Below are positions 1-64,000 of a DNA stretch of 64,000 nucleotides, piece by piece. The notes beneath the pieces are model-generated. The model searched no databases and was not told the origin of the DNA. It saw only the letters and a list, made by a program, of their open reading frames with translations. The DNA lies in contig QHNH01000011.1 in assembly GCA_003218375.1 (NCBI GenBank), forward strand, positions 1 to 64,000, written 5' to 3'. The translations under genes and the position numbers were made by a program. Within the stretch, counting starts at the first letter, position 1; the number at the start of each line of letters is the position of its first letter. The DNA is from Verrucomicrobiota bacterium (lineage in GTDB: Bacteria > Verrucomicrobiota > Verrucomicrobiia > Chthoniobacterales > UBA10450).

Positions 1-226
1 GCATATTCACGATGAGATAGCCGGGAAAAAATTTCCGGGTCGTCTCGCTTTTCTTACCGCGCTTGATTTCCGAGACGCGCTCGGTCGGGACGAGGACTTC
101 GAAAATCACGTCGCCCATCTCCTCGGTCTTGACGCGTTTCTCGATGTTGTCGCGGACCTTGTTCTCCTGGCCGGAGAGCACGTGGACGACGAACCATTGA
201 TCTTTGGGAGCGAGGACCTGGGCCAT
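1..226 (-). CDS. nusG: Transcription termination/antitermination protein NusG, 3'-truncated by the window edge
   Basis: The minus-strand frame starting at 226 reads as a NusG N-terminal domain: it opens MAQVLAPKDQWFVVHVLSG, and QENKV, PTERV and the FFPGYLIV block follow. NusG binds RNA polymerase and modulates pausing, Rho-dependent termination and transcription-translation coupling. Only about the first 75 residues are present; the rest, with the KOW domain, lies before base 1. The start is separated by one base from the secE stop codon, so the two genes are surely cotranscribed. The order secE-nusG after tuf and tRNA-Trp is the ancestral bacterial arrangement, which supports the call. Confidence 0.95.
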   Translation of the reverse strand, partial: MAQVLAPKDQWFVVHVLSGQENKVRDNIEKRVKTEEMGDVIFEVLVPTERVSEIKRGKKSETTRKFFPGYLIVNM

Positions 227-227
227 A

Positions 228-446
228 TCAATGCATCCGGGTGAAGTAATGAATGAAATTGATGATCACGAAATCGAAGAGCGCGACATAACCACCGAGC
301 AAAAGCATCGCGATGATGACGACAATCGTTGAATCGGTCAGCTCCTTGTAACGGCGGATCCCTTTGTCCTTCGACTCCCAGGGCCACGACGCTTTCTGCA
401 GCTCGGCGCGAACTTCGCTGAAAAAATTTCTCGTTTTCGTGAGCAT
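228..446 (-). CDS. secE: Preprotein translocase subunit SecE
   Basis: This 72-residue protein has the SecE pattern. An amphipathic N-terminal segment contains VRAELQKASWPW, close to the family signature of a Glu, Lys and Trp-Pro just before the membrane helix. It is followed by one hydrophobic span at about residues 41-60. SecE clamps SecY in the SecYEG channel of the inner membrane. The single-span short form is usual outside the enterobacteria. It lies between tRNA-Trp and nusG, with a one-base gap to nusG. Confidence 0.95.
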   Translation of the reverse strand: MLTKTRNFFSEVRAELQKASWPWESKDKGIRRYKELTDSTIVVIIAMLLLGGYVALFDFVIINFIHYFTRMH

Positions 447-453
447 TTAGAAG

Positions 454-548
454 AAAGGATGAGGGATGAGGGATGAAGGATGAAAAGGAATTACTGAAGA
501 TGGTCGGCGCTTAATTTCATCCTTCATAATTCATCCTTCATCCTTTCC
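454..548. repeat. Short-word inverted array (family F, copy 4)
   Basis: Tandem GGATGAG/GGATGAA words (about 455-486) are answered by TTCATCCTTCATAATTCATCC on the far side (about 516-545, written here as seen), so the whole block can fold into a long imperfect hairpin. It lies between the secE start and tRNA-Trp. It belongs with other A+T-rich word arrays in this window (631-735, 13981-14101, 14904-14972). No coding frame is plausible. Confidence 0.7.
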
Positions 549-555
549 GAAAAAC

Positions 556-628
556 CAGGTCAGGAGGGACTCGAACCCCCAACCGACGGTTTTGGAGACC
601 GCTACTCTACCAATTGAGCTACTGACCT
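556..628 (-). tRNA. trnW: tRNA-Trp (anticodon CCA)
   Basis: The reverse strand gives a complete cloverleaf. The acceptor stem AGGTCAG/CTGACCT pairs 628-622 with 563-557. The D arm contains AGCTCAATTGGTAGAG, the anticodon loop is CTCCAAA with anticodon CCA at 595-593, and the T arm contains GGTTCGAGTCC. The discriminator base is G, as usual for bacterial tRNA-Trp. The 3' CCA is not encoded. It sits between tuf and secE, the standard location. Confidence 0.97.
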
Positions 629-630
629 AA

Positions 631-735
631 TGGAATTCAGATTTAAGATTTCAGATTTACGATTTAATTCAACCGACGCGCAGGCGTTCAGTTCGAAACA
701 TTCTGCAATCTTCGATCTGAAATCTGCAATTCTCC
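631..735. repeat. Short-word inverted array (family F, copy 3) abutting the tuf stop codon
   Basis: Words of the form AGATTTCAGATTTACGATTT (about 640-663) are followed by CTGCAATCTTCGATCTGAAA (about 703-722), an imperfect reverse complement. The array ends one base from the stop codon of tuf and separates tuf from tRNA-Trp. I see no terminator-like run of T on the minus strand beyond this structure. Confidence 0.65.
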
Positions 736-736
736 G

Positions 737-1930
737 TTAGTCCAGGATCTCCGAAACACGACCGGCGCCGACGGTTTTGCCGCCTTCGCGAATCGCGAAC
801 CGGATGGTTTTCTCCATCGCGATCGGCGTGATCAATTCCACTTCGACCGAGACGTTGTCGCCCGGCATGACCATTTCCACGCCCTCGGCGAGTTTCACGG
901 TCCCGGTCACGTCAGTCGTGCGGAAATAAAACTGCGGCCGGTAATTGGTGAAGAACGGCGTGTGACGGCCGCCTTCCTCCTTGCTCAGGACGTAAACTTC
1001 CGCCTTAAATTTCTTGTGCGGCGTAATGCTGCCGGGCTTGGCGATGACCTGCCCGCGCATGACGTCTTCCTTCTTCACGCCACGGAGCAATACTCCGACG
1101 TTGTCGCCGGCGCGCGCTTCATCGAGCAGCTTGCGGAACATTTCGATGTCGGTCGCCGTCGTCTTGACCGTGTCCTTGAGGCCGACGATCTCGACTTCCT
1201 CCATTTTCTTGAGAATGCCGCGCTCGGCACGACCGGTCGCGACGGTGCCGCGGCCTTCAATGTTGAACACGTCTTCGACCGGCATCAGGAACGGCTGGTC
1301 GATCGGCCGATCCGGGACGGGGATGTAATCGTCCACCGCCGCGATGAGATCGAGAATGCACTTGGCGTCCGGACTCGCCGGATCCGCCGCGGCCAGCGCC
1401 TTGGTCGCGCTGCCTTTGACGATCGGGATCTTGTCGCCGGGAAATTCGTATTGGGTGAGCAGATCGCGCACTTCCATCTCGACGAGATCGAGAAGCTCGG
1501 GATCGTCCACCATGTCGGTCTTGTTAAGGAACACGACGATGGCCGGCACGCCGACCTGGCGGGCAAGCAGAATGTGCTCGCGGGTCTGCGGCATCGGGCC
1601 GTCGGCGGCCGAGACGACGAGGATCGCGCCGTCCATCTGGGCGGCGCCGGTGATCATGTTCTTGACGTAGTCAGCGTGGCCGGGGCAATCGACGTGGGCG
1701 TAGTGGCGTTTCTCGCTCTGATATTCCACGTGGGCGGTGTTGATCGTGATGCCGCGCTCTTTTTCCTCGGGCGCGTTATCGATCGAATCGTAGGCGCGCA
1801 CCTCGGCCATGCCCTTTTTCGCCAGCACCGTGGTGATAGCGGCAGTCAGGGTGGTCTTGCCGTGGTCGACGTGTCCGATTGTGCCGACGTTAACGTGCGG
1901 CTTGTCGCGTTTAAATGCTTCCTTAGCCAT
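737..1930 (-). CDS. tuf: Elongation factor Tu
   Basis: The 397-residue product is a full-length EF-Tu, the GTPase that delivers aminoacyl-tRNA to the ribosome. The G motifs are intact: GHVDHGKT at 19-26, DCPGH at 81-85 and NKTD at 136-139. Domains 2 and 3 follow with the expected RGTVATGR and FRTTDVTGT blocks. The gene lies downstream of tRNA-Thr and upstream of tRNA-Trp, secE and nusG. A long open frame on the opposite strand is a shadow caused by the high G+C. Confidence 0.99.
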
Positions 1931-1997
1931 CTCGATTTTCCTCTTTTAAAACTAACTGCGTCTTTTTGGTTTTCCTAGCCGGCCGCGAGCCCATTGC

Positions 1998-2073
1998 TGG
2001 AGCCCATGATCGGGATTGAACCGATGACCTCGTCCTTACCAAGGACGTGCTCTACCAACTGAGCTACATGGGC
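1998..2073 (-). tRNA. trnT: tRNA-Thr (anticodon GGT)
   Basis: The reverse strand folds into a standard tRNA. The acceptor stem GCCCATG/CATGGGC pairs 2073-2067 with 2008-2002. The D arm is TAGCTCAGTTGGTAGAGC, the anticodon stem CGTCC/GGACG encloses TTGGTAA with anticodon GGT at 2040-2038, and the T arm contains GGTTCAATCC. The discriminator is T and the CCA tail is encoded (2000-1998). It lies directly upstream of tuf and is probably processed from the same transcript. Confidence 0.97.
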
Positions 2074-2266
2074 CGCTCCCTCTCATTGCTCGCTCGTCCC
2101 GCGTTGGCGGGACGAACCGGTTGCTCCCTCGGGGTGAGAAGTAAAAGTCCCAGAGTCGTCAAACTTTCTGAACGACCATGGGACCGCGTTTCGTTCTCCG
2201 AAAAAGCGTCCGCAAGCTAGCAGCGGGCTTGGGGGTGTCAAAGAATTTTGTCGGCGCGCCGCTCCC

Positions 2267-3073
2267 TCAATAGCCGCGGCTTTTTCGCCGCGAAATCATC
2301 ACGATGATAATGATGAGAACCAGCAGAGCGCCAGCGCCGATCCCGATCTTCAAGCGCGGGTCCATCGGCTCGGGCGGAGGTACGGGCGTCGGCGGCGGAG
2401 CCGTTGCCTGCACGACTGGCCGGGGCGTGGCCATCTTGGCCCGGACGTGCTGCAGGTTTTGAGCGATGTCCGGATCGTCCGGTTTCAGTTTTTGGGCCGC
2501 TTCCAGATCCGGCACCGCTTTGGCAAACTGCCCCATCGAATAATACGTGTCCGCCCGCTTGCGCAGGGCCATCGCGTTGCTCGGGTCCTTCGTAATCGCG
2601 ACGGTATAATCGGCGAGCGCTTCGTCCCATTTCCTCAAGCTGTGATAGACCTGGCCGCGTCGTTCGTAAGCGACCATGTCGTTTGGATTCAGCTCGATCG
2701 CCTTGGTCAGGTCGGTGAGAGCGGTGTCGAATTGGTTCTGGCCCAACTCCGTCCGGCCCCGTTCCAGATATCCCAGCTCATTCTTGGGACCGAGCTCGAT
2801 GGCTTTCGTGAAATCGGCCATCGCTTCGGGAATTTTTCCCGCCGTGCGATAGACGAGACCGCGATCGACGTAGAGGCGGACATCAATGGGATTGAGCTCG
2901 ATGGCCTTGGTGTACTCGACAATTGCCTCATCATATTTTGCCGCCTGGGAAAGCTCATGGCCCTTGTTGCCGTGCGCGGCGGCCGCAGCCGGATCGGCGC
3001 CACAAGTCCAACGGGCTGTCGCAAAAAGCAGGCTCGCGGCCAATAACGGGAGTGAATTCTTCGCGATGTTCAT
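2267..3073 (-). CDS. Secreted/membrane-anchored TPR-repeat protein
   Basis: The protein is 268 residues. It has an N-terminal signal-like segment ending near residue 25, then about five tetratricopeptide repeats between residues 35 and 205, recognisable by recurring A..DYTKAIELNP ends. A Pro/Thr-rich linker leads to one hydrophobic span near the C-terminus (LLVLIIIIVMI) followed by RRKSRGY. The repeats would thus face the periplasm on a C-terminal anchor. TPRs mediate protein contacts; no enzyme motif is visible. It is a paralogue of the next gene upstream (3191-4081). Confidence 0.85.
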   Translation of the reverse strand: MNIAKNSLPLLAASLLFATARWTCGADPAAAAAHGNKGHELSQAAKYDEAIVEYTKAIELNPIDVRLYVDRGLVYRTAGKIPEAMADFTKAIELGPKNELGYLERGRTELGQNQFDTALTDLTKAIELNPNDMVAYERRGQVYHSLRKWDEALADYTVAITKDPSNAMALRKRADTYYSMGQFAKAVPDLEAAQKLKPDDPDIAQNLQHVRAKMATPRPVVQATAPPPTPVPPPEPMDPRLKIGIGAGALLVLIIIIVMISRRKSRGY

Positions 3074-3190
3074 ATTGATCCTTCGGATGAGATGAGCTGC
3101 GGGGCTGCCTTTTTAGACAACGGCCCACGGCACAGGAAGCTTATTCCGCTTCGCACGCTCCCGCGAGAGACGGGTTCCGAATCGCCGCCT

Positions 3191-4081
3191 TTACTTTGGC
3201 TTGGGAACCGCAGTTGCCGACGGCGCCATGGAGGGCGCTTTCGCCGGTGACGTGGTCGGAGCCGGCGGCGCGGGCGACGGGGAAGCGTTCGCGCGCGTCT
3301 CGAGCGCTTTTAACCGGCTTTGCGCGTCCACGTCGTCCGGCTTGATCTTCAGGATCGCCTTAAAATCCTCAGCCGCCTTCACGCTGTCGCCGGCCATGAT
3401 ATTTGCCTGCGCCCGGCGCCGATACCCGTCCGGATCCTTTGGGTCGGTCGCAATCGCCTTCGAGTAATCGGCGATGGCTTCCTTGAATTTCTTCAGGTTT
3501 CGATGCGCAAACGCCCGCCGTTCCCAGGCGGCGCCATCGTCGGGAACCCGCTGAACGACCACGGTGTAATCGTCGATCGCTTTCTGCCATTCGCTTTTCG
3601 AAATGTAAGCGAACCCGCGGAAGCGCCGCGCATTCGCATCGTTCGGCGCGATCTGGATTGCCTTGTCAAAATCCGCCAGCGCATTGTCGATTTGCTTTTG
3701 CTGGAGCAGAACTTCGCCACGCCCCACGTAGGCAGCGATGTTTTTGGGATCCATCTCAATCGCCTTTGAGTAATCGTTGAACGCTTCGGTGAACTTGTTC
3801 AGGCCGCGATAGGCCGTCCCGCGATTAAAATAATTCTTCGCGTCCTGCGGCTCCGCCTCAATGGCCTTGGTGAATTCCTCGACCGCCTTGTCGTATTCCT
3901 TTTTCTTCGCGAACTCGACCCCGCGCGCGGAATGGCCGCCCGGGTCCTTGGGATTCGGCTTGGTATTTCCCTGCGCCTGGGGCGCCGGCCCGCGCTTCTT
4001 GGCCGCAAACAAATTTTCTCCTGGATACGCGATGAGCGCGATCGCGAGGCTGAGCACCGTCCCGATTCTGTAAGTATTCAT
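3191..4081 (-). CDS. Secreted TPR-repeat protein
   Basis: The protein is 296 residues. It has a signal-like N-terminus (hydrophobic to about residue 26), roughly six tetratricopeptide repeats (about 55-255) and an Ala/Pro/Thr-rich tail of about 35 residues without a membrane anchor. Repeat ends such as EFTKAIEAEP and DYSKAIEMDP closely match those of the neighbour at 2267-3073, so the pair looks like a tandem duplication that diverged at the C-terminus. It is probably a periplasmic scaffold; no partner can be named from sequence. Confidence 0.85.
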   Translation of the reverse strand: MNTYRIGTVLSLAIALIAYPGENLFAAKKRGPAPQAQGNTKPNPKDPGGHSARGVEFAKKKEYDKAVEEFTKAIEAEPQDAKNYFNRGTAYRGLNKFTEAFNDYSKAIEMDPKNIAAYVGRGEVLLQQKQIDNALADFDKAIQIAPNDANARRFRGFAYISKSEWQKAIDDYTVVVQRVPDDGAAWERRAFAHRNLKKFKEAIADYSKAIATDPKDPDGYRRRAQANIMAGDSVKAAEDFKAILKIKPDDVDAQSRLKALETRANASPSPAPPAPTTSPAKAPSMAPSATAVPKPK

Positions 4082-4179
4082 GTGTTTGTGTTCCGCTTAT
4101 TAGAGGGAGTCGCAAAACGATTGCAAGCCAGCGCTACTCTGTTTCGAATGGACCCGCACCTATCCTGAGAACGATCGCC

Positions 4180-5121
4180 ATGACAAAACGGGGCAAAAAC
4201 ACATTTTCTAGCGGCCATCTCGCTATCCTTGCCACGGTCGTCATCTGGTCGACCCCGTCGCTCTTTCAGTTCTATCTGATCCGCTATTACGAACCGTGGT
4301 CGCAAAATTTTTACCGGTACCTTGTCGGGTTCCTGGCGGTGCTGCCGTTCGTGCTCCTGCGATTTCGCGGCGGCGGCCCGCGATTAAATGCGCAGGACTT
4401 CCTCGCCTGTCTCATTCCATCGCTGCCCAACGTCGTTCATCAAATCACTCAGACCGTGGCGCTCTACCACATGGGGCCCGGCGTCTACGCCATCTTCGGG
4501 CGTTCCACCGTCATTTTCACCGCGCTCCTCGCCCTTATCTTTTTTCCAGAGGAACGAAGCATCGTCCGGCAATGGCAATTTCAAGTCGGAACCACGCTCG
4601 GGCTCATCGGGGCGGTGGGGGTGGTTTGCTTCCAGGAAGGCTGGCAGGCTGGGGCGCTGCCGTTGCGCGGCTTTACGATCGCTTTCATCGCGAGCTTTTG
4701 CTGGGCGCTCTACAGTGTCCTCGTGAAGCGGCCTTCCGCGCGGCTCGGGCCGATCCGCAGTTTTGGTGTGATCAGTTTCATTACGTCAGTGTTGCTCTTG
4801 CCGCTTACCCTGGCGTTCGGAAAAATCGAGACACCGCTGCGCGTCGATGCCGGCGTAAACCTGATCCTGATCGTATCCGCTGTGACTTGCATCAGCCTCG
4901 CCCACGTTTTGTATTACGTGGCGATTCGCAAGGTGGGCGTCGCGCTTTCTCAAACGCTCCAGCTTATTTGCCCCGCCGGGGCCTTGGGACTCTCCGCGCT
5001 TTTCTTCGGCGAACGCCTTACCCCGGCGCAGCTCTGGAGCGCGGGACTGCTGCTTTTCGGCGCCTATCTCGCCATGCGCGTGAAACCGCCAGCCGATCCC
5101 GCGGCGCTCGAAGAAGTTTGA
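4180..5121 (+). CDS. EamA/DMT-family inner-membrane transporter
   Basis: The 313-residue product has about ten hydrophobic helices and the internal two-fold repeat of the drug/metabolite transporter superfamily (EamA domains). Each half ends with a Gly-rich helix; the second contains ALGLSALFFGERLTPAQLW, the typical EamA ending. The substrate cannot be deduced; family members export amino acids, nucleosides or metabolites. The gene is divergent from the TPR pair. Its last 58 bases overlap the 3' end of the convergent gene at 5064-5498. Confidence 0.85.
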   Translation: MTKRGKNTFSSGHLAILATVVIWSTPSLFQFYLIRYYEPWSQNFYRYLVGFLAVLPFVLLRFRGGGPRLNAQDFLACLIPSLPNVVHQITQTVALYHMGPGVYAIFGRSTVIFTALLALIFFPEERSIVRQWQFQVGTTLGLIGAVGVVCFQEGWQAGALPLRGFTIAFIASFCWALYSVLVKRPSARLGPIRSFGVISFITSVLLLPLTLAFGKIETPLRVDAGVNLILIVSAVTCISLAHVLYYVAIRKVGVALSQTLQLICPAGALGLSALFFGERLTPAQLWSAGLLLFGAYLAMRVKPPADPAALEEV

Positions 5122-5498
5122 GGCAGGCAAAACGTTTTCCGCGCCAGGTCAGAAGCGAGCTGCTCCGCGCTGTACCATTTTTCCAGGCAGCGCTTGTCAA
5201 AGAGATCGGCGTTGGTTCGTTTGAATTCGGCCCAGCTTTGCGGGCCGCCGCGGGCGCGGCGCTCGTTGACCAGGGCGAGGAACGCGACCGTGATCGTTTC
5301 GTGGTAAACCTGGGGCCGGCCGGCCTTCGCGGCCAGCAATCGCAAGCCGCGCGCGAACCGCATCACCGCTTCACCAAACGGATGACGCGCCAGCATCTCG
5401 TATCCAAGGCGAATGTGCTCGGCATGCGGAAACATCGCCGGATCGAGCGTTCCGGTTTCGAACGCGAGTAATTCTTCTCTCGTATCAACGTCGGGCAC
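5064..5498 (-). CDS. Conserved-looking hypothetical protein, 144 aa
   Basis: This soluble protein has no family I can name. Candidate conserved residues are His/Glu-rich: FPHAEHIRLGYEML near residues 23-36, and YHETI near 80. They are spaced like a helical metal or ligand site, but that is speculation. Its start overlaps the end of the upstream 92-residue gene by 14 bases, so the two form a unit. The C-terminal Ala/Ser/Gly stretch lies opposite the end of the EamA gene, and the true stop could be affected by that overlap. Confidence 0.65.
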   Translation of the reverse strand: MPDVDTREELLAFETGTLDPAMFPHAEHIRLGYEMLARHPFGEAVMRFARGLRLLAAKAGRPQVYHETITVAFLALVNERRARGGPQSWAEFKRTNADLFDKRCLEKWYSAEQLASDLARKTFCLPQTSSSAAGSAGGFTRMAR

Positions 5499-5763
5499 TG
5501 CGAACCTCCACCAGCTGATGGCTGTCCTTGGCGGTCAGCGTCATTCCGTGAACGGTTTTGAACCGTTTCACGTGGGCGAGGGTTTCTGCCGAGAAAGGCG
5601 CCTTGCCTTCCAAGGCATGGAGGGTGATCCCTTCGAGTAGGTCGCCGAGCGAGAGATCGAGATAATCGGCGAGGCCGCGTAAAACTTTCACCAGGCTCTT
5701 CTCCATCCGGGCGCCGACCTGGACGCGCTCGACGCGCTTCCGGCCGGTTGTTTTGGTTTTCAT
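5485..5763 (-). CDS. Small basic protein, possible ribbon-helix-helix regulator
   Basis: The protein is 92 residues. After a basic start, VERVQVGARMEKSLVKVLRG resembles the beta strand and first helix of a ribbon-helix-helix DNA-binding domain, and ADYLDLSLGDLLEGITLHAL would be the second helix with the tight turn. A GTTAC/GTAAC inverted repeat overlaps its start codon and fits autoregulation. It overlaps the 144-residue gene behind it by 14 bases; that pairing resembles a regulator plus effector, but no toxin motif is present. The function is an inference. Confidence 0.6.
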   Translation of the reverse strand: MKTKTTGRKRVERVQVGARMEKSLVKVLRGLADYLDLSLGDLLEGITLHALEGKAPFSAETLAHVKRFKTVHGMTLTAKDSHQLVEVRSARR

Positions 5764-5785
5764 GTTACCATGTTACCACAGTAAC
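5764..5785. promoter_or_regulatory. Possible operator: GTTAC repeats upstream of the small regulator gene
   Basis: Three copies of one half-site occur at eight- to nine-base intervals: GTTAC at 5764-5768, GTTAC at 5772-5776 and GTAAC (inverted) at 5781-5785. The last two form GTTAC-N4-GTAAC. They touch the ATG of the gene at 5763, where an autorepressor would act. Confidence 0.45.
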
Positions 5786-5805
5786 TATGCAGCACAATAT
5801 TATTC

Positions 5806-5889
5806 TCGGAGGGACGTGCTTCTGCACGTCCCACTCTTGATTTCCTGCGTTGCCTGAGAAATGGGACGCGCAGAAGCACGTCCCTCCGA
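5806..5889. repeat. Two-armed palindromic element, family C copy 1
   Basis: The outer ends TCGGAGGGACGTGC and GCACGTCCCTCCGA are perfect inverted repeats. Inside each end is a hairpin: left GGGACGTGC-TTCT-GCACGTCCC, right the similar GGGACGCGC-AGAA-GCACGTCCC. They are separated by an unpaired middle with CACTCTTGATTTCC. It lies 7 bases downstream of the VWA gene stop codon. Related copies are at 43339, 49117 (half), 52198, 56204 and 63854. Confidence 0.85.
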
Positions 5890-5896
5890 AAAAGAT

Positions 5897-8029
5897 TTAC
5901 CCTTCCCGCGGCTTGAGCGATTGGGCCTTGCGCGCCATCTCGATGAACCCGGCGCGGTATCCCGCGGTGTCCCGGCCCTTGCCTTCCTGCGCCCACTCGA
6001 TCACCGCGCCCAAAGTCCCCTTCCCTTTGTACTGCGAATCGCGCAGCAACATCCCGAACTCCGCCACTGCCGCCGCGAACTTCAGGTCCGGCGCCGCGTT
6101 CTCGAACTTCGAGCCGTTGTCGGTAAACGAGCGCTCGGTCAGCTCGCTCGTTTCGCCATCCGGTTTCTTATGGCGCAGTTTTACCGTCACCATTTCCGGC
6201 GAAGTCTTCGAATCGGTCTTCGCTGCCGCCGTGGAAGAATTCGGCGATTGGTATTTCAACGGGTCGACTGGCGGGACGCTCGTCGCGAGATCGGTGGCGC
6301 CGGCGCCGGCGGGCACGATCTCATACAGGGCCGTCACCGTGTGCCCCGCGCCGATCTCGCCGGCGTCCACCTTGTCGTTGTTGAAATCCTCTTTTCGCAG
6401 CAACCGCTTTTCGTATCCGATCAGGCGATACGACGCCACCCGAGCCGGATTGAATTCCACCTGGATCTTCACGTCCTTCGCGATCGTCATCAGCGTGCCG
6501 TTGATCTGCTGCACCAAAACCTTGCGCGCTTCGTCCACCGAATCGAGATAGGCATAGTTGCCGTTCCCCTTGTCGGCCAGCTTCTGCATCGTCGAATCCT
6601 TCAGGTTGTCGGTGCCGACGCCGAGCACGCTCAGGAACACGCCGCTCTTCGCCTTCGCTTCGATCAACCGGATCAGGTCGCCCTGGTTGGTCACTCCGAT
6701 ATTGAAATCGCCGTCCGTCGCCAGGATCACCCGGTTCACCCCGCCCTTGATGAAATTCTCCGCAGCCACTTTGTAGGCCAGCTCGATCCCTTCCGCTCCA
6801 TTGGTCGAACCGCCCGCCTGCAATTCTTCCAGGGCCCGCAGAATTTTTTCTTTCTCGTTGCCGCTGGTCGAGTTCAGGACCAACCCGGAGCCGCCGGCGT
6901 AGACCACGATCGCCACGCGATCTTTTTCCGTCAGTTTGTCGACGAGCAAGCGCATCGCCTGCTTCACGAGGGGCAACCGCTCGGCCGGCATCATCGAGCC
7001 CGAAACATCAAGCAGGAAGACGAGGTTGCTCGGCGGCCGTTTTTCGTTCGCCACTTCGCGCCCTTTCAATCCGATCCGCAACAGCCGATGGCTCGGGTCC
7101 CACGGGCACGCCGTCGCATCGAGGTCGATCGAGAATGGCTTGTCGCTTTCCGGCTCACGGTAATCGTAGGTGAAGTAGTTGATCATTTCCTCGACCCGCA
7201 CCGCGTCTTTCGGCGGCAGCGATCCGGAATTGATGAACCGCCGGACATTCGCGTAGGACGCTGTGTCCACGTCGATCGAAAAGGTCGAGAGCGGATTGCT
7301 CGCCGCCGGAAGAAATGGGTTCTCCTCAACTTTGTCGTAAGTCGCCGTGTTGAAATCCTGGCGATACCGCTGCGGTGGCTCGGCCTCCGTGGTCTCGCCG
7401 CCGCCGGAGGTATAGGAGCGCATCGGCTTCGGAGCCGGCGGCGGAAGCGGAGTGGACCCTAGTCCGGCGTACTTTCCAGCTGCACTATTTTTCTGAACCT
7501 CGCGCCGCTCATAACCGGAGCGATTGTCGGCTAACTTTGGCTCTTCCACGAATTCCGGTGCGGCTGGGGCGCTGGACTTAGGAAGTTGCAAGGCGAGCAG
7601 AGGGGCTGGCGTTGTGAGCGGTTCCATTTCCAGAGTAGTTTCGGAAGCGGATTCTTTTGGCGACGCCGGCTTCGGATTATCCGTAAGCCGTTTCGAGAGC
7701 GTTCCGCTTTCGCGTTGAATGGTGGTGATGGCCACGGCTGCGATCACGGCAAAGATCGCAAGAGCGGCCGCCAGGGACCCCCATTGATAACGCCAGGAAG
7801 CCCGCCGTTCCTCTTCCATCCGGACAATGAGGGGCGAACGAGTGGCCGGCTGCTGCCGGTCCGCTTCATATTCCGCGCGGAGGAGCCGGGCGAATTGCTG
7901 CGTTTCCCCGACGTGGTTTTGCGCTTCCGGCGAATCGGCGACGGCTTCCGCCATTTTCGCGTGGTCGTCCGCGGACAGCTCGCCGAGCGCGAACGCGGTC
8001 AGGTTTGGATCATCGAGGTTTACTTTCAT
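5897..8029 (-). CDS. Anti-sigma-like N-terminus fused to a periplasmic VWA-domain protein (YfbK-like)
   Basis: This is a 710-residue fusion. Residues 1-60 look like a cytoplasmic anti-sigma domain (LTAFALGELSADDHAKMAEA), with one membrane helix at about 84-104 and a Pro/Ser-rich region to about 215. Then come the VWA N-terminal region (FSIDVDTASYANVRRFI, 250-267) and a von Willebrand A domain whose metal site is DVSGSM at 341-346 with a later ATDGDFN near 437-443. The C-terminal part matches the domain usually following VWA in YfbK homologues. Its start overlaps the stop of the upstream ECF sigma gene (ATGA), so it probably holds that sigma factor at the membrane. No zinc-finger HxxxCxxC motif is seen. 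Confidence 0.85.
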   Translation of the reverse strand: MKVNLDDPNLTAFALGELSADDHAKMAEAVADSPEAQNHVGETQQFARLLRAEYEADRQQPATRSPLIVRMEEERRASWRYQWGSLAAALAIFAVIAAVAITTIQRESGTLSKRLTDNPKPASPKESASETTLEMEPLTTPAPLLALQLPKSSAPAAPEFVEEPKLADNRSGYERREVQKNSAAGKYAGLGSTPLPPPAPKPMRSYTSGGGETTEAEPPQRYRQDFNTATYDKVEENPFLPAASNPLSTFSIDVDTASYANVRRFINSGSLPPKDAVRVEEMINYFTYDYREPESDKPFSIDLDATACPWDPSHRLLRIGLKGREVANEKRPPSNLVFLLDVSGSMMPAERLPLVKQAMRLLVDKLTEKDRVAIVVYAGGSGLVLNSTSGNEKEKILRALEELQAGGSTNGAEGIELAYKVAAENFIKGGVNRVILATDGDFNIGVTNQGDLIRLIEAKAKSGVFLSVLGVGTDNLKDSTMQKLADKGNGNYAYLDSVDEARKVLVQQINGTLMTIAKDVKIQVEFNPARVASYRLIGYEKRLLRKEDFNNDKVDAGEIGAGHTVTALYEIVPAGAGATDLATSVPPVDPLKYQSPNSSTAAAKTDSKTSPEMVTVKLRHKKPDGETSELTERSFTDNGSKFENAAPDLKFAAAVAEFGMLLRDSQYKGKGTLGAVIEWAQEGKGRDTAGYRAGFIEMARKAQSLKPREG

Positions 8030-8589
8030 GAGACGGTTCGAGGTGTGAACGGCAGGAAATCCCGGGACGCCTGCCCGTAACGTTGCCGCAGGGTTTTGAG
8101 CGCGTTATGGATCATCACGCCCACGTTGCTGACCGAGAGCTGGGTGATCTCGCTGATCTCCTGGTAGCTGAGGTCGTTTTGAAATTTTAACTGGAGCACT
8201 TCCTGTTGCCGGGGCGGAAGCGTGCCGAGAATTTTGAGAAGGAACCCGGTGGCTTCTTTCTGCTCGAGATTTTCGTAAGGCGCCGGCTGTTCGCTCTCGC
8301 GCGTCTCGAGCAATTCCTGGTCGAGATAGGTCATCCGTTTTTCTTTCCGGCAGATATTGAGAGCGCCGTTGCGGCAAACCGTGAAAAGCCATTTCGCCGG
8401 CGCCTCATCGAGCTGCTGTCGTTTTTCATTTTGCAGTTTCACGAATGTTTCCTGGACCACATCGCGGGCGCGGTCGCTGTCGCCCAGGATCCGGGTGGCA
8501 TATTGGAGCAGTGGCCGCTCAAAGCGGCGGAGGAGCGCGTCCATTTGCTGGCCATTCATCTTTCCCGCCTGGACTCCGACGCTTTGCAT
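8026..8589 (-). CDS. ECF-type RNA polymerase sigma factor
   Basis: The 187-residue product has sigma region 2 (ILGDSDRARDVVQETFVKL at about 37-55, then the TVCRNGALNICRKEKR block) and region 4 with a helix-turn-helix (LPPRQQEVLQLKF...YQEISEITQLSVSNVGVMIH), without regions 1 and 3. It would direct RNA polymerase to a stress or envelope regulon. It is translationally coupled to the anti-sigma-like/VWA gene by an ATGA overlap. An upstream AAAGGA supports the chosen start, though an internal Met at residue 11 is possible. Confidence 0.93.
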   Translation of the reverse strand: MQSVGVQAGKMNGQQMDALLRRFERPLLQYATRILGDSDRARDVVQETFVKLQNEKRQQLDEAPAKWLFTVCRNGALNICRKEKRMTYLDQELLETRESEQPAPYENLEQKEATGFLLKILGTLPPRQQEVLQLKFQNDLSYQEISEITQLSVSNVGVMIHNALKTLRQRYGQASRDFLPFTPRTVS

Positions 8590-8639
8590 TTTCCTTTCAA
8601 GGAGTCTAACGCGCCGGATGGCGGAAACTTAAAGGGAAT

Positions 8640-8722
8640 CTTCTGTAGCCGCCGCCCTGTGGGCGGCGTTGGGAACGCGCGTCACCAATCTCACGCTTCG
8701 CATAGCGAAGCGGCTACAGAAG
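8640..8722. repeat. Two-armed palindromic element, family A copy 1
   Basis: Outer inverted ends are CTTCTGTAGCCGC and GCGGCTACAGAAG. The left arm hairpin is GCCGCCCTGTGGGCGGC, the right arm hairpin CGCTTCGCATAGCGAAGCG; between them is a short unpaired spacer. The arms are of two unrelated types, and copies at 37968 and 39274 carry other combinations. It lies upstream of the sigma gene and next to the terminator of the outer-membrane protein gene. Confidence 0.85.
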
Positions 8723-8763
8723 AAAAAAAAACGCCGGGAACACATACAGTGTTCCCGGCGTTT
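8723..8763 (-). terminator. Intrinsic terminator of the outer-membrane protein gene
   Basis: On the minus strand a 14-bp perfect stem AACGCCGGGAACAC/GTGTTCCCGGCGTT (8762-8749 with 8743-8730) has a 5-base loop and runs straight into TTTTTTTT. It begins about 20 bases after the gene's stop codon. This is a textbook Rho-independent terminator. Confidence 0.92.
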
Positions 8764-8781
8764 GGAATTATCCGGCGTTGT

Positions 8782-9456
8782 TTAGAACGCGAAGTTGATG
8801 CCGGTGCGGGCCATTCCAAAGTTGTTATTGGAGCCCGAAATGACGTTCCAGCTCACATCGTTGGTCCAGCCGACATGCGGGGTGAAACGAATCTCAAGGC
8901 CGCCGCCCACCTGACCAACTGCTTTGCTCTTACTATCATCAAACTCTCTCCGAACGATGCCGAACGGCTGCGTCGGATCGAGGAAGAAGTCGTGATCACG
9001 GCCGCCACCAAAGACGCCGCCGCCAGCGAGCCAAAAATAGGGCGCGAAGCGTGAGCAGCTAATCGGGAAGCGCAGCGTGAAGGTACCGAGGACGCCGCCG
9101 ACCATGTGCGAATTTTCGGGGCCCCACACACGAGTGAAGCCGTTCTCGAAGATATCATGCGTTTCCGCACGAGCGCCCCAGCCCTGGACACCGAAACCGA
9201 AGTAGCGGTGGACAAAGTATTTCGCATCGAGCGCACCGCCCCAGGCGTGATCCACGGCCAGATAGCGGTCATCGCGCCAATCGCTGCCGGTCCAGACGTA
9301 AGCGCCGCTCAGCGTCAGGTTAAATTCGTTGTCCGCATACCATTGCGGGCAAGGCGGCGGGGTGACGCTCTTCGATTCCTTCGAATAAGTCTCCCCAGCG
9401 AAAGCGGCGGAGGTCATCGCGACCGCCGCGCACAAGCTAAGTGTCAGTTTTTTCAT
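8782..9456 (-). CDS. Outer-membrane beta-barrel protein
   Basis: The protein is 224 residues with a clear signal peptide (MKKLTLSLCAAVAMTSAAFA, cleavage after AFA). The mature part has alternating-polarity strands rich in Tyr, Trp, Phe and Gly, and ends GINFAF with the C-terminal Phe typical of BAM-assembled barrels. The start at 9456 is chosen because AGGAG lies 8 bases upstream; a longer frame to 9486 adds residues before the signal peptide. It is monocistronic with a strong terminator, which suggests high expression. The substrate or role is unknown; it resembles small 8-strand barrel proteins. Confidence 0.8.
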   Translation of the reverse strand: MKKLTLSLCAAVAMTSAAFAGETYSKESKSVTPPPCPQWYADNEFNLTLSGAYVWTGSDWRDDRYLAVDHAWGGALDAKYFVHRYFGFGVQGWGARAETHDIFENGFTRVWGPENSHMVGGVLGTFTLRFPISCSRFAPYFWLAGGGVFGGGRDHDFFLDPTQPFGIVRREFDDSKSKAVGQVGGGLEIRFTPHVGWTNDVSWNVISGSNNNFGMARTGINFAF

Positions 9457-9597
9457 GTTGTTTTCTCCTGTTTGGTTAATTGGCATGCGGTCTTAATCGC
9501 ACATCTACAAAACGTAACCGGGGGTTCCCTCGGATGTCCGCGATGTTGCCATGGGTAAATCTATTTGCAAGGACGAATGACGATTTTTCCCACCGAG

Positions 9598-11172
9598 TCA
9601 AGGTTTTAGTTCGGTCCCGGTCTGGGCGTCGGTAATAACGAACTTTTCATGGTGAAAACTCGGGTCGCCGCGGAACAACAACCGCCCCGCATATCGCCGC
9701 TCCAGTTCGATCAGGAACTCTTCATCCTCCTCCTTCAGTCTCTTCAACACGTCAGGATTCAAAATGATGCGCAATTCGTGCACGGTTTCCTGATATTTTC
9801 GCATCACGGTGTTGAGGGTGCGATGCAGCTCCACGCTGGTGGTCATCGACGTTTTCACCACCCCGCGGCCCTGGCAATACGGGCAATTCTCGTAGATGGA
9901 ATCGCTCAGGCTTTCCTGGGCCCGTTGCCGTGTCATTTCCATCAGGCCCAGGGCGGAAAGCGGCAGGACGTGGGTCTTGGCCTTGTCGCGCTTGAGCCGC
10001 TCCTTCATCAAGCTGTACACCGTCTGCTGGTCCTTCCGGCTTTTCATGTCGATGAAATCGCCGATGATCAGCCCGCCGATATTCCGCAGGCGCAATTGCC
10101 GCGCGATTTCGTCGGCCGCTTCCAGGTTCGTTTGCAGGATCGTTTTCTCGACGTCGCGCCCGCCCTTGTTGCGCCCCGTGTTCACGTCCACGGCCACCAG
10201 GGCCTCCGTCTCGTCGATCACGATGTAACCGCCGCACCTCAGCCAGACCTGGCGATGGAAGGCGTCGTCGATTTGTTTCTGGACGCCGAACGTCTCGAAG
10301 ATCGGCGTCGCGCCGTCGTAGAACCGGATGCGGTTGCGCGCCCGGCGCGAGATCTGGCCCACCATCGCGTTCATCCGGTCGATCGCGGCCTGATCGTCGC
10401 AGATTACTTCGTCGATGTCTTCCGTCAGAAAATCTCGCACCGTGCGCTCGACCAGGTCCGGCTCTTCAAAAACGCGGCAGGGTGCCGGCTCGTTTTTGAT
10501 CAGCTCCTCGACCCTCGCCCATTGCTCGACCAGCATGCTGAGGTCGCGCACGAAATAGCGCGCGCGCTGGCCCTCCCCGACAGTGCGGATGATCACGCCC
10601 ACGCCTTCGGGAATTTCCAGGCTCCGCAGGATCTTGCGCAGACGATCGCGTTCTTTCGGGTCCTCGATCTTGCGCGAAATGCCGCTCCGATCGCTGTAAG
10701 GCATGAACACCAGGTAGCGCCCGGCAAAACTCAGGTTCGTCGAAACCCGCGGCCCTTTCGTGCCGATCGGGCCCTTGGTCACCTGCACGATCACATCCGA
10801 GCCGACGGGATAAATGCTCGGAATGTCCTTGGCCGTGATCCGCTTTTTCGGCCGGCGATCTTTCGGCCGGTCGATTTCCTCGATGCCGCTGTCGAGCGCG
10901 GCGGGAATCGCGTCCCAGAAATGGAGGAACGCATTTTTCTCGAAGCCGATGTCCACGAACATCGCCTTCAACCCCATCTCTATGTTCTTAACTTTTCCCT
11001 TGTAAACGCTGCCAACAATGTTCCGGGAAGTGTTCCGCTCGACATTGTATTCTTCCAGGCGTCCGTTCTCGAGTAACGCCACCCGGCGCTCGAGCTTTTC
11101 GACGCTGATTACTAATTTGTTGCCGGTCTTGGGGCCACCAAGACCTAAAATCCGTCTGACTTTTTCCATCAT
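9598..11172 (-). CDS. rng: Ribonuclease E/G family endoribonuclease
   Basis: The 524-residue protein has an S1 RNA-binding domain (about 50-150, with VYKGKVKNIEMGLKAMFVDI) and the RNase E/G catalytic core. The metal-binding aspartates are D329 in VAVDVNTG and D372 in GDFIDM, and the zinc-link cysteines are in NCPYCQGRG. It cleaves single-stranded A/U-rich RNA in mRNA decay and rRNA maturation. The length fits RNase G; it has no long C-terminal degradosome scaffold as in E. coli RNase E. It follows the mre/mrd operon with a 78-base gap, as rng follows mreBCD in many bacteria. Confidence 0.95.
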   Translation of the reverse strand: MMEKVRRILGLGGPKTGNKLVISVEKLERRVALLENGRLEEYNVERNTSRNIVGSVYKGKVKNIEMGLKAMFVDIGFEKNAFLHFWDAIPAALDSGIEEIDRPKDRRPKKRITAKDIPSIYPVGSDVIVQVTKGPIGTKGPRVSTNLSFAGRYLVFMPYSDRSGISRKIEDPKERDRLRKILRSLEIPEGVGVIIRTVGEGQRARYFVRDLSMLVEQWARVEELIKNEPAPCRVFEEPDLVERTVRDFLTEDIDEVICDDQAAIDRMNAMVGQISRRARNRIRFYDGATPIFETFGVQKQIDDAFHRQVWLRCGGYIVIDETEALVAVDVNTGRNKGGRDVEKTILQTNLEAADEIARQLRLRNIGGLIIGDFIDMKSRKDQQTVYSLMKERLKRDKAKTHVLPLSALGLMEMTRQRAQESLSDSIYENCPYCQGRGVVKTSMTTSVELHRTLNTVMRKYQETVHELRIILNPDVLKRLKEEDEEFLIELERRYAGRLLFRGDPSFHHEKFVITDAQTGTELKP

Positions 11173-11250
11173 AAGCCGGGAGATTGGGTGCGATCATGAA
11201 CGAAGCGTGGAGGGATTTGGGTTGCGCCTGGTTCCGATCAGATTGTTTCA

Positions 11251-12492
11251 TCATCTGCGCACCGGCCGTTGTTTCGGCGGTGGCGTGGGTGCTGGCGCCG
11301 GCTTCGGGCGGACGCCAAAAAGTCTTTCAAAAAAGCTGAGCTTGCGCGGCGGCGGCGTGGCCACGACCACAGGGCGCGGAGCCTTCTTCACTTTGCCGGC
11401 CGCGTCCGCTTCCGGTTCCACCGAAGGATCGGCGCTGGTATTGGCCATGTCGCTGCTGGTCGAGCCGTCGAGATTTTCTTCATCGGTCGCGGCCAATTTC
11501 GGGCCCGAGTCCTTGAACTCCACGGCCGGAATCATCTGGAACGGATTTGCTTTCCGGGCCGGCGCGATCCAGGCGACCTGCTGTTGAAACGTTCCCTGGT
11601 CCATCGCCAGGGCGCGCTCGAGAATGCGGGTGGCGATCGGCGCGGCGACCGAGCCGCCGTGTTCGCCGCCTTGGACCATCACCGCGATCGTGTACTTCGG
11701 GTTATCGAACGGGGCAAAGCAAACGAACCACGCGATCGTGTCCTTTTTGCCCTCCGTCATCGCCTGCGCGGTGCCGGTTTTACCAGCGACCTGCACGCCT
11801 TGCAAGCGCGCCCGCGCCGCAGTGCCGCCATCTTCGTTCACCACTTTCCAGAGTCCGCGCCGCGCCAGCTGGATTAGTTGCGGCGGGAAATCGAAGCGCA
11901 AATCGTGATGGATTCTCGGCGCCGGATTAACCACCGGCTCGCCTTTTTCGTTCAGGATCGGCTTGCCGTCCACCATGCTGGTCACGCTTTGGACGAGCTT
12001 CGGATAATAGGAGACGCCGCCGTTCGCGACCGTGGCATACACCATCGCGAGCTGGAGCGGAGTGAGGAGATTGTAGCCCTGGCCGATCGAGACGTTCGCG
12101 GTGTAAGCCTGCGACCAGCGTTCGCGCGGATAATGGATCCGCATCCACTCCGGCCCGGGCAGCACCCCGGGAGATTCACTCGTGATCTCGATCCCGGAGG
12201 TTTTTCCCAGGCCTAACGAGTCGCCGGTTTCATCGATCGCCTCGATCCCGGCGGCATTTCCAAACTGATAGAAGAAGGAATTGCACGAAACCTTGATCGC
12301 GTCCGAAACGCCCAGGGTACCGTGGCTTCCGCCTTTCTCGCCAATCCAGCAATGGAAAAAATGGTCGCCATAGCTGACCCCGCCACCGCAGTTGAAAGTC
12401 TTGGTGGCCAGGCCTCTTCGCAGGCCGGCGAGGGTCGTCACCAGCTTAAAGGTGGAGCCGGGCGGAAACGCGCTCACGGCGCGATTCACCAT
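11251..12492 (-). CDS. mrdA: Penicillin-binding protein 2, C-terminal fragment (gene disrupted)
   Basis: This frame holds the transpeptidase domain of PBP2, which crosslinks peptidoglycan during rod elongation. Visible motifs are the nucleophile box PPGSTFK near residues 11-17, SCNSFF near 69-74 and KTGTAQ. A Pro/Ala-rich tail closes it. In this frame the homology continues upstream of the first ATG (about ten residues of FIPSIKAKDWEALR type) into 12555, where it ends abruptly. The N-terminal part is in a different frame at 12503-13420. The segment joining the two, about 28 residues in homologues, is missing, so the gene as read cannot make full-length PBP2. Confidence 0.85.
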   Translation of the reverse strand: MVNRAVSAFPPGSTFKLVTTLAGLRRGLATKTFNCGGGVSYGDHFFHCWIGEKGGSHGTLGVSDAIKVSCNSFFYQFGNAAGIEAIDETGDSLGLGKTSGIEITSESPGVLPGPEWMRIHYPRERWSQAYTANVSIGQGYNLLTPLQLAMVYATVANGGVSYYPKLVQSVTSMVDGKPILNEKGEPVVNPAPRIHHDLRFDFPPQLIQLARRGLWKVVNEDGGTAARARLQGVQVAGKTGTAQAMTEGKKDTIAWFVCFAPFDNPKYTIAVMVQGGEHGGSVAAPIATRILERALAMDQGTFQQQVAWIAPARKANPFQMIPAVEFKDSGPKLAATDEENLDGSTSSDMANTSADPSVEPEADAAGKVKKAPRPVVVATPPPRKLSFFERLFGVRPKPAPAPTPPPKQRPVRR

Positions 12493-12502
12493 TGGGTTTG
12501 CT

Positions 12503-13420
12503 TCATCCTTTCGGAGCGCTTCCCAATCCTTCGCCTTGATGCTCGGGATGAATGTATTGGCGCAAGGCCTCTTCCGCGATCATCTGGATACGGGCGTCGA
12601 TCGTGAGGTTCACATTCGCGCCCGCCGTCGGCGGCACTTCGCGGAGCACGCCATCGATCTGCCCCTTCGCGTTCCGCCGCATGTAACGGATGCCCGGTTT
12701 GCCCTTCAAATATTCATCCATCGCCTTCTCGACATTGGATTTTCCCTCGACGTCCGCCTGGTAAAACGTGAACTTCTTCGCTTCCTCCTTGTTCGTGTCG
12801 TCCGGCGGACCGACGTAACCGAGCAAGTGCGAGGCGAGCGCGCCATACACATAGGAGCGCACCGGCTTGATCGTGATGTCCACGCCCGGCAACCCCACGT
12901 CGTGCTCGGAAAATTTCGCCATCGTCTCGAAATCGATGTCCTTCAGGTAGGAATACGGCACCTCGGTATTGGTGCGGAAATGGCGCTGGAGCTGGACGGA
13001 ATTGTAGTCGCGCGCCAGATCGAGATCGTCGAGCCGCGGGACGATGCCGCTATTGACGATCTTGACGATGTCGGGCTCCTTCAGGTCTTTCGGCATGCCG
13101 TTGATCGTGGTGCGATACCCGGTCAACGGCGGCGGGCCCACGCGTTCGCGATAACCCTTCACCATTTCCGGCAGATAAAAGTCCACCTCATAACTGGCGC
13201 GGTTTTGGACGAGCGTGGTTCCGTTGCGATCCCGGATTTCGCCACGCACCGAAGGAATCCGGACGGTCGCTTCCGAGCTTCCGCGAATCTTATTCGTCCA
13301 CTCCTGCCCGTGCGCGACCTGCACGAACCAGAGCCGGCCGAGGAGCGCGGCGAGACCCGCCAGGAAAAGAAGGCCGAGGAATTGCAAACGCCAGCGCGCG
13401 TTAAAACGTTTTTGGTTCAT
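12503..13420 (-). CDS. mrdA: Penicillin-binding protein 2, N-terminal fragment (gene disrupted)
   Basis: This frame has the cytoplasmic start, one membrane helix (FLGLLFLAGLAALLGRLWFV), and the PBP dimerisation domain with VRGEIRDRNGTTLVQN and the LLGYVG block. It reaches VNLTIDARIQMIAEEALRQ, the edge of the transpeptidase domain. About 20 unrelated residues follow before a stop. The transpeptidase continues one frame away at 11251-12492. The start overlaps the mreD stop by one base (TAATG). Either a real lesion or a base-level assembly error is possible; since PBP2 is normally essential for rods, error or a second copy elsewhere should be suspected. Confidence 0.85.
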   Translation of the reverse strand: MNQKRFNARWRLQFLGLLFLAGLAALLGRLWFVQVAHGQEWTNKIRGSSEATVRIPSVRGEIRDRNGTTLVQNRASYEVDFYLPEMVKGYRERVGPPPLTGYRTTINGMPKDLKEPDIVKIVNSGIVPRLDDLDLARDYNSVQLQRHFRTNTEVPYSYLKDIDFETMAKFSEHDVGLPGVDITIKPVRSYVYGALASHLLGYVGPPDDTNKEEAKKFTFYQADVEGKSNVEKAMDEYLKGKPGIRYMRRNAKGQIDGVLREVPPTAGANVNLTIDARIQMIAEEALRQYIHPEHQGEGLGSAPKG

Positions 13421-13968
13421 TAGTAAGCTTCAGATGCATCCTGATCGGGACGATACGGATTTCTTGTTAGGCCGGCGAGATAATGCAGGAACCAGAAGGC
13501 GAGCGGCGCCATGATCATCGCGATGATGCCCGGCCCGACGATCTGCCACCAGGCTTCGCGAGTGAAGAAGAGCGAGCCGCGCCGGAATGAAATCATGAGG
13601 TATTGGGAAAGCAGGATCGCGGACGTGCACACGCCGCTCATTAGACAATGCACTTCCCAGCGTCCCCGGATAAACAAAGGCCTCAGCCCATGCATAATCG
13701 CCGCCAGCACGGCGTAGAGCAGTATTGACCATCCGATCGAGATTTCAACCCGGCTGCCCAGGACCTGGGCCGTCACCGCATCGAGCATGAACCCGGCGAA
13801 GAAAGCGAGCGCCATCACTGCCGGGAAGGGCAACGCCATCGCGCCGTAAAAAACAATGATCGGCACGATGTAAATGCGCGCGTTGAACATCCAGTCGAGC
13901 GGCGGAATGAAAAATTCGACGATTTGCGCCACGAACGTCAGGATGATGAGGATGACGAAGAAAATCAT
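13420..13968 (-). CDS. mreD: Rod shape-determining protein MreD
   Basis: The product is a 182-residue hydrophobic protein with about five to six membrane helices, matching MreD in size and in position between mreC and mrdA. MreD is an inner-membrane component of the elongasome. I place the start at 13968 (MIFFVILIILTF), not at 14016, because the 16 extra residues are encoded by the family F word array and not by normal coding sequence. Its stop overlaps the mrdA start by one base. Confidence 0.85.
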   Translation of the reverse strand: MIFFVILIILTFVAQIVEFFIPPLDWMFNARIYIVPIIVFYGAMALPFPAVMALAFFAGFMLDAVTAQVLGSRVEISIGWSILLYAVLAAIMHGLRPLFIRGRWEVHCLMSGVCTSAILLSQYLMISFRRGSLFFTREAWWQIVGPGIIAMIMAPLAFWFLHYLAGLTRNPYRPDQDASEAY

Positions 13969-13980
13969 GCGCGGAAAACT

Positions 13981-14101
13981 CGAAATCCGAAATCCGAAAT
14001 TCGAAACAAATTCCAATGAGCAATGATTAAGGTTCGAAACGGACTCATTCGAATTTCGGGCTTCGTCATTGTTTCGGATTTCGACATTCGGATTTCGTCA
14101 T
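13981..14101. repeat. Short-word inverted array (family F, copy 1) between mreC and mreD
   Basis: Words such as GAAATCCGAAATCCGAAATT (about 13981-14000) recur and are followed by the complementary TTTCGGATTTCGACATTCGG (about 14074-14093). The array overlaps the mreC stop codon and ends just before the true mreD start. If transcribed it would form a long imperfect hairpin inside the operon. Confidence 0.75.
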
Positions 14102-14901
14102 TTTCTCCCTGTTACCACAAACACATCCTCAAGATGCGAAAGATCCACCGCCGGCTGAATCCGCGCCTGGCTGTCGAGCTCACGCACCCGAAAACTTTGC
14201 ACCGTGCCGACGAGCAGGCCGGACGGAAAAACTCCGCCCACGCCGGAAGTATAAACTTTTGCGCTGGTTGGAAGATTCGCCTGCTTGGACAGAAAATTCA
14301 GATCGAGCATCGGCGTGACCGAGCCCGTTACCCGTTCGCCGGAAACGATCCCTTGCTCGCGACTGCCTTCGACCGTGCAGGCGACCTTGCAGTTTTCGTC
14401 CGAAATCAAAAGCACGACGCTGATGTTGTCGCCGACGGTCGCGGTCTTCCCCACCACGCCTTCGTCGGTCACCACCGGTTGGTCCGGTTCGACCTGGTCG
14501 TTCTTGCCGCGATTGATCGTGATAGTTCGCCACCAGGTGGATGAATCCCGCGTCAGAACTTCCGCCGGCACCAGCCGGAAGGGAGCGCGCTCGCGGTAAT
14601 TGAGCGCCCGGCGGAGGCGGTTGACCTCATGTTCGACGTCGCGGAGCGACTGGTTCGTCGCCTTGAGCGAGCGGTTCTCCACTTTCAACGAGGCGTTGTC
14701 CTTCTCCACTTCCTCCAGGGTTTGCAGCCCCGTGCTGACCGATGTGAACTGCTTTTTTATGGTTGAGCCGCTCGAGAGAAACGGGGATATGACTTTATAA
14801 AATCCCGCCTGGAGCTTGCGCGTTCCCTCCGCGCCGAAGGTGAGAAAATAGGCCAGGATCGCGCCGAGGACGGCAAGCGCGATGATGCTCGACCGGTTCA
14901 T
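14098..14901 (-). CDS. mreC: Rod shape-determining protein MreC
   Basis: The 267-residue protein has an N-terminal membrane helix (SIIALAVLGAILAYFLTF), a predicted coiled coil at about 65-100 (VEKDNASLKVENRSLKATN) and the periplasmic beta-barrel domain with VVTDEGVVGKTATVG and FPSGLLVGTV. MreC links the MreB cytoskeleton to PBP2 in the periplasm. It sits between mreB and mreD on one transcript. Its stop codon lies inside the word array at 13981-14101. Confidence 0.93.
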   Translation of the reverse strand: MNRSSIIALAVLGAILAYFLTFGAEGTRKLQAGFYKVISPFLSSGSTIKKQFTSVSTGLQTLEEVEKDNASLKVENRSLKATNQSLRDVEHEVNRLRRALNYRERAPFRLVPAEVLTRDSSTWWRTITINRGKNDQVEPDQPVVTDEGVVGKTATVGDNISVVLLISDENCKVACTVEGSREQGIVSGERVTGSVTPMLDLNFLSKQANLPTSAKVYTSGVGGVFPSGLLVGTVQSFRVRELDSQARIQPAVDLSHLEDVFVVTGRK

Positions 14902-14903
14902 GC

Positions 14904-14972
14904 GAGGTTTGAAGTTCGAAGTTTGAAGTTCGATCTGCTCAATCGAAAATCCAAAATCGAAAATCGAAAATG
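14904..14972. repeat. Short-word array (family F, copy 2) between mreB and mreC
   Basis: Three GAAGTT(C/T)GAA words (14904-14931) are followed by AATCGAAAATCCAAAATCG words (14939-14970). It ends 4 bases from the mreB stop codon and leaves almost no other spacer between mreB and mreC. Confidence 0.65.
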
Positions 14973-14976
14973 GATT

Positions 14977-16014
<1,038 letters not shown>

Positions 16015-16138
16015 GAAAATTTAGATTAGTCGTTCAACCGCGCGTTCCAGTCGAGCGTGCTGGCCTGCGAGCGCGATAACGGCCGGCTGAAACGCCGTAA
16101 CATGAAACGCGGCTCTCTATCGTCAAGGGAAAGCTGGC

Positions 16139-16243
16139 GGGAAGCGGAAACGTGAAGTGTGATATGTGAATCGTGAATCGGGGTTGAACCAATCAGGCTC
16201 TTCATCGATTTAACCATTCACGATTCACGATTCACGATTCACG
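16139..16243. repeat. Short-word inverted array (family E, copy 1)
   Basis: Left words GTGATATGTGAATCGTGAATC (about 16156-16176, broken here by reading) are answered by four near-perfect ATTCACG units at 16216-16240. The right end touches the start of rpe, so the last unit overlaps its ribosome-binding region. It lies in the divergent spacer between mreB and rpe. A related array is at 32237. Confidence 0.75.
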
Positions 16244-16245
16244 GA

Positions 16246-16902
16246 ATGCTAACTCTCGTCGCCCCATCGATCCTTGCCGCGGATTTTTCCCATCTCGAAG
16301 CCGAGATTCATCGCGCGGAAGAAGCGGGCGCGGACTGGCTCCATCTCGACATCATGGATGGCCATTTCGTCGATAACATTTCGTTCGGGCCCGCGGTCGT
16401 CGCGACCGTTCGCAAACACACGCCGCTCCCGCTCGACGTCCATCTCATGATCGAGCACGCCGATCATTATCTGCCGCGTTTTCTCGAGGCTGGCGCGAAT
16501 TCGATCACCGTCCATGTCGAACCGGAGGCGAAACATGATGTTCCGAAAACGCTGGCGACAATCCGCGCCGCTGGTTGCGGCGTCGGGTTGACGTTGAATC
16601 CCGCGACGCCCTTCGAAGCGGTTGCGCCTTATCTCAGCACGATCGATCTGCTTCTCATCATGACTGTGCATCCCGGTTTCGGCGGCCAGGCTTTCCGAAC
16701 CGAGATGATGGAGAAAGTCCGGCGCGCAAAACAATGGCGCGATGCGAATGGCGGCAAGCTCCACATCGAAGTCGACGGCGGCATCAAACCGGAGACCGCC
16801 CAAGTCTCCATCGAAAATGGCGCAAACATTCTCGTCGCCGGCACTTCGATTTTCCGGGCGGACGATTACGCGGCAGCGATCCGCGATCTGCGCGGGGGAT
16901 AA
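16246..16902 (+). CDS. rpe: Ribulose-phosphate 3-epimerase
   Basis: The 218-residue TIM barrel interconverts ribulose 5-phosphate and xylulose 5-phosphate in the pentose phosphate pathway. Typical blocks are VAPSILAADFSHL at the start, DWLHLDIMDGHFV with the metal-binding Asp and His, LDVHLMIEHAD, HPGFGGQAF and EVDGGIKPETA. It is a single gene facing away from mreB and convergent with gspE. Its last codon runs into the repeat at 16901. Confidence 0.97.
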   Translation: MLTLVAPSILAADFSHLEAEIHRAEEAGADWLHLDIMDGHFVDNISFGPAVVATVRKHTPLPLDVHLMIEHADHYLPRFLEAGANSITVHVEPEAKHDVPKTLATIRAAGCGVGLTLNPATPFEAVAPYLSTIDLLLIMTVHPGFGGQAFRTEMMEKVRRAKQWRDANGGKLHIEVDGGIKPETAQVSIENGANILVAGTSIFRADDYAAAIRDLRGG

Positions 16903-17032
16903 AAGCACCAAGCACCAAGCTCCAGAGAAGCACCAAACATCAAGCACCAAAGCAAAGACTTCGCGAGACGCCGATTGGAATTTGGAGCTTGGGATTTCTC
17001 TGGAGCTTGGATCTTGGTGCTTGGTGCTTTTC
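16901..17032. repeat. Short-word inverted array (family D, copy 1) filling the rpe/gspE spacer
   Basis: AAAAGCACCAAGCACCAAGC (16901-16920) and its neighbours are mirrored by GCTTGGATCTTGGTGCTTGG and GTGCTTTT (17004-17032). The element begins on the rpe stop codon and ends 3 bases before the gspE stop codon, so it occupies the entire convergent spacer. As RNA it would be a long hairpin ending in U residues in either direction and could act as a bidirectional terminator. Copies: 22101 and 42060. Confidence 0.8.
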
Positions 17033-17035
17033 CGC

Positions 17036-18796
17036 TTACCGCAGCACCATCGGTGCTTCCGCCATCAGGGCCGGCGCGCTTAGCAGCTCGGTCTCCGCCA
17101 TCACTTCGTCGGTTTGCGTCACGCGCACGACTTCTTCGATGGTCGTCTTGCCTTGCTCCACGCGCCGCCAGCCGTCCTGCCGCAGCGTTTCCATCCCGTT
17201 CGCGATCGCGCATTGCTTCAGCTCGCCGCCGTCGCGCTTTTGCATGATCAATTTTTTCAGCGGCTCGGTCACGACACAGATTTCGTAAATGGCCAGTCGC
17301 CCCTGGTAACCGGTCTGCCGGCAACTATCGCAGCCTTCCCCGCGCTTGAATTGCGTTCCCATCTCCGCCGGCACGCTGAGCTGCGCCAGATATTCCTTCG
17401 GATACTCATACATCCGCACGCAATGCGGGCAGATCGTCCGGACCAGCCGTTGCGCGATGAACGCTTTCACGACCGACGACAACAGGAACGGCTCGACGTC
17501 CATGTCGAGCAACCGCGTAATGCCGCCAACGGCGTCGTTCGTGTGGAGCGTGCTGAACACCAGGTGGCCGGTCATCGCCGCGCGGATCGAAATGTCCGCC
17601 GTCTCCACGTCGCGAATTTCGCCCACCATGACCACGTTCGGGTCCTGCCGCAAAATATGGCGGAGCCCTTTCGCGAACGTCAGATCGATCTCCGGTTTCA
17701 CGTCGATCTGCGATACGCCCGGCAGCCGATATTCCACCGGTTCCTCGATCGTGATGATCCGGCGCTGGACCGAATTGATGCTGCTGAGGAAACAATAGAG
17801 CGAGGTCGATTTCCCGCAGCCCGTCGGCCCGGTCAGCAGGATAATTCCGTTCGGCTGGGCGAGTAACGCGCGGATGACCTGACCCTGCTTCTCGCTCATG
17901 TCGAGCCGGTCGAACCCGAAATGCTGGGTCTCGGTGCGGCTGAGCAAGCGCAAGCTGATCGACTCACCGTTCACCGTCGGGATCGTTGAGACGCGGACGT
18001 CGATGTTCTGGTCGTGCGCCTGCAAATTGATCCGGCCATCCTGCGGCAGCCGGCGTTCCGCGATGTCCATGTGCGCCATGACTTTCAAGCGCGAGATGAT
18101 CGCCGATTGCAGCAGGCGCAATTGCGGCGGCACCGCGACCTCGTGCAGGATGCCGTCGATCCGGTAACGAATTCGCAGATCGTTCTCGAGCGGCTCGACG
18201 TGAATGTCGGTCGCGCGCTCGAAGATCGCTTCGCGAATGATCTGGTTCACGAACTTCACTACCGACGCTTCCGGATCGTTCGCATCGAGATCGGTCGCCA
18301 TCTCGATGTCCTGCACGCCTTCGAAGGAGCGGTTCGTCTTCAGGATTTCGTCGAACGTTTCCGCGCCGACGCCGTAAACGGTTTTCATCGCGCGCAGAAT
18401 CTGGCCGCGCGGCACCAGCACCCATTCGGTCGGCCGCTTCAATAACTGCGAGGCAAGCTGGCGCCCGACCGAGTTAAACAAATCGTAGGTCGCCAGCACC
18501 ACCGTCTTGTCCCGGGTCTCGATCGGCAGGATGTGGTGCTGGAAAACGAACCGGCTCGGCAGGAGCGACAGCGTCGAGCGATCGATCCGTTTCGTATCGA
18601 TCGACATCACCGGCACCTGGAAAAAATTCCCGATCGCTTCGAGGAACCGTTGTTCGTCCACTTTGCCCGAATCGAGAACCTGCGTCGTCCACGATCCACC
18701 GTTGAGGTTCGTGGAAAGTTCCGCTGCTTCTTCGCGCGAGGGCACGCCACTCGCGAGCAAAAGATCGATGAGCGAATTACTGATGGCCGGATTCAC
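17036..18796 (-). CDS. gspE: Type II secretion/type IV pilus assembly ATPase (GspE/PilB family)
   Basis: The 586-residue protein has an N-terminal GspE/MshE domain (about 1-150), then the secretion ATPase. Walker A is GPTGCGKST at 323-331, the Asp box ITIEEPVEY is near 348-356, Walker B is VVMVGEIRD at 388-396 and the His box is STLHTND at 415-421. A zinc motif CPHC (456-459)...CDSC (489-492) is present, as in GspE and PilB. It powers pseudopilus or pilus assembly at the inner membrane. The secretin gene is nearby at 19586-22030; no gspF, G, C or L genes are in the window, so the system is split over the genome. Confidence 0.93.
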   Translation of the reverse strand: MNPAISNSLIDLLLASGVPSREEAAELSTNLNGGSWTTQVLDSGKVDEQRFLEAIGNFFQVPVMSIDTKRIDRSTLSLLPSRFVFQHHILPIETRDKTVVLATYDLFNSVGRQLASQLLKRPTEWVLVPRGQILRAMKTVYGVGAETFDEILKTNRSFEGVQDIEMATDLDANDPEASVVKFVNQIIREAIFERATDIHVEPLENDLRIRYRIDGILHEVAVPPQLRLLQSAIISRLKVMAHMDIAERRLPQDGRINLQAHDQNIDVRVSTIPTVNGESISLRLLSRTETQHFGFDRLDMSEKQGQVIRALLAQPNGIILLTGPTGCGKSTSLYCFLSSINSVQRRIITIEEPVEYRLPGVSQIDVKPEIDLTFAKGLRHILRQDPNVVMVGEIRDVETADISIRAAMTGHLVFSTLHTNDAVGGITRLLDMDVEPFLLSSVVKAFIAQRLVRTICPHCVRMYEYPKEYLAQLSVPAEMGTQFKRGEGCDSCRQTGYQGRLAIYEICVVTEPLKKLIMQKRDGGELKQCAIANGMETLRQDGWRRVEQGKTTIEEVVRVTQTDEVMAETELLSAPALMAEAPMVLR

Positions 18797-18846
18797 GCGC
18801 TGATCTTACTCGAACCGAAGCAAATTGTCATGCTGCGTCTCCATCC

Positions 18847-18965
18847 GGGGAGCGCACGCGCCTCGCGTGCTGGCGATTGCGCCCTCGCGATCGCGAACTT
18901 TTCTTGAATGGCAGAGAATTTCGGCGAGGGCGCCGAAATCAGCACGCGAGGCGCGCACGCTCCCC
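18847..18965. repeat. Long G+C-rich inverted repeat (family I)
   Basis: GGGGAGCGCACGCGCCTCGC at the left (18847-18866) pairs with GCGAGGCGCGCACGCTCCCC at the right (18946-18965). Inner arms GCGCCCTCGC and GGCGAGGGCGC also pair. It lies in the divergent spacer between gspE and the small gene at 19036. No second copy is visible in this window. Confidence 0.75.
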
Positions 18966-19035
18966 AGACAAGATGCCTGTGCCACGCACCATCCCCACTC
19001 GACTTCGCCCGAGATTTCTTCTTAGATGGTTACCC

Positions 19036-19404
19036 ATGAAAATCCTCATCACTTCCCTCGCGGTTCTCACCCTGTCATTCACCACTTTGCCGGCCAAGGA
19101 TTCCACGTTCACCAGTGTGATCATTCCCGACGGCGGTAGCTCGTTGCAGATCGATCTGTCGGCGCGTCAGTGGATCAAGATTACAAACTTTACCCAAAAT
19201 TCGGTCAGCAACGCGACACCGATGCCTGCCGGCGTTGCGGTGTTCAAGGGCACGGCCGCCCTTTGGGTTTTGTTTGCCACCGATCCGCAGACACACGCCG
19301 CCCATGAGGACGTCTTCGTCGGTGGTCCGGCAACCGTCGTCGTGGCGCCTCCCGAAAAAGGAGGCGCGATCGTGTTCTTGACTTACGAGCGCGGATCGGA
19401 CTAA
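19036..19404 (+). CDS. Small secreted protein of unknown function
   Basis: The 122-residue product has a signal peptide (MKILITSLAVLTLSFTTLPA, cleavage near residue 20). The mature part has alternating short beta strands, such as TSVIIPDGGSSLQIDLSARQ and a final GAIVFLTYERGSD. It carries no Cys and no recognised domain. The start at 19036 is preferred; upstream in-frame codons run through the inverted repeat at 18847. The gene sits alone between gspE and gspD and could be an exported substrate, which is only a guess from position. Confidence 0.6.
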   Translation: MKILITSLAVLTLSFTTLPAKDSTFTSVIIPDGGSSLQIDLSARQWIKITNFTQNSVSNATPMPAGVAVFKGTAALWVLFATDPQTHAAHEDVFVGGPATVVVAPPEKGGAIVFLTYERGSD

Positions 19405-19407
19405 GCC

Positions 19408-19568
19408 GTGTCATCCCGAGGCTGGCGAAGCGCGCCGAGGGACCTCGCAGTTGCAATCCCGGCTGCCGCCAAATAGGAAGCGTCCGATGACGTAGTGCGT
19501 TTATCGTTTCGCGGAAGCGATTGAGCGCGTGTGAGGTCCCTCGCCGTCTGCGCGGCTCGGGATGACAC
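19408..19568. repeat. Large inverted repeat (family G) with GTGTCATCCCGAG ends
   Basis: The ends are GTGTCATCCCGAG (19408-19420) and CTCGGGATGACAC (19556-19568). Inner inverted segments are GAGGGACCTC (19437-19446) and GAGGTCCCTC (19533-19542). The centre holds a TTTCGCGGAAGCGA hairpin region. It starts 3 bases after the stop of the preceding gene and ends 17 bases before the gspD stop. A short relative, ATCCCGC...GCGGGATGACA, is at 42162-42193. Confidence 0.8.
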
Positions 19569-19585
19569 GCAAAAAATCCGTGCTC

Positions 19586-22030
19586 CTACTTCATCCCCGG
19601 CAAATCAGGCCCGGGTAACTGAATCTGTTTGTCTTCGCCTGGCTTGGGACAATCGGGACAATCACCGTTGTCTAGTTCCGGCCCGAAATGGGTTCCGTCC
19701 TCGTTCTTCTGGCGAAGCCGATAGATATCGAGGTTTGTAAGTGCGACTTCAGGACGCATCAAAACAATCAGCTCGCTTCGATTCAGCGTTTTGTTGGTTT
19801 CACGGAAAAGGCCTCCGATGAGCGGAATGTGGCTCAACAGCGGAATCCCAGTCTTCGAGGTGCGCTTGTTATCGGTGATCAATCCACCCAGGACGATGGT
19901 CGAGCAGTTTGGAGCGGAGACCGTGGTCTTTATATAACGCGTCGCGACGTTGGGAATCGAATTACCGCCGATGATGGTCGAGTCGGCCACGCTGTCGAGT
20001 TTTTGGAGGATATCAAGAGTAACCTCTTTTTCCGAATTGATCAGCGGCACGACTTCGAGCTGTAGCGCAACCTTCTTATATTGGATGGTCGATTGATTTC
20101 CGAAGCTATTTAAGGGCGTCGCACCTGGGACGGTATTAACGATTGTCGATAAAGTGTTGACGGGTACCGGGATTTCCTGGCCGGAGGCGATGATGGCCTT
20201 CTTGTTGTTGGTCGTGAACACCACCGGTCGATTGAGCACTTTGAAGCGACCAGTCGAATCAAGCATGTGAACGACGGCGGCAAGCGAAGTGCCCGCGGCA
20301 AGATAGGCATTTACGCCACCAGCCGCCTTCTGCGCCAATTCGGTAAAGGTCACAATATTACCCGGATTGAAAACACTGGGCGCGTTGGCGCCGCCCGCCG
20401 CTGGACCTATCCCGGTGAAGTTTGTGGTGCCGGCCACCCGATTGGGATTACGTGCAAAGTAATCAATCCCGAAATCTTTTTCATTGTTCAGCGTCAGTTC
20501 GCCGATGACCGTGCTCAGCGCGACTTGCGGCGCTTTGATATCCATCTCGTCGAGAAGCTTCCCGACCTTCACGACTACTTCCATATTGCCTAACACGATG
20601 ATGGAGTTTGAGCGTTGATCAGCAATGATCTTGGCGTTGCCGATCGTCACCGCTTTCGGCGCTGTATCGACCGCCTGCGTAGAGAGCTCCTCGGAAAAAT
20701 TCTGAGTGCCACTAGTCGAACTGGAACTGGAATCGGTAGTGCCAGGATAATTCGTTCGCCGCTGATTCTGGGTCGCCTGTTGCTGCGGCGCGGCGGGATT
20801 GCTGGTCTCCGCCCCTGGCGCCTGATTGCTGCCTGGTTCGGTTAGCGTCTGCACGATGACCGGCAGGACCTCCGCGGCGCTAATGTAACGCAGCGCCCGC
20901 GTGACCGGCTTCGCGAATTCGACGTTCGCATCGAACTCAGAAATCAGCTTCCTCACGAATGGCATGTTCACCGGGCGGGTGATGACGTGGATCCGGTTCG
21001 TCCGCACATCGGCGGCGATCTTGATCTTGCCGACGACGATCGAGTCTTCCGACAGAGCGGTGAACGCGCTCAGGTCGCCTTCCACGGAAACCTGTGTTTG
21101 GACTGGCTGGACCGGGACGTTGGTCGGCGGCCGCACGGGACGCACCCCCGGCGCGACGGTCGTTGTTGTCGTAGTCGTGGTCCCTTTCTCGAAAACGTCT
21201 TTCAGCATTTCGACCACCTTGGTCGCGTCGGCACGCTGGAGCTTGATGAATTCGCTCACCACCTGCGCCGGGGGCACATCGATCTGGTCTATGATTCGGA
21301 TCAGGCTCCGGATGACCGCCGAGTTTTCCGTGATCAGGATGCTGGACGACTTCGGCAACGCCAGATACGAGGTGTAGGACTGCGGCGGCTGGAGATATTG
21401 TCCGATCACCTGCTGGAGCTCGACCGGATCGGCATAGCGCAGCTTGAAAAGGAAACTGATGACATGTTCGCCGTCGGGAATATCCGCCTCGTCGGAAACG
21501 AGCGGCACTCCGGCGTTGCGCGGGCTCCGGCCGGTGCCGATGACCTTAACGATGTCGCCGCCCGCGGGCACGAGCGAATAGCCGTTCATGAGCAGGTTCA
21601 TCTCGATGATCTTGATGGCTTCATCGCGCGGGACCGGGCGGCTGAGGAAAATGTTCACTTTGCCCTGGACGTAGTTGTCCATGATCAGCTTTTTGCCGGT
21701 GATGTTTTCGTAGAAACGGAGAACATCGACGACGTCGCTATTCGGGAACTGGAGCGTTTCCGTTTTATCGGAGGGGACCGGCGTCGTGCCGGGAATGGAA
21801 GGCGGCGGGGCGGGATTCGTCTGCGACTGGGTCTGGGCGGGCGGAACAGCAGCGGGCGCTTCTTCCGTCGTTGTTTTGGCCGGCGCCGAAGGGGCGGGCG
21901 GCGCGACCTGGGGAGCACTCGTGGGAAGCGGGCGCGGACTTACACCGGGGGCGCTCGTCGGCTTCGGTTGCCCGAAAACGGAAGTCAGCGCTGCGAGACC
22001 CAGCGCCACAAGACAGAGAGGGCGAAGCAC
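19586..22030 (-). CDS. gspD: Type II secretion/type IV pilus-type secretin
   Basis: The 814-residue protein starts with GTG and a signal peptide (MLRPLCLVALGLAALTSVFG). A Pro/Ala/Thr-rich linker (about 22-90) follows, then N-domains starting with LQFPNSDVVDVLRFYENITG and three further KH-like repeats separated by Thr- and Ser-rich inserts. The C-terminal secretin domain has VALQLEVVPLINSEKEVTLDI broken into strands, and IVLGGLITDNKRTSKTGIPLLSHIPLIGGLF, the secretin signature. It forms the outer-membrane channel. With gspE nearby it indicates a type II secretion or pilus machine. Confidence 0.93.
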   Translation of the reverse strand: MLRPLCLVALGLAALTSVFGQPKPTSAPGVSPRPLPTSAPQVAPPAPSAPAKTTTEEAPAAVPPAQTQSQTNPAPPPSIPGTTPVPSDKTETLQFPNSDVVDVLRFYENITGKKLIMDNYVQGKVNIFLSRPVPRDEAIKIIEMNLLMNGYSLVPAGGDIVKVIGTGRSPRNAGVPLVSDEADIPDGEHVISFLFKLRYADPVELQQVIGQYLQPPQSYTSYLALPKSSSILITENSAVIRSLIRIIDQIDVPPAQVVSEFIKLQRADATKVVEMLKDVFEKGTTTTTTTTVAPGVRPVRPPTNVPVQPVQTQVSVEGDLSAFTALSEDSIVVGKIKIAADVRTNRIHVITRPVNMPFVRKLISEFDANVEFAKPVTRALRYISAAEVLPVIVQTLTEPGSNQAPGAETSNPAAPQQQATQNQRRTNYPGTTDSSSSSTSGTQNFSEELSTQAVDTAPKAVTIGNAKIIADQRSNSIIVLGNMEVVVKVGKLLDEMDIKAPQVALSTVIGELTLNNEKDFGIDYFARNPNRVAGTTNFTGIGPAAGGANAPSVFNPGNIVTFTELAQKAAGGVNAYLAAGTSLAAVVHMLDSTGRFKVLNRPVVFTTNNKKAIIASGQEIPVPVNTLSTIVNTVPGATPLNSFGNQSTIQYKKVALQLEVVPLINSEKEVTLDILQKLDSVADSTIIGGNSIPNVATRYIKTTVSAPNCSTIVLGGLITDNKRTSKTGIPLLSHIPLIGGLFRETNKTLNRSELIVLMRPEVALTNLDIYRLRQKNEDGTHFGPELDNGDCPDCPKPGEDKQIQLPGPDLPGMK

Positions 22031-22100
22031 GCGCTTTATGTAATAGGTCAGGCGGCGTTGGTCAAGATGGATCGCCCGGGACGGATCGCCCGGGACGGGC

Positions 22101-22264
22101 TAAAGCTCCAAATCCCAAGCACCAAGCTCCAGAGAAGCTCCAAACATCAAATTTCAATTGGCGCGCGCGAATCGAGTTTCAAGGCGGGTGCATTGCTGAC
22201 GCCGTTTCCAACAAAGGTACCGAGCTCATTCTGACGCCCTCCCCTTTGGAGCTTGGAGCTTTTC
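22101..22264. repeat. Short-word inverted array (family D, copy 2)
   Basis: TAAAGCTCCAAATCCCAAGC and AGCTCCAGAGAAGCTCCAAA words (22101-22146) are answered by TTTGGAGCTTGGAGCTTTTCC (22245-22265, ends trimmed). It ends one base from the mpl stop codon. The centre holds about 90 bases not shared with the other D copies, and the left edge follows a perfect 14-bp tandem duplication (22069-22082 and 22083-22096). Confidence 0.75.
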
Positions 22265-22265
22265 C

Positions 22266-23666
22266 TTACTCCCTCAACCTCTCCAGCAACTTCCCATGGA
22301 TCCCATCAAACCCGCCGTTGCTAAAGATCGCCACCACGTCCTTCGCCTTCAACAGCGGCACGAGCTTCTCTATAATATGAGCTGCGTCCGGTTCGTAAAA
22401 GGCCGGCCGGCCTGAGGCGGCGATCGATTCCATCACCGCCTGCGGATCGAGCCGGTCCTTCTCGGGAATCTGGTCGAGGCGCGCGACCTGCGAAATGAAA
22501 ACGCCGTCCGCCAGCTTCAACGCATCGGGCAGCTCCTGCTGGAACACGGCGCGCCGGGTCGTGTTTGAGCGCGGCTCGAACACCGCCCAAATCCGCGCCC
22601 CGGGATAACGATGTTGCAGGGCGCGCAAGGTTTCCCGGATCGCTGTGGGATGGTGCGCGAAATCGTCGATCACCCTGATTCCTCGCGCTTCGCCCCGCAC
22701 CTCCTGTCGGCGCGCGATTCCCTTGAAACTCTTCAGGGCCTTGCGAATTTTCTCCAGCGAAACCCCGTAGAACCGCGCCGCCGAGACCGCCATCGCCGCG
22801 TTCCGCACATTGAATTCACCGATGAGCGGCATCTCGAATTTGTCCCCGCCCAAAACAAAATTGGATCCGTGAGTCGTATGGGTCACATCGGAAATTTTCC
22901 GGGCGCAGTTTGCTGAAAAACCCACCTCCTCGATCTGCGCCATCAACGGCTGTAGTTGCCGCGCGACGTCCATGCAGTTCGCGTCATCGCCATTCAAGAG
23001 GATCATTCCGTTTTGCGGCACGATGTTGAACAGCCGCCGGAAGCTGAGCTTGATCTCGTCGAGGTTGTTGAAAATGTCGGCGTGATCGAACTCGATGTTG
23101 TTCACGATCAGCAACTCGGGGAGATAGTGGACAAATTTCGAGCGCTTATCGAAGAAGGCGGAATCGTATTCGTCCCCTTCGATCACGAAATACTTCGAAT
23201 CGTTGAAGCGCGCGCCCTGCCCGAGATTCGCCGGGAGTCCGCCGATGACGTAGCTCGGATCGAGCTTGGCCACCGTCAGGATCCAGGCGAGCAACGAAGT
23301 GGTCGTCGTTTTTCCGTGGGTGCCGGTGACGACAAGATTGTACCGGCTGCGCAGGAACAATTCCTTCAGCAATTCCGGCAGCGACCAATAGTAAAGCTTC
23401 CGATTCAGGACCGCTTCCACCTCGGGGTTGCCACGCTTCATCGCGTTGCCGATCACGATCACGTCGGCGTCCTCCGGAATGTTTTCCGGCCGGTAACCGG
23501 AACGCAAGGCGATCCCTTTGCTCTCGAGAAAAGTGGACATCGGTGGGTAAACGCTCTCGTCCGAACCCGTGACAACGAAGCCGCGCTCGCGCAACGCTGC
23601 CGCCACCGATCCCATGGCCGTGCCGCAAATCCCGATGAAATGAAATTTCTTTGGCGCCGCCATCAT
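22266..23666 (-). CDS. mpl: UDP-N-acetylmuramate:L-alanyl-gamma-D-glutamyl-meso-diaminopimelate ligase
   Basis: This 466-residue Mur-ligase family enzyme re-attaches murein tripeptide to UDP-MurNAc during peptidoglycan recycling. The Rossmann start is FIGICGTAMGSVA, the ATP loop GTHGKTTTT begins at 115, and the Mpl-typical C-terminal blocks FEPRSNTTRR and IFSNGGFDGIH distinguish it from MurC. NNIEFDHADI and the DDFAHHPTAI motif are also typical. It is a single gene, divergent from the glycan cluster. Confidence 0.94.
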   Translation of the reverse strand: MMAAPKKFHFIGICGTAMGSVAAALRERGFVVTGSDESVYPPMSTFLESKGIALRSGYRPENIPEDADVIVIGNAMKRGNPEVEAVLNRKLYYWSLPELLKELFLRSRYNLVVTGTHGKTTTTSLLAWILTVAKLDPSYVIGGLPANLGQGARFNDSKYFVIEGDEYDSAFFDKRSKFVHYLPELLIVNNIEFDHADIFNNLDEIKLSFRRLFNIVPQNGMILLNGDDANCMDVARQLQPLMAQIEEVGFSANCARKISDVTHTTHGSNFVLGGDKFEMPLIGEFNVRNAAMAVSAARFYGVSLEKIRKALKSFKGIARRQEVRGEARGIRVIDDFAHHPTAIRETLRALQHRYPGARIWAVFEPRSNTTRRAVFQQELPDALKLADGVFISQVARLDQIPEKDRLDPQAVMESIAASGRPAFYEPDAAHIIEKLVPLLKAKDVVAIFSNGGFDGIHGKLLERLRE

Positions 23667-23718
23667 GCGAAATCCTTTACGCCGCTCGCGCGAGTTTGGC
23701 TAGTAGCCGATCTGTGTG

Positions 23719-23800
23719 GTTGAGAGGTTGAGCAGTTGAGGGGTTTAGAGGAAATGGAATATGTCGCCTGCAGTCCTCTCAACCTCTCAACCTCTCAACC
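23719..23800. repeat. Short-word inverted array (family H)
   Basis: GGTTGAGAGGTTGAGCAGTT (23719-23738) is answered by CTCTCAACCTCTCAACCTCT and CAACC (23776-23800). It lies in the divergent spacer between mpl and the GT2 gene. An open frame through it would extend the GT2 protein by 44 residues, which I judge to be non-coding. A similar CTCAACTCTCAACC block is at 35887. Confidence 0.7.
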
Positions 23801-23867
23801 AACGCGCACGATTACGATTGGAAATGTTCGCCGGCTGGAAAAAGATTACGGCAAGACCGTGGAGAAG

Positions 23868-24656
23868 ATGACTAACCCGAAGATTGTCGCGATCATGCCG
23901 GCCTACAACGCCAGCAAGACCCTCGAGCAAACCTTCCGTGAGATTCCGCCCGATAGCGTCCACGAATGCATCGTGGTCGATGATTTTTCCGCCGACTCCA
24001 CAGTGGAGGTGGCGCGCAAACTCGGCCTCCGCGTTTTTCTTCACCGCGAAAACCAGGGATACGGCGGCAACCAAAAGACCTGCTACGTGGAAGCCCTCAA
24101 GACTGGCGCGGATATCGTCGTCATGCTCCACCCGGATTATCAATATGATCCCAAAAAGATTCCCGACCTCGTTCGCCCGATCGTGGAAGATCGCGCCGAC
24201 CTTGTCCTGGGCTCGCGCATGGCTTATGCGATCGTCGGCGGCATGCCTTTTTACAAACGCCTTTGCAATCGGTTCCTTACCTGGTGTGAAAACAAGGTCT
24301 TTGGGCTCCAGCTCTCCGAGTATCACACCGGCTTTCGCGCTTTTCGCCGAAGTCTTTTGGAATCCACGCCCTTTCTCCTTAACTCGAACGATTTCATCTT
24401 CGACCAGGAAATCGTCGCCCAGGCCGTTTGGTTCGGCGCGCGCCTCGAGGAAATCTCAGTGCCTCATCGCTATTTTCCAGAGGCGAGCACGATCGGTTTC
24501 GGCCGGTCGCTTCGTTACGGTTTCGGGGTCCTGGGACTTCTGGCAACCTTTCTTCTGAACCGCAAAGGCCTTGTAACGTCTCGCATGTTTCGTCCTTTAC
24601 ATCACGCTTATGCTGAAGTCGCGGAGAGCCCGTCAACGCCCGGCCCTGCTTCCTAA
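23868..24656 (+). CDS. Glycosyltransferase family 2
   Basis: The 262-residue GT-A fold protein has the nucleotide-sugar start VAIMPAYNASKTLEQTF and the acidic ECIVVDDFSADST. In place of DxD it has MLHPDYQYDP, a pattern seen in a subgroup of polyprenyl-phosphate or cell-surface GT2 enzymes. GLQLSEYHTGFRAFRR forms the acceptor loop. A C-terminal hydrophobic stretch (GVLGLLATFLL) may touch the membrane. The start at 23868 is chosen because upstream codons run into a repeat array. It opens a four-gene glycan cluster, ending 9 bases before the next gene. Confidence 0.85.
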   Translation: MTNPKIVAIMPAYNASKTLEQTFREIPPDSVHECIVVDDFSADSTVEVARKLGLRVFLHRENQGYGGNQKTCYVEALKTGADIVVMLHPDYQYDPKKIPDLVRPIVEDRADLVLGSRMAYAIVGGMPFYKRLCNRFLTWCENKVFGLQLSEYHTGFRAFRRSLLESTPFLLNSNDFIFDQEIVAQAVWFGARLEEISVPHRYFPEASTIGFGRSLRYGFGVLGLLATFLLNRKGLVTSRMFRPLHHAYAEVAESPSTPGPAS

Positions 24657-24665
24657 GACCTGATC

Positions 24666-27600
24666 ATGCTTGCACTGCTCTATCTAGTCCTTGCCATTTA
24701 CCTCGGCGACCAAGTCTCCCGCCGGTTCTTCCGCTTTGTGACGGTCGCCCAACGCTGTGCCACGGCAGTTCTCGTGGGGTTACTTCTTAGCACCTGGTTT
24801 ACCTACATCGCATCCTGGATTTTTGGGCGCACCCGCCTTCCTCTGCTTTGGGGAGACCTTTGCTTCTTCGCCGTAGCCGTTGTCTCAATCTGGCTCTTGC
24901 GCCGCCAGGCCCGGCGGCAGTTTGGCCACGACGCCCAATTCATCCAGCCCCGCACTCCGGGGTCCGCCTTCTGGGATTGGATAACTCTGCTGGCTTTCCT
25001 TGTTTTCGCGTGCTGGATGATGTTCGCCACGCTCGACTTCAAAGGCGGCACGTTGCTAATCGGCAACAACGAATGGAGCGACTTCGGGCCTAACACCGCC
25101 ATTATCCAAAGCTTCGCGGTAGGTCATAACTTCCCCACCCACTATCCGCATTTCTCCGGCGAAACTATTCGCTACCACTTCCTGTTTTACTTCCAGGCGG
25201 GAAACCTGACCTTTCTCGGCCTTAATCTGGCCTGGAGTCTTAACCTCTTAAGCATCCTTACGCTCGTGTCGACCCTGGCGTTATTGATGGCGCTAGGTCA
25301 ATCCCTTTTCCGTTCCCGCGCCGTAGGCCGCATCGGCGCCGCGCTCTTCTTCTTCCACGGCACCCTTAGCTTTGTCTCCTTTCTTCGCGGCCAACCCTCC
25401 GTAGCCGCCGCGTTTCACTCGATCCTTGCCCTCAAGGATTTTCTTCCTTCGGGTTATCCTTATCGGGGCGAGTTATGGGGGATCTGGACGCAGGTGGTTT
25501 ATTTGAACCAGCGCCACTTTGCCAGCGCCGTCGGGATTCTCCTCATTGTTCTGCTTTTCCTGATCGATCGTTACCGGCAGCACGCGGCCGCAAAAGCCGC
25601 CGCTGCGCCTGCACCGGTCGCGGTCTCGCCTTCGGAACCTGAGGCATCCATTGCTTCGGTCGGAGGAGACACGATAACGCCATCACCGGAAATCCCATCA
25701 CCGCCCGAGCCCGTGCCAACACCTTATCTGTTCGCGCGACTAAGGCAGTTAATCAGCGTGGTGATTGTCTTCGATAAAAGCTTTGTTTTCGCCGGCTGTC
25801 TCCTGGGATTGCTGCCTTTCTGGAATGCCCTTGTCTTCACTGCCTGCTTCGCGATCCTGGCGAGCCTTTTCCTTCTCTTCCCTTGTCGCAGGCAAATGGT
25901 CGCGCTGGGAATTACCACCGCGCTCCTAGCTCTACCCCAGCTCATCCTATTGCGGTCTGGCGGAGTCCAGACTCCTACCCATTCGCTTCTTCACTGGGGC
26001 TATATTATCGAGCCGCCTACCCTGGCGAATGTTATTCGCTACATCGGTTTTTCCTTCGGCCTGAAGTGGGCGCTAATCCTGGTGGCCCTGGCCTTCGCTA
26101 CCTGGTTCCAACGCCGGTTGTTCCTGGCGCTGTGCGCCATGTATGCCATGACCTTCTGCCTCGAGATGAGTCTCGAGACACTGGCGAACCACAAATACCT
26201 CAATATCTGGCTCATCGTTAGTAACCTCTTTGTGGCTTATGGCATCTGGCGCCTCTGGAAGATCAAGCCGCGATGGCTTGCCATCGTTACCGGTCCCGTG
26301 GCTGTCCTTGTCACGGCTGGAATTGTTGTTGGCGGCGCGATCGACCTTGCCGCGATTCATAACTGCTACTGGATCCAAATTAAGTATGTCGGCGATCCTT
26401 TGGTGAAGTGGGTCCAGGAAAATACCAAGCCGCACGATATCTTTTTGAGCGACCGCTATGTCAACCACCAGATCCTGCTGGCCGGGCGCCGCCTCTTTTA
26501 TGGCTGGCCTTCGTTCTCCTGGGGCGCAGGGTACGATACCACCCAGCGCGATAACGATTACCGCGAGCTCTTCGAAAGCACCGATCCTTATGCGGTCCTT
26601 CGTCTCCTCTACAGGCACAGGATCGCTTACGTGGCGATCGATGACGCCGTGCGCCACAACCACGAGTTCATCAAGCGCCCCAATGAGGAACTCTATTCAC
26701 TGAACTTCCCAAAGGTATGGGAGGACAAGGCCAACCAGTATGCTGGACTGGTTATCTACAAGGTACCAGTCCCGCCGCCAAAGGTATTAAAGCGGCCCAA
26801 TCCCGCACGCCTCCAGGCCTTGCTCATGCAGATCCCACCGGTCACCATGTTCCAGGGTGGCAAAGGTGTCGGTCGTGGCCAGTTCGATTTTCCGCGCGGA
26901 ATCGCGGCGGACCATTCTGGAAATATCCTCGTCGCCGATACGAACAACAATCGCATCCAGAAATTTTCGCCGGCGGGAGTCTATCTGAATATGTTTGGCT
27001 CCCCTGGCCAAAACGCCGGCGAGCTAAGGGAACCGAACGGTATCGCGGCGGATAGCAAAGGTAATATCTACGTCGCTGACGTGGCGAACCACCGCGTCCA
27101 GAAGCTCAGTGCCGATGGGCGATTCATCGCGCAATGGCGCGGTCCTGCCCTCGGCTTTTACGGGCCGCGCGATATCTGGATTACACCCGACGATTTCGTT
27201 TACGTAGTCGACCAGGGACGGGCGCGGATCGTAAAGCTCGACACGAACGGCGTGGTTCTCGCCACCTGGGGATCGCAAGGTCCGGGCGATGGCCAGTTCG
27301 ACGAGCCCACCGCGGTCGCCGTCGACCACAAGCGCGACCGCATCTATGTCGCCGACCCGCACAACCGCCGGATCCAGATCTTCGATACGAATGGAAAGTT
27401 CGTGGCGAAGTGGACGATCAACGAATGGCTGCCGACGGGATGGAGTTTTCAGGACCTAATCGTCGATCCGGAGGCGGAGCGCCTCTATCTTACGAGCCCG
27501 GCGACGGATGAAGTCCTCGTCTACGATCTCGCGGGAATAAAACTTCGGGCTTTGAAACCGGAACCTCCGAATAACCTGGAGGGCGCCGCCGGCCTGGCGC

Positions 27601-27674
27601 TTTCCCACGGAAAGTTGTACGTCCTCTGCGCGTTTTCGGACCGCGTTCGGCAGCTTGAGCTGCGCGGCAAATAA
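24666..27674 (+). CDS. Large polytopic membrane protein with C-terminal NHL beta-propeller
   Basis: The 1002-residue protein begins with about a dozen hydrophobic helices (residues 1-560) resembling the YYY/DUF2298 and GT-C type membrane glycosyltransferases. NNEWSDFGPNTAIIQSF and HYPHFSGETIRYHFLFYF lie in the first long loop. An Ala/Pro-rich cytoplasmic or periplasmic loop covers about 305-350. Residues 565-720 form a soluble domain, and from about 728 there are five to six NHL repeats (FPRGIAADHSGNILVADTNN and similar). GT-C enzymes use polyprenyl-phosphate sugars; the propeller may bind glycan or protein. Enzyme activity is an inference. Confidence 0.75.
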   Translation: MLALLYLVLAIYLGDQVSRRFFRFVTVAQRCATAVLVGLLLSTWFTYIASWIFGRTRLPLLWGDLCFFAVAVVSIWLLRRQARRQFGHDAQFIQPRTPGSAFWDWITLLAFLVFACWMMFATLDFKGGTLLIGNNEWSDFGPNTAIIQSFAVGHNFPTHYPHFSGETIRYHFLFYFQAGNLTFLGLNLAWSLNLLSILTLVSTLALLMALGQSLFRSRAVGRIGAALFFFHGTLSFVSFLRGQPSVAAAFHSILALKDFLPSGYPYRGELWGIWTQVVYLNQRHFASAVGILLIVLLFLIDRYRQHAAAKAAAAPAPVAVSPSEPEASIASVGGDTITPSPEIPSPPEPVPTPYLFARLRQLISVVIVFDKSFVFAGCLLGLLPFWNALVFTACFAILASLFLLFPCRRQMVALGITTALLALPQLILLRSGGVQTPTHSLLHWGYIIEPPTLANVIRYIGFSFGLKWALILVALAFATWFQRRLFLALCAMYAMTFCLEMSLETLANHKYLNIWLIVSNLFVAYGIWRLWKIKPRWLAIVTGPVAVLVTAGIVVGGAIDLAAIHNCYWIQIKYVGDPLVKWVQENTKPHDIFLSDRYVNHQILLAGRRLFYGWPSFSWGAGYDTTQRDNDYRELFESTDPYAVLRLLYRHRIAYVAIDDAVRHNHEFIKRPNEELYSLNFPKVWEDKANQYAGLVIYKVPVPPPKVLKRPNPARLQALLMQIPPVTMFQGGKGVGRGQFDFPRGIAADHSGNILVADTNNNRIQKFSPAGVYLNMFGSPGQNAGELREPNGIAADSKGNIYVADVANHRVQKLSADGRFIAQWRGPALGFYGPRDIWITPDDFVYVVDQGRARIVKLDTNGVVLATWGSQGPGDGQFDEPTAVAVDHKRDRIYVADPHNRRIQIFDTNGKFVAKWTINEWLPTGWSFQDLIVDPEAERLYLTSPATDEVLVYDLAGIKLRALKPEPPNNLEGAAGLALSHGKLYVLCAFSDRVRQLELRGK

Positions 27675-27743
27675 AGCCGAATTGCCTTTTCCCGTGCCGC
27701 GAAAAAGCTTAGCCATCTAAGCCACGCGCCAGAGCGCCGAGCC

Positions 27744-28697
27744 ATGGAAACCGAACGCCCGCCTCTTATCTCCCTGGTTGTGCCACTTCATAAGGAAGAG
27801 GCTAACCTTCGCGGGTTCCTTTCCAGCGTAACCAGCGAGTTGGGCAAGACCGGCTGCCGCTTCGAATTGATCATCGTCGATGACGGCTCTCCCGATGACA
27901 CCTGGAAAATCCTTTCCGATGAAGCCCGCACCATGTCCAACCTGCACGGTCTCCGGTTGAGCCGAAACTTCGGCAAGGAGCTTGCCCTTTGCGCCGGCTT
28001 GGAACGGTCCCGTGGCGATGCTGTCATTGTCATGGATGGCGACGGCCAGCATCCACCCGGGCTTTTGCCGGAAATGGTGCGGCTGTGGCGGACCACCGGC
28101 GCCGACATCGTGGAAGCAGTGAAGACCAAGCGCGGCCCGGAATCATTTTCCGGCCGGATGGGTGCGCTGCTTTTCTACGTGGTGTTGAACAAGCTCGCCG
28201 GGGTGAATTTAAAAGGCGTCTCGGATTTCAAGCTGATGAACCGAAGAGCCGTCGATGCCTGGCAGCAGATGCGAGAGCGCAACGTCTTCTTTCGCGGGAT
28301 GACAGCCTGGCTTGGGTTCACCCATGTCAAAATCCCGTTTGAAGTTCCGCAGCGAACCGCCGGAACCACCAGCTGGTCGTTTCCTACCCGCTTGAAGCTG
28401 GCGCTTACCGGTATCTCGGCCTTCTCCTCGCTCCCGCTCCAGTTCGTCACGATTGCCGGGTTGTTGTTCTTCGGCTTTTCGGTGCTCTTCGGGATTTACA
28501 CCCTGGTCCTGCAACTTACCGGAAGATCGGTGAGCGGGTTTGCGACCGTTATCCTTCTGTTACTTATCATCGGCAGCCTGTTGATGCTAAGCCTTGGTAT
28601 TATCGGCGAATACCTGGCGCGCATTTACGAAGAGGTTAAAGGTCGTCCTCGCTATGTCATTGCAAGCTCAATCGAGCCCTCCAGCCCTTCAGAGTGA
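27744..28697 (+). CDS. Polyprenyl-phosphate glycosyltransferase (GtrB/DPM1-like GT2)
   Basis: The 317-residue protein has a GT2 domain: ISLVVPLHKEEANLRGFL, ELIIVDDGSPDDTW, and the DxD motif VIVMDGDGQHPPGLLPEMV. Two to three C-terminal membrane helices follow (about 235-300), ending near IIGEYLARIYEEVKGRPRY, which is the GtrB/ArnC-type signature. These enzymes load a sugar onto undecaprenyl phosphate. That would provide the donor for a GT-C enzyme such as the preceding gene. Its stop overlaps the next gene's GTG start. Confidence 0.9.
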   Translation: METERPPLISLVVPLHKEEANLRGFLSSVTSELGKTGCRFELIIVDDGSPDDTWKILSDEARTMSNLHGLRLSRNFGKELALCAGLERSRGDAVIVMDGDGQHPPGLLPEMVRLWRTTGADIVEAVKTKRGPESFSGRMGALLFYVVLNKLAGVNLKGVSDFKLMNRRAVDAWQQMRERNVFFRGMTAWLGFTHVKIPFEVPQRTAGTTSWSFPTRLKLALTGISAFSSLPLQFVTIAGLLFFGFSVLFGIYTLVLQLTGRSVSGFATVILLLLIIGSLLMLSLGIIGEYLARIYEEVKGRPRYVIASSIEPSSPSE

Positions 28698-29428
28698 TAC
28701 CTTTCCCGGCGTTTCCGAAGCAACGACAGCCTCTTCCGCCGGAATACGCCGCGATCTATCTTCAGCATTATAGGAACAGTCGCGAAGGTAACTCCCAGAT
28801 CCTCGGCCTGGCTCAACGGGCAGAGCGCTGGATGCACAAGAAGGTCGCGGCCGACGTCCAAGAATCGGGGCCGAAGGCGACTCTCGAAATCGGGGCCGGA
28901 AATCTCAACCAGCTCCCCTATGAGCCACGCACGACTCCCTACGACATTGTCGAGCCTTTTCGCGAGCTCTATGAATCATCGCCGCATCGTGGCCGAATCA
29001 GGAATATCTATAACGACGTCGCCCAGATCCCGGCTTCGAACCGATACGAGCGGATAACGTCCGTTGCCGTTCTCGAACATGTCTGCGACCTGCCCGTATT
29101 AGTGGCTAGAAGCGCTCTGCTTCTGACTGAAGCCGGCACCTTCCGCGCCGGGATCCCGAGTGAAGGAACCATTCTCTGGCGTCTGGGCTGGCGCATGACT
29201 ACCGCCCTCGACTTTCGCGCCCGTTACCACCTCGACTACAAAGTTCTCATGCGTTACGAACACGTGAACACCGCGCGCGAGATCGAGGATGTGCTGCGCT
29301 ATTTTTTTGGTAAGGTGCGCGCCCGCGTCTTCGGCTTCGCGCGCGTGCTATCCTTCTATCAATTCTTCGCCTGCTCGCAGCCGCAGCTTGATCGTTGCCG
29401 AGAGTATCTTCGGCGCGCGCTCCCATAG
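28694..29428 (+). CDS. SAM-dependent methyltransferase-like protein
   Basis: The 244-residue soluble protein has a class I methyltransferase motif I (ATLEIGAGNLNQL at about 62-74), an acidic YDIVEPFRELYE strand-helix and the ITSVAVLEHVCDLPVLV motif. Translation starts at GTG overlapping the GTGA stop of the upstream glycosyltransferase, so it is translationally coupled and is likely to modify the same glycan or lipid. The C-terminal half is less typical. Confidence 0.75.
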   Translation: MIPFPAFPKQRQPLPPEYAAIYLQHYRNSREGNSQILGLAQRAERWMHKKVAADVQESGPKATLEIGAGNLNQLPYEPRTTPYDIVEPFRELYESSPHRGRIRNIYNDVAQIPASNRYERITSVAVLEHVCDLPVLVARSALLLTEAGTFRAGIPSEGTILWRLGWRMTTALDFRARYHLDYKVLMRYEHVNTAREIEDVLRYFFGKVRARVFGFARVLSFYQFFACSQPQLDRCREYLRRALP

Positions 29429-29464
29429 GTCGCATAGGTCACATACGACCTATTTCCCGAACGT

Positions 29465-31600
29465 TCACTTCTTCTTAAACACCTCGACCGCATTCCAGGT
29501 GGCATCCGGCGGTTGTTTTTCGTATTCGAGCGAGCGCTCCAGATACATCTTGGCCAGGGCATCATCGGGATAGAACTCGAGGAACTGCGAAAAGAGAATC
29601 TTCGCCTGGGTGAAATCGCGCTCGCGAAATTTTCGGAACCCAGCCTCGTAGGTTTCGAGGCGGTGCAGAAATTCCTCGTCCCTCCGATCCTTTGTCACGC
29701 CAATCAAGGTGGAGATTTCCACCGGCTCGGTTTTGCCTTTTACCTGGACGAGCGCCACGCTGCGCAGATCGAATTCGTCCCGGATCAATTCAGCGGCCCG
29801 GGCGCCGACCAGAATATCGACCGCGTAGGTGCGGGTGAGAGCCTCCAGACGGGAAGCGAGATTGACCGCATCGCCGATCACAGTCGGATCCGCCTTCTCC
29901 TGGGAGCCGATGTTGCCGCCGAGGACATCGCCGTGGTTGATCCCGATCCCAAAATGAAATGGCGCGATGCCGCGCGCGGCCCACTGCTCATTCAGCGCCG
30001 CTAACTCCCGCCGCATCGCCAGCGCGGCGCGCGCGCACGCCTTCGCATCCTCGGCCACGCCGCGACTGCTCACGTTCCCCCACACCGCCATCACGGCGTC
30101 ACCGATAAACTTATCCAGGGTCCCGTTATTCTCGAAGACCGCGCCCGTCATGCGGCTGAGATATTCGTTGAGTTGCGCCACGAGTTTCTCCGGATCCGCG
30201 CTTTCGGTGAGGGTCGTGAACCCGACGATGTCCGAGAACAGGATCGTGGCCGGAATGCGCACGCCGCGCAGGCTGCTGTAAAAGCTGTCGGGATTATCGA
30301 GAATCTCCTTCACGAGATTCTTGGAAACATAGCGCTCGAGGGTCCGGCGGGTCCGCAGCTTCTCCATGCGCTCAAGCACGAACTCGAAGCCTAACGAGAG
30401 AAATCCCGCGGCGAGAAATGCCGAAAGCACTGGAACAACTACCACCAGCAATCCCGTGCGATCGTAGCTGACCCGCGCAAAGGCGAGATATGCGCCCGCG
30501 ATCGCGAGCAGGCTGATCACAGAAATCAACGGTCGCCCCGCGAACGAGATCAACAGCCACGCAAGAGCAGCCGCCGCTGCCACCAGCATCAAATCGGTCC
30601 GCTCCGAAGTCGGATAGAGGAAGTCGTGGCCGATTGTTGCCGCCATCGCGTGGATGTGCAAAGTCGGCCCCGGCGTGTCCGGACTCATCGGCGTGGGGAC
30701 GAAATCGTGCGCGATCTGCGAGGACGCGCCGACCACTACGATCTTGTCCTTGAAGAAGGCGCCGCCGCCGAAACCGTCCCCGCTCGTTTGCGATTGTGGG
30801 ACAGGCGCATTCCAAATCTTCGGATCGAATACCTCATAAAGCGGTTGCGCCGGATAGGCATCGTTCGCGCCGAACCGGAATTGATGAGGGTAAAAGTCCC
30901 AGAACACGTCTTTCTCGTGTCCGAGTTTTTTTAGCATCCGGGCCGACATCGCATAATAAATTTCCTGCGACGGCTGCGACTCCTGGCCGGCCAAAAGCCG
31001 ATCCGAAACCATGTATCGGACGCTCCGGACCTTGCGATCGAGCGGGTCGGAGAAGAAAATTACGAACCCGACGCGGTCATCCAGCAACGCCGGCGGCGGA
31101 ATGAGACTGGCATTCGGCAGCACGGCCTGCATGCCCTTGGAAAAATCGAAGTTCGCTCCGAGGACGACCCGGTCGCGGTACCGGTCGAGCGCCTCATGGA
31201 AAATCGCGTCGCCGTCGTTCGGTGGATTGGAGACGAAGTCGAACATCACGGCGCGTGCTCCTGCGCCGAAGAGCCGATCGAGCAGGAGAGCCCAGACTTC
31301 TCGCGACCACGGGTAAGGCCGTTCCGTCATGAGTTGCAACGCGCGACTGCTCGCCAGCTCTTCCGGTGAAAATGGCGGCAGTTCGAGGGTGGACTGATCG
31401 ATCCCGAGGAAAACGAACTCCGGATGGGTCCGCGCCTTGCGGCCTTCGCGCTGGAGAAAATCCTCGAAGTTCTGTTCCTGGGTCCAGATGCCCGAGAGAA
31501 ACGGCAGACTTGGAAAGAAATGCCCGACAAAAATCACCGCCGCGCAAAAGGCGCAGATTACTGCTACGACGATGCGGCGATGTCGGGCCATCCAATGCAC
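29465..31600 (-). CDS. Membrane adenylate/guanylate cyclase with CHASE2 sensor
   Basis: The 711-residue class III cyclase has an N-terminal helix (VVAVICAFCAAVIFVGHFF), a large extracytoplasmic CHASE2 domain (about 35-325), three transmembrane helices (about 335-410) and a cytoplasmic cyclase domain from about 455. The first metal Asp is in ATILFSDIVGFTTL, the second in KFIGDAVMAVWGN. Later motifs are FGIGINHGDVLGGNIG and TVIGDAVNLASRLE. A short C-terminal TPR-like helix region ends it. It makes cAMP or cGMP in response to an external signal. The gene stands alone. Confidence 0.9.
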   Translation of the reverse strand: MHWMARHRRIVVAVICAFCAAVIFVGHFFPSLPFLSGIWTQEQNFEDFLQREGRKARTHPEFVFLGIDQSTLELPPFSPEELASSRALQLMTERPYPWSREVWALLLDRLFGAGARAVMFDFVSNPPNDGDAIFHEALDRYRDRVVLGANFDFSKGMQAVLPNASLIPPPALLDDRVGFVIFFSDPLDRKVRSVRYMVSDRLLAGQESQPSQEIYYAMSARMLKKLGHEKDVFWDFYPHQFRFGANDAYPAQPLYEVFDPKIWNAPVPQSQTSGDGFGGGAFFKDKIVVVGASSQIAHDFVPTPMSPDTPGPTLHIHAMAATIGHDFLYPTSERTDLMLVAAAAALAWLLISFAGRPLISVISLLAIAGAYLAFARVSYDRTGLLVVVVPVLSAFLAAGFLSLGFEFVLERMEKLRTRRTLERYVSKNLVKEILDNPDSFYSSLRGVRIPATILFSDIVGFTTLTESADPEKLVAQLNEYLSRMTGAVFENNGTLDKFIGDAVMAVWGNVSSRGVAEDAKACARAALAMRRELAALNEQWAARGIAPFHFGIGINHGDVLGGNIGSQEKADPTVIGDAVNLASRLEALTRTYAVDILVGARAAELIRDEFDLRSVALVQVKGKTEPVEISTLIGVTKDRRDEEFLHRLETYEAGFRKFRERDFTQAKILFSQFLEFYPDDALAKMYLERSLEYEKQPPDATWNAVEVFKKK

Positions 31601-31812
31601 GGCGCGATTTTAGGAGCAGCCCTAGGCGCGGCCAATCCAATTCTGCCGCCACCGCTTCGAGAAACAATTTGTGATTTCGACCGCGCTCGCTACTTTTCCC
31701 GCCCGCGCACGCCGATGCGTCGCGTCGATCTGCTCACCTGGTCCCGCACCGCGAGGCCGAATCAGCGAATGAGGTCGCGCAGATCATGAACGAAAAAACA
31801 ATTCGCTGAAAG

Positions 31813-31846
31813 AAGGAGTCCCGAAGCAATTCGGGGCTAAAACAAA
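31813..31846 (+). promoter_or_regulatory. rplT leader: stem-loop between Shine-Dalgarno and start codon
   Basis: AAGGAG (31813-31818) lies 28 bases before the rplT ATG, too far for normal use. A hairpin CCCGAA-GCAA-TTCGGG (31820-31835) sits between them; folding it brings the AAGGAG to within about 12 unpaired bases of the start. A seven-codon open frame (31786-31809) precedes it. Such a bridge could make initiation structure-dependent. Confidence 0.45.
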
Positions 31847-32230
31847 ATGCCAAGAGCTACTAATGCTCCCGCCAGCCGGGAGCGACGCAAACGCGTCCTC
31901 GACCAGGCCAAGGGTTACCGCGGCCGCCGTTCCAAACTTTTCCGGTACGCGAAGGACGCGACCATGAAGGCCAAGTATTGGTCGTATCGCGACCGCAAAA
32001 CGCGGAAACGGACTTTCCGTTATCTCTGGATCCAACGGCTCAACGCCGCCGTCCGCGCGCAAGGCCTCACCTATAGCCGGTTTGCCGAAGGCCTGAAGGC
32101 CGCGAACATCGGGCTCGATCGCAAGATCCTTTCCGATCTCGCGATCACCGACGAAGCCGCATTCAAGGGAATCGTCGAGCAGGTGAAGACCGCGCTCGAG
32201 AACAAAGCGAAAGCGAAGAAGGCGGCGTAG
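31847..32230 (+). CDS. rplT: 50S ribosomal protein L20
   Basis: The 127-residue basic protein matches L20 throughout: [60 protein letters not shown] and [21 protein letters not shown]20 is an early assembly protein of the large subunit and in many bacteria represses its own operon. It leads rplT-pheS-pheT. Neither infC nor rpmI precedes it, although they usually do. Confidence 0.97.
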
Positions 32231-32236
32231 CCAGTC

Positions 32237-32313
32237 GATTCGTGATTTGTGATTCGCTAAATCGTGAATCGATTTTCACGATGTAACGATTTACGATTTT
32301 ACGATTCACGGTC
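32237..32313. repeat. Short-word inverted array (family E, copy 2) between rplT and pheS
   Basis: GATTCGTGATTTGTGATTCG (32237-32256) and AAATCGTGAATCG words are answered by CGATTTACGATTTTACGATT and CACGG (32288-32313). It starts 6 bases after rplT and ends within the pheS ribosome-binding region, so it lies inside the transcript and may attenuate or stabilise it. Confidence 0.75.
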
Positions 32314-32316
32314 CTC

Positions 32317-33333
32317 ATGCCACACGAGCTGGAACAACTGCACGACGCGGCGCTGGCGGAAGTCGCAGCCGCGGCGGACGAGCAGACGCTCGAAGCTGCT
32401 CGCGTCCGTTATCTCGGCCGCGCCGGCAGCATTTCGGCGTGGGCCGAGCGGATGAAATCGCTCAGCAAGGACGAGAAGCCGGTTGTCGGAAAACTGTTGA
32501 ACGAAGCGCGGACTGCTGTGACCGCGGCTATCGCCGCCGCCGCCGAAAATCTCCGTGCCGTCAAGGAAGCGCGCGAGCTGGCGAACATCGATATTTCCCT
32601 GCCCGGCACTGCTAGCGAACTCGGCAGCCTGCATCCGCTCACCCAGATGCTCGACCGCTCGATCAGCATTTTTCGCCGAATGGGTTTCGCGCTCGCCGAA
32701 GGCCCGGACGTCGAGACGGAGTGGCATTGCTTCGACGCCCTCAACACGGCGCCGGATCATCCGGCACGTAACGAACAGGACACATTTTATCTACCCGACG
32801 GCCGGCTCCTCCGCACCCACACGTCCACCGTCCAAATTCGCACCATGGAAAAAGCGCCGCCGCCGATCCGCGTGATCGCACCGGGCGCAGCCTATCGGCG
32901 CGATGAAGTGGACGCCACCCACAGCGCGCAGTTTCACCAGATCGAGGGTCTTTACGTCGACGAGAAGGTGAGCATCGGCGACCTGAAGGGGACACTGGAA
33001 TTTTTCCTGCACGAGCTTTTCGGCGCCGATACGCAAGTCCGTTTTCGCCCGCATTATTTTCCGTTCACCGAACCGAGTTTTGAGATCGATGTGAAATCGA
33101 AAGCGCTCAAGGGCGGTGAGAAATGGCTGGAGATGTGCGGCTGCGGCATGGTGCATCCGGCCGTATTCGAGCAGGTGAATTCCGCGCGCGGCGACGACGC
33201 GTACGATCCGGAGAAATGGAGCGGGTTCGCCTTCGGGCTCGGGATGGATCGACTCGCCATGATCCTGTTCGGCATTCCCGACCTGCGCTACTTCGCCGCA
33301 AACGACCTGCGTTTCCTGAGGCAATTCGCATGA
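32317..33333 (+). CDS. pheS: Phenylalanine--tRNA ligase alpha subunit
   Basis: The 338-residue class II synthetase subunit has an N-terminal coiled coil (about 1-85) that binds tRNA. The catalytic motifs are motif 1 around HPLTQMLDRSISIFRRMGF, motif 2 as YRRDEVDATHSAQFHQIEG and motif 3 as FAFGLGMDRLAMILFGIPDL. It forms a heterotetramer with PheT, encoded next. The intervening 140 bases are mostly repeat B1. Confidence 0.97.
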   Translation: MPHELEQLHDAALAEVAAAADEQTLEAARVRYLGRAGSISAWAERMKSLSKDEKPVVGKLLNEARTAVTAAIAAAAENLRAVKEARELANIDISLPGTASELGSLHPLTQMLDRSISIFRRMGFALAEGPDVETEWHCFDALNTAPDHPARNEQDTFYLPDGRLLRTHTSTVQIRTMEKAPPPIRVIAPGAAYRRDEVDATHSAQFHQIEGLYVDEKVSIGDLKGTLEFFLHELFGADTQVRFRPHYFPFTEPSFEIDVKSKALKGGEKWLEMCGCGMVHPAVFEQVNSARGDDAYDPEKWSGFAFGLGMDRLAMILFGIPDLRYFAANDLRFLRQFA

Positions 33334-33345
33334 GTGCGGGAGTTT

Positions 33346-33452
33346 CGGAACATAGACTTTCAGTCTGTGCGCCCAGCGGAGTTGTACTCTGCTGCCACGT
33401 TTGCAGCGGACAGAATGTCCGCTGGGCGCACAGGCAGGATGCTTATGTTCCG
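33346..33452. repeat. Four-hairpin palindromic element, family B copy 1
   Basis: The outer ends CGGAACATA/TATGTTCCG are inverted, followed by the shared TGTGCGCCCA/TGGGCGCACA. Outer hairpins: left ATAGACT-TTC-AGTCTGT, right ACAGGCA-GGA-TGCTTAT. Inner hairpins: CAGCGGAGT-TGT-ACTCTGCTG and GCAGCGGAC-AGAAT-GTCCGCTG. It begins 12 bases after the pheS stop codon and lies inside the pheS-pheT operon. Copies are at 36645 and 47613. Confidence 0.9.
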
Positions 33453-33473
33453 CAACACATTGAAACGGTTTAA

Positions 33474-35825
33474 ATGAAATTCTCCGTTAACTGGCTAGGC
33501 GATTTCGCAGAGCTGCCGCCCGGCGTCGATGACCTGGCGGAATTGCTCACGCTCGCTGGGACCGAGATCGAAAACATCGAAAAGCGCGGCGCGAATTTCG
33601 ACAAGGTCGTTGTCGCGCAGATCAAAGCTTCGGCACAGCATCCGAACGCGGATCGCCTGAGCGTCTGTCAGGTTGATGACGGGAGTGGCCAACCACGCCA
33701 GATCGTGTGCGGCGCGAAGAACTACAAGGTCGGCGACAAAGTTCCTCTCGCCCTGCCCGGCGCAGTGCTGGTGGGCGACTTGAAAATCAAGCCGAGCAAC
33801 CTGCGTGGCGTCGAATCGCAGGGGATGCTTTGCAGCCCGAGCGAGCTCGGACTCTCCGAAGACAGTGATGGCCTTCTGATTCTTTCGCCCGAAGCGAAGA
33901 TCGGCGAACCGATCGCGTCCTTGTTTCCGGAAGACACGATCCTCGATGTCGAGATCACGCCGAACCGCGGCGATCTCCTGAGCCATTTCGGTTTGGCGCG
34001 CGAGATTGCAGCGCTGATTGGAGCCGCGACGCCCTCGTCGCGGATGGTGACCGATGTCGATCAACCGGCACGAGGGCGTGCCGGCTCCATCACGATTTCG
34101 GCGCCGAACGCATGCCCATTTTATTCCGCGCGCCGGATCGAGAACATCAAGGTCGGGCCGAGCCCGGATTGGGTCCGAGCCCGGCTCGAATCAGTCGGCC
34201 TGCGTTCCATCAACAACATCGTAGACATCACGAATTTCGTGATGCTGGAAATTGGCCAGCCGCTCCACGCTTTCGACGCGGACAAATTAACCGGCGCGAT
34301 CAATGTCCGCATGGCCAAGGTGGGTGAAAAATTCCTGGCGCTCGATGGAAAAACTTACTCGTTAGGCGAGCAGGACCTCGTCATCGCCGACGACGCGCGT
34401 GCTGTCGGGATCGCCGGCGTTATGGGCGGCGAAGACACCGGCGTTACCGATTCAACGAAGACCTTGCTGCTGGAAAGCGCGTTCTTCGATCCGGCCAGTG
34501 TTCGCCGCACCGCGCGGCGCCTGAATCTGCCGAGCGATGCGAGCTACCGTTTCGAGCGCCGGGTCGATCCCGGGATGGTCCTCGCTGCCTCTAATCGCAC
34601 CGCGGAATTAATGCGCGAAATCGCAGGCGCCAATCCCGCGGCGGAAATCGCGACGAGCGGCGCGCTGCCAGCATCGCCGCCGGATGTTTCCTTGCGTTAC
34701 GAGCTTTGCAACGAAGTCATTGGCATTTCTCTTCCCAAAGAGCGGATCGAAAAAATTCTCCAGGCTTTCGGGTTGGAGAAAGCATCCGGCAACAGCGCGG
34801 AAAGTTCATGGCGCATTCCCAGTCATCGCTTCGATCTGCAACGCGATGTCGATCTGATCGAGGAAGTCGTGCGGGTGTTCGGAATCGAGAATATCCCCGG
34901 ACGGGACCGCAGCCGCTTCACCCCGGAGTCCGAGGCGGATCGCGGCCATGATTTTGAATCCCGTTTGCGCGCGCGCTTGGCGGGGCGTGGACTGGCCGAG
35001 GTGCGGACGTCGAAATTGATTTCCCGCCAGGCAGCCGAATTTGAGAACGCGATTGAATTACGCAATCCGCTCAACGAGGACCACGCCGCGCTTCGACGAA
35101 GTTTCGATCTTTCCCTGCTTGATGTGTTAGCGCGCAATGTTCTGGGCGGAGCTCAGCGCGTCGCCATCTTTGAAGTGGGGCGAGTATTTATTCCTCCCGA
35201 GGGAAGAGAAGAGCGCCATCTGGGAATCCTTCTCTGGGGAAATTCGGCGCCGACCGCGCACTGGCATTCGGATAACCGCATCCTCGATTATTTCGACCTC
35301 AAAGGCGTGATCGAATCGGTCATCCCGTCTGCGTTCTTCAAGCGGGTGGAGCGACCCGATCTGGTGCTGGCGGTCGAAATCTGGCGAGATGACGAGCGAA
35401 TCGGTTTCGCCGGCCAGATCGTTTCCGAACGCACGAAGACGATTGGCCCGACTCACCCGGTCTTATTCGCCGAGTTGAATGTCGATTCGGTCGCCCAGCT
35501 GGGAAGCGGGCAAATATTTCGCGAGATCGAGAAATTCCCACCGATCACGCGCGACATCGCGATGATCGTGCCGGAAAATTTGAGTCATGAAAAAATTCTC
35601 TCGACGATCGTGGGCGCGAACGAGCCGCTCCTGGCGAGCGTGGAACTGTTCGATGTTTTCGGCGGAAAACAAGAACAAAATTTTGGCGCGGGAAAAAAGT
35701 CGATGGCATATGCGTTGACATACCGCGACAAAACTCGGACACTGACAAACGAAGAGATCACCGTGGTCCACGCGAAGATTCGCGAGCGGTTGCAACGGGA
35801 ATTGGGCGTGGAACTCCGGGAGTAG
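33474..35825 (+). CDS. pheT: Phenylalanine--tRNA ligase beta subunit
   Basis: The 783-residue protein has the bacterial PheT plan. An EMAP-type tRNA-binding domain (about 40-150; VVVAQIKASAQHPNADRLSV) comes first, then the B3/B4 editing domain (about 210-390), the B5 domain, a catalytic-like core and the C-terminal FDX-ACB anticodon-binding domain (FPPITRDIAMIVPENLSHEK near 685). It charges tRNA-Phe together with PheS and edits Tyr-tRNA. It closes the rplT-pheS-pheT unit; the 6S RNA follows. Confidence 0.97.
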   Translation: MKFSVNWLGDFAELPPGVDDLAELLTLAGTEIENIEKRGANFDKVVVAQIKASAQHPNADRLSVCQVDDGSGQPRQIVCGAKNYKVGDKVPLALPGAVLVGDLKIKPSNLRGVESQGMLCSPSELGLSEDSDGLLILSPEAKIGEPIASLFPEDTILDVEITPNRGDLLSHFGLAREIAALIGAATPSSRMVTDVDQPARGRAGSITISAPNACPFYSARRIENIKVGPSPDWVRARLESVGLRSINNIVDITNFVMLEIGQPLHAFDADKLTGAINVRMAKVGEKFLALDGKTYSLGEQDLVIADDARAVGIAGVMGGEDTGVTDSTKTLLLESAFFDPASVRRTARRLNLPSDASYRFERRVDPGMVLAASNRTAELMREIAGANPAAEIATSGALPASPPDVSLRYELCNEVIGISLPKERIEKILQAFGLEKASGNSAESSWRIPSHRFDLQRDVDLIEEVVRVFGIENIPGRDRSRFTPESEADRGHDFESRLRARLAGRGLAEVRTSKLISRQAAEFENAIELRNPLNEDHAALRRSFDLSLLDVLARNVLGGAQRVAIFEVGRVFIPPEGREERHLGILLWGNSAPTAHWHSDNRILDYFDLKGVIESVIPSAFFKRVERPDLVLAVEIWRDDERIGFAGQIVSERTKTIGPTHPVLFAELNVDSVAQLGSGQIFREIEKFPPITRDIAMIVPENLSHEKILSTIVGANEPLLASVELFDVFGGKQEQNFGAGKKSMAYALTYRDKTRTLTNEEITVVHAKIRERLQRELGVELRE

Positions 35826-35850
35826 TTCTTTGACAGGCGGCCGGGAGTTT

Positions 35851-35905
35851 TCCATTGAGGGTTGGGATGGAAACCAGTGCTTTTCGCTCAACTCTCAACC
35901 GAGAA
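35851..35905. repeat. Short-word inverted element (family J)
   Basis: TTTTCCATTGAGGGTTGGGA is followed by CTCAACTCTCAACCGAGAAC, an imperfect complement. It lies between pheT and the 6S RNA gene, where the 6S promoter would be expected. It resembles family H at 23719. Confidence 0.5.
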
Positions 35906-35919
35906 CTTTCGACCAATTT

Positions 35920-36097
35920 ACCCTGCGGTGTTCGAGATTACAGGTGTGATTCCCGAACCGATATTTCATTAGCTATAGGAGGCTTGGTCGCGCGGTGAAG
36001 ATGACATGCCTTAATTGGAAGTCAGATGCGCTCGCGACGGTCGTCCGCCCGTTACCGAAAGGGAACGGGAGATCCGCCTAAACGGCATTTGCGGGGT
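35920..36097 (+). ncRNA. ssrS: 6S RNA
   Basis: This 178-base stretch has the 6S plan. The closing stem ACCCTGCGGTGTTCG pairs with GGCATTTGCGGGGT, and the very conserved CCGATATTTCAT (about 35957-35968) sits on the 5' side of the central bubble exactly as in E. coli 6S. A long irregular hairpin follows with GGAGGCTTGG and CCTTAATTGG, and a distal part ends in CCGTTACCGAAAGGGAACGG. 6S RNA mimics an open promoter and sequesters the housekeeping RNA polymerase in slow growth. A strong terminator follows at once. The precise ends are estimated. Confidence 0.85.
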
Positions 36098-36106
36098 AAT
36101 ATTTTG

Positions 36107-36144
36107 AAAAGCCCGGGCTGCGAAAGCAGTCCGGGCTTTTTTTT
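36107..36144 (+). terminator. Intrinsic terminator after 6S RNA
   Basis: The 11-bp stem GCCCGGGCTGC (36111-36121) and GCAGTCCGGGC (36126-36136), with one G-T pair, closes a GAAA tetraloop and is followed by eight T residues (36137-36144). AAAA precedes the stem. It ends the 6S transcript. Confidence 0.95.
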
Positions 36145-36197
36145 CTCGTGCTCGTAATCGCAACGACGTCGGCAGATCGAGCACGAGCGCGATTACG
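36145..36197. repeat. Interleaved inverted repeats (family K)
   Basis: Two perfect 9-base inverted repeats are interleaved: CTCGTGCTC (36145-36153) with GAGCACGAG (36179-36187), and CGTAATCGC (36153-36161) with GCGATTACG (36189-36197). The order A B A' B' allows either stem alone or an H-type pseudoknot. It starts directly at the end of the terminator and precedes the CARDB gene. Confidence 0.7.
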
Positions 36198-36240
36198 AAT
36201 TGAAGATTTTGTTGCTGCCGGTTAGTTATCGAGAACGTCT

Positions 36241-36639
36241 ATGAAAACTCACAAACGATCTTTCATCTTTGCCTTCGCGCTGCTCTGTCCGCTGCTGGCT
36301 CCCGCAAAAACTCCGAAACCACTAGGACCGGCGCCTGATCTCGTGATCGAAAAGACGACCCAGACCTCGTCCACTTTTTGGGTCGTCAAAGTCAAGAACG
36401 CCGGCAATGGCGATTCCGCCGCCACGACCCTGAAAATGGTGGCGACTCCGGGCGGCTCCTACACCTGCCCGGTCGCCGCGATCAAAGCCGGCGGCACGGC
36501 CGAGGTCCCCTGCCGGATGCCGTTCAAAGCGCGGGAGGGAATGCGCTGCGAGTTCATCGTGAATCCCGACAAATCGATCACGGAAACCAGCTACGCGAAC
36601 AATCGGACGGTCAGCTCGACGAATCCGAAGTTCAATTGA
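36241..36639 (+). CDS. Secreted CARDB-domain protein
   Basis: The 132-residue protein has a signal peptide (FAFALLCPLLAPA, cleavage near residue 22). One CARDB-type immunoglobulin-like beta-sandwich follows: PDLVIEKTTQTSS, VVKVKNAGNGDSAATTL, and the terminal VNPDKSITETSYANN, the classical CARDB ending. Three Cys residues could form one disulfide. CARDB domains mediate adhesion in exported proteins; the partner is unknown. The gene is flanked by element K and repeat B2. Confidence 0.8.
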   Translation: MKTHKRSFIFAFALLCPLLAPAKTPKPLGPAPDLVIEKTTQTSSTFWVVKVKNAGNGDSAATTLKMVATPGGSYTCPVAAIKAGGTAEVPCRMPFKAREGMRCEFIVNPDKSITETSYANNRTVSSTNPKFN

Positions 36640-36644
36640 CAGCC

Positions 36645-36759
36645 GCGGCGGAACATAGGTTTCCAACCTGTGCGCCCAGCGGGGTTCCACTCCGCTGCAA
36701 AAAAAGCAGCGGACAGAATGTCCGCTGGGCGCACAGACTGAAAGTCTATGTTCCGCCGC
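36645..36759. repeat. Four-hairpin palindromic element, family B copy 2
   Basis: Same plan as the copy at 33346, with ends extended to GCGGCGGAACATA/TATGTTCCGCCGC. Outer hairpins: left ATAGGTT-TCC-AACCTGT, right ACAGACT-GAA-AGTCTAT, whose complement is identical to the left arm of copy 1. Inner hairpins: CAGCGGGGT-TCC-ACTCCGCTG and GCAGCGGAC-AGAAT-GTCCGCTG. It begins 5 bases after the CARDB stop codon. Confidence 0.9.
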
Positions 36760-36814
36760 GAACGCGCGTGAAGAAGATTTGAAAATTTCCGCGCAAGCGG
36801 GACACTGCGCGAGG

Positions 36815-37963
36815 ATGCGCGCAATTCTCGCTCTGGAAGACGGCCGGATTTTCGAGGGCGAATCCTTTGGCGCTACGGGCACGCGCGTCGGCGAAGTATG
36901 TTTCAACACTTCGATGACCGGTTACCAGGAAGTGCTGACCGATCCGTCGTATCGCGGACAAATCGTGGCCATGACCTATCCGCTCATCGGCAATTACGGG
37001 ACGAACGCGCTCGACCAGGAAAGTCGCGAACCGCACGTGCGCGGATTTGTTATTGAAGAACTGAGCGAAATCCCGAGCAACTGGCGCTCGGAATCGTCGC
37101 TCGAAGACTATCTGGCGCGCTGGAACATCCCCGGCGTCCAGGGCATCGACACGCGCGCGTTGACGCGGCATCTCCGCGAGCGCGGCGCGATGAAGGCGTG
37201 CCTGACCACGGATACACTTTCGGAAAAAGAAGCGGTCGCGCGGGCGAACGAAGGCGAAGGCGTGATCGGGATGGATTACGTGCGCGAGGTCACCACGAGC
37301 GCGCCGTATCAATGGGACCCGGACGATCGGCTCAGCGCAACGTGGACCGTAGCGAGCGGAAGCGCGGAGGAAGTCGTCCGGCAGGCGTTGCCGCCGGTGC
37401 GCTACCGCGTGGTCGCCTACGATTACGGCATCAAGGAAAATATTTTGCGGCGCCTGCGCCAGAACGGTTTCGCGGTGACGGTGGTGCCCGCGGCGACCAG
37501 CGCCGAAGAGGTGCTGGCGCTGAATCCTGACGGCGTCTTTCTTTCAAACGGGCCTGGTGATCCCTCGGCGGTGCCGTACGCGCACGAATCGCTCCGCGGT
37601 TTGCTTGGGAAGAAACCGATCTTCGGAATTTGTCTCGGCCACCAGATTCTCGGGTTCGCCGCCGGTGGGCAGACCTTCAAATTGAAATTCGGACATCGCG
37701 GCGGCAACCAGCCCGTGAAAGATTTGCGGAGTGGGAAAGTCGCGATCACGTCGCAGAACCACGGGTTCGCGGTCGACGCGGATTCGTTGCCGCCCGAGAT
37801 GGAAGTCACGCACATCAATCTGAATGACGGCACGGTGGAAGGGATACGTCATCGGGAGTTGCCGGTCTTCAGTGTGCAATATCATCCCGAAGCCGCGCCC
37901 GGTCCGCATGACGCCGGTTATTTCTTTTCGCAGTTCGCCGAACTGATCGAAGCGAGTCGCTAG
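36815..37963 (+). CDS. carA: Carbamoyl-phosphate synthase small (glutaminase) subunit
   Basis: The 382-residue protein hydrolyses glutamine and channels ammonia to CarB for pyrimidine and arginine synthesis. The N-terminal domain starts [20 protein letters not shown] with [17 protein letters not shown]. The class I amidotransferase domain has the nucleophile loop [10 protein letters not shown] and the triad His/Glu in [12 protein letters not shown]. The start at 36815 is chosen because upstream codons run toward repeat B2. No carB follows; it must be elsewhere. Confidence 0.95.
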
Positions 37964-37967
37964 GCTG

Positions 37968-38066
37968 CTTCTGTAGCCGCTTCGCTATGCGAAGCGCGAG
38001 TACAGGCCCGCCGTCTGTTTCGATTGTCGCGCACTCACGCTTCGCATAGCGAAGCGGCTATAGAAG
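37968..38066. repeat. Two-armed palindromic element, family A copy 2
   Basis: The ends CTTCTGTAGCCGC and GCGGCTATAGAAG match the copy at 8640. Both arms are of the TTCGC type here: GCTTCGCTATGCGAAGCGC on the left, CGCTTCGCATAGCGAAGCG on the right. It begins 4 bases after the carA stop codon. Confidence 0.9.
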
Positions 38067-38101
38067 AATTGACGCCGCCGATAACAGGGCCACGTTTTCT
38101 C

Positions 38102-38512
38102 ATGTTGTATTCACCTGATCGAACTTCGAAGTGGTTCCAATTCACCGTGGTCGCGAGCGTTTCGGCGGGACTCGTTCTTTCGCCTCTGGCCTTCGCCCAT
38201 GAAGATCACGAAAAGGAAAAACTGGCGGCGGCTTCCGAGAAAACGCTCACGGGCGAGATCATCGACTTGATGTGCTACGCGGACCACGGCGCGACCGGCG
38301 AGAAGCATGCGAGCTGCGCCGCCACCTGCATCAAAGGCGGCGGGCCAGTCGCGATCCTGAGCGATGGAAAAGCGTATTTGGTGGTGGGCGACCACAAACC
38401 GATGAACGACCAGCTCGCGGAGTACGCCGGCAAAACGATCACGTTGAAGGGCAAGCTCGCGAGCAATGGCGGAATTCTGATGCTCGAGAACGCCGAGATC
38501 GTAAAGAAGTAG
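38102..38512 (+). CDS. Exported small Cys-containing protein of unknown function
   Basis: The 136-residue protein has a long signal-like N-terminus with a hydrophobic core (FTVVASVSAGLVLSPLAFA, residues about 13-31), then a His/Glu/Lys-rich start (HEDHEKEK). A compact beta-rich domain (LTGEIIDLMCYADHG, SCAATCIKGGGPVAILSDGK, ITLKGKLASNGGILMLENAE) has three cysteines. The Cys/His pattern suggests metal or redox chemistry, but I recognise no family. The start at 38102 avoids codons encoded by repeat A2. It ends one base from the convergent GT2 gene. Confidence 0.65.
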   Translation: MLYSPDRTSKWFQFTVVASVSAGLVLSPLAFAHEDHEKEKLAAASEKTLTGEIIDLMCYADHGATGEKHASCAATCIKGGGPVAILSDGKAYLVVGDHKPMNDQLAEYAGKTITLKGKLASNGGILMLENAEIVKK

Positions 38513-39226
38513 CTACCTTTTCCGCAGCGCGGCGACCTCGCGAAGCATCCGAACACTGTCGCGCGCGACGTTGACTTTGCTTCCCTCGTAATGGTTCCAG
38601 CGCACGGGAATTTCTTTCATCCGCAGGTTCGCCTTTCGCGCCAGATAAAGCAGCTCGACGTCGAAGCCGAACCCATCCGTCTTCGCACGTTCCAAAATCG
38701 GGCGAAAAACATCGAGGCGAAACGCCTTGAATCCGCATTGCGTGTCCCAAAAGGGCAGACCGGTCGCGACGCGCACGATCAGGTTAAAGACGCGGCCGCC
38801 TTGTTCGCGCCGCCACGGCTGGCGTTGGCCGATCAGGCGGCGGTCCAACGCGCGCGAACCGAAGGCCACATCGAGTTCCCCCGCCACGATCGGTTCGATG
38901 AGCTTGGGAGCTTCATCGATCGGCGTGGATAAATCGGCATCGGAAAACAAACCGATCGCGGTGGCGGCGGCGAGCAATCCTTCCCTCACGGCGGCGCCTT
39001 TGCCGCGATTGGGCGAATGCTCGAGCAGACGCGCGGTGATCGCGGTTTGCCCCGCGAAGACTTCACGGACGATCCCGGAGGTCGCGTCCGTCGACCCGTC
39101 GTTCACGACGATCAGCTCGCTGCCCGGGCTGGTGATCTGCAGGTAAGCAAACGCGGTTCGCAGGCTCTGGCCGATCCGCTCCGCTTCGTTGTAAGCGGGG
39201 ATGACGAGTGAAAACGGCGGGAGCAT
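38513..39226 (-). CDS. Dolichyl-phosphate glucosyltransferase-like GT2
   Basis: The 237-residue protein has the GT2 start FSLVIPAYNEAERIGQSLRT, the acidic SELIVVNDGSTDAT, and the donor-metal motif IGLFSDADLSTPIDEAPKL. WDTQCGFKAFRLDVFRPIL and the basic acceptor block MKEIPVRWNHYEGSKV are characteristic of the ALG5-like dolichyl/polyprenyl-phosphate beta-glucosyltransferases. No C-terminal membrane helices are present. It probably makes a lipid-linked sugar donor. The gene stands alone and converges on the exported protein. Confidence 0.88.
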   Translation of the reverse strand: MLPPFSLVIPAYNEAERIGQSLRTAFAYLQITSPGSELIVVNDGSTDATSGIVREVFAGQTAITARLLEHSPNRGKGAAVREGLLAAATAIGLFSDADLSTPIDEAPKLIEPIVAGELDVAFGSRALDRRLIGQRQPWRREQGGRVFNLIVRVATGLPFWDTQCGFKAFRLDVFRPILERAKTDGFGFDVELLYLARKANLRMKEIPVRWNHYEGSKVNVARDSVRMLREVAALRKR

Positions 39227-39273
39227 CGTCCGGCAGTTGTAGAGGCGTGTGTCCTCAGGCGCAACTCAGCTTT

Positions 39274-39365
39274 CTTCTGTAGCCGCTTCGCTGTGCGAAG
39301 CGCGGGAGCGGACCCCGACCTCGACGTTGCGTCCCACGCCGCCCACAGGGCGGCGGCTACAGAAG
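39274..39365. repeat. Two-armed palindromic element, family A copy 3
   Basis: The ends CTTCTGTAGCCGC and GCGGCTACAGAAG match the other copies. The left arm is of TTCGC type (GCTTCGCTGTGCGAAGC), the right arm of GCCGCC type (GCCGCCCACAGGGCGGC). Copy 1 has the arms in the opposite order. It lies in the divergent spacer between the GT2 gene and the mla operon. Confidence 0.9.
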
Positions 39366-39415
39366 AGGGATTTCGCTTTGGCACCACTGGGAACTGGGGC
39401 AACTTCCCCCTCAAC

Positions 39416-40270
39416 ATGGCCGAGCAAAACGGGGGACTGGAATCCAGCGGCAAGATCGAGACCAACCCGGTCGTCGTGGTCGCCGGCATTGGCCAGAAAG
39501 GGCGCGGCTTTCTCCGGGAAGTGGGCGGAATATTCTGGTTCATCGTCCACACTTTCACCGAAACCCTCGAGAACGTGCGGCGGGGGCGGGCGCCCTTCAA
39601 AGCCTTCAGCTTTTTCCGGCACACGGAACGCGCCGGCGTCGGGTCCGTGCCGCTGGTGGCGATGGTTTCGTTTTTCCTCGGACTAACGATGGCGCTGCTC
39701 ACCGGTTACCAACTGGAGCGCTTCGGAACGGAACGCCTCGTGCCGGGCCTGGTCTCGATCGCGTTCACCCGCGAGCTCGGACCCTTGCTCACCGGGATCA
39801 TGCTGGCGGCGCGAATCGGCGCGGCCTTCACCGCGGAGCTCGGCACGATGGAAGTGTCCGAAGAAGTGGAAGCCATCGAGGCGATGGGAATCAGTCCGCT
39901 GCGTTTCCTCGTGGCCCCGCGGATGCTCGCGTTGTTCGCGCTCATGCCATGTCTCTCCGTCGTCTCAAGCGTGGCCGCGATCATCGCCACGGCTTTAATT
40001 TCGCGCGCCTATTTCAACATCGCTTTCGTTTACTTCAACGATCTCGTGCTCAACGCCCTGCTCATCCGCGATATCATCACGGGGTTCGGGAAAAGTTTGC
40101 TCTTCGGCCTGCTGATCGCGTCGATTGCCTGCTACCGCGGCTTGAATGTAACCGGCGGCGCGGCCGGCGTGGGCACGGCCACCACTTCCAGCGTCGTAAC
40201 CGCCATCACCACCGTGATCGGTTTCGACACCCTCTTTAACATCGTCTACACGGTCTTCTTCCCGATATGA
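39416..40270 (+). CDS. mlaE: Mla-type phospholipid transport permease
   Basis: The 284-residue inner-membrane permease belongs to the MlaE family, with five to six helices. Typical blocks are FFLGLTMALLTGYQLERFG, IAFTRELGPLLTGIMLAARI and GAAFTAELGTMEVSEEVEAI, the EQxxAL-like coupling region. MlaE with MlaF and MlaD moves phospholipid between inner and outer membrane to keep lipid asymmetry. The start at 39416 (MAEQNGG) is chosen because upstream codons belong to repeat A3. It overlaps mlaF by 4 bases (ATGA). Confidence 0.92.
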   Translation: MAEQNGGLESSGKIETNPVVVVAGIGQKGRGFLREVGGIFWFIVHTFTETLENVRRGRAPFKAFSFFRHTERAGVGSVPLVAMVSFFLGLTMALLTGYQLERFGTERLVPGLVSIAFTRELGPLLTGIMLAARIGAAFTAELGTMEVSEEVEAIEAMGISPLRFLVAPRMLALFALMPCLSVVSSVAAIIATALISRAYFNIAFVYFNDLVLNALLIRDIITGFGKSLLFGLLIASIACYRGLNVTGGAAGVGTATTSSVVTAITTVIGFDTLFNIVYTVFFPI

Positions 40271-41058
40271 GCGCGCCTCGCCCGCACATGGTCGAGCTGC
40301 GCGATGTCCATCTCAGCTTCGACGAGAAGAAGGTGCTCGACGGCGTGTCGCTCGAGGTCGAGCCGCTCGACCGCCTCGTCGTCATGGGCCAGAGCGGCAG
40401 CGGCAAGAGCACTATCCTGCGCTTGATCCTGGGAATTCTGCGGCTGCAGAGCGGCTCGGTGTTTTTCAAGCAATTCGAAATCTCGCGGCTGAACCGGCGC
40501 AAACTCCAGCAGGTCCGCAGCCAGATCGGGATGGTTTACCAATATTCGGCGCTGCTCAGCTCGCGAAACGTGCGCGATAACGTGGCCTTGCCGCTCGAGG
40601 AATTGACCACGAAAAGCCGCGAGGAAATCGACAAGATCGTGGACGAAAAACTGGCGCTCGTGGGGATGTTGGACGCGAAGGACCAGGCGCCATCGGAGTT
40701 GAGCGGCGGCATGAAGAAACGTGTGAGCCTCGCGCGCGCGCTCGTGATGGAGCCGGAGCTGATCCTGTTCGACGAGCCCTCCGCCGGCCTCGACCCGGTC
40801 ATCGCGACCGTTATCGACGAACTAATCATCAGCCTGACGGAAAGTTCGAAAGTGACTTCGATCATCGTCACCCATGAAATGGACAGCGCCTTCCGAATTG
40901 GCACGAAGATGGCGATGCTGTATCAGGGGAAGATTATTGAACAGGGCGAGGCCGAGGCGTTCAAAAACTCGACCAACCCCGTGGTGGCGCAGTTCTTGAG
41001 CGGCAGCACCGAAGGACCGATCCTGGAAGGAAGCAAAGATGCGATTGCAACGAAATGA
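40267..41058 (+). CDS. mlaF: Mla-type phospholipid transport ATP-binding protein
   Basis: The 263-residue ABC ATPase has Walker A as MGQSGSGKST (about 45-54), the Q-loop in QIGMVYQYSALLSS, the signature LSGGMKKRVSLARAL and Walker B with LILFDEPSAGLDP, followed by the H-loop VTHEMDSAF. The GMKKR variant after the signature is typical of MlaF. It powers the MlaE permease. Start and end both overlap neighbouring genes (4 and 20 bases), which fits tight translational coupling. Confidence 0.95.
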   Translation: MSAPRPHMVELRDVHLSFDEKKVLDGVSLEVEPLDRLVVMGQSGSGKSTILRLILGILRLQSGSVFFKQFEISRLNRRKLQQVRSQIGMVYQYSALLSSRNVRDNVALPLEELTTKSREEIDKIVDEKLALVGMLDAKDQAPSELSGGMKKRVSLARALVMEPELILFDEPSAGLDPVIATVIDELIISLTESSKVTSIIVTHEMDSAFRIGTKMAMLYQGKIIEQGEAEAFKNSTNPVVAQFLSGSTEGPILEGSKDAIATK

Positions 41059-42049
41059 AATCCTGACCGGCTTGCTCGTGCTCGCCACGATCGCGGTCCT
41101 GACCGCGATCCTGATTCTGCTCGGGGCACCCGGGCTTTTCCGGCCGCTGGTCACGTATCGGATTTACATGGACAACGCCGCCGGCATCAAGCTGGGCGCG
41201 CCGGTGCTGTTGGCGGGACGCAAGATTGGCCAGGTCGACAAACTCTACTCGCCCGTTTCCAAGGAAGATGCCGCCCGCGCCGAAGCCGCCGCCGCCGCCT
41301 TGCACGCCGGCGATCCGAGCCCGACCCCGGCGGAGAAGCCGAAATATGAAGCGCGCATCGACGTGAGGGTCGACAAAAACGCGTTCGTCTACAAAGACGC
41401 GAAGGCGCGCCTGATCACCCTCGGGCTCCTCGGCGAAACGGCGATCGACATCACCCAGGGCAACGACAGTTCCGGGCGGGCGGGCGACGGCGAAACCTTC
41501 GCGGGCGAGCGGGTCCCGGACTTCGGCGAAGCCATTTCCAAGATGCTCGACATCGTCAAGCCGGTCGCGATCGAGGCGACCAGCACCTTGAAAGAATTGC
41601 AAACCACGTCGGCGAACCTGAGCCGGATCACGGACGAGAATTCGCAGCTCAACATGGGGCTCGCGCAGTTCCGCACCTTTGTCGAAAACCTGACGAGTTT
41701 GACCGCGCGCGACAGCTCGCTCTCAATCGCGCTCAGGAACGTCGAGAAAATCAGCACCGACCTTTCGAGCAACGACAATATTACAATCACGCTCCAAAAT
41801 TTCCGCGAGTCATCCGACAAGCTGAAAGCGATCATGGCCGATCTTAACCAGCTCGGGCCGGAGCTGAAATCGAGCGGAGCCAACATCAAGGAATTGACCG
41901 AAACGGTGAAGACCCAGCCGTGGCGATTGATCTGGCCCAGCACGAAGAAATATCCGCAGGACGAACAGGCCGCCGCCGAGGCCACGCCGAGGAAAGTGAC
42001 GAAGCCGCGGGTGCGCGCGACCGCCACGCCGCCACCAAGGACGCGTTAG
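41039..42049 (+). CDS. mlaD: MlaD-family MCE-domain periplasmic lipid carrier
   Basis: The 336-residue protein has one N-terminal membrane helix (LLVLATIAVLTAILILLGA) and an MCE domain (YRIYMDNAAGIKLGAPVLLA...VYKDAKARLITLGLLGETAIDI). An insert of about 35 residues rich in Ala and Glu (KEDAARAEAAAAALHAG) lies inside the MCE domain. The long helical C-terminal region (ELQTTSANLSRI onward) probably forms the tunnel needle, and a basic Pro/Thr tail ends it. It forms hexameric rings that pass phospholipid to the MlaFE complex. Confidence 0.92.
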   Translation: MRLQRNEILTGLLVLATIAVLTAILILLGAPGLFRPLVTYRIYMDNAAGIKLGAPVLLAGRKIGQVDKLYSPVSKEDAARAEAAAAALHAGDPSPTPAEKPKYEARIDVRVDKNAFVYKDAKARLITLGLLGETAIDITQGNDSSGRAGDGETFAGERVPDFGEAISKMLDIVKPVAIEATSTLKELQTTSANLSRITDENSQLNMGLAQFRTFVENLTSLTARDSSLSIALRNVEKISTDLSSNDNITITLQNFRESSDKLKAIMADLNQLGPELKSSGANIKELTETVKTQPWRLIWPSTKKYPQDEQAAAEATPRKVTKPRVRATATPPPRTR

Positions 42050-42059
42050 TTCTCGGCGG

Positions 42060-42193
42060 AAGCTCCAAATTCCAAGCTCCAAACGCGTACGGCAGGCGTA
42101 GCCAATCTGGAGCTTGATGTTTGGAGCTTCTCTGGAGCTTGGTGCTTGGAATTTGGAGCTTTATCCCGCAACGCTGCATAAGCGCGGGATGAC
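42060..42193. repeat. Short-word inverted array (family D, copy 3) plus small G-type hairpin
   Basis: GAAGCTCCAAATTCCAAGCT (42060-42079) is answered by AGCTTGGTGCTTGGAATTTG and GAGCTTT (42136-42161). A separate hairpin ATCCCGC...GCGGGAT with trailing GACA (42162-42193) resembles the ends of element G at 19408. Together they fill the spacer between mlaD and the convergent topoisomerase gene, leaving 10 and 3 bases free. Confidence 0.75.
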
Positions 42194-42196
42194 AAA

Positions 42197-43294
42197 CTAG
42201 CTCACTTTCTTCTTCAGCCGCGCCTGCAAGAAGCTCATCACGGCCGCTTCCTCGGAACGCAAATCGCCGAGCTTCCTCGACAGCGTTTCCTCGGCCTTCT
42301 GTTTCAGTCCATCGATCATCGCGCCGTCGAGATACGTCTCGAGCACGACGGGATGCACATAACATTTGCGACATACCGTCGGCGTGTTGCCCAGGATCTT
42401 CGCCACTGCCGAGATCGCATCTTTGATGTTCTTCTTCGCCTGGGCCTTGTTCTCGAACGCTTCCTGGGAGTTGAGCGCTATCGCGGCCAGCACCGTTCCC
42501 GCCCAGGTCCGAAAATCTTTCGCGGTAAACTCTTCGCCGGTGATTTCGCGCAGATAATCGTTCACATCCTGCGAGGTGACGTCTTGCACCTCGCCCTCGT
42601 CGTCGACGTATTGGAAAATCTCCTGGCCCGGCAAGTCCTGCAGCTGCCGAATGATTTTCGCCAGGCGTCGATCCGTCACATCGACTTCATGTTTCTTCCC
42701 GCCCTTGCCGCGGAACCTGAACTTGAGCTTTGCCGCGGTCACCTCCACGTGGTGGTGGCGAATGGTCGTTAGGCCAAACGATTTGTTTTCCTTCACGTAT
42801 TCCTCGTTGCCGATCCGGATGAACGTGCGCTCGAGAAGCTGGACCACCGTGGCCAGAACTTTTTCCCGCGGCAGACCGCGACGTTTCAAATCGCGATTTA
42901 CCCGCCGCCGAATTTTCGGCAGCGCTTTGGCGAACACTACCATGCGATCATACTTGTTTTCGTCGCGCACTTCGCGCCAGCGCTCGTGGTAACGATACTG
43001 TTTCCGGCCCCGCGCATCGCGCCCCGTCGCCTGGATGTGGCCATTCGGCGACGGACAAATCCAAACATCGGTGTAGGCGGGTGGAACTGCGAGCCGCCGG
43101 ATGCGGAGCAGGCGCGTCTCGTCACGAATACGTTTGCCGTCCGTGTTAAAGTATTCGAAATCGTCGCCTTCTGCCTTGCGCGTGTAACCCGGCCGCTCGT
43201 CGCTCACATAGCGAAGGCCGGCGTCTTCCGCCACGTCAGCCGGTTCCGGCGCGACCCCGATCTCAGCGATTTTCTTTTTCGTTCGGCGAAGCAT
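42197..43294 (-). CDS. Type IB DNA topoisomerase
   Basis: The 365-residue protein matches the short bacterial (poxvirus-like) topoisomerase IB. Typical blocks are RLLRIRRLAVPPAYTDVWIC, HIQATGRDARGRKQYRYHE, GNEEYVKENKSFGLTTIRHHH, the catalytic-domain Lys region and FRTWAGTVLAA; the tyrosine nucleophile is in HPVVLETYLDG. It relaxes both positive and negative supercoils by a 3'-phosphotyrosyl intermediate. The start at 43294 follows from the alignment with MLRRTKKK; upstream in-frame codons approach repeat C2. Confidence 0.92.
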   Translation of the reverse strand: MLRRTKKKIAEIGVAPEPADVAEDAGLRYVSDERPGYTRKAEGDDFEYFNTDGKRIRDETRLLRIRRLAVPPAYTDVWICPSPNGHIQATGRDARGRKQYRYHERWREVRDENKYDRMVVFAKALPKIRRRVNRDLKRRGLPREKVLATVVQLLERTFIRIGNEEYVKENKSFGLTTIRHHHVEVTAAKLKFRFRGKGGKKHEVDVTDRRLAKIIRQLQDLPGQEIFQYVDDEGEVQDVTSQDVNDYLREITGEEFTAKDFRTWAGTVLAAIALNSQEAFENKAQAKKNIKDAISAVAKILGNTPTVCRKCYVHPVVLETYLDGAMIDGLKQKAEETLSRKLGDLRSEEAAVMSFLQARLKKKVS

Positions 43295-43338
43295 GCAAGC
43301 AATACGTGTGCGAGTGGGCGCGAGGTCGCAATCGGTTT

Positions 43339-43390
43339 GGAGGGACGACCACCGGTCGTCCAAAGTGGGACGGACAGCGCCCGTCCCTCC
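43339..43390. repeat. Two-armed palindromic element, family C copy 2
   Basis: The ends GGAGGGACG and CGTCCCTCC frame two hairpins: GGACGACC-ACC-GGTCGTCC and, on the right, GGGACGGAC-AGC-GCCCGTCCC. The stems differ in sequence from the other C copies but still pair. It ends 9 bases from the DUF1844 gene's stop codon. Confidence 0.85.
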
Positions 43391-43399
43391 AGAGAGGTC

Positions 43400-43834
43400 C
43401 TACGCGCCGTAGCTTTTCGTGAATTTCTTGCGCGATTCGGATTCGGCTTCCGGCGTCGCCGGCGCCTCAGCTTTCCCCGGGGAGGAAGACGGGACGGGTT
43501 CGGTTGTCTCAGCTTCCGGAGATTCCGCGGCAGATTCCGTCGTTCCCTCGCGCACCTGCCGCGAGACTTCCACGAAGGCCATCTGCAAATTCGAGAGCGT
43601 GTTGCGCAGCACCGCGGTCTCTTCGTTCGTCAGATTGCCGCGCGTCTTTTCCTGGATCATGGCGAGCTGGTCGATGAACATTTTCGCCAGCTCCAGGTTC
43701 ACTTCGCCTTTACCGGTTTGCGGATTTGGGATTTGCCCAAGAAAGAGCGCCGCGTTTTGGGCCTGCATCATGACAAACTCGATGAAGCGCTGCGACATCT
43801 CGCCCGATTGCGTGTTGGTTTGGACTTCGGCCAT
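43400..43834 (-). CDS. DUF1844-family protein
   Basis: The 144-residue protein has the DUF1844 core in its first 90 residues (FIEFVMMQAQNAALFLGQIP and VNLELAKMFIDQLAMIQEKT followed by LTNEETAVLRNTLSNLQMAF), and a Ser/Pro/Glu/Ala-rich disordered tail. The family is widespread but uncharacterised. The gene starts 3 bases after the M16 peptidase stop, so the two are cotranscribed and probably translationally coupled. Confidence 0.85.
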   Translation of the reverse strand: MAEVQTNTQSGEMSQRFIEFVMMQAQNAALFLGQIPNPQTGKGEVNLELAKMFIDQLAMIQEKTRGNLTNEETAVLRNTLSNLQMAFVEVSRQVREGTTESAAESPEAETTEPVPSSSPGKAEAPATPEAESESRKKFTKSYGA

Positions 43835-43837
43835 GGT

Positions 43838-46432
43838 CTATTTCCCTTTCGCCTTAAGATTGCCCGGCGGCCGCACGAGCGCCAGCACGTACGGCTGGTT
43901 CTGAAAATATTTCGCGGCGACGCGCCGAACGTTTTCCACCGTGATCCCCTCGACCTCGCGCTCCAGCGTCTTGTAATGATCGAACCCGAGCCCGTACAGC
44001 TCATCGAGCGCCGCCATGTATCCAAACGAATCGTTGCTCTGGTTCGCGATCTGTTGCTGCCCGACCAATTTCTTTTTCGCGCGCCCCAGTTCTTCCCCCG
44101 TCAATCCTTCCGACGCCAGCTTCCCAATTTCCTCCAGCAACGCCGCCCTCACCGGCTCGATCTTTTGCGGGTCGGTGCCGAGATAAAAAAGGAACAACCC
44201 GGGAACGAGTCCCTGCATCTGGCTGGCGCCCACGTAATACGCCAGGCCCATTTCCTCCCGAATCCGCACGAAAAATCGCGACCCGAGATCGCTGCTCGCT
44301 TCATCGATCAACTCGAGCGCGTAACGATCCGGGCTAAACATATCGGCGCCGCGATAGCCGACCATCAACACGCCCTGCGCCTTCTCTTTCAAACTTTCGA
44401 CCGTAACCGTGCTGGCGAGCGGTGCAGGTTGCGGCGCGCTGGTCAAAGCCAGCTCGCCCGGTTTCATTTTCCCGAGCGTCTCTTCGAAAAGCGCTCGCAC
44501 TTCCGGGGCCTTCACGTTTCCGAACACGGAAAGGACGCCGTTCCGGCCGACGAGGTAGCGATCGCGAAAGGCCAGCAGATCTTTTCGCGTCAACTTCGCC
44601 ACCGAATCCGCCGACCCTTTCCCGCGGAGCGCATAAGGATGCTCGCGGAAGAGCGCGTCGCGCAAGATATTGCGGGCGACAGTCGTGAGCTGTTCCTCGT
44701 CTTCCTTGATTCCCGCGAGCTGGACTTCCCGTTCACGCTCGAGGGCCGTCTCCGGCATCGTCGCGTTCAACAAAACGTCGGCCAGGATCTCCACCCCGAG
44801 CTGGAGATCGGGTTGGGTCACATCAACCGCCACGCTGAAGCTGTTGTTCCCGGCGTCGCTGCCGATGCTGCCGCCGACGGCCTCGATTGTGTCGGCGATC
44901 TGTTCCGCCGTGCGCGTTTTCGTGCCTTTCAGCAGCACCTTCGCCATCAGGCGCGTGATACCGTTGCTCGCGCGCGTTTCCGCCAAGAGACCGCCGCGAA
45001 AAACCGCCGCCATTGAAACCAGCGGCAGCCGCGGATCTTCGCGGACAAGCAATCGAAGGCCATTCGAGAGCTCGATCTTTTGAATCTCGCCGGCCGCGAT
45101 CGCCGGTACGCTTTCACCTTTGGCTGTGACCGCTGCCTTCGGGTTCAGCGAAGTGATCGTGAGATTGTCATCGACCAGATATTTGGCAGCCACGCGGCGA
45201 ACTTCTTCCGACGTAATCTCTTGGACGGCGTCGAGGTAATCCCGGGTGAAATTGAGGTTCCGGGTGAGGAACCAGTTCGAACCGAGATCGGACGCCTGGC
45301 CACGCATCGTGGTGAGCGCGCCGAGATGATGGCTCAGCGAGATTTTTTTCGCCTTCGCGAGTTCGTCGGGCGTGACGCCGGCCGTTTTGATTTCGTCGAC
45401 AATTTTCAGGACGAGGCCGGTCGCCGCATCCCGTTTCTCCGGTTCGACCGTCGCATCAATCCCGAGTAATCCGGGATCGCCGGGCGTGTAGGAAAACGCG
45501 GAGACGCCGTAAGCGAGTCCCGTTTCCTCACGCACCCGCCGGTAAAGCCGCGAGCTGCGCCCATCGCCGAGAATCGTCGAGAGAAGATCGAGCGCCGGCA
45601 CGTCGGGATGCGTGATCTCGGGAACATGCCAGGCCAACGAGAGCCGGGTCAGCTCCGTGACAAATTCCTGGTGCGTCTCGCGGCGGCCGAGCTGGGGCGG
45701 CTCGCTCGGGATGAAAACGGGCTGAAGCGATTTCGCCGGATGACCTTTGAAAAAATCGCCGAGCTGCTGATAGACAGCTTCCGATTCCACGTCGCCGACG
45801 ACGATGAACGTCAGGTTGTTCGGCACATAACGCGCCCGGTAATATTCCATCACGTCATCGCTGGAGAGTTGATTGAAGACATCAAGCAGTCCGATGACCG
45901 GCAGCCGGTAGGGATGGCGTTGAAAAGCGGTGGCGAAAAGTAATTGGCCCGCCATCCGGTCCGGGTCGTCCATCCCCATGGCGAATTCGCGCCGGATCAC
46001 TTCCTGTTCCTTCGCGTACTCTTCCGCCGGCAACGTCGAGTTCATCATCGCGTCGGAAAGCACTTCGAGCGCGACGCCGGTCCCGTCCTTCGGCACGTCG
46101 ATCCAGAAAACGGTGCGATCGAACGACGTGTAAGCGTTGATGTAACCGCCCACGTCCTGAATTTTCTGCGCGATCGCATTCGCCGGATTTGTTTTCGTTC
46201 CCTTGAACAACATGTGCTCCAGGATGTGCGACAAACCCGCGCCGAGATGTTCGTTCTCGTCCACGCTTCCCGTCCCGCACCAGGCCTGGACACTCGCCAC
46301 CGGCGCGCTCCGATCTTCCTGGACGATGATCGTGAGCCCGTTCGGCAACACGCGTTTCTGCGCCGTGCTCGGCGGGAACGTGATGCCGGGCCCGTTTTCC
46401 GGCGGGGCGGCTTTAGAATGAGCGCTTCGCAT
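43838..46432 (-). CDS. M16-family zinc peptidase, active plus inactive repeats in one chain
   Basis: The 864-residue protein contains two full M16 (insulinase/processing peptidase) units. The first has the inverted zinc motif HILEH at 69-73 and the third ligand Glu in EVIRREF near 149. The second, from about residue 450 (LSNGLRLLVREDPRLPLVSM), lacks HxxEH and should be structural, as in the alpha subunit of heterodimeric PqqL/M16 pairs. No signal peptide is visible, but export cannot be excluded. It is followed by the DUF1844 gene and preceded by the Minf_1886 gene. Confidence 0.92.
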   Translation of the reverse strand: MRSAHSKAAPPENGPGITFPPSTAQKRVLPNGLTIIVQEDRSAPVASVQAWCGTGSVDENEHLGAGLSHILEHMLFKGTKTNPANAIAQKIQDVGGYINAYTSFDRTVFWIDVPKDGTGVALEVLSDAMMNSTLPAEEYAKEQEVIRREFAMGMDDPDRMAGQLLFATAFQRHPYRLPVIGLLDVFNQLSSDDVMEYYRARYVPNNLTFIVVGDVESEAVYQQLGDFFKGHPAKSLQPVFIPSEPPQLGRRETHQEFVTELTRLSLAWHVPEITHPDVPALDLLSTILGDGRSSRLYRRVREETGLAYGVSAFSYTPGDPGLLGIDATVEPEKRDAATGLVLKIVDEIKTAGVTPDELAKAKKISLSHHLGALTTMRGQASDLGSNWFLTRNLNFTRDYLDAVQEITSEEVRRVAAKYLVDDNLTITSLNPKAAVTAKGESVPAIAAGEIQKIELSNGLRLLVREDPRLPLVSMAAVFRGGLLAETRASNGITRLMAKVLLKGTKTRTAEQIADTIEAVGGSIGSDAGNNSFSVAVDVTQPDLQLGVEILADVLLNATMPETALEREREVQLAGIKEDEEQLTTVARNILRDALFREHPYALRGKGSADSVAKLTRKDLLAFRDRYLVGRNGVLSVFGNVKAPEVRALFEETLGKMKPGELALTSAPQPAPLASTVTVESLKEKAQGVLMVGYRGADMFSPDRYALELIDEASSDLGSRFFVRIREEMGLAYYVGASQMQGLVPGLFLFYLGTDPQKIEPVRAALLEEIGKLASEGLTGEELGRAKKKLVGQQQIANQSNDSFGYMAALDELYGLGFDHYKTLEREVEGITVENVRRVAAKYFQNQPYVLALVRPPGNLKAKGK

Positions 46433-46470
46433 ATTGTCGAACCAAAGCGCGCCCGGCGGCGCGTTTCAAT

Positions 46471-46911
46471 TCAGGACAACTTCGGCGCGGACGCTGGAAG
46501 TCCAAGCGGAACGTCGGGGTGCGAGCGTTTTTCCGGCTCGAACGGCTTCACAAACGCTTCGTGAAAATCGAAGACGTTCTTGAAATCCTCGATCGAATCT
46601 TCCTCGGTCTTCCCGAAAATCCCCGCGCCGATCAGGTTGAAAACCATGTGCCCGATATCTTCGGTCGACCGGATTCCCCAGTAGGAAAGGACTGTCACCA
46701 CCATCGGCCCAAATTCCTTGAGCGCGTATTGCCGGACGCCCCCGAGCAGTTCCGGGCCCGCGACGTGCCGGACCGATGCGCCCTTCGTTTTCTTCTGCTG
46801 CTTCGTCGTGTAGTCGAGCGCGTCGCGGAGAAAAACGTAAGCATCCCGCTGGTAACGCGGGTCGCTGGCCACAATCGAATCGAGCGCTTCGGCGAATCCT
46901 ATTTTTTGCAT
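46471..46911 (-). CDS. Minf_1886-family protein
   Basis: The 146-residue soluble protein matches a small family named after a Methylacidiphilum protein and common in Verrucomicrobiota and Planctomycetota. Typical blocks are YQRDAYVFLRDALDYTTKQQ, HVAGPELLGGVRQYALKEFG, and YWGIRSTEDIGHMVFNLIGA. The function is unknown. The start at 46911 (MQKIGF) is supported by the family start; an upstream Met would add a hydrophobic piece. It precedes the M16 gene by 38 bases on the same strand. Confidence 0.88.
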   Translation of the reverse strand: MQKIGFAEALDSIVASDPRYQRDAYVFLRDALDYTTKQQKKTKGASVRHVAGPELLGGVRQYALKEFGPMVVTVLSYWGIRSTEDIGHMVFNLIGAGIFGKTEEDSIEDFKNVFDFHEAFVKPFEPEKRSHPDVPLGLPASAPKLS

Positions 46912-47014
46912 GTTGTCTCGCCCGTTTGTAGCGGGCGCGGCCATGATAAGCAACAACGTCGCTGCGGGCAACTCTCCGCTCGTGGGTCAACAGTTCTCCT
47001 AGTATGATGACGGC

Positions 47015-47611
47015 GTGAAAGGATTCCTCCGCGCGTCGATTCTTCTGGTTGCGGCACTGAGCTTCGCGGCCGAGCCGGAAAAAAACTATCCCGCCACCTT
47101 GAGTGGCGGGGCGCCGTGCGGTTCGTGTAACGCACCGGAAACGCTCTCGTGGAAAACGCTGATCCCGCCGGAGAAGGAACCGGGCGAGCCATTGGTCATC
47201 ACGGGGAAGGTTTTTCAGCCGGATGGAAAAACCCCGGCGGAGGGCATGGTGCTTTGGGTTTATCACACCGACGTGACGGGGTATTACAATGAAAAGGACG
47301 ATGCGAGTCATCCGCGGCTGAAGGGTTGGATGAAAATCGGGGCGGACGGGAAATATGAATTCCGCACGATCCGGCCGGGAGCGTATCCGCACCGGGCCAC
47401 GCCGGCGCACATTCATGCGCACGTTTACGGCCCGGGGTATTCCGAGCGCTCGATCGAGGACTACTGGTTCAAAGAGGATCCGCGGATCAACGAGAAGGAG
47501 CTGAAGAACGCGGCGGATAACGGAGGACATCCGGTTGTCGTCGAGCTCAAACGCGGCAGCGACGGCGTCTGGCGCGGTGAACGCGACATCAAGCTCCAGG
47601 CGGTGAAGTGA
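47015..47611 (+). CDS. Exported intradiol dioxygenase-like protein
   Basis: The 198-residue protein starts with GTG and a signal peptide (FLRASILLVAALSFA). The domain is the intradiol ring-cleavage dioxygenase fold: LVITGKVFQPDGKTPAEGMV, WVYHTDVTGYY with the first Tyr ligands, FRTIRPGAYPHRATPAHIHA with Tyr and two His ligands. The Fe(III) site seems complete. Exported relatives exist whose substrate is not a simple catechol, so the reaction is unassigned. Repeat B3 begins one base after its stop. Confidence 0.8.
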   Translation: MKGFLRASILLVAALSFAAEPEKNYPATLSGGAPCGSCNAPETLSWKTLIPPEKEPGEPLVITGKVFQPDGKTPAEGMVLWVYHTDVTGYYNEKDDASHPRLKGWMKIGADGKYEFRTIRPGAYPHRATPAHIHAHVYGPGYSERSIEDYWFKEDPRINEKELKNAADNGGHPVVVELKRGSDGVWRGERDIKLQAVK

Positions 47612-47612
47612 C

Positions 47613-47732
47613 GGGAACATAGGCCTCTGGCCTGTGCGCCCAGCGGAGTTGCACTCCGCTGAAAACCTAGGAACGGAGCGTAACAACGGGCTGCAAACCC
47701 GTTGGGCGCACAGGCCGGAGGCCTATGTTCCT
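47613..47732. repeat. Four-hairpin palindromic element, family B copy 3
   Basis: The ends GGAACATA/TATGTTCC and TGTGCGCCCA/TTGGGCGCACA are as in the other copies. Outer hairpins: left ATAGGCC-TCT-GGCCTGT, right ACAGGCC-GGA-GGCCTAT. The left inner hairpin is CAGCGGAGT-TGC-ACTCCGCTG, but the right inner one is a new type, AACGGG-CTGCAAA-CCCGTT. A divergent middle (ACCTAGGAACGGAGCGTAAC) separates them. Confidence 0.9.
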
Positions 47733-47781
47733 CGCGACCGATCGCCTTTGCCGAAGGCGCGACCCGGCTTTAGAATCGCGC

Positions 47782-50700
47782 ATGAGTCCTTTGCAGGAGC
47801 AGATCGAGCAGCGGGGGTTGCAGATCTTCGATCTCGTCGACCAGAACCCGGAGACGATCTTCAGCAAGGCTGGCTTTTACCAGCGCATGATGGCGTTCTC
47901 GATGCGCGACGAGCATTTCAAAGTGCAGATGTTCCGGTTCGTCGATGTGCTCGCGTCACTCCGCCATTCGTCCGACATCGTCCAGCATCTCAGCGAATAT
48001 TTTGCCGATATGCGCAACGGCTCCGTGCCTTTCCTTCAGACCGGCATCAAGGCCGCGCGCATTTTCCCGTGGCTGACCGCGCCGATCCTGCGCTGGAACG
48101 TCTCCGGCATGGCGCGGCAATTCATCGCCGGGCGCGATCCGGACGACGTGATGAAAATGTTGCGCAAGCGCCGCAAGGAAAAGATCGGGTTCACGGTCGA
48201 TCTCCTCGGCGAAGCGGTGGTGAGCGAACAGGAAGCGAATGAATACGCCGAGCGCTGCTTTCATTTGCTCGACGGGCTGGCAGAACGGACCCGCGGCTGG
48301 ACCGATCCACTGGGCAAAAACACCGAGCTATTCCCGGTGGTCAACGTGTCGGTAAAAATCTCCGCGCTCTATTCGCAGATGAACCCGGCCGACCCGGAGG
48401 ACGCGATCGCGCATCTCGCGCCGAAGCTGCGCCCGATCCTGCGGCGCGCGCGCGAAGTCGGCGCCTTCATTAATTTCGACATGGAGAGTTACGCGCATAA
48501 GAACACGACGCTCGAGCTTTTCCGGACGCTCTTCATGGAGGACGAGTTCCGCGATTGGCCACAGGCCGGGATCGTGATCCAGGTTTATCTGCGCGATGCC
48601 GAGCGCGACCTGACGAACTTGATCGAATGGGGCCGGCAGCGCGGCACGCGTTTCACGGTGCGGCTCGTGAAAGGCGCTTACTGGGATTACGAAAAGATCA
48701 AGGCGGCCCAGAACGGCTGGCGTTGCCCGGTCTTTCTGCAAAAGCCGGAGAGCGACGCGAACTTCGAAGCCTGCACCCGGATCCTGCTCGAGAACGAATC
48801 GATCGTGACCTCGGCGTTCGGCTCGCACAACGTCCGCAGCATCGCGCACGCGCAGGCCTACGCGCAGCAACTCGGGATCGATAAAAGCCGGTTCGAATTT
48901 CAACTGCTTTACGGAATGGCCGGTCCGATCAAGCGCGCCCTCGTCGAGATGGGTTATCGCGTCCGCGAATATTGTCCGGTGGGCGAACTGCTCCCCGGCA
49001 TGTCGTATCTCGTCCGGCGCCTGCTCGAGAACACGTCGAACGAAGGTTTCCTCAAGGCGAAGTTTTCCGACAAAGCCGGCCCCGAACAACTCCTGCGCGA
49101 CCCGCGCTCCTTAATTGGAGGGACGCGCGCCGTCGCGTCCCACTCTTCTCCCAAAGCGGCCACGCATTCCCGCAACGGCCAGTCGCTCGACACTCCGCCG
49201 GGGGACACCTACGAGAACTCGCCGCTGGTGAACTTCGTCCATCGCAGCAGCCAGGAACAAATGCGGACCGCGCTTCGCGAAGTGAAGGCGAAGCTGGGGC
49301 AAAAATATCCGATCGTCATCAACGGCCAGAAAATTTGGACCGATAATCTGATCGACTCGATCAATCCCACCTCGCCGCAGCAGGTCGTCGGCGCGGTGGC
49401 GGAAGCCCACGTCGACCACGCGGAAGCGGCGGTGACGGCGGCGAAGAAAGCTTTCGAGCATTGGTGCCGAGTCAGTGTCGAACATCGCGCCGGCCTTCTC
49501 GAACGTGTCGCGACGATCATGGATCGCCGGCGATTCGAGCTTTCCGCGCTCGAAGTTTACGAAGTGGGCAAGCCGTGGGCCGAAGCCGATGGCGACATCC
49601 GGGAAGCGATCGACTTCCTCCTTTTCTACGCGCAGCAAATGCGCATCCGCGGTCTCCCGCGGCTGACCCAGCACGTGCCCGGCGAAGAAAGCTACCAGCA
49701 TTACTGGCCGCGCGGCGTCGCCCTCGTCATCGCGCCTTGGAATTTCCCGATGGCGATCCTGACCGGCATGGTTTCGGCCGCGCTCGTCACCGGCAACACC
49801 GTCATCATGAAACCGGCGGAGCAATCGGCCGTTTGCGGCGCGATGTTGATGGAGATGTTCGAGGAAGCCGGCGTGCCTCCCGGCGTCCTGAATTTCCTGC
49901 CGGGCAAAGGCCGCGTCATCGGCCAGCATCTCGTCGATCACAAGGACATCCACATGATCGCGTTCACCGGCTCGCGCGAAGTGGGCCTGCGGATTTGGAA
50001 AAGCGCGGGCGAGACGCGCGAAGGCCAGTTGGAATTGAAACGCGTCGTTTGCGAGATGGGCGGCAAGAACGCGGTGATCGTCGATTCCGATGCCGACCTT
50101 GACGAAGCGATCGTGGATACGGTTTATTCGGCGTTCGGTTATCAGGGGCAGAAATGTTCTGCTTGCTCGCGTCTGATTGTGGTCGAGGAGAATTACGAGC
50201 GCGTCGTCAAACGGCTCGTCGAAGCGGCAGCCAGTTTGCGCGTCGGAAATCCCGAGACCCCGGGCATCATGGTCGGCCCGGTCATCGACGAGACCGCCTA
50301 CCGGCGTCAGTTGGAAATAATCGAGGCCGGAAAAGAGGAGGCGACTTTGGCGTTCCAAGGCACCGTTCCGTCCGAAGGCTTCTTCGTTCCGCCGACCATT
50401 TTCACCGACGTCAAACCGCACCTGCGCCTCTCGTGCGAAGAAATTTTTGGGCCCGTTCTCAGCGTGCTCAAAGTCCGCGATCTCGACGAAGCGATCCGCG
50501 TAGCGAACGACACCGACTACGCATTGACGGCCGGCTTTTTCTCACGCAGCCCGGCAAACATCGAGCGCGTGAAAGCGGAGCTGGTGGCGGGCAATGTTTA
50601 CATCAATCGCTCCTGCACCGGCGCGGTCGTCGGCCGGCATCCATTTGGCGGCTTCAAGATGTCGGGCGGCGGCACGAAAGCGGGCGGTGGCGATTACCTC

Positions 50701-50814
50701 CTCCAGTTCATGGTCCCGCGCGTCGTCACCGAAAACATCATGCGCCACGGCTTCGCGCCCGACACCACGCCGGAGTTTCGCGAGCCGTTTGGCGCAGCAT
50801 CGACGCAAAGTTGA
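47782..50814 (+). CDS. putA: Bifunctional proline dehydrogenase / L-glutamate gamma-semialdehyde dehydrogenase
   Basis: The 1010-residue fusion oxidises proline to glutamate. The PRODH barrel covers about 60-430, with RFTVRLVKGAYWDYEKIK and the C-terminal MSYLVRRLLENTSNEGFL block. The aldehyde dehydrogenase domain covers about 500-990, with the NAD-binding VALVIAPWNFPMAI and FTGSREVG, the Glu in CEMGGKNAVIV and the catalytic Cys in YQGQKCSACSRL. No DNA-binding RHH domain is present, so it is not a transcriptional repressor. The linker (about 446-475) contains a half C repeat translated as GGTRAVASHS. The start at 47782 follows the end of repeat B3. Confidence 0.95.
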   Translation: MSPLQEQIEQRGLQIFDLVDQNPETIFSKAGFYQRMMAFSMRDEHFKVQMFRFVDVLASLRHSSDIVQHLSEYFADMRNGSVPFLQTGIKAARIFPWLTAPILRWNVSGMARQFIAGRDPDDVMKMLRKRRKEKIGFTVDLLGEAVVSEQEANEYAERCFHLLDGLAERTRGWTDPLGKNTELFPVVNVSVKISALYSQMNPADPEDAIAHLAPKLRPILRRAREVGAFINFDMESYAHKNTTLELFRTLFMEDEFRDWPQAGIVIQVYLRDAERDLTNLIEWGRQRGTRFTVRLVKGAYWDYEKIKAAQNGWRCPVFLQKPESDANFEACTRILLENESIVTSAFGSHNVRSIAHAQAYAQQLGIDKSRFEFQLLYGMAGPIKRALVEMGYRVREYCPVGELLPGMSYLVRRLLENTSNEGFLKAKFSDKAGPEQLLRDPRSLIGGTRAVASHSSPKAATHSRNGQSLDTPPGDTYENSPLVNFVHRSSQEQMRTALREVKAKLGQKYPIVINGQKIWTDNLIDSINPTSPQQVVGAVAEAHVDHAEAAVTAAKKAFEHWCRVSVEHRAGLLERVATIMDRRRFELSALEVYEVGKPWAEADGDIREAIDFLLFYAQQMRIRGLPRLTQHVPGEESYQHYWPRGVALVIAPWNFPMAILTGMVSAALVTGNTVIMKPAEQSAVCGAMLMEMFEEAGVPPGVLNFLPGKGRVIGQHLVDHKDIHMIAFTGSREVGLRIWKSAGETREGQLELKRVVCEMGGKNAVIVDSDADLDEAIVDTVYSAFGYQGQKCSACSRLIVVEENYERVVKRLVEAAASLRVGNPETPGIMVGPVIDETAYRRQLEIIEAGKEEATLAFQGTVPSEGFFVPPTIFTDVKPHLRLSCEEIFGPVLSVLKVRDLDEAIRVANDTDYALTAGFFSRSPANIERVKAELVAGNVYINRSCTGAVVGRHPFGGFKMSGGGTKAGGGDYLLQFMVPRVVTENIMRHGFAPDTTPEFREPFGAASTQS
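49117..49148. repeat. Half of a family C element inside putA
   Basis: GGAGGGACGCGC-GCC-GTCGCGTCCC followed by ACTCTT matches the left half of the element at 5806 (same end GGAGGGAC, same flank CCCACTCTT) with a different, still paired stem. It lies in frame in the interdomain linker of putA and adds about ten residues without a stop. No right half is visible. Confidence 0.8.
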
Positions 50815-50847
50815 CCTTTCCGGCGGTATTGGTTTAATCAATCAACA

Positions 50848-51072
50848 ATGACCGTGGAGAAAATTCGCAGCTTGCTTCGAGCGACTCCCTTTCAATCATT
50901 CGAGGTGCATACGCCCGATGGCAGGGCGTTCCAGGTTCCTCATCCGGACTTCGCGATGTTGTCCGGAACCGGACGGCTCCTTCACGTAGCACGGCCGGAA
51001 AGCGATCAGGAAGACATCATCGATATCGCCCTCATCACCGACATCGCAGTTCCGTTAAAAGCTCAAAAGTAA
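50848..51072 (+). CDS. Conserved small hypothetical protein, 74 aa
   Basis: The 74-residue protein looks like the widespread short proteins that open with a short helix and FxSFEVHTPDGRAFQVPHPD, then VARPESDQEDIIDIALITDI. The function is unknown. It follows putA by 33 bases on the same strand and may be cotranscribed. It ends 8 bases from the convergent lipoprotein gene. Confidence 0.7.
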   Translation: MTVEKIRSLLRATPFQSFEVHTPDGRAFQVPHPDFAMLSGTGRLLHVARPESDQEDIIDIALITDIAVPLKAQK

Positions 51073-51080
51073 GGTTGCTG

Positions 51081-51440
51081 CTACCGCCAATAACCGGCGA
51101 CCCAGACCCAGCGGCTGCCGCGGCGGAGCCAGTGGCCTTCCACATAAACCGCGGCCGGTCTTGGACGAACCATCCAACTGCCGGGCACCCAGACATAGTT
51201 GGTCCCGCTCCAGCGCCAGTAGCCTCGCGTCCAGGCGTAGTTCGCGCCGGGCGAAACGGTTTGCGCTTCCACCCGGACCGCTGGCGGCTCCTGGGTGACG
51301 TAGGTTTCGCTGGTCGTAGGGCCAGTCGTCGTGGTTTCGCGGGTGACGGTAGTGGTGGTGACCGGCGGCGCCGGTTCCGTGACCATACAGCCAGCCAGGG
51401 CGAACGGCGCAACCGCTAACAGATAAAGATGTAATTTCAT
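51081..51440 (-). CDS. Lipoprotein with YxWxxGxW repeats
   Basis: The 119-residue protein has a lipoprotein signal peptide ending LAGC (lipobox near residue 18), a Thr/Pro/Val-rich spacer (about 25-55) and four YxWxxGxW-type repeats: YAWTRGYW, YVWVPGSW, VYVEGHW and WVWVAGYW. Such YXWGXW proteins are outer-membrane-anchored and aromatic-rich, of unknown role. The start at 51440 is fixed by GGAGG eight bases upstream. Confidence 0.85.
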   Translation of the reverse strand: MKLHLYLLAVAPFALAGCMVTEPAPPVTTTTVTRETTTTGPTTSETYVTQEPPAVRVEAQTVSPGANYAWTRGYWRWSGTNYVWVPGSWMVRPRPAAVYVEGHWLRRGSRWVWVAGYWR

Positions 51441-51527
51441 AATGGGCCTCCGCTCTCTAATTCGTTTGCCGACTGATGCGCGGCTGTTGTGATGGCGCAA
51501 AACGGTTTCTGATCCGATGATCCCCGC

Positions 51528-52202
51528 ATGCTCTACGTCGTGGCCACCCCAATCGGGAACCTGAACGACATTACGTTGCGAGCGCTGGAGGTTTTGAAGT
51601 CCGTCGACGTGATCGCGGCGGAGGACACGCGGCATTCCGGGAATTTGCTGAAGCATTTTGAAATCCGAAAGCCGCTGGTGAGTTATCACGAACACAACGA
51701 AGCGATGCGGTCGCAGGAATTGGCGGAACGCCTCGACGCGGGGGAGAACGTCGCCCTGATCACGGATGCCGGCATGCCCGGGCTTTCCGATCCGGGGGCG
51801 CGACTCATTCGCAAATGCATCGAGCGCGGTCTGCCCTTCACGATTATCCCGGGCGTGTCGGCGATCCTGATGGCGCTCGTTGGCTCGGGGATCTCGATGG
51901 AGTCATTCTGCTTTCGCGGTTTTTTGCCGGTCAAAAGCGGCCAGCGCGAACGGGAGTTGCGCGCCGCGTCGGAGCGGAAGGAGACCTCGGTGTTTTTCGA
52001 ATCGCCCTATCGCATCTTGAAAACGCTGGCCGCGTGCGCCGAGCTCATGCCGGAGCGACAACTCTGCGTCGCCCGCGAGCTCACGAAGAAGTTCGAAGAA
52101 TTCCGGCGCGGGAATCCGGCGGAACTTCTCGCGCATTATGAAGCGCACCCGGCGAAAGGCGAGATCACCATGGTGATCAGCGGGGCGAAGCCAACCAGGT
52201 AG
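51528..52202 (+). CDS. rsmI: 16S rRNA 2'-O-ribose C1402 methyltransferase
   Basis: The 224-residue SPOUT-like/TP methylase family enzyme has LYVVATPIGNLNDITLRALE, AAEDTRHSGNLLKHF, VALITDAGMPGLSDPGARLI and the C-terminal LCVARELTKKFEEFRRGNPA. RsmI methylates C1402 of 16S rRNA with SAM. It is somewhat shorter than E. coli RsmI, which has a longer C-terminus. Its stop codon lies inside the left end of repeat C6. Confidence 0.95.
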   Translation: MLYVVATPIGNLNDITLRALEVLKSVDVIAAEDTRHSGNLLKHFEIRKPLVSYHEHNEAMRSQELAERLDAGENVALITDAGMPGLSDPGARLIRKCIERGLPFTIIPGVSAILMALVGSGISMESFCFRGFLPVKSGQRERELRAASERKETSVFFESPYRILKTLAACAELMPERQLCVARELTKKFEEFRRGNPAELLAHYEAHPAKGEITMVISGAKPTR

Positions 52203-52284
52203 GGACGCTTTTCCGAAGCGTCCGACTTCCTGCGCCACCGCGTCTTCAGAGAATAATCGGACGCCTCGGAAAGGCGTCCCTACC
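52198..52284. repeat. Two-armed palindromic element, family C copy 6
   Basis: The ends GGTAGGGACG and CGTCCCTACC are inverted. The arms are GGACGCTTTTCCGAAGCGTCC and GGACGCCTCGGAAAGGCGTC (trimmed), separated by a short middle that can also pair. The rsmI TAG stop (52200-52202) is part of the left end. It separates rsmI from rplU. Confidence 0.85.
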
Positions 52285-52370
52285 TGGAGGAGTTTTCTCC
52301 CTTGTCAAAGCGCCGGTCCTGTGGAACTTTGCGCGGCTTTTCCCCAGAGGTATTCACCCGGCTTTCTCGT

Positions 52371-52736
52371 ATGGCTTACGCAATCATTAAAACAGGCGGC
52401 AGACAGCATCGCGTCGCGGAAGGCGATATCATCGATGTCGATCTGCTCGAAGGCGATGCCGGCAAGGAAACGGTTTTCGGAGATGTCCTTTTCCACGGGG
52501 ACGGCGACAAGCTCACCCATGGCAGCCCGCTCATCGAAGGCGCGACCGTTACTGGCGAAGTGATCGAGCAGCGCAAGGACAAGAAAGTCATCGCGTTCAA
52601 GTATCGCCGGCGAAAGGGTTATCACCGGACGGTAGGCCATCGCCGCAAGCTGACCCGCATCAAGATCACCGGTATCAGCCTTGGCGGCAAAACGTCGAAA
52701 TCAAAGAAAGCCAAAGCTGAAGAGAAGGCGGATTGA
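52371..52736 (+). CDS. rplU: 50S ribosomal protein L21
   Basis: The 121-residue protein matches L21: [40 protein letters not shown] and [20 protein letters not shown] Lys-rich tail extends the usual length by about 15 residues. L21 binds 23S rRNA. It is followed by rpmA after 39 bases, the standard L21-L27 pair; obgE does not follow. Confidence 0.97.
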
Positions 52737-52775
52737 TTTTCGCCCTGATAACCATTAACCAATAACCTCCAGCAG

Positions 52776-53030
52776 ATGGCACACAAAAAAGGACAGGGCA
52801 GCGTCAAGAACGGCCGGGACAGCGTCAGCAAACGGCTGGGCGTGAAAAAATTTGGGAGCGAAGTGGTCGTGGCCGGCAACATCATCATCCGGCAGCGCGG
52901 GACGAAGTTTCTTCCCGGCAAGAACGTCGGGCTGGGCCGCGATTACACGATCTTCGCGCTGGTGGACGGCCAGGTGCGGTTCGACCGCGCCGGACGCCGG
53001 GTCAACGTCGAGCCGGTCGCCGCGAAGTAG
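52776..53030 (+). CDS. rpmA: 50S ribosomal protein L27
   Basis: The 84-residue protein matches L27: [52 protein letters not shown] and [14 protein letters not shown]. The N-terminus reaches the peptidyl transferase centre. The protein starts directly with the mature N-terminus, without the cleaved extension seen in Firmicutes. Confidence 0.97.
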
Positions 53031-53110
53031 CTTTCTTCCCGTCCTCGTGTTCAGCCGGCCGCGAATAGGCTGTGCGGCGTCGCCTTCTTGCCATACAAAG
53101 AAATCTGCTC

Positions 53111-53710
53111 ATGAAATACCACACCTACATTCTGTTTGGCGCGCCCGGCAGTGGCAAAGGCACTCAGGGCCACACCCTCGGCAGCATCCCGCGTTTTTTT
53201 CATTGCGCCTGTGGAGACGTGTTTCGCTCGATCGACACGCGCACGAAGGTCGGCCACGCTTTTCTTGAGTATTCGAGCAAAGGCCAGTTGGTGCCGGATG
53301 AAATCACGGTGGAACTTTGGAAAGCGCAGATTGACGCGGCGGTGAACAGCCACGTCTTCAAACCCGATATCGATATCCTGGTGCTCGACGGCATTCCGCG
53401 GAATATCGGCCAGGCCAAAATCATGGACGAGCTGATCGACGTGAAAAAGGTCTTCCATCTTTCGTGCCCGAACCGGGATGCGCTCTTTGCCCGTTTGAAA
53501 AAGCGGGCGCTGAAGGACAATCGTCTGGACGATGCCAATGAAGAAGTGATCAAACGCCGTCTGGCTCTTTACGAAACGGAATCCAAGCCGGTGCTCGGTT
53601 ATTATGGGCCGGAGCGGATCACCTCCATCGATGCGACCGAGCCGCCGGCGAAGGTTTTGTTTCACATCCTCGAAAGCATGAACGGGGCGCATGAGTCAGC
53701 AGCAGTTTGA
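53111..53710 (+). CDS. adk: Adenylate kinase, short-lid form
   Basis: The 199-residue kinase interconverts AMP, ADP and ATP. The P-loop is FGAPGSGKGTQ (residues about 8-18), the NMP-binding part includes HCACGDVFRS and the GIPRN block replaces GFPRT. The lid is short, with no zinc Cys4 (KKRALKDNRLDDANEEVIKR). The start at 53111 (MKYHTYILFGAP) is favoured over an upstream Met. It overlaps the next gene by 20 bases. Confidence 0.9.
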   Translation: MKYHTYILFGAPGSGKGTQGHTLGSIPRFFHCACGDVFRSIDTRTKVGHAFLEYSSKGQLVPDEITVELWKAQIDAAVNSHVFKPDIDILVLDGIPRNIGQAKIMDELIDVKKVFHLSCPNRDALFARLKKRALKDNRLDDANEEVIKRRLALYETESKPVLGYYGPERITSIDATEPPAKVLFHILESMNGAHESAAV

Positions 53711-53939
53711 GAATTTCACCGCCTCGAGTCTCTATTGCGAGAAGTGCAAGGCCGCCATGCCGGTGCGCGAGCGGCTCCTGTTGATTTTGCCCGACAAGGA
53801 AATCTACGATTACCTCTGCACCGGCTGCGCGTCGTCGGTGGGCCAGCGCGAAATCACGGCCGGCGAAAAAATGATGGCGCAAACGATGGCTCCACGACGA
53901 CCGCGACGCCGGGCGCCGGCTCAACGCATCCAGCTCTAA
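53691..53939 (+). CDS. Small CxxC protein wedged between adk and fmt
   Basis: The 82-residue protein has two CxxC pairs, YCEKC near residues 15-19 and CTGC near 43-46, likely one zinc ribbon, and a basic C-terminus (APRRPRRRAPAQRIQL). I know no family function. It overlaps adk by 20 bases and ends 6 bases before fmt, so it is translated in the operon with them and may have a role in translation or nucleotide metabolism. Confidence 0.7.
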   Translation: MSQQQFENFTASSLYCEKCKAAMPVRERLLLILPDKEIYDYLCTGCASSVGQREITAGEKMMAQTMAPRRPRRRAPAQRIQL

Positions 53940-53945
53940 CGCGCG

Positions 53946-54860
53946 ATGCGCGTGCTCTTCATCGGGACGGGCGAAATCGGCGTGCCGGTTTTGCGGTGGC
54001 TGCTCGAATCGGAGGAGCACGAATTAATCGGAGTCGTTACTCAGCCGGATAAACCGGTCGGCCGCGATCAACGGATCGAAGCGCCGCCGATCAAAGCGGC
54101 GCTGGCGGGCCGCGGAGTGCCGATCTTTCAACCGAAGCGGATCAAGAGCGAGGAAGCGCTCGCGGAAATTCGAGCGCTCGCGCCGGATGTGATCGTGGTG
54201 ATGGCTTACGGACAAATCCTACCGCGCGCGGTCCTGGAGATTCCGCGGATTGCCTGTCTGAATTTGCACGCTTCGCTTCTGCCGCGGCATCGCGGCGCCG
54301 CGCCGATCCAGGCGGCGATTGTGATGGGCGATCGGGAGACTGGCATCAGCGTGATGTACATGGATGAGGGTCTCGATACTGGAGACGTGTTGTTGCAAAC
54401 GCGGATCGAGATTGCTCCGGACGAAACCGGTAGTTCGCTGCACGATCGTCTGGCGGAGACTGCGCCCGTGGCGTTGAAAGAAGCATTCGCGCAACTTCAG
54501 GCCGGAACTGCTCCGCGAATTCCCCAGGATTCGAGCGGCGCGACCTACGCGCCGAAGCTCGAACGCGAGAATGGACGGATCGATTGGAGTGAGCCGGCCC
54601 GGTTGATCGAGAGCAAAATCCGCGCTTTTGATCCGTGGCCTGGAGCCTTCACGATTTTGCGCGATGAGACAGGCGGGGAGCGAAAGCTCAAAGTTTACCG
54701 CGCCAGCGTGGTGCCCGCCGAAAGTAATGATCCGGCGAAGCTATTGATCGCGGCGAAGGATGGCGCTCTCAGGTTGGAGGAAGTCCAGCTCGAGGGAAAA
54801 CGCCGGATGAGCGCCGCGGAATTTCTCCGTGGTTACAACGCGCGGCTGCGGCTTGCCTGA
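53946..54860 (+). CDS. fmt: Methionyl-tRNA formyltransferase
   Basis: The 304-residue enzyme formylates initiator Met-tRNA. The Rossmann domain starts MRVLFIGTGEIGVPVLRWLL. The catalytic Asn/His/Asp are in CLNLHASLLPRHRGAAPIQA and YMDEGLDTGDVLL. The C-terminal OB-like domain ends the protein (FDPWPGAFTILRD). No def is adjacent, but def and fmt are not always linked. Confidence 0.97.
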   Translation: MRVLFIGTGEIGVPVLRWLLESEEHELIGVVTQPDKPVGRDQRIEAPPIKAALAGRGVPIFQPKRIKSEEALAEIRALAPDVIVVMAYGQILPRAVLEIPRIACLNLHASLLPRHRGAAPIQAAIVMGDRETGISVMYMDEGLDTGDVLLQTRIEIAPDETGSSLHDRLAETAPVALKEAFAQLQAGTAPRIPQDSSGATYAPKLERENGRIDWSEPARLIESKIRAFDPWPGAFTILRDETGGERKLKVYRASVVPAESNDPAKLLIAAKDGALRLEEVQLEGKRRMSAAEFLRGYNARLRLA

Positions 54861-54904
54861 ATTTTCTTCCCAACGCTCAGCGGTTCTGTTGATCATTGCC
54901 GGCC

Positions 54905-55636
54905 ATGCAGAGCGAAGCTCAAGCGCCCGTCTATAAACGTATCGTGCTCAAGTTGAGCGGGGAGGCTCTGCGCGAACGCGGCGCGAAGGAGAATATTTCG
55001 CCCCAGATCGTGCGCGAGATCGCCGAGCGGATCAAGGAAGTGAAGGCGCTCGGCGTCCAGACCTCGGTCGTGATCGGTGGTGGCAATATCTGGCGCGGCC
55101 TGGCCGCTCACCATCGCGGGATGGATCGAACGACGGCGGACTACATGGGCATGCTCGCCACGATCATCAACGGCCTGGCATTGCAAAGCGCGCTGGTCCA
55201 GCTCGGCGTCGAGACCCGGGTGCAAACGGCCATCGAAATGAAAAATGTGGCGGAGCCCTTCATTCTCGGGCGCGCGATCCGGCATTTGGAATTGGGACGC
55301 GTGGTCATCTTCGTCGCCGGCACGGGGAATCCGTATTTTTCCACGGACACGACCGCGGCCCTGCGCGCCAGCGAGATTCGCGCGGACGTGATCCTGAAAG
55401 CGACCAAAGTGGACGGCGTCTATGATCGCGACCCGAACATCGACGCTACCGCGCAACGCTTCGATCGGCTCACGTTTTCCGAAGCCCTCACCAAGCGGCT
55501 CCAGGTGATGGACTCGACCGCGTTCAGTCTTTGCATGGACAATCGGATCCCGATCGTGGTGTTCGACATGAACACACCGAGCAATTTCACCGATATCGTG
55601 CTGGGCAAAAAGATCGGCACCATGGTAACGGAGTAA
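54905..55636 (+). CDS. pyrH: Uridylate kinase
   Basis: The 243-residue hexameric UMP kinase has the bacterial pattern: [57 protein letters not shown], and [15 protein letters not shown]-type ATP-binding blocks (here [15 protein letters not shown]). It makes UDP and is separated from frr by 3 bases, the conserved pyrH-frr pair. Start candidates are 54905 (ATG) and 54896 (TTG). Confidence 0.96.
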
Positions 55637-55639
55637 CAC

Positions 55640-56200
55640 ATGACCGCCGAAGAGATTTTGTTCGAAGCCGAAATGTCGATGGAGAAAAGCGTGGATCACA
55701 TGGTCCACGAATTTTCCGCCGTCCGCACCGGCAGAGCGTCGCCGAACTTGGTCGAGAATGTGGACGTGGAGGCCTACGGCTCGGCCATGAAACTGAAACA
55801 GCTCGCGCTCATCACGACACCCGAACCGCGATTGCTGGTCGTTCAGCCGTTCGACGCCGCCACGGTGCGTGACATCGAGAAGGCGCTCAAAGATTCGAAA
55901 ATCGGCATCACACCCCTCGTGGATGGGAAAATTATCCGGTTGCCCATTCCCGAGCTTTCCGAGGAACGCCGGAAGGACCTCGTGAAATCGCTGCGGCAAA
56001 TGGCCGAGGAGGCGCGGGTCCGCGTCCGCGCCAACCGCCGCACTGCTCTCGACGACGCGAAGAAACTAAAAGCGTCAGGCGAGTTGACGGAAGATGGCCT
56101 CGGCGACGTCGAGATTGATGTCCAGAAACTGACGGACAAGTCCGTCAAGCAGATCGACGATCACCTCGAGCGCAAGGAAGCCGAGGTCATGAAGATTTAG
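55640..56200 (+). CDS. frr: Ribosome recycling factor
   Basis: The 186-residue protein has the RRF pattern: MEKSVDHMVHEFSAVRTGRA, SPNLVENVDVEAYGSAMKLK, LPIPELSEERRKDLVKSLRQ and EEARVRVRANRRTALDD. It splits post-termination ribosomes with EF-G. It starts 3 bases after pyrH. The C repeat at 56204 begins 3 bases after its stop. Confidence 0.97.
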   Translation: MTAEEILFEAEMSMEKSVDHMVHEFSAVRTGRASPNLVENVDVEAYGSAMKLKQLALITTPEPRLLVVQPFDAATVRDIEKALKDSKIGITPLVDGKIIRLPIPELSEERRKDLVKSLRQMAEEARVRVRANRRTALDDAKKLKASGELTEDGLGDVEIDVQKLTDKSVKQIDDHLERKEAEVMKI

Positions 56201-56203
56201 TTC

Positions 56204-56257
56204 GGAGGGACATGCTTCCGCATGTCCGAAATGGGACGTGCAGAAGCACGTCCCTCC
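56204..56257. repeat. Two-armed palindromic element, family C copy 3
   Basis: The ends GGAGGGAC/GTCCCTCC frame hairpins GGACATGC-TTCC-GCATGTCC and GGGACGTGC-AGAA-GCACGTCCC; the right arm is the exact complement of the left arm of copy 1. The element fills the convergent spacer, with 3 bases to the frr stop and 1 base to the next gene's stop. Confidence 0.9.
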
Positions 56258-56258
56258 A

Positions 56259-57074
56259 TCACAGCCGCACCAGATCCAGCAAAAACTGGCACCAGAGATA
56301 CACCATCCCGCGCCAGGAATATTTCACTTCGCCATCGGGGGTGGATTTCAGGACGCCCTTCTTAATGTTGTGCGCGATCTGGTCGCGCAAATCGTTCTCG
56401 ACCTCGAGCTGGATGCGATCTTCATCCAGCGGATCGATCACACTGGTTTCGACCTGGTTCTGGCGCAGGAACTCCTTGTGGCTTTGATAGAGCTGCCAGA
56501 AGGATTGGTCCGGCCGCTGCCGGTTGATCCGGAACTGCGGCGTGAGCTTCAATCCATAAGAGAGCGGATAGTTCCACGTCGTCCAGATGATGCCGTCGTG
56601 CGCGCGCGAGGAAATGCGGAGGTAATAAAACGAAAGGTCGTTCTGCTCGTTCAGGCAGATCGTGGCCTGGGCCCGATCTTCTTCCTTGTAAAAGAGCCGG
56701 AAAAATTGCCGGTAATCTTCCCAGTCCCAGCCGGCGTCATTGATGTGCGCGAAACCTTCGTTCTGAATCTCGCTCGTAATCTCTTCCAAGGTCGGGAACA
56801 CATCGGGCGAGGGCGGGCTCTTAGGCCGGAGCGCTTTTTCTTTCGGTAACCGCAACGCGCGAATCCGGGTGAGAATTTCGAGCCAGGGCAGGAAGAACCA
56901 CGCGAGCGCGGCACTCAATCCGGCCAACCAGCTTCCCGAAACGAAATAAACCGCCAGAAAAGTGGACGCGAGAATGCCGACCGCGCCGGCCTTTTGCGCG
57001 AAGGAAGTTTGGAAGCTGCGCAAAGCGACGCTGAGGACAGCGACACCCAGCGTGAGAAAAAGGCCAAACAGCAT
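56259..57074 (-). CDS. Hypothetical membrane protein, 271 aa
   Basis: The 271-residue protein has two to three N-terminal hydrophobic helices (about 1-66: MLFGLFLTLGVAVLSVAL, GILASTFLAVYFVSG, LSAALAWFFLPWL) and a soluble C-terminal domain of about 190 residues rich in Trp, Tyr and acidic residues (DWEDYRQFFRLFYKEEDRAQ). I recognise no family. The start overlaps the glutaredoxin stop by one base (TAATG), so the two are coupled. Confidence 0.75.
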   Translation of the reverse strand: MLFGLFLTLGVAVLSVALRSFQTSFAQKAGAVGILASTFLAVYFVSGSWLAGLSAALAWFFLPWLEILTRIRALRLPKEKALRPKSPPSPDVFPTLEEITSEIQNEGFAHINDAGWDWEDYRQFFRLFYKEEDRAQATICLNEQNDLSFYYLRISSRAHDGIIWTTWNYPLSYGLKLTPQFRINRQRPDQSFWQLYQSHKEFLRQNQVETSVIDPLDEDRIQLEVENDLRDQIAHNIKKGVLKSTPDGEVKYSWRGMVYLWCQFLLDLVRL

Positions 57075-57346
57075 TAAGGCTCGATTCCGTGCTTGTTCAG
57101 AAACTTTTCCAACTGATCGGTATCGAAATTGGCAAGCACTTCATCGTCGGCGACGAGCGTGGGCACGTAGGTCTGGTCGGATAACTCCCGCATATCGTCG
57201 TAGGCTTCGCGATCTTTTCCGACATCGATTTCGGTGAATCGGTAACCGCGCTCGGTCAGATATTCCTTGGCATCCATGCACCAGGAACACCAGGCCCGAC
57301 TGTAAAGTGTGATATCGCTCGCCACATCGGTATTAAACTGACCCAC
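57074..57346 (-). CDS. Glutaredoxin-like protein
   Basis: The 90-residue thioredoxin-fold protein has the redox motif YSRAWCSWCMDAKEYL (Cys-Ser-Trp-Cys near 20-23), and the cis-Pro in QTYVPTLVADDEV. FTEIDVGKDREAYDDM is the usual glutaredoxin helix-strand. It would reduce disulfides or mixed disulfides using glutathione or thioredoxin reductase. It precedes and overlaps the membrane protein gene. Confidence 0.88.
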   Translation of the reverse strand: MGQFNTDVASDITLYSRAWCSWCMDAKEYLTERGYRFTEIDVGKDREAYDDMRELSDQTYVPTLVADDEVLANFDTDQLEKFLNKHGIEP

Positions 57347-57382
57347 TTCTCCGCGTCAACCGTAGGTAACGAGGCGCGATCC

Positions 57383-58732
57383 TCACCGCGTCCGGCGTTT
57401 TCCCGGCTCCCGCACAGTTTTGGAGCTCCGCAGTGCCTTAATCCGTTGTGAAATCCATTCGACCGGAATGTTCTCTCCGGTGTTCGCGAGCGCCTTTTCA
57501 TAATTGGCGATCGCCTCGTCGGAAAAACCGCCCGTTTCCGCGTTCATGGCGGCGACCAGGTTGGTGTATCCGGCGATATCGGCGCTCAACCATGGCGGCT
57601 GCGCCTTGTCGCGAAAAGCGATCAATTGAAGAGTTTCCAGCGCATGTAAAGCGAGGCGCCAGTCCTGCGTTTTCCGCGCCTGCGCGACCACGGCGAGCAA
57701 ACAATCCCAGGCGTTCGCCGCCTTAAGCTCGATGCGGCTCGAATCGACATTCAAATAGCGCGGCAGCAGTTTGATCAGGAGCTGTTGCTCCAGCGGAAGC
57801 AGTTCCGATTGTTCCTGGCCCGCCGAGTGGGGCGCAACCACACAATGGTAGAAAGCATTGCCATAAAGACCAGTGCGATATTCGCCGTAAGCTTGGCGGA
57901 GGAATTCCAGCCGCTGGAACAGAGCCTCGACTTTCTTATCACCGCTTTTGAAACGCTCCAGGTTTTTCGCCAGTTCATCCAGCCCATCCAGCGAATGCGT
58001 TCTCCGGATAAGATCAACCGCCGTGGCCGCGCGATCTTCACCAGCCGGTTCCGGTGGAAGCGAGCCTTTGACCGAATCGAGCCGCGCGAGCAGCTGCGAG
58101 CGGTCGACCATCGGGAAAAGCTTATTGTCGTTTAAAAGCGCCTGAATGATTTCGGCCGCCTCTTTCTGCTTTCCGGCCAGTTGTTTCATCAGGAAATCCT
58201 GCCAACGCGCGACAAAGGCCACCGCCCCGGCAAGCTTTCGATACGCCGGCTGGAGGCGCTCCGATTGAAGCGTATCTGGTGGACGAAGCTCACTCAGCCG
58301 GCGAAAGGCTTCGTCGACATCGCTCGGATGCTTCGCGGTCGAACAGGCCTGGCCGGCTTCCTTAATCGTTGCCTCGATCTGGGCGATGAGCGCATTTTCA
58401 ATCGCCTCGGATTGTTTCAGGATTTCGAGCCTCAACTCGTGCATGAGCTGGAGCATCTCGGGCGACTTCTCCTGCTCGCCAAAATAATTCAGCTGCGCCG
58501 TGGCATCTTTCCAATGCCGCTGGTCGATGTCGCTTTGTAAACGCGCCAGAAGCATGGCCAACTGCGCGCCGCGATTATCCGTGGCCGGCTTCGCGCCCGG
58601 CGCGATTTCACGGACGACAGCCGATCTGAATTTCGCCATCGCATCGTCGAGCGAAGCCCGCGCTGCTGACGGCAAGATTGCCAGAATCGCCATCGCCGCG
58701 GCTGTTGCGCGCCCTAACCAAAACCGCGCCAT
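57383..58732 (-). CDS. Secreted helical hypothetical protein, paralogue 1
   Basis: The 449-residue protein has a signal peptide (AAAMAILAILPSAARA, about 10-26). The rest is predominantly helical with short TPR-like pairs (IDQRHWKDATAQLNYFGEQE, LFPMVDRSQLLARLDSVKG). It is clearly related to the upstream protein at 58732-60135, which has the same order of blocks (length of helical core, a central P/S-rich linker, and a final helix series with YEKALANTGENIPVEWI versus YRKALEMPSENAPIEAI). No known domain is recognised. It overlaps its paralogue by one base. Confidence 0.75.
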   Translation of the reverse strand: MARFWLGRATAAAMAILAILPSAARASLDDAMAKFRSAVVREIAPGAKPATDNRGAQLAMLLARLQSDIDQRHWKDATAQLNYFGEQEKSPEMLQLMHELRLEILKQSEAIENALIAQIEATIKEAGQACSTAKHPSDVDEAFRRLSELRPPDTLQSERLQPAYRKLAGAVAFVARWQDFLMKQLAGKQKEAAEIIQALLNDNKLFPMVDRSQLLARLDSVKGSLPPEPAGEDRAATAVDLIRRTHSLDGLDELAKNLERFKSGDKKVEALFQRLEFLRQAYGEYRTGLYGNAFYHCVVAPHSAGQEQSELLPLEQQLLIKLLPRYLNVDSSRIELKAANAWDCLLAVVAQARKTQDWRLALHALETLQLIAFRDKAQPPWLSADIAGYTNLVAAMNAETGGFSDEAIANYEKALANTGENIPVEWISQRIKALRSSKTVREPGKRRTR

Positions 58733-60135
58733 TATCTGTCCAGCCTCGAAGGCGAGGGTCCTCCGGGGGTGCTCGGGAATGCTTCCGGATGTTCCTTTTT
58801 CAAGTCACGCATTCTTGCCACGATCGCTTCGATCGGCGCGTTTTCGCTCGGCATTTCCAACGCTTTCCGGTAATAGATCGCCGCCAGAACGAATTCACCG
58901 GCGAACTTTTCCTTATCGGCTTCGATCAAGGCAGAGAGCGATTCGATGTCGGCCCGCAACCAACTGGGCAAATGATTTTGCCCGTATGAGATGGTGCCGA
59001 GCGCTTCAAAGCTTCGCAGCGCCAGCATCCAATCTTTCGCGGCCAAAGCTGATTTGGCCGTGCGCATGAGGTAACTGGCAACGCTCTCCTGCGGCTGCGG
59101 TGGCACTAATTCCCGCTGGGGAAGGTAGTGCGGCAGGACTTGAAGGAGAAATTGCTGTCGCAACGGCGCCAGTTGTTCCGCCACGTCGATATAGTCGCCG
59201 AGCCGCTGCGTCGCGAGCTGGAACGCGGCGGCGTAGTCTTGTCCCGCGAGCGCGCGGCGGGCTCCTTGCAATCGCGCCATCTGTTCGGAGGTCGCGCGGA
59301 TTTTTGCCGACCACGATTGCGCTTGGGCAAGATTCGCCAGTTCGGCTGCGGTCGCATCGAGATCGTCGAGCGACTTCATCTTCGCGAAGACATTCTTCAA
59401 CGCCTCGTCCACCGCGAACGATTGCGGCGGTGCAGGCGATGGCGAAGGCGGGACCGCGCGGACAAGCACTTCAGAACGAGCGACCACCGGATACCATTCG
59501 TTGCGGCGCGCCAGCTCTTCCATTTTTCTCGCGGCCTCGATCTCCTTCCCGTCCGCGCGCAAAGCAAGATAGTCCTGCCAGATTTGGACGTACGCCAAAG
59601 CGGCCGCGATTCGAGCGCGACCGCGAAACATCGGCTCGGATTCCGACCGGCCGTCGTTTCGCCAACGCTGGCTCAGCGACCGCAGTTCCGCGACTGTTCT
59701 GTCGAGGTCTCTCGCGTTATTCGCCCGCAAGCAGGCCTCACCCGCGCGATCGGCAGCAGCTTCGAGCGCGTGCAATTCCGCTGTCTCGACGGCTTTGGCT
59801 CTGACCTCGATCTGATTGATCAGCTCGCCGCCGACCCGCGTTACTTCGTCCCCCTGGTTCGCGTAGCGAATGCGATGCACGGTTTCGATCGCCTCTTTCC
59901 AGTGGCCAGAATCGATCTCCTGCCGAAGCTGGGATAACAATGGCAACATCGCTTGCGAATCGCCGCGTCCCGCGAAAAGAGAACGTGATGCTTTGGTGAC
60001 GACGACATCAAAGCGCGAGAGCGTATCGGCCGGCTCTTCGGCCGTAATTCGCTGCGTCGCGCTCAAGCAGAGCAGTAATCCGAGAATCGCACTCGCGCGG
60101 CGGAGAGAAACTGTAACTGGGAAGAATGACGACAT
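58732..60135 (-). CDS. Secreted helical hypothetical protein, paralogue 2
   Basis: The 467-residue protein has a signal peptide (ASAILGLLLCLSATQRITA, about 14-32) and the same helical architecture as 57383-58732, including LPLLSQLRQEIDSGHWKEAI and the ending SENAPIEAIVARMRDLKKEH. A Pro/Ser-rich linker (VRAVPPSPSPAPPQSF) divides it near residue 230. It is the first gene of the pair; the stop/start overlap shows tandem duplication with retained coupling. Function unknown. Confidence 0.75.
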   Translation of the reverse strand: MSSFFPVTVSLRRASAILGLLLCLSATQRITAEEPADTLSRFDVVVTKASRSLFAGRGDSQAMLPLLSQLRQEIDSGHWKEAIETVHRIRYANQGDEVTRVGGELINQIEVRAKAVETAELHALEAAADRAGEACLRANNARDLDRTVAELRSLSQRWRNDGRSESEPMFRGRARIAAALAYVQIWQDYLALRADGKEIEAARKMEELARRNEWYPVVARSEVLVRAVPPSPSPAPPQSFAVDEALKNVFAKMKSLDDLDATAAELANLAQAQSWSAKIRATSEQMARLQGARRALAGQDYAAAFQLATQRLGDYIDVAEQLAPLRQQFLLQVLPHYLPQRELVPPQPQESVASYLMRTAKSALAAKDWMLALRSFEALGTISYGQNHLPSWLRADIESLSALIEADKEKFAGEFVLAAIYYRKALEMPSENAPIEAIVARMRDLKKEHPEAFPSTPGGPSPSRLDR

Positions 60136-60213
60136 GGCGCGTTTGATCAGGCTCCCAAAGACGAGACGAAGCCCCTCAAATAGCAGGAACTGATCCCAGG
60201 CAGCCTCGCAAGC

Positions 60214-61758
60214 TCAATAGGCCTTCGCCCAGACCACGCGACGCAAGCTAGGATTTCCGGTAAACGGGCAGGTTCCGGCCTGCGGCGGATTTGCCGGATC
60301 ATCGAACGGGATGCAGCGGATCGTGACTTTCAAGTCGTTCTTGATTTGTTCTTCGACGGCGCGCGAACCATCCCAGTGCGCAAGGGCGAACCCGCCGTGG
60401 ATTTCCGGTTTGGCGGAATCCTTCGCGGTGAAGAACGCGTAGAAGTCGTCTTTCGAATCGATCACGCGCGTGTTCGCATCACGAAACTCCGTCGCGCGTT
60501 GCAGCAAATTGTTCTGGATGGAATCCAGCATCGCCGCGGCTTGGCTGACGAATTCTTCGGTCGCGAGAAACTCTTTCGATTTTACCGGCTGATCGCGGCG
60601 GCTGACGGCGACTTTTCCAGATTCGAGATCACGCGGCCCCAGCTCTACCCGCAACGGCACGCCTTTTTTGATCCATTCCCAATTTTTCACGCCGCCGCCG
60701 AGATCGCGACGGTCGACTTCCACTTCGATCGGCGCGTCGAAGTAGCGCACGCTCCGCAGTTGCGCGGCAAGTTTATCGGCCGCTTCCAGGACCGCCGCGC
60801 GCGTTTCTTCCTTCGGCGTGATCGGGAGAATCACGATATGCGTCGGCGCGATCCGCGGCGGCAGCACCAATCCATCATCATCGGCGTGCGTCATGATCAG
60901 GGTACCAATCATCCGCGTCGTCATCCCCCAGCTCGTCGTCCAGCCAAACTCCTGTTTCCCGTCGCGGGTTTGGAACTGGATCCCGCTGGCGCGCGAAAAA
61001 TTCTGTCCGAGAAAATGCGAGGTGCCGGCCTGGATCGCTTTCCGGTCCTGCACCATCGCTTCGATGCAAAGCGTCTGGACCGCGCCGGGAAAACGTTCGC
61101 TCTCCGATTTCTCGCCGTGGAAAACGGGCAGGGCGACATGATCTCGCGCAAACGCTTCGTAAACATCGAGCATCCGCTTTGTTTCGTCACGCGCCTCGGT
61201 CTCGGTTTCGTGCACCGTGTGGCCTTCCTGCCAAAGGAACTCAGTGGTCCGCAAAAAAATCCGCGGCCGCATTTCCCAGCGCACGACGTTACACCATTGA
61301 TTAAGAAGGATCGGCAAATCACGATAGCTCTGGACCCATTTCGCGTAGGTCGCGCCGATGATGGTCTCCGAGGTCGGCCTAACGACCAGCGGCTCCGTCA
61401 GCGGACTGGCCGGCACCATCTTGCCTTCGGCATTGACCTCGAGGCGGGTGTGGGTGACCACGGCGCATTCCTTGGCGAAGCCTTCGACGTGGGCCGCTTC
61501 TTTTTCGAAATAACTCAGCGGAATAAAAAGTGGGAAGTAGGCGTTGCGATGCCCGGTCGCCTTAAACATCGCGTCGAGCTGCCGCTGCATGTTTTCCCAG
61601 ATGCCGTAACCCCACGGGCGAATGACCATGCAACCGCGCACCTCGGACGGCTCGGCCAGTTCGGCGGCACGGATGACCTGCTGATACCACTCGGGAAAAT
61701 CGTCTTCGCGCCGCGGCGTGATGGCGGTCCGGGCAGCGGCGGGAGTTTGTTGGGCCAT
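60214..61758 (-). CDS. proS: Prolyl-tRNA synthetase, archaeal/eukaryal type
   Basis: The 514-residue class II synthetase attaches proline to tRNA-Pro. Motif 2 and 3 blocks are present (VVRWEMRPRIFLRTTEFLWQ and the His-rich HTVHETETEA region; GWTTSWGMTTRMIGTLIM). The anticodon-binding domain starts near 290, and the C-terminal zinc-like domain ends in Tyr (WAKAY), which marks the eukaryal/archaeal type. There is no editing insert between motifs 2 and 3. Many bacteria including some Planctomycetes and Verrucomicrobia have this type. Confidence 0.94.
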   Translation of the reverse strand: MAQQTPAAARTAITPRREDDFPEWYQQVIRAAELAEPSEVRGCMVIRPWGYGIWENMQRQLDAMFKATGHRNAYFPLFIPLSYFEKEAAHVEGFAKECAVVTHTRLEVNAEGKMVPASPLTEPLVVRPTSETIIGATYAKWVQSYRDLPILLNQWCNVVRWEMRPRIFLRTTEFLWQEGHTVHETETEARDETKRMLDVYEAFARDHVALPVFHGEKSESERFPGAVQTLCIEAMVQDRKAIQAGTSHFLGQNFSRASGIQFQTRDGKQEFGWTTSWGMTTRMIGTLIMTHADDDGLVLPPRIAPTHIVILPITPKEETRAAVLEAADKLAAQLRSVRYFDAPIEVEVDRRDLGGGVKNWEWIKKGVPLRVELGPRDLESGKVAVSRRDQPVKSKEFLATEEFVSQAAAMLDSIQNNLLQRATEFRDANTRVIDSKDDFYAFFTAKDSAKPEIHGGFALAHWDGSRAVEEQIKNDLKVTIRCIPFDDPANPPQAGTCPFTGNPSLRRVVWAKAY

Positions 61759-61858
61759 GAGAAAGCGGCAAAATTACTCTTGGCGAAATGAAATGACCAG
61801 CGACCATTTCCAAATGGCCTCGCAACTTTGGAGCGGGGCTGGTTTACAATACCAACAG

Positions 61859-62209
61859 ATGAAAGCGAAACTGCCTTACCTCCTCGTTCCCGCCCTTGCC
61901 TGCGTGGCGCAATTGGCTCCAGGCATTCTGGCGCAGCAACCGCCCGATCGACCGGACCGACCTTTTCGTCAATTCCAAAACGAGCGCCGGGCGCGCTTGC
62001 TGGCGAACCTAACCGAAGACGAACGCGCGAGGTTGCGCGCCGCGCACCAAAAAGCCCTGACCGATCCGGCAGTCCAGGCGGCCCGGGAAAAGCTGAAGCA
62101 AGCCCGGCGTGAGTTTCGCGAAGTCATGCGGCCCGCGTTGCTGAAAGCGGACCCGTCCATTCAGCCGATCCTGGACAAGCTGCGGCCAGAACGACCGGAC
62201 AAGCAATAG
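61859..62209 (+). CDS. Small exported Arg-rich helical protein
   Basis: The 116-residue protein has a signal peptide (KLPYLLVPALACVAQLAPGILA) and an amphipathic helical body rich in Arg, Lys, Glu and Ala (LTEDERARLRAAHQKALTDP, AREKLKQARREFREVMRPAL). The pattern resembles Spy/CpxP-like periplasmic chaperones, but the LTxxQ motif is not seen. The start at 61859 fits the signal peptide. It converges with the CAP-domain gene, with one base between stops. Confidence 0.65.
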   Translation: MKAKLPYLLVPALACVAQLAPGILAQQPPDRPDRPFRQFQNERRARLLANLTEDERARLRAAHQKALTDPAVQAAREKLKQARREFREVMRPALLKADPSIQPILDKLRPERPDKQ

Positions 62210-62210
62210 G

Positions 62211-62879
62211 TCAGAAATTCCGCGCGACCAATGTGTCGGCGGCCGACCCATCGCGCTCGGCGTAGCCGCCGGCGAAATCCATGCTGCACATGGTTCCGAA
62301 GCGCGCATGGCGGCCAAACGCGGCGCCGGCGAAGTTGTAAATCGGATTGAAAATATTCTTGCGATGCTTCCGTGCCGGTAACCCGTCGTCGATGATCAGC
62401 GCGAGCACCACATCGCGCGCCGACGCTTTTCCGTACGAAATATTTTCCGCCCAGCCGCCACTGAAATTGCCGTAGCGCGCGATCCGCTGGCCGGCATGGC
62501 TGCGATCCCGGCCTTCGTGTCCGAAGCCGCCACCGGCCTGGTCGGCACAATGGTCCGCAGCGGCGCGGCTCATTCCGCGAGAGAACGCCAGCGGCGGCAG
62601 CGGCTGCGCGCTTTTGAGAAACCGGATGGCGTCATCCAGCGCCGCCGTACCTTCTTTGGTGCGGATTCTCGTGTGGCCGGGAAGAACCAGGACGTTGCCG
62701 CTCATTCGGCTCCGCAATTCCTGGACAAAGGTCGCGTAGAGCGCGGGATTTTGACGAGCCAGATTCATTTCGCGAATAACCGCGCGGCCCGAGGCGGCAT
62801 CTTCATTTTTTTCGACGGCGAAAGCCGGCAGAGTGGCGAAAACCGAGAGAAACAGGGCAGCAAGAAACTTGAGGCGCAT
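62211..62879 (-). CDS. Secreted CAP (SCP/PR1)-domain protein
   Basis: The 222-residue protein has a signal peptide (MRLKFLAALFLSVFATLPAFA) and a CAP domain (about 30-200): REMNLARQNPALYATFVQEL, the His of FSRGMSRAAADHCADQ, GHEGRDRSHAGQRIARYGNF, and WAENISYGKASARDVVLALI. CAP proteins are exported and often bind sterols or other ligands; in bacteria the role is mostly unknown. Confidence 0.88.
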   Translation of the reverse strand: MRLKFLAALFLSVFATLPAFAVEKNEDAASGRAVIREMNLARQNPALYATFVQELRSRMSGNVLVLPGHTRIRTKEGTAALDDAIRFLKSAQPLPPLAFSRGMSRAAADHCADQAGGGFGHEGRDRSHAGQRIARYGNFSGGWAENISYGKASARDVVLALIIDDGLPARKHRKNIFNPIYNFAGAAFGRHARFGTMCSMDFAGGYAERDGSAADTLVARNF

Positions 62880-62964
62880 TTATGGCAATTATAAGCAGCT
62901 GCGGTGCCACCTCCCTGGGCGGACGAGGCCGACTTCCGCGAGCTGGAGCCGGCCGAACAACCAG

Positions 62965-62993
62965 TTGACACCCCCCCACCTCATCGGTAGTTT
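62965..62993 (+). promoter_or_regulatory. Candidate sigma-70 promoter for rplM-rpsI
   Basis: TTGACA at 62965-62970 matches the -35 consensus perfectly; a 17-base spacer leads to TAGTTT (62988-62993), a partial -10. A start at about 63000 would leave a leader of about 14 bases before the rplM ATG, without a visible Shine-Dalgarno. Confidence 0.6.
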
Positions 62994-63013
62994 CCGAGCC
63001 CTTTCCCGCTCTG

Positions 63014-63442
63014 ATGAAGACGTTTTCCGCTAAAGCCAACGAAGTCCCGCGCAAGTGGTGGATCATTGACGCCAAGGACCAGGTCCTCGGCCGCGTCGCC
63101 GTGAAGGCCGCGAATCTTTTGCGCGGAAAAGAGAAGGCGATTTACACGCCGCACGTCGATACCGGCGATTTCGTGGTCGTCATCAACGCCGAGAAAGTGC
63201 GGTTGACCGGAAAGAAAGAGGAACAGAAATCCTTCATGAGCTTTTCCGGTTTCGTCGGCGGCCACAAAACCGAAAACGCCAAGGCGCGTCGCGCGCGGCA
63301 TCCGGAATTGCTCGTCGAGCGCGCCATCCGGGGGATGATCCCGCATACCAAGCTCGGCCGCTCCGTTTACCGGAAATTGAAAGTGTATCGCGGCGACCTG
63401 CATCCGCATTCGGCCCAGCAGCCGGCGACCATTTCACTCTAG
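63014..63442 (+). CDS. rplM: 50S ribosomal protein L13
   Basis: The 142-residue protein matches L13: MKTFSAKANEVPRKWWIIDA, VLGRVAVKAANLLRGKEKAI, TPHVDTGDFVVVINAEKVRL and the C-terminal RAIRGMIPHTKLGRSVYRKL. L13 is an early assembly protein of the large subunit. It is followed by rpsI after 9 bases, the universal L13-S9 pair. Confidence 0.98.
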   Translation: MKTFSAKANEVPRKWWIIDAKDQVLGRVAVKAANLLRGKEKAIYTPHVDTGDFVVVINAEKVRLTGKKEEQKSFMSFSGFVGGHKTENAKARRARHPELLVERAIRGMIPHTKLGRSVYRKLKVYRGDLHPHSAQQPATISL

Positions 63443-63451
63443 GATTTTCCC

Positions 63452-63847
63452 ATGGCCCAAACTCAGGAATTCATCGCTACCGGCCGCCGCAAAACTTCCG
63501 TCGCGCGTATCCGCATGACAGCCGGCAGCGGCAAGATCGACATCAATGGCAAAAGCTTTGAGGATTATTTTCCCACGATCCCGCTCCAGAACACCGTGCT
63601 CCAGCCGTTGCAGGTAGTGAAGCGGGCGAACTCCTACGATCTCTCCATCAACACGACGGGCGGCGGCGCCACTGGCCAGGCCGGCGCGGCGCGGCTCGCG
63701 ATTTCGCGGGCCCTGTTGCTGGTCGATGCGAATCTTCGGGGAACGTTGAAGGCTGAGGGCCTTCTTCGCCGCGATCCGCGGATGAAAGAGCGCAAGAAAT
63801 CGGGTCAGCCCGGCGCGCGGAAACGTTTCCAATTCTCGAAGCGGTAA
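63452..63847 (+). CDS. rpsI: 30S ribosomal protein S9
   Basis: The 131-residue protein matches S9: FIATGRRKTSVARIRMTAGS at the start, GGGATGQAGAARLAISRALL in the middle, and the basic ending LLRRDPRMKERKKSGQPGAR followed by KRFQFSKR. The C-terminal tail contacts P-site tRNA in the ribosome. It is cotranscribed with rplM. Confidence 0.98.
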   Translation: MAQTQEFIATGRRKTSVARIRMTAGSGKIDINGKSFEDYFPTIPLQNTVLQPLQVVKRANSYDLSINTTGGGATGQAGAARLAISRALLLVDANLRGTLKAEGLLRRDPRMKERKKSGQPGARKRFQFSKR

Positions 63848-63853
63848 TTCTCC

Positions 63854-63912
63854 TGGAAGGAACGATCTCCGTGTCGTTCCGAAATAATGGGTCGGACAGC
63901 GTCCGTCCCTCC
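63854..63912. repeat. Two-armed palindromic element, family C copy 5
   Basis: The left arm is GGAACGATCTCCGTGTCGTTCC and the right arm GGTCGGACAGCGTCCGTC, with the family end GTCCCTCC on the right. The left end is degenerate (GGAAGGAAC in place of GGAGGGAC). It starts 6 bases after the rpsI stop. Confidence 0.75.
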
Positions 63913-63929
63913 AAAGCGATTTTCGATTC

Positions 63930-64000
63930 CTACGGCTTCTTTGGCGGCGGCGCTTTCGGCACCGGTGGAGCTGCCGCCGATGGACCCGCTGACTGAGGCG
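63930..64000 (-). CDS. C-terminal end of a Pro/Ala-rich protein, cut by the window edge
   Basis: On the minus strand a frame entering at the edge reads PQSAGPSAAAPPVPKAPPPK and ends with KP and TAG at 63932-63930. Low-complexity Pro/Ala/Lys tails of this kind end several exported proteins in this window. Only about 22 residues are visible, so the product is unknown. Confidence 0.45.
   Translation of the reverse strand, partial: PQSAGPSAAAPPVPKAPPPKKP

Follow-up and report, generated by a model that had tools for sequence, protein, structure and literature searches.

A probable assembly drop-out of 83 bp in the mre-linked mrdA gene of a soil Verrucomicrobiota genome

The gene for penicillin-binding protein 2 (PBP2, mrdA) that lies beside mreBCD in a soil bacterium of the Verrucomicrobiota is split into two frames by the absence of 83 bp. 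This absence is probably a drop-out of the assembly or its consensus, with mrdA probably intact in the organism itself. The window, a stretch of 64,000 nucleotides (positions 1 to 64,000 of contig QHNH01000011.1, assembly GCA_003218375.1), belongs to a MAG of 52 contigs that is 97.8% complete, referred to here as G000, and the contig that carries mrdA is 248 kb long. The organism would carry a full-length mre-linked mrdA, within which the contig lost a short stretch. We infer the technical cause indirectly: because the remnants of the gene are undecayed and similar small gaps occur in other genes, a faulty assembly is likelier than a real loss.

The genes of the locus are arranged on the minus strand in the order mreB, mreC, mreD, mrdA and rng. 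Intact copies were found of mreB (14977-16014; NF010539, 549 bits against a cut-off of 293; PF06723), mreC (14098-14901; TIGR00219, 134.9 bits against 92.75; PF04085) and the RNase E/G family gene downstream of mrdA (9598-11172; TIGR00757, 486 bits against 326). The gene at 13420-14016 is mreD-like by position and by a weak match to TIGR03426 (20.9 bits, below the cut-off of 34.85), and a search of Pfam gave no match for it. The original prediction that mreBCD are all intact therefore holds for mreB and mreC, whereas mreD, though open and in the expected place, scores below the cut-off of its family. The N-terminal fragment of mrdA (12503-13420, 305 aa) contains the membrane anchor and the PBP dimerisation domain (PF03717, 111.7 bits), and the C-terminal fragment (11251-12579, stop-free over 442 aa) contains a transpeptidase domain that lacks its first 28 model positions (PF00905, 177.9 bits, positions 29-299). 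Membership in PBP2/MrdA was defined as one protein scoring at least 455 bits to TIGR03423. The N-terminal frame scores 158.7 bits and the C-terminal frame 302.3 bits, neither reaching the cut-off because 83 bp are missing, whereas the intact orthologue of the nearest relative, G005, scores 527.5 bits and has a complete transpeptidase domain (PF00905 positions 1-299). The C-terminal frame contains the sequences STFK, SCN and KTG, which we take to be the SxxK, SxN and KTG motifs of PBP2. The domain order and the mreBCD-mrdA neighbourhood are those of PBP2/MrdA (TIGR03423), the class B penicillin-binding protein of the elongasome, and the window gene is closely identical to the intact genes of its genus, from which it differs by the missing 83 bp. 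The family matches of both pieces and the neighbourhood thus bear out the earlier naming of the disrupted gene as mrdA.

When the window gene was compared by BLASTN with one locus from each relative, a net 83 bp was absent from it relative to 29 of 29 loci. The same difference in 29 aligned loci is not due to chance, and as 83 is 27 times three plus two, it shifts the reading frame. The loss had been predicted to comprise roughly 85 bases, not one, and to lie at 12490-12600; the size agrees well, and the lesion is indeed in that interval, with the junction now narrowed to 12558-12560 on the minus strand. Homology of the N-terminal frame extends to ...AEEALR and is followed by about 18 residues read out of frame, while that of the C-terminal frame begins at (N)TFIPSIKAKDW, just as first described. 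The match of the C-terminal piece to the Pfam transpeptidase model begins at position 29, so the first 28 positions, which contain the AVVxDPxxGxILAM block, are missing, as had been expected from a loss of about 28 residues. The two frames overlap without a stop over about 77 bases (12503-12579), and the first ATG of the C-terminal frame is at 12492. The junction has no direct repeat, and microhomology, as judged from the sequences of relatives, is limited to one or two bases; slippage on a direct repeat or k-mer collapse at mrdA was ruled out on this ground. No homologue that naturally lacks the segment in a single frame was found among the relatives' 29 loci. A scan of GTDB returned 24 loci of related species, the best with 87% protein identity and none at species level, a scan from which very near records may be omitted.

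The pieces of mrdA are under ordinary purifying selection. Against the nearest relative, dN/dS is 0.069 (721-722 codons), and the 27 other pairs among eight mrdA sequences gave 0.056-0.104. Polarised changes on the window lineage number 63.5 synonymous and 7.5 non-synonymous, compared with 84.5 and 11.5 on the G005 lineage, and no further stop or frame break was found within the 722 codons of the remnants. With dN/dS undiminished and no other lesion, selection on mrdA either continues in full or did so up to the moment of the loss, which dN/dS would not reveal if it were very recent. An old or decaying pseudogene is ruled out by the same dN/dS and by the lack of a second lesion.

Similar clean losses occur elsewhere in G000, and none was found in G005 or in a further relative, G007. 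Internal losses were scored by comparing 337 genes of G005 with about 640 kb of G000, and the same test was applied to G005 and G007. Out-of-frame internal losses of 53-83 bp were found in 3 of 337 genes in G000, 0 of 349 in G005 and 0 of 247 in G007. The excess is modest (3/337 versus 0/596, Fisher p 0.047), and it becomes p 0.017 for four events when a cytochrome c gene is added, a case counted after the fact. Besides mrdA, a Ser/Thr kinase gene (G000:C3:75161) lacks 71 bp out of frame, an absence confirmed against both G005 and G007, and a 730-aa gene (G000:C3:173600) has a clean out-of-frame gap of 53 bp (-80/-83 in all). The cytochrome c gene (G000:C3:129742) has a clean in-frame loss of 75 bp that removes two CxxCH haem motifs, both of which are kept in G005 and G007. 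In-frame losses occur in all three genomes and were left out of the counts, the cytochrome being told apart from them. Also dropped were a -118 event at G000:C3:147880, which lies upstream of a gene in weakly conserved sequence with a stop, and a -53 row from the G007 comparison, an antisense frame that coincides in position with the 730-aa gene. Within the window, where 23-42 genes were compared per relative for four relatives, mrdA alone was judged a true interruption; the remaining flags came from upstream or start extensions or from antisense frames and were set aside. Widespread base-level frameshifts were not found in G000, where attributable single-base frame breaks are almost absent, so that the frame breaks of this genome are mostly short drop-outs.

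A comparison of the DNA itself shows losses of 58-106 bp more often in G000 relative to G005 than the other way round, many of them being intergenic and possibly repeats; clean losses of about 100 bp or more were left out of this count. Interspersed repeats of about 110 bp that are palindrome-like, matching both strands at the same place, were seen at 33346-33453 and 36644-36760 of the window, and they have many copies genome-wide, in tens of places in G000. An intergenic difference of 83 bp at window position 5118 corresponds to an apparently palindromic element present in G005. The spacer between pyrH and frr, genes named here by reading the sequence, is 3 bp long at 55635-55639, compared with about 76-197 bp in relatives, and is possibly another short loss that removed the spacer and any ribosome-binding site.

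Several observations weigh for and against a drop-out. The 83-bp absence is unique among the good assemblies compared, which favours it. Against it, the contig is long and the genome good, and the other three losses, in the cytochrome, the kinase and the 730-aa gene, may be real. The junction has no long repeat that would account for a k-mer collapse. Neither G+C content nor hairpin strength is consistently extreme in the lost stretches, the mrdA stretch being G+C-rich and the other two not, and a hairpin or G+C extreme was rejected as a consistent cause.

Interruptions of mrdA are not confined to G000. Among 83 genomes of the family, 59 have mrdA in one frame of at least 711 of 753 residues, 17 have a partial gene or none, and 7 have a copy interrupted inside one contig (G000, G030, G062, G074, G077, G078 and G082). 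At the base level, about 101 bp are missing from G078, 53 bp from G074 and 44 bp from G082, at other positions and with a change of frame, while G030, G062 and G077 have smaller shifts. The gene pheT is indispensable, and as an essential single-copy control it was found broken in 5 of the 76 genomes that gave a match (G072, G074, G082, G097 and G099); both counts were made by hand from match coordinates. As pheT is interrupted about as often, interruptions in related MAGs do not single out mrdA. The interrupted copies of either gene in other genomes stem from MAGs far more fragmented than G000. That the organism has a disrupted PBP2, as first proposed, is therefore not well supported, given the undecayed remnants, the other drop-outs and the frequency with which pheT is broken. 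The original prediction had itself listed an assembly error among the points to check. Genome assembly is documented as a source of false pseudogenes (PMC11017572), and our case resembles the spurious pseudogenes described there in having a frame break, intact near relatives and no other decay. Those cases (PMC11017572) are internal stops and frameshifts in isolate assemblies, whereas here a clean 83 bp is absent from a MAG.

The alternative that deserves most attention is a real and very recent deletion allele, with elongation proceeding without the mre-linked PBP2 by means of a second PBP2-type protein, RodA and MreBCD. We consider this possible, though rather unlikely. The surrounding contig is otherwise in frame, no second copy of the mre-linked mrdA was found in G000, and a search of G000 with the 84-bp G005 counterpart of the missing stretch returned matches at chance level and hence no separate copy of that stretch. 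A look through the genome for another PBP2, as the original prediction had suggested, did find one in a single open frame at G000:C43:10710-12605 (TIGR03423, 492 bits against 455). FtsI and FtsW on C3 and RodA on C10 are likewise single open frames, RodA scoring 285.9 bits to TIGR02210, below the cut-off of 336.7, and 158.9 to NF037961, over the cut-off of 150. Eight transpeptidase-family matches were found in G000, four of which (723-902 aa) read as putative class A PBPs. A class D beta-lactamase is encoded at G000:C28:173495-174316 (NF012161, 278 bits against 250), with an OXA-2-like best sub-family match below the cut-off of that family.

The second PBP2 is about 36% identical to the mre-linked mrdA and, unlike it, does not lie beside mreBCD. 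The PBP2 profile matches it from position 40 on, a signal-peptide-like N-terminus taking the place of the region that matches positions 1-40; the N-terminus was readable in 28 of 30 loci, and in most of these it looks by eye like a signal peptide. A match to this protein was found in 58 of 58 genomes at E <= 1e-20, mostly close and near full-length, and in 68 of 83 family genomes at E <= 1e-95, those without it being mainly incomplete MAGs. It is present across the order in relatives with an intact mrdA, and is therefore an old companion of that gene and not a fresh replacement. This coexistence and its N-terminus mean that it is no obvious stand-in for the partner of RodA. Real loss is further opposed by unrelaxed selection on the mrdA pieces and by the similar short losses in several other conserved genes of the assembly. 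The fuller proposal, that this free-living spartobacterium lost its mre-linked PBP2, which is otherwise universal and probably essential, keeps MreBCD and RodA, and elongates with a second PBP2 whose N-terminus resembles a cleavable signal peptide and not the usual membrane anchor, is more doubtful still.

Published work bears on a real deletion from both sides. In a transposon sequencing study of Verrucomicrobium spinosum, mreB and mreC are essential, as is each of the three COG0768 genes (VSP_RS19470, VSP_RS08025 and VSP_RS17750) (PMC12283558). Because VSP_RS17750 adjoins mreC (VSP_RS17760) and mreB (VSP_RS17765) by locus tag, it is probably the mre-linked mrdA. The second PBP2 is a candidate for the other essential COG0768 gene of V. 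spinosum. V. spinosum belongs to another order, and essentiality there need not carry over. The same study gives the listed COG0768 genes of the planctomycete Planctopirus limnophila as not essential (PMC12283558), which means that such genes are not essential throughout the superphylum. A precedent for two paralogues sharing the elongation role is provided by PBP2 and PBP2SAL of Salmonella (PMC10492807). The likeness lies in two paralogues per genome, one of which can be dispensable there under some conditions; Salmonella, however, belongs to another phylum and its additional paralogue is pathogen-specific, whereas the pair described here is conserved throughout an order.

A mixture of strains, with both an intact and a deleted allele in the sample and the latter written out by the assembler, is improbable. 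The remnants look as though they were active until very recently, which a mixture would accommodate, yet a second allele was not seen in the assembly, in which the 84-bp counterpart matches no better than chance. MAGs are population consensus sequences, and a mixture would be in keeping with this. A working product made by +1 ribosomal frameshifting in the stop-free overlap at 12503-12579, which would fuse the frames, or as two separate chains, is scarcely credible, as fusion would not restore the roughly 28 residues missing from the beginning of the transpeptidase domain, a separate C-terminal chain would start within that domain (at 12492) and have no export signal, and 0 of 29 relatives' loci lack the stretch.

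If the absence is an artefact, as we think probable, then clean drop-outs of 50-85 bp can make essential genes look like pseudogenes even in a MAG that seems good (52 contigs, about 98% complete), and reads are needed before PBP2 is claimed to be lost on such data. If the absence is real, the mre-linked PBP2 would be replaceable in Verrucomicrobiota, even though its counterparts in V. spinosum are reported to be essential.

Follow-up and report, generated by a model that had tools for sequence, protein, structure and literature searches.

A family C palindromic unit in the PutA interdomain linker of a Verrucomicrobiota bacterium, and REP-like repeats in the same linker across a Chthoniobacterales family

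Short palindromic repeats which reside within protein genes have been described in several bacterial systems. Di Nocera et al. 2013 (PMC3733652) reported intragenic REPs of the GTAG and CGTC types, found that the verrucomicrobium Opitutus terrae is the richest in intragenic GTAG REPs, and proposed that the inserts are perhaps neutral, being in flexible linkers or loops. REP singlets were regarded as remnants of REPINs by Bertels and Rainey 2011 (PMC3116915). Palindromes of the Rickettsia RPE and Wolbachia WPE groups also lie in frame in protein genes, and among them RPE-4 and RPE-6, which have the size of REPs, belong to the CGTC type (PMC3733652).

The repeat considered here, family C, was encountered inside the putA gene of a soil bacterium, in a window of 64,000 nucleotides, which is the whole stretch of DNA analysed. 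Similar to the intragenic GTAG/CGTC REPs, it consists of dispersed short palindromes found in ORFs as single units or inverted dimers and adding about 8 to 30 residues, while a key difference is the tag, which is GGAG in the family C copies, themselves selected by pattern, in place of the unpaired GTAG tag of GTAG REPs. Similar to REPINs and REP singlets (PMC3116915), family C shows inverted units paired across a short spacer together with singlets, but it differs from them by its tag and by having a unit inside a gene, and no adjacent RAYT gene was found for it at the 12 Y1 loci scanned. The likeness to RPE and WPE lies in in-frame palindromes that contribute extra residues to proteins, whereas those elements belong to Rickettsiales and several of them are longer, a distinction made by description and not by sequence. 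Intragenic REPs as such are therefore already known (Rickettsia RPE; PMC3733652), and the newer part is the recurrence of multiple families in one linker. PMC3733652, the main text of which makes no mention of putA, does not describe three unrelated families sharing a linker in a single protein family, as seen here, and no description of many-family recurrence in one linker was found in the literature searched.

The putA ORF (47725-50814, plus strand) encodes a bifunctional proline dehydrogenase/P5C dehydrogenase, and its true start is probably the ATG at 47782 (MSPLQ), judging from the match with relatives. A two-hairpin repeat, GGAACATAG...CTATGTTCC, occupies 47614-47731, so that its end overlaps the first ATG of the listed ORF; further copies of this repeat are located at 33346 and 36649. 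The family C unit is a single REP-like unit with the tag GGAG at 49117-49141 on the plus strand (GGAGGGACGCGCGCCGTCGCGTCCC), assigned by exact copies elsewhere and by family matches. Its first 24 nucleotides, 49117-49140, read GGAGGGACGCGCGCCGTCGCGTCC, and an 8-bp stem, GGGACGCG/CGCGTCCC at 49120-49141 with the loop CGCCGT, reaches 49141, which gives the outline GGAGGGACGCG...CGCGTCCC and the stem subtype GCGC/CGC. The codons from 49117 to 49146 are in frame (GGA GGG ACG CGC GCC GTC GCG TCC CAC TCT), and the unit is translated as G-G-T-R-A-V-A-S, corresponding to residues 465-472 of the 1029-codon ORF.

In the Pfam comparison, the Pro_dh domain covered residues 143-444 and the Aldedh domain residues 542-998 of the product, placing the unit between the two. 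The unit is thus in frame, the 1029-codon ORF remains intact, both domains are conserved, and the location is a linker, which bears out the first-pass annotation in its description of an in-frame hairpin between the two domains with the frame left open. Its statement that the element is coding also stands, in comparison to its count of about ten residues, which is corrected to eight. Similarly, the assignment to family C holds but the term "half" element does not, the feature being a single REP unit of a kind that commonly occurs unpaired. The flank ACTCTTC follows at 49142-49148 (plus strand), its CACTCTT portion being similar to the loose flank on the inner side of other units of the family. 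This flank, as CCCACTCTT, had been noted as shared with the copy at 5808; C/GACTNTT-type continuations recur after family C units, and CACTCTT was exact in 3 of the 96 units sampled, so that a special tie to that copy was dropped.

Family C is a high-copy dispersed short palindrome of the REP/REPIN-like kind. The sequence GGAGGGAC had 10 matches in the window in comparison to 2.0 expected, a number which no shuffle reached; among these, the match at 563 was ruled out as a unit, being part of a tRNA-Trp gene (555-629), as was the match at 29678, where no hairpin is present. The pattern GGAGGGACN{7,22}GTCC returned 168 matches in the own genome (G000) in comparison to 4 with the reversed control, and 171 matches in the congener G005. 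Stem subtypes of the family include GTGC/GCAC, GACC/GTC, GGGC/CCC, GCGC/CGC, GCCC/GGC, and GAGC/CTC. Complete inverted pairs lie on the plus strand of the window at 5808-5887 (REPIN-like, the reference copy of the first-pass annotation), 43339-43390 (stem subtypes GACC and GGGC), and 56204-56257 (ATGC and GTGC), and a single unit of subtype GGAC lies on the minus strand at 63894-63912. The sampled loci comprised 32 inverted pairs of 48 to 101 bp, pairs and singlets occurring together as in REP/REPIN systems, and 14 of the 46 plus-strand units lacked a partner inside 110 bp. Of the sampled units, 99% contained no stop codon in any of the six frames, in comparison to 46% of base-shuffled sequences, and family C is thus unusually easy to read through.

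Several other repeats were observed alongside. The sequence GGAGGGACTCGCCGCGGCGAGTCC occurs four times in G000 (C3:28970, C19:282190, C26:29424, and C28:236283) and as a single copy in each of G003, G005, and G007; one occurrence falls within a ketoacyl synthase ORF and was left out of the counts, since it probably represents either normal coding sequence or a subtype of its own. Direct repeats with a 102-nt spacing at 2693-3897 coincide with two minus-strand ORFs and probably encode TPR-like protein repeats.

The interdomain linker extends from LLRDP to Y-E-N-S (49105-49206, plus strand), is hypervariable in length and has low model confidence. The nearest solved PutA structures aligned over the full length, with the gaps falling in the linker, where the query exceeds 5ur2 by about 17 residues and 4nm9 by about 7. 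In an AlphaFold2 model built with 36 aligned PutA sequences, no regular structure was seen from about residue 463 to 506, and pLDDT was below 50 for residues 466-493. The residues encoded by the unit are thus predicted by the model to sit in a disordered PRODH-ALDH linker.

A GC-rich linker could in principle resemble family C by accident, given that Gly-Gly codons can yield GGAGGG and that the single-strand folding of the putA unit is only mildly better than that of shuffles (z -2.0). The 24-nt sequence has no second exact copy in its own genome, while exact copies were found at other loci of four related genomes, namely G004, G034 (twice), G028, and G016, and none of the 1120 control windows came within 4 mismatches of the family. 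This exact identity to dispersed copies leaves a chance hairpin with practically no probability, and it was rejected on the control windows. The first-pass view was upheld: the gene contains a copy of an element that is dispersed and mobile-looking, and the linker tolerates this copy and gains new residues from it.

PutA was searched in 58 related genomes and found in 56, the search also counting other aldehyde dehydrogenases. The PutA linkers sampled from this Chthoniobacterales family amounted to 56 distinct sequences, among which near-duplicates inflate the counts somewhat, and assignment to three repeat families followed thresholds that we set ourselves. Sixteen of the 56 linkers carried one of three unrelated palindromic families; among 560 linkers with shuffled codons the number was 4, and among 560 windows from other parts of putA it was 1. 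Family C was present in 6 of the 56 linkers and in none of the 560 windows of either control, and the distance to the dispersed family C subtype library was bimodal, with 0 to 4 mismatches in the six linkers and at least 6 in the others. The second family (S), TCCCTCGACTTCGCTCGGGATGA, translated SLDFARDD, was found in 3 linkers; it is itself dispersed, with 88 matches in G034, one of them inside the G034 putA. The third family (T), which is GTAG-tagged and exemplified by GTAGCCGGGGTCGCTGACCCCGGC, was found in 7 linkers and had 22 matches in G059, the genome of linker L094. GTAG-tagged palindromes, CTTCTGTAGCCGC..., also lie in the window at 8639-8723, 37967-38067, and 39273-39366, a type found in the PutA linkers of other genera. 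The figure of 16 linkers is probably too low, because further linkers (e.g., L105 and L028) resemble decayed units that fall below the thresholds. On the tree of the 56 PutA proteins, the four linker states required at least 10 changes, and family C alone required 4. As read from these sequences, the PutA linker has, in different genera, received units from at least three repeat families.

Among the congeners, GGAGGG stands at this codon in G002, G003, and G004 just as in G000, followed by different stems (GGAGGGACGCCCTCCGCGGCGTCC, GGAGGGACGCCCTCCGTGACGCCT, and GGAGGGAGGAGCGTCGTCTCGTCC, respectively), which are mostly self-complementary, the stem of G003 being broken. G002 and G003 match G000 in linker length, G004 has one residue more, and the element-free linkers of G001, G006, and G007 are shorter than that of G000 by 3, 4, and 2 residues, respectively. 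The unit had been proposed as a recent insertion of about 30 bases limited to some strains. The shared codon in three congeners speaks against a clean event of this kind, and so does the difference of 2 to 4 residues, where 8 to 10 would correspond to the proposed size; the converse outcome, in which all relatives would have the same residues, was not observed either, G001, G006, and G007 being without them. A clean empty site of 25 to 30 nt was sought in the putA relatives and not found, the length gap being only 6 to 12 nt, and because the element-free species differ by this amount and not by about 25 nt, the borders of the insertion are undefined.

In the putA tree, from which the linker was excluded, G000 grouped with the element-free G006 (100/100), and G002, G003, and G004 formed a separate clade (100/100); the rpoB tree gave the same two groups, with weaker values for the G002/G003/G004 group (87/91). 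The congeners bearing family C are not one clade, and therefore either two gains occurred or one gain was followed by several losses. A single ancient insertion in the ancestor of the genus, lost in G001, G006, and G007 and altered in the survivors by compensatory substitution or conversion of the stems, would account for the shared codon and for the linker residues downstream of the unit, which can be aligned among G000, G002, G003, and G004. Among five putA units (the four congeneric ones and that of G019, from another genus), two stem pairs had changed on both sides, and pairing was kept in 91% of cells in comparison to 80% in shuffles, 11 of 500 shuffles being as high, which also suits a single insertion, although this pairing evidence comes from few rows. 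The several losses required by the tree count against it, as does the finding that the orthologous units resemble different dispersed subtypes more closely than they resemble one another; we regard it as a serious possibility which falls short of an even chance.

Alternatively, different family C subtypes may have inserted independently, at least twice, at one preferred spot of the linker. The stem subtype is CG in G000, CC in G002 and G003, and AG in G004, each matched by dispersed subtypes, and the mismatches to the nearest of these number 1 for G002, 3 for G003, 2 for G004, and 1 for G019. G006, the sister of G000, is element-free, G019 and G011 carry family C at other linker positions or in a much decayed form, and in the DUF5996 gene discussed below different subtypes likewise occupy one site in G000 and G005. 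Against this, two hits at an identical codon presuppose a putative target preference, and we consider independent insertion to be close to an even chance. The sequences thus suggest that the putA event is either old or repeated, with the linker remodelled afterwards.

The stem was mostly kept in three of the four congeners despite sequence change, which might be ascribed to a hairpin with a selected local role, such as slower translation between the domains or control of mRNA decay. Such a role appears improbable, as the G003 stem is broken, the sister G006 has no hairpin, the linker is much shorter in distant PutA proteins, and the families in other genera are unrelated in sequence.

Family C was also found within other genes. 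The in-gene share was estimated from the 96 sampled units of the own genome, 9 of them being in frames that look coding; five ORFs were checked against Pfam, and three of these five were compared with relatives. The hosts confirmed by Pfam were an FAD oxidoreductase, a DUF5996 protein, RarA, and a CDP-alcohol phosphatidyltransferase-like protein. In G000 (L212, G000:C28:23724-25142) and G005 (L213), the FAD oxidoreductase/halogenase-like gene contains an in-frame family C pair that is complete, an insert absent from G006 and other relatives. The DUF5996 gene of G005 (L229, G005:C23) contains a complete pair, 60 nt long and in frame, and that of G000 (L228, G000:C22:100972-102048) has a different family C subtype at the same site; the site is without family C in G001-G004 and G006. 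Presence and absence at orthologous sites, as expected of a mobile element, were thus observed for these two genes, in comparison to putA, where clean borders are lacking. In RarA, a loop varied in length among relatives (L242-L246, from G000, G003, G007, G010, and G011); it contained family C, in frame, in G000, whereas the repeat sequence present in G003, G007, and G011 was GTAG-like, and from these sequences the loop is perhaps a second landing zone.

Taken as a whole, the putA feature is very probably a REP/REPIN-like non-autonomous palindromic singlet which entered the region of putA coding for the unstructured linker and was kept, being free of stops, in frame, and harmless to the structure. 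The palindrome would have been moved in trans, probably by single-strand transposition of the HUH/Y1 type, and would have landed as a single unit or decayed to one. Each of the 8 genomes of the genus contains genes of the Y1_Tnp family, while among the 12 Y1 loci scanned no convincing case of a RAYT gene flanked by family C was found, a C-like pair being present at one locus only, about 0.3 kb away from the reading frame. Once landed, a unit may be filtered by frame and tolerance only, so that one arriving in frame in a flexible linker would be tolerated and become protein, later to decay or be replaced. The putA unit would then have no separate role as DNA, and its effect would be to renew and lengthen the linker.

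More tentatively, the disordered linkers and loops of Chthoniobacterales housekeeping enzymes may be standing landing sites at which unrelated REP families insert, replace one another, and decay. If this is true, linker turnover in these proteins would come mainly from mobile palindromes and not from point mutation and slippage. Because the PutA linker exists in occupied, decayed, and empty forms, the insertion rate, site preference, and cost to the protein are measurable. Stop-free palindromes, readable in any frame and settling in disordered linkers, are a documented source of new protein sequence.
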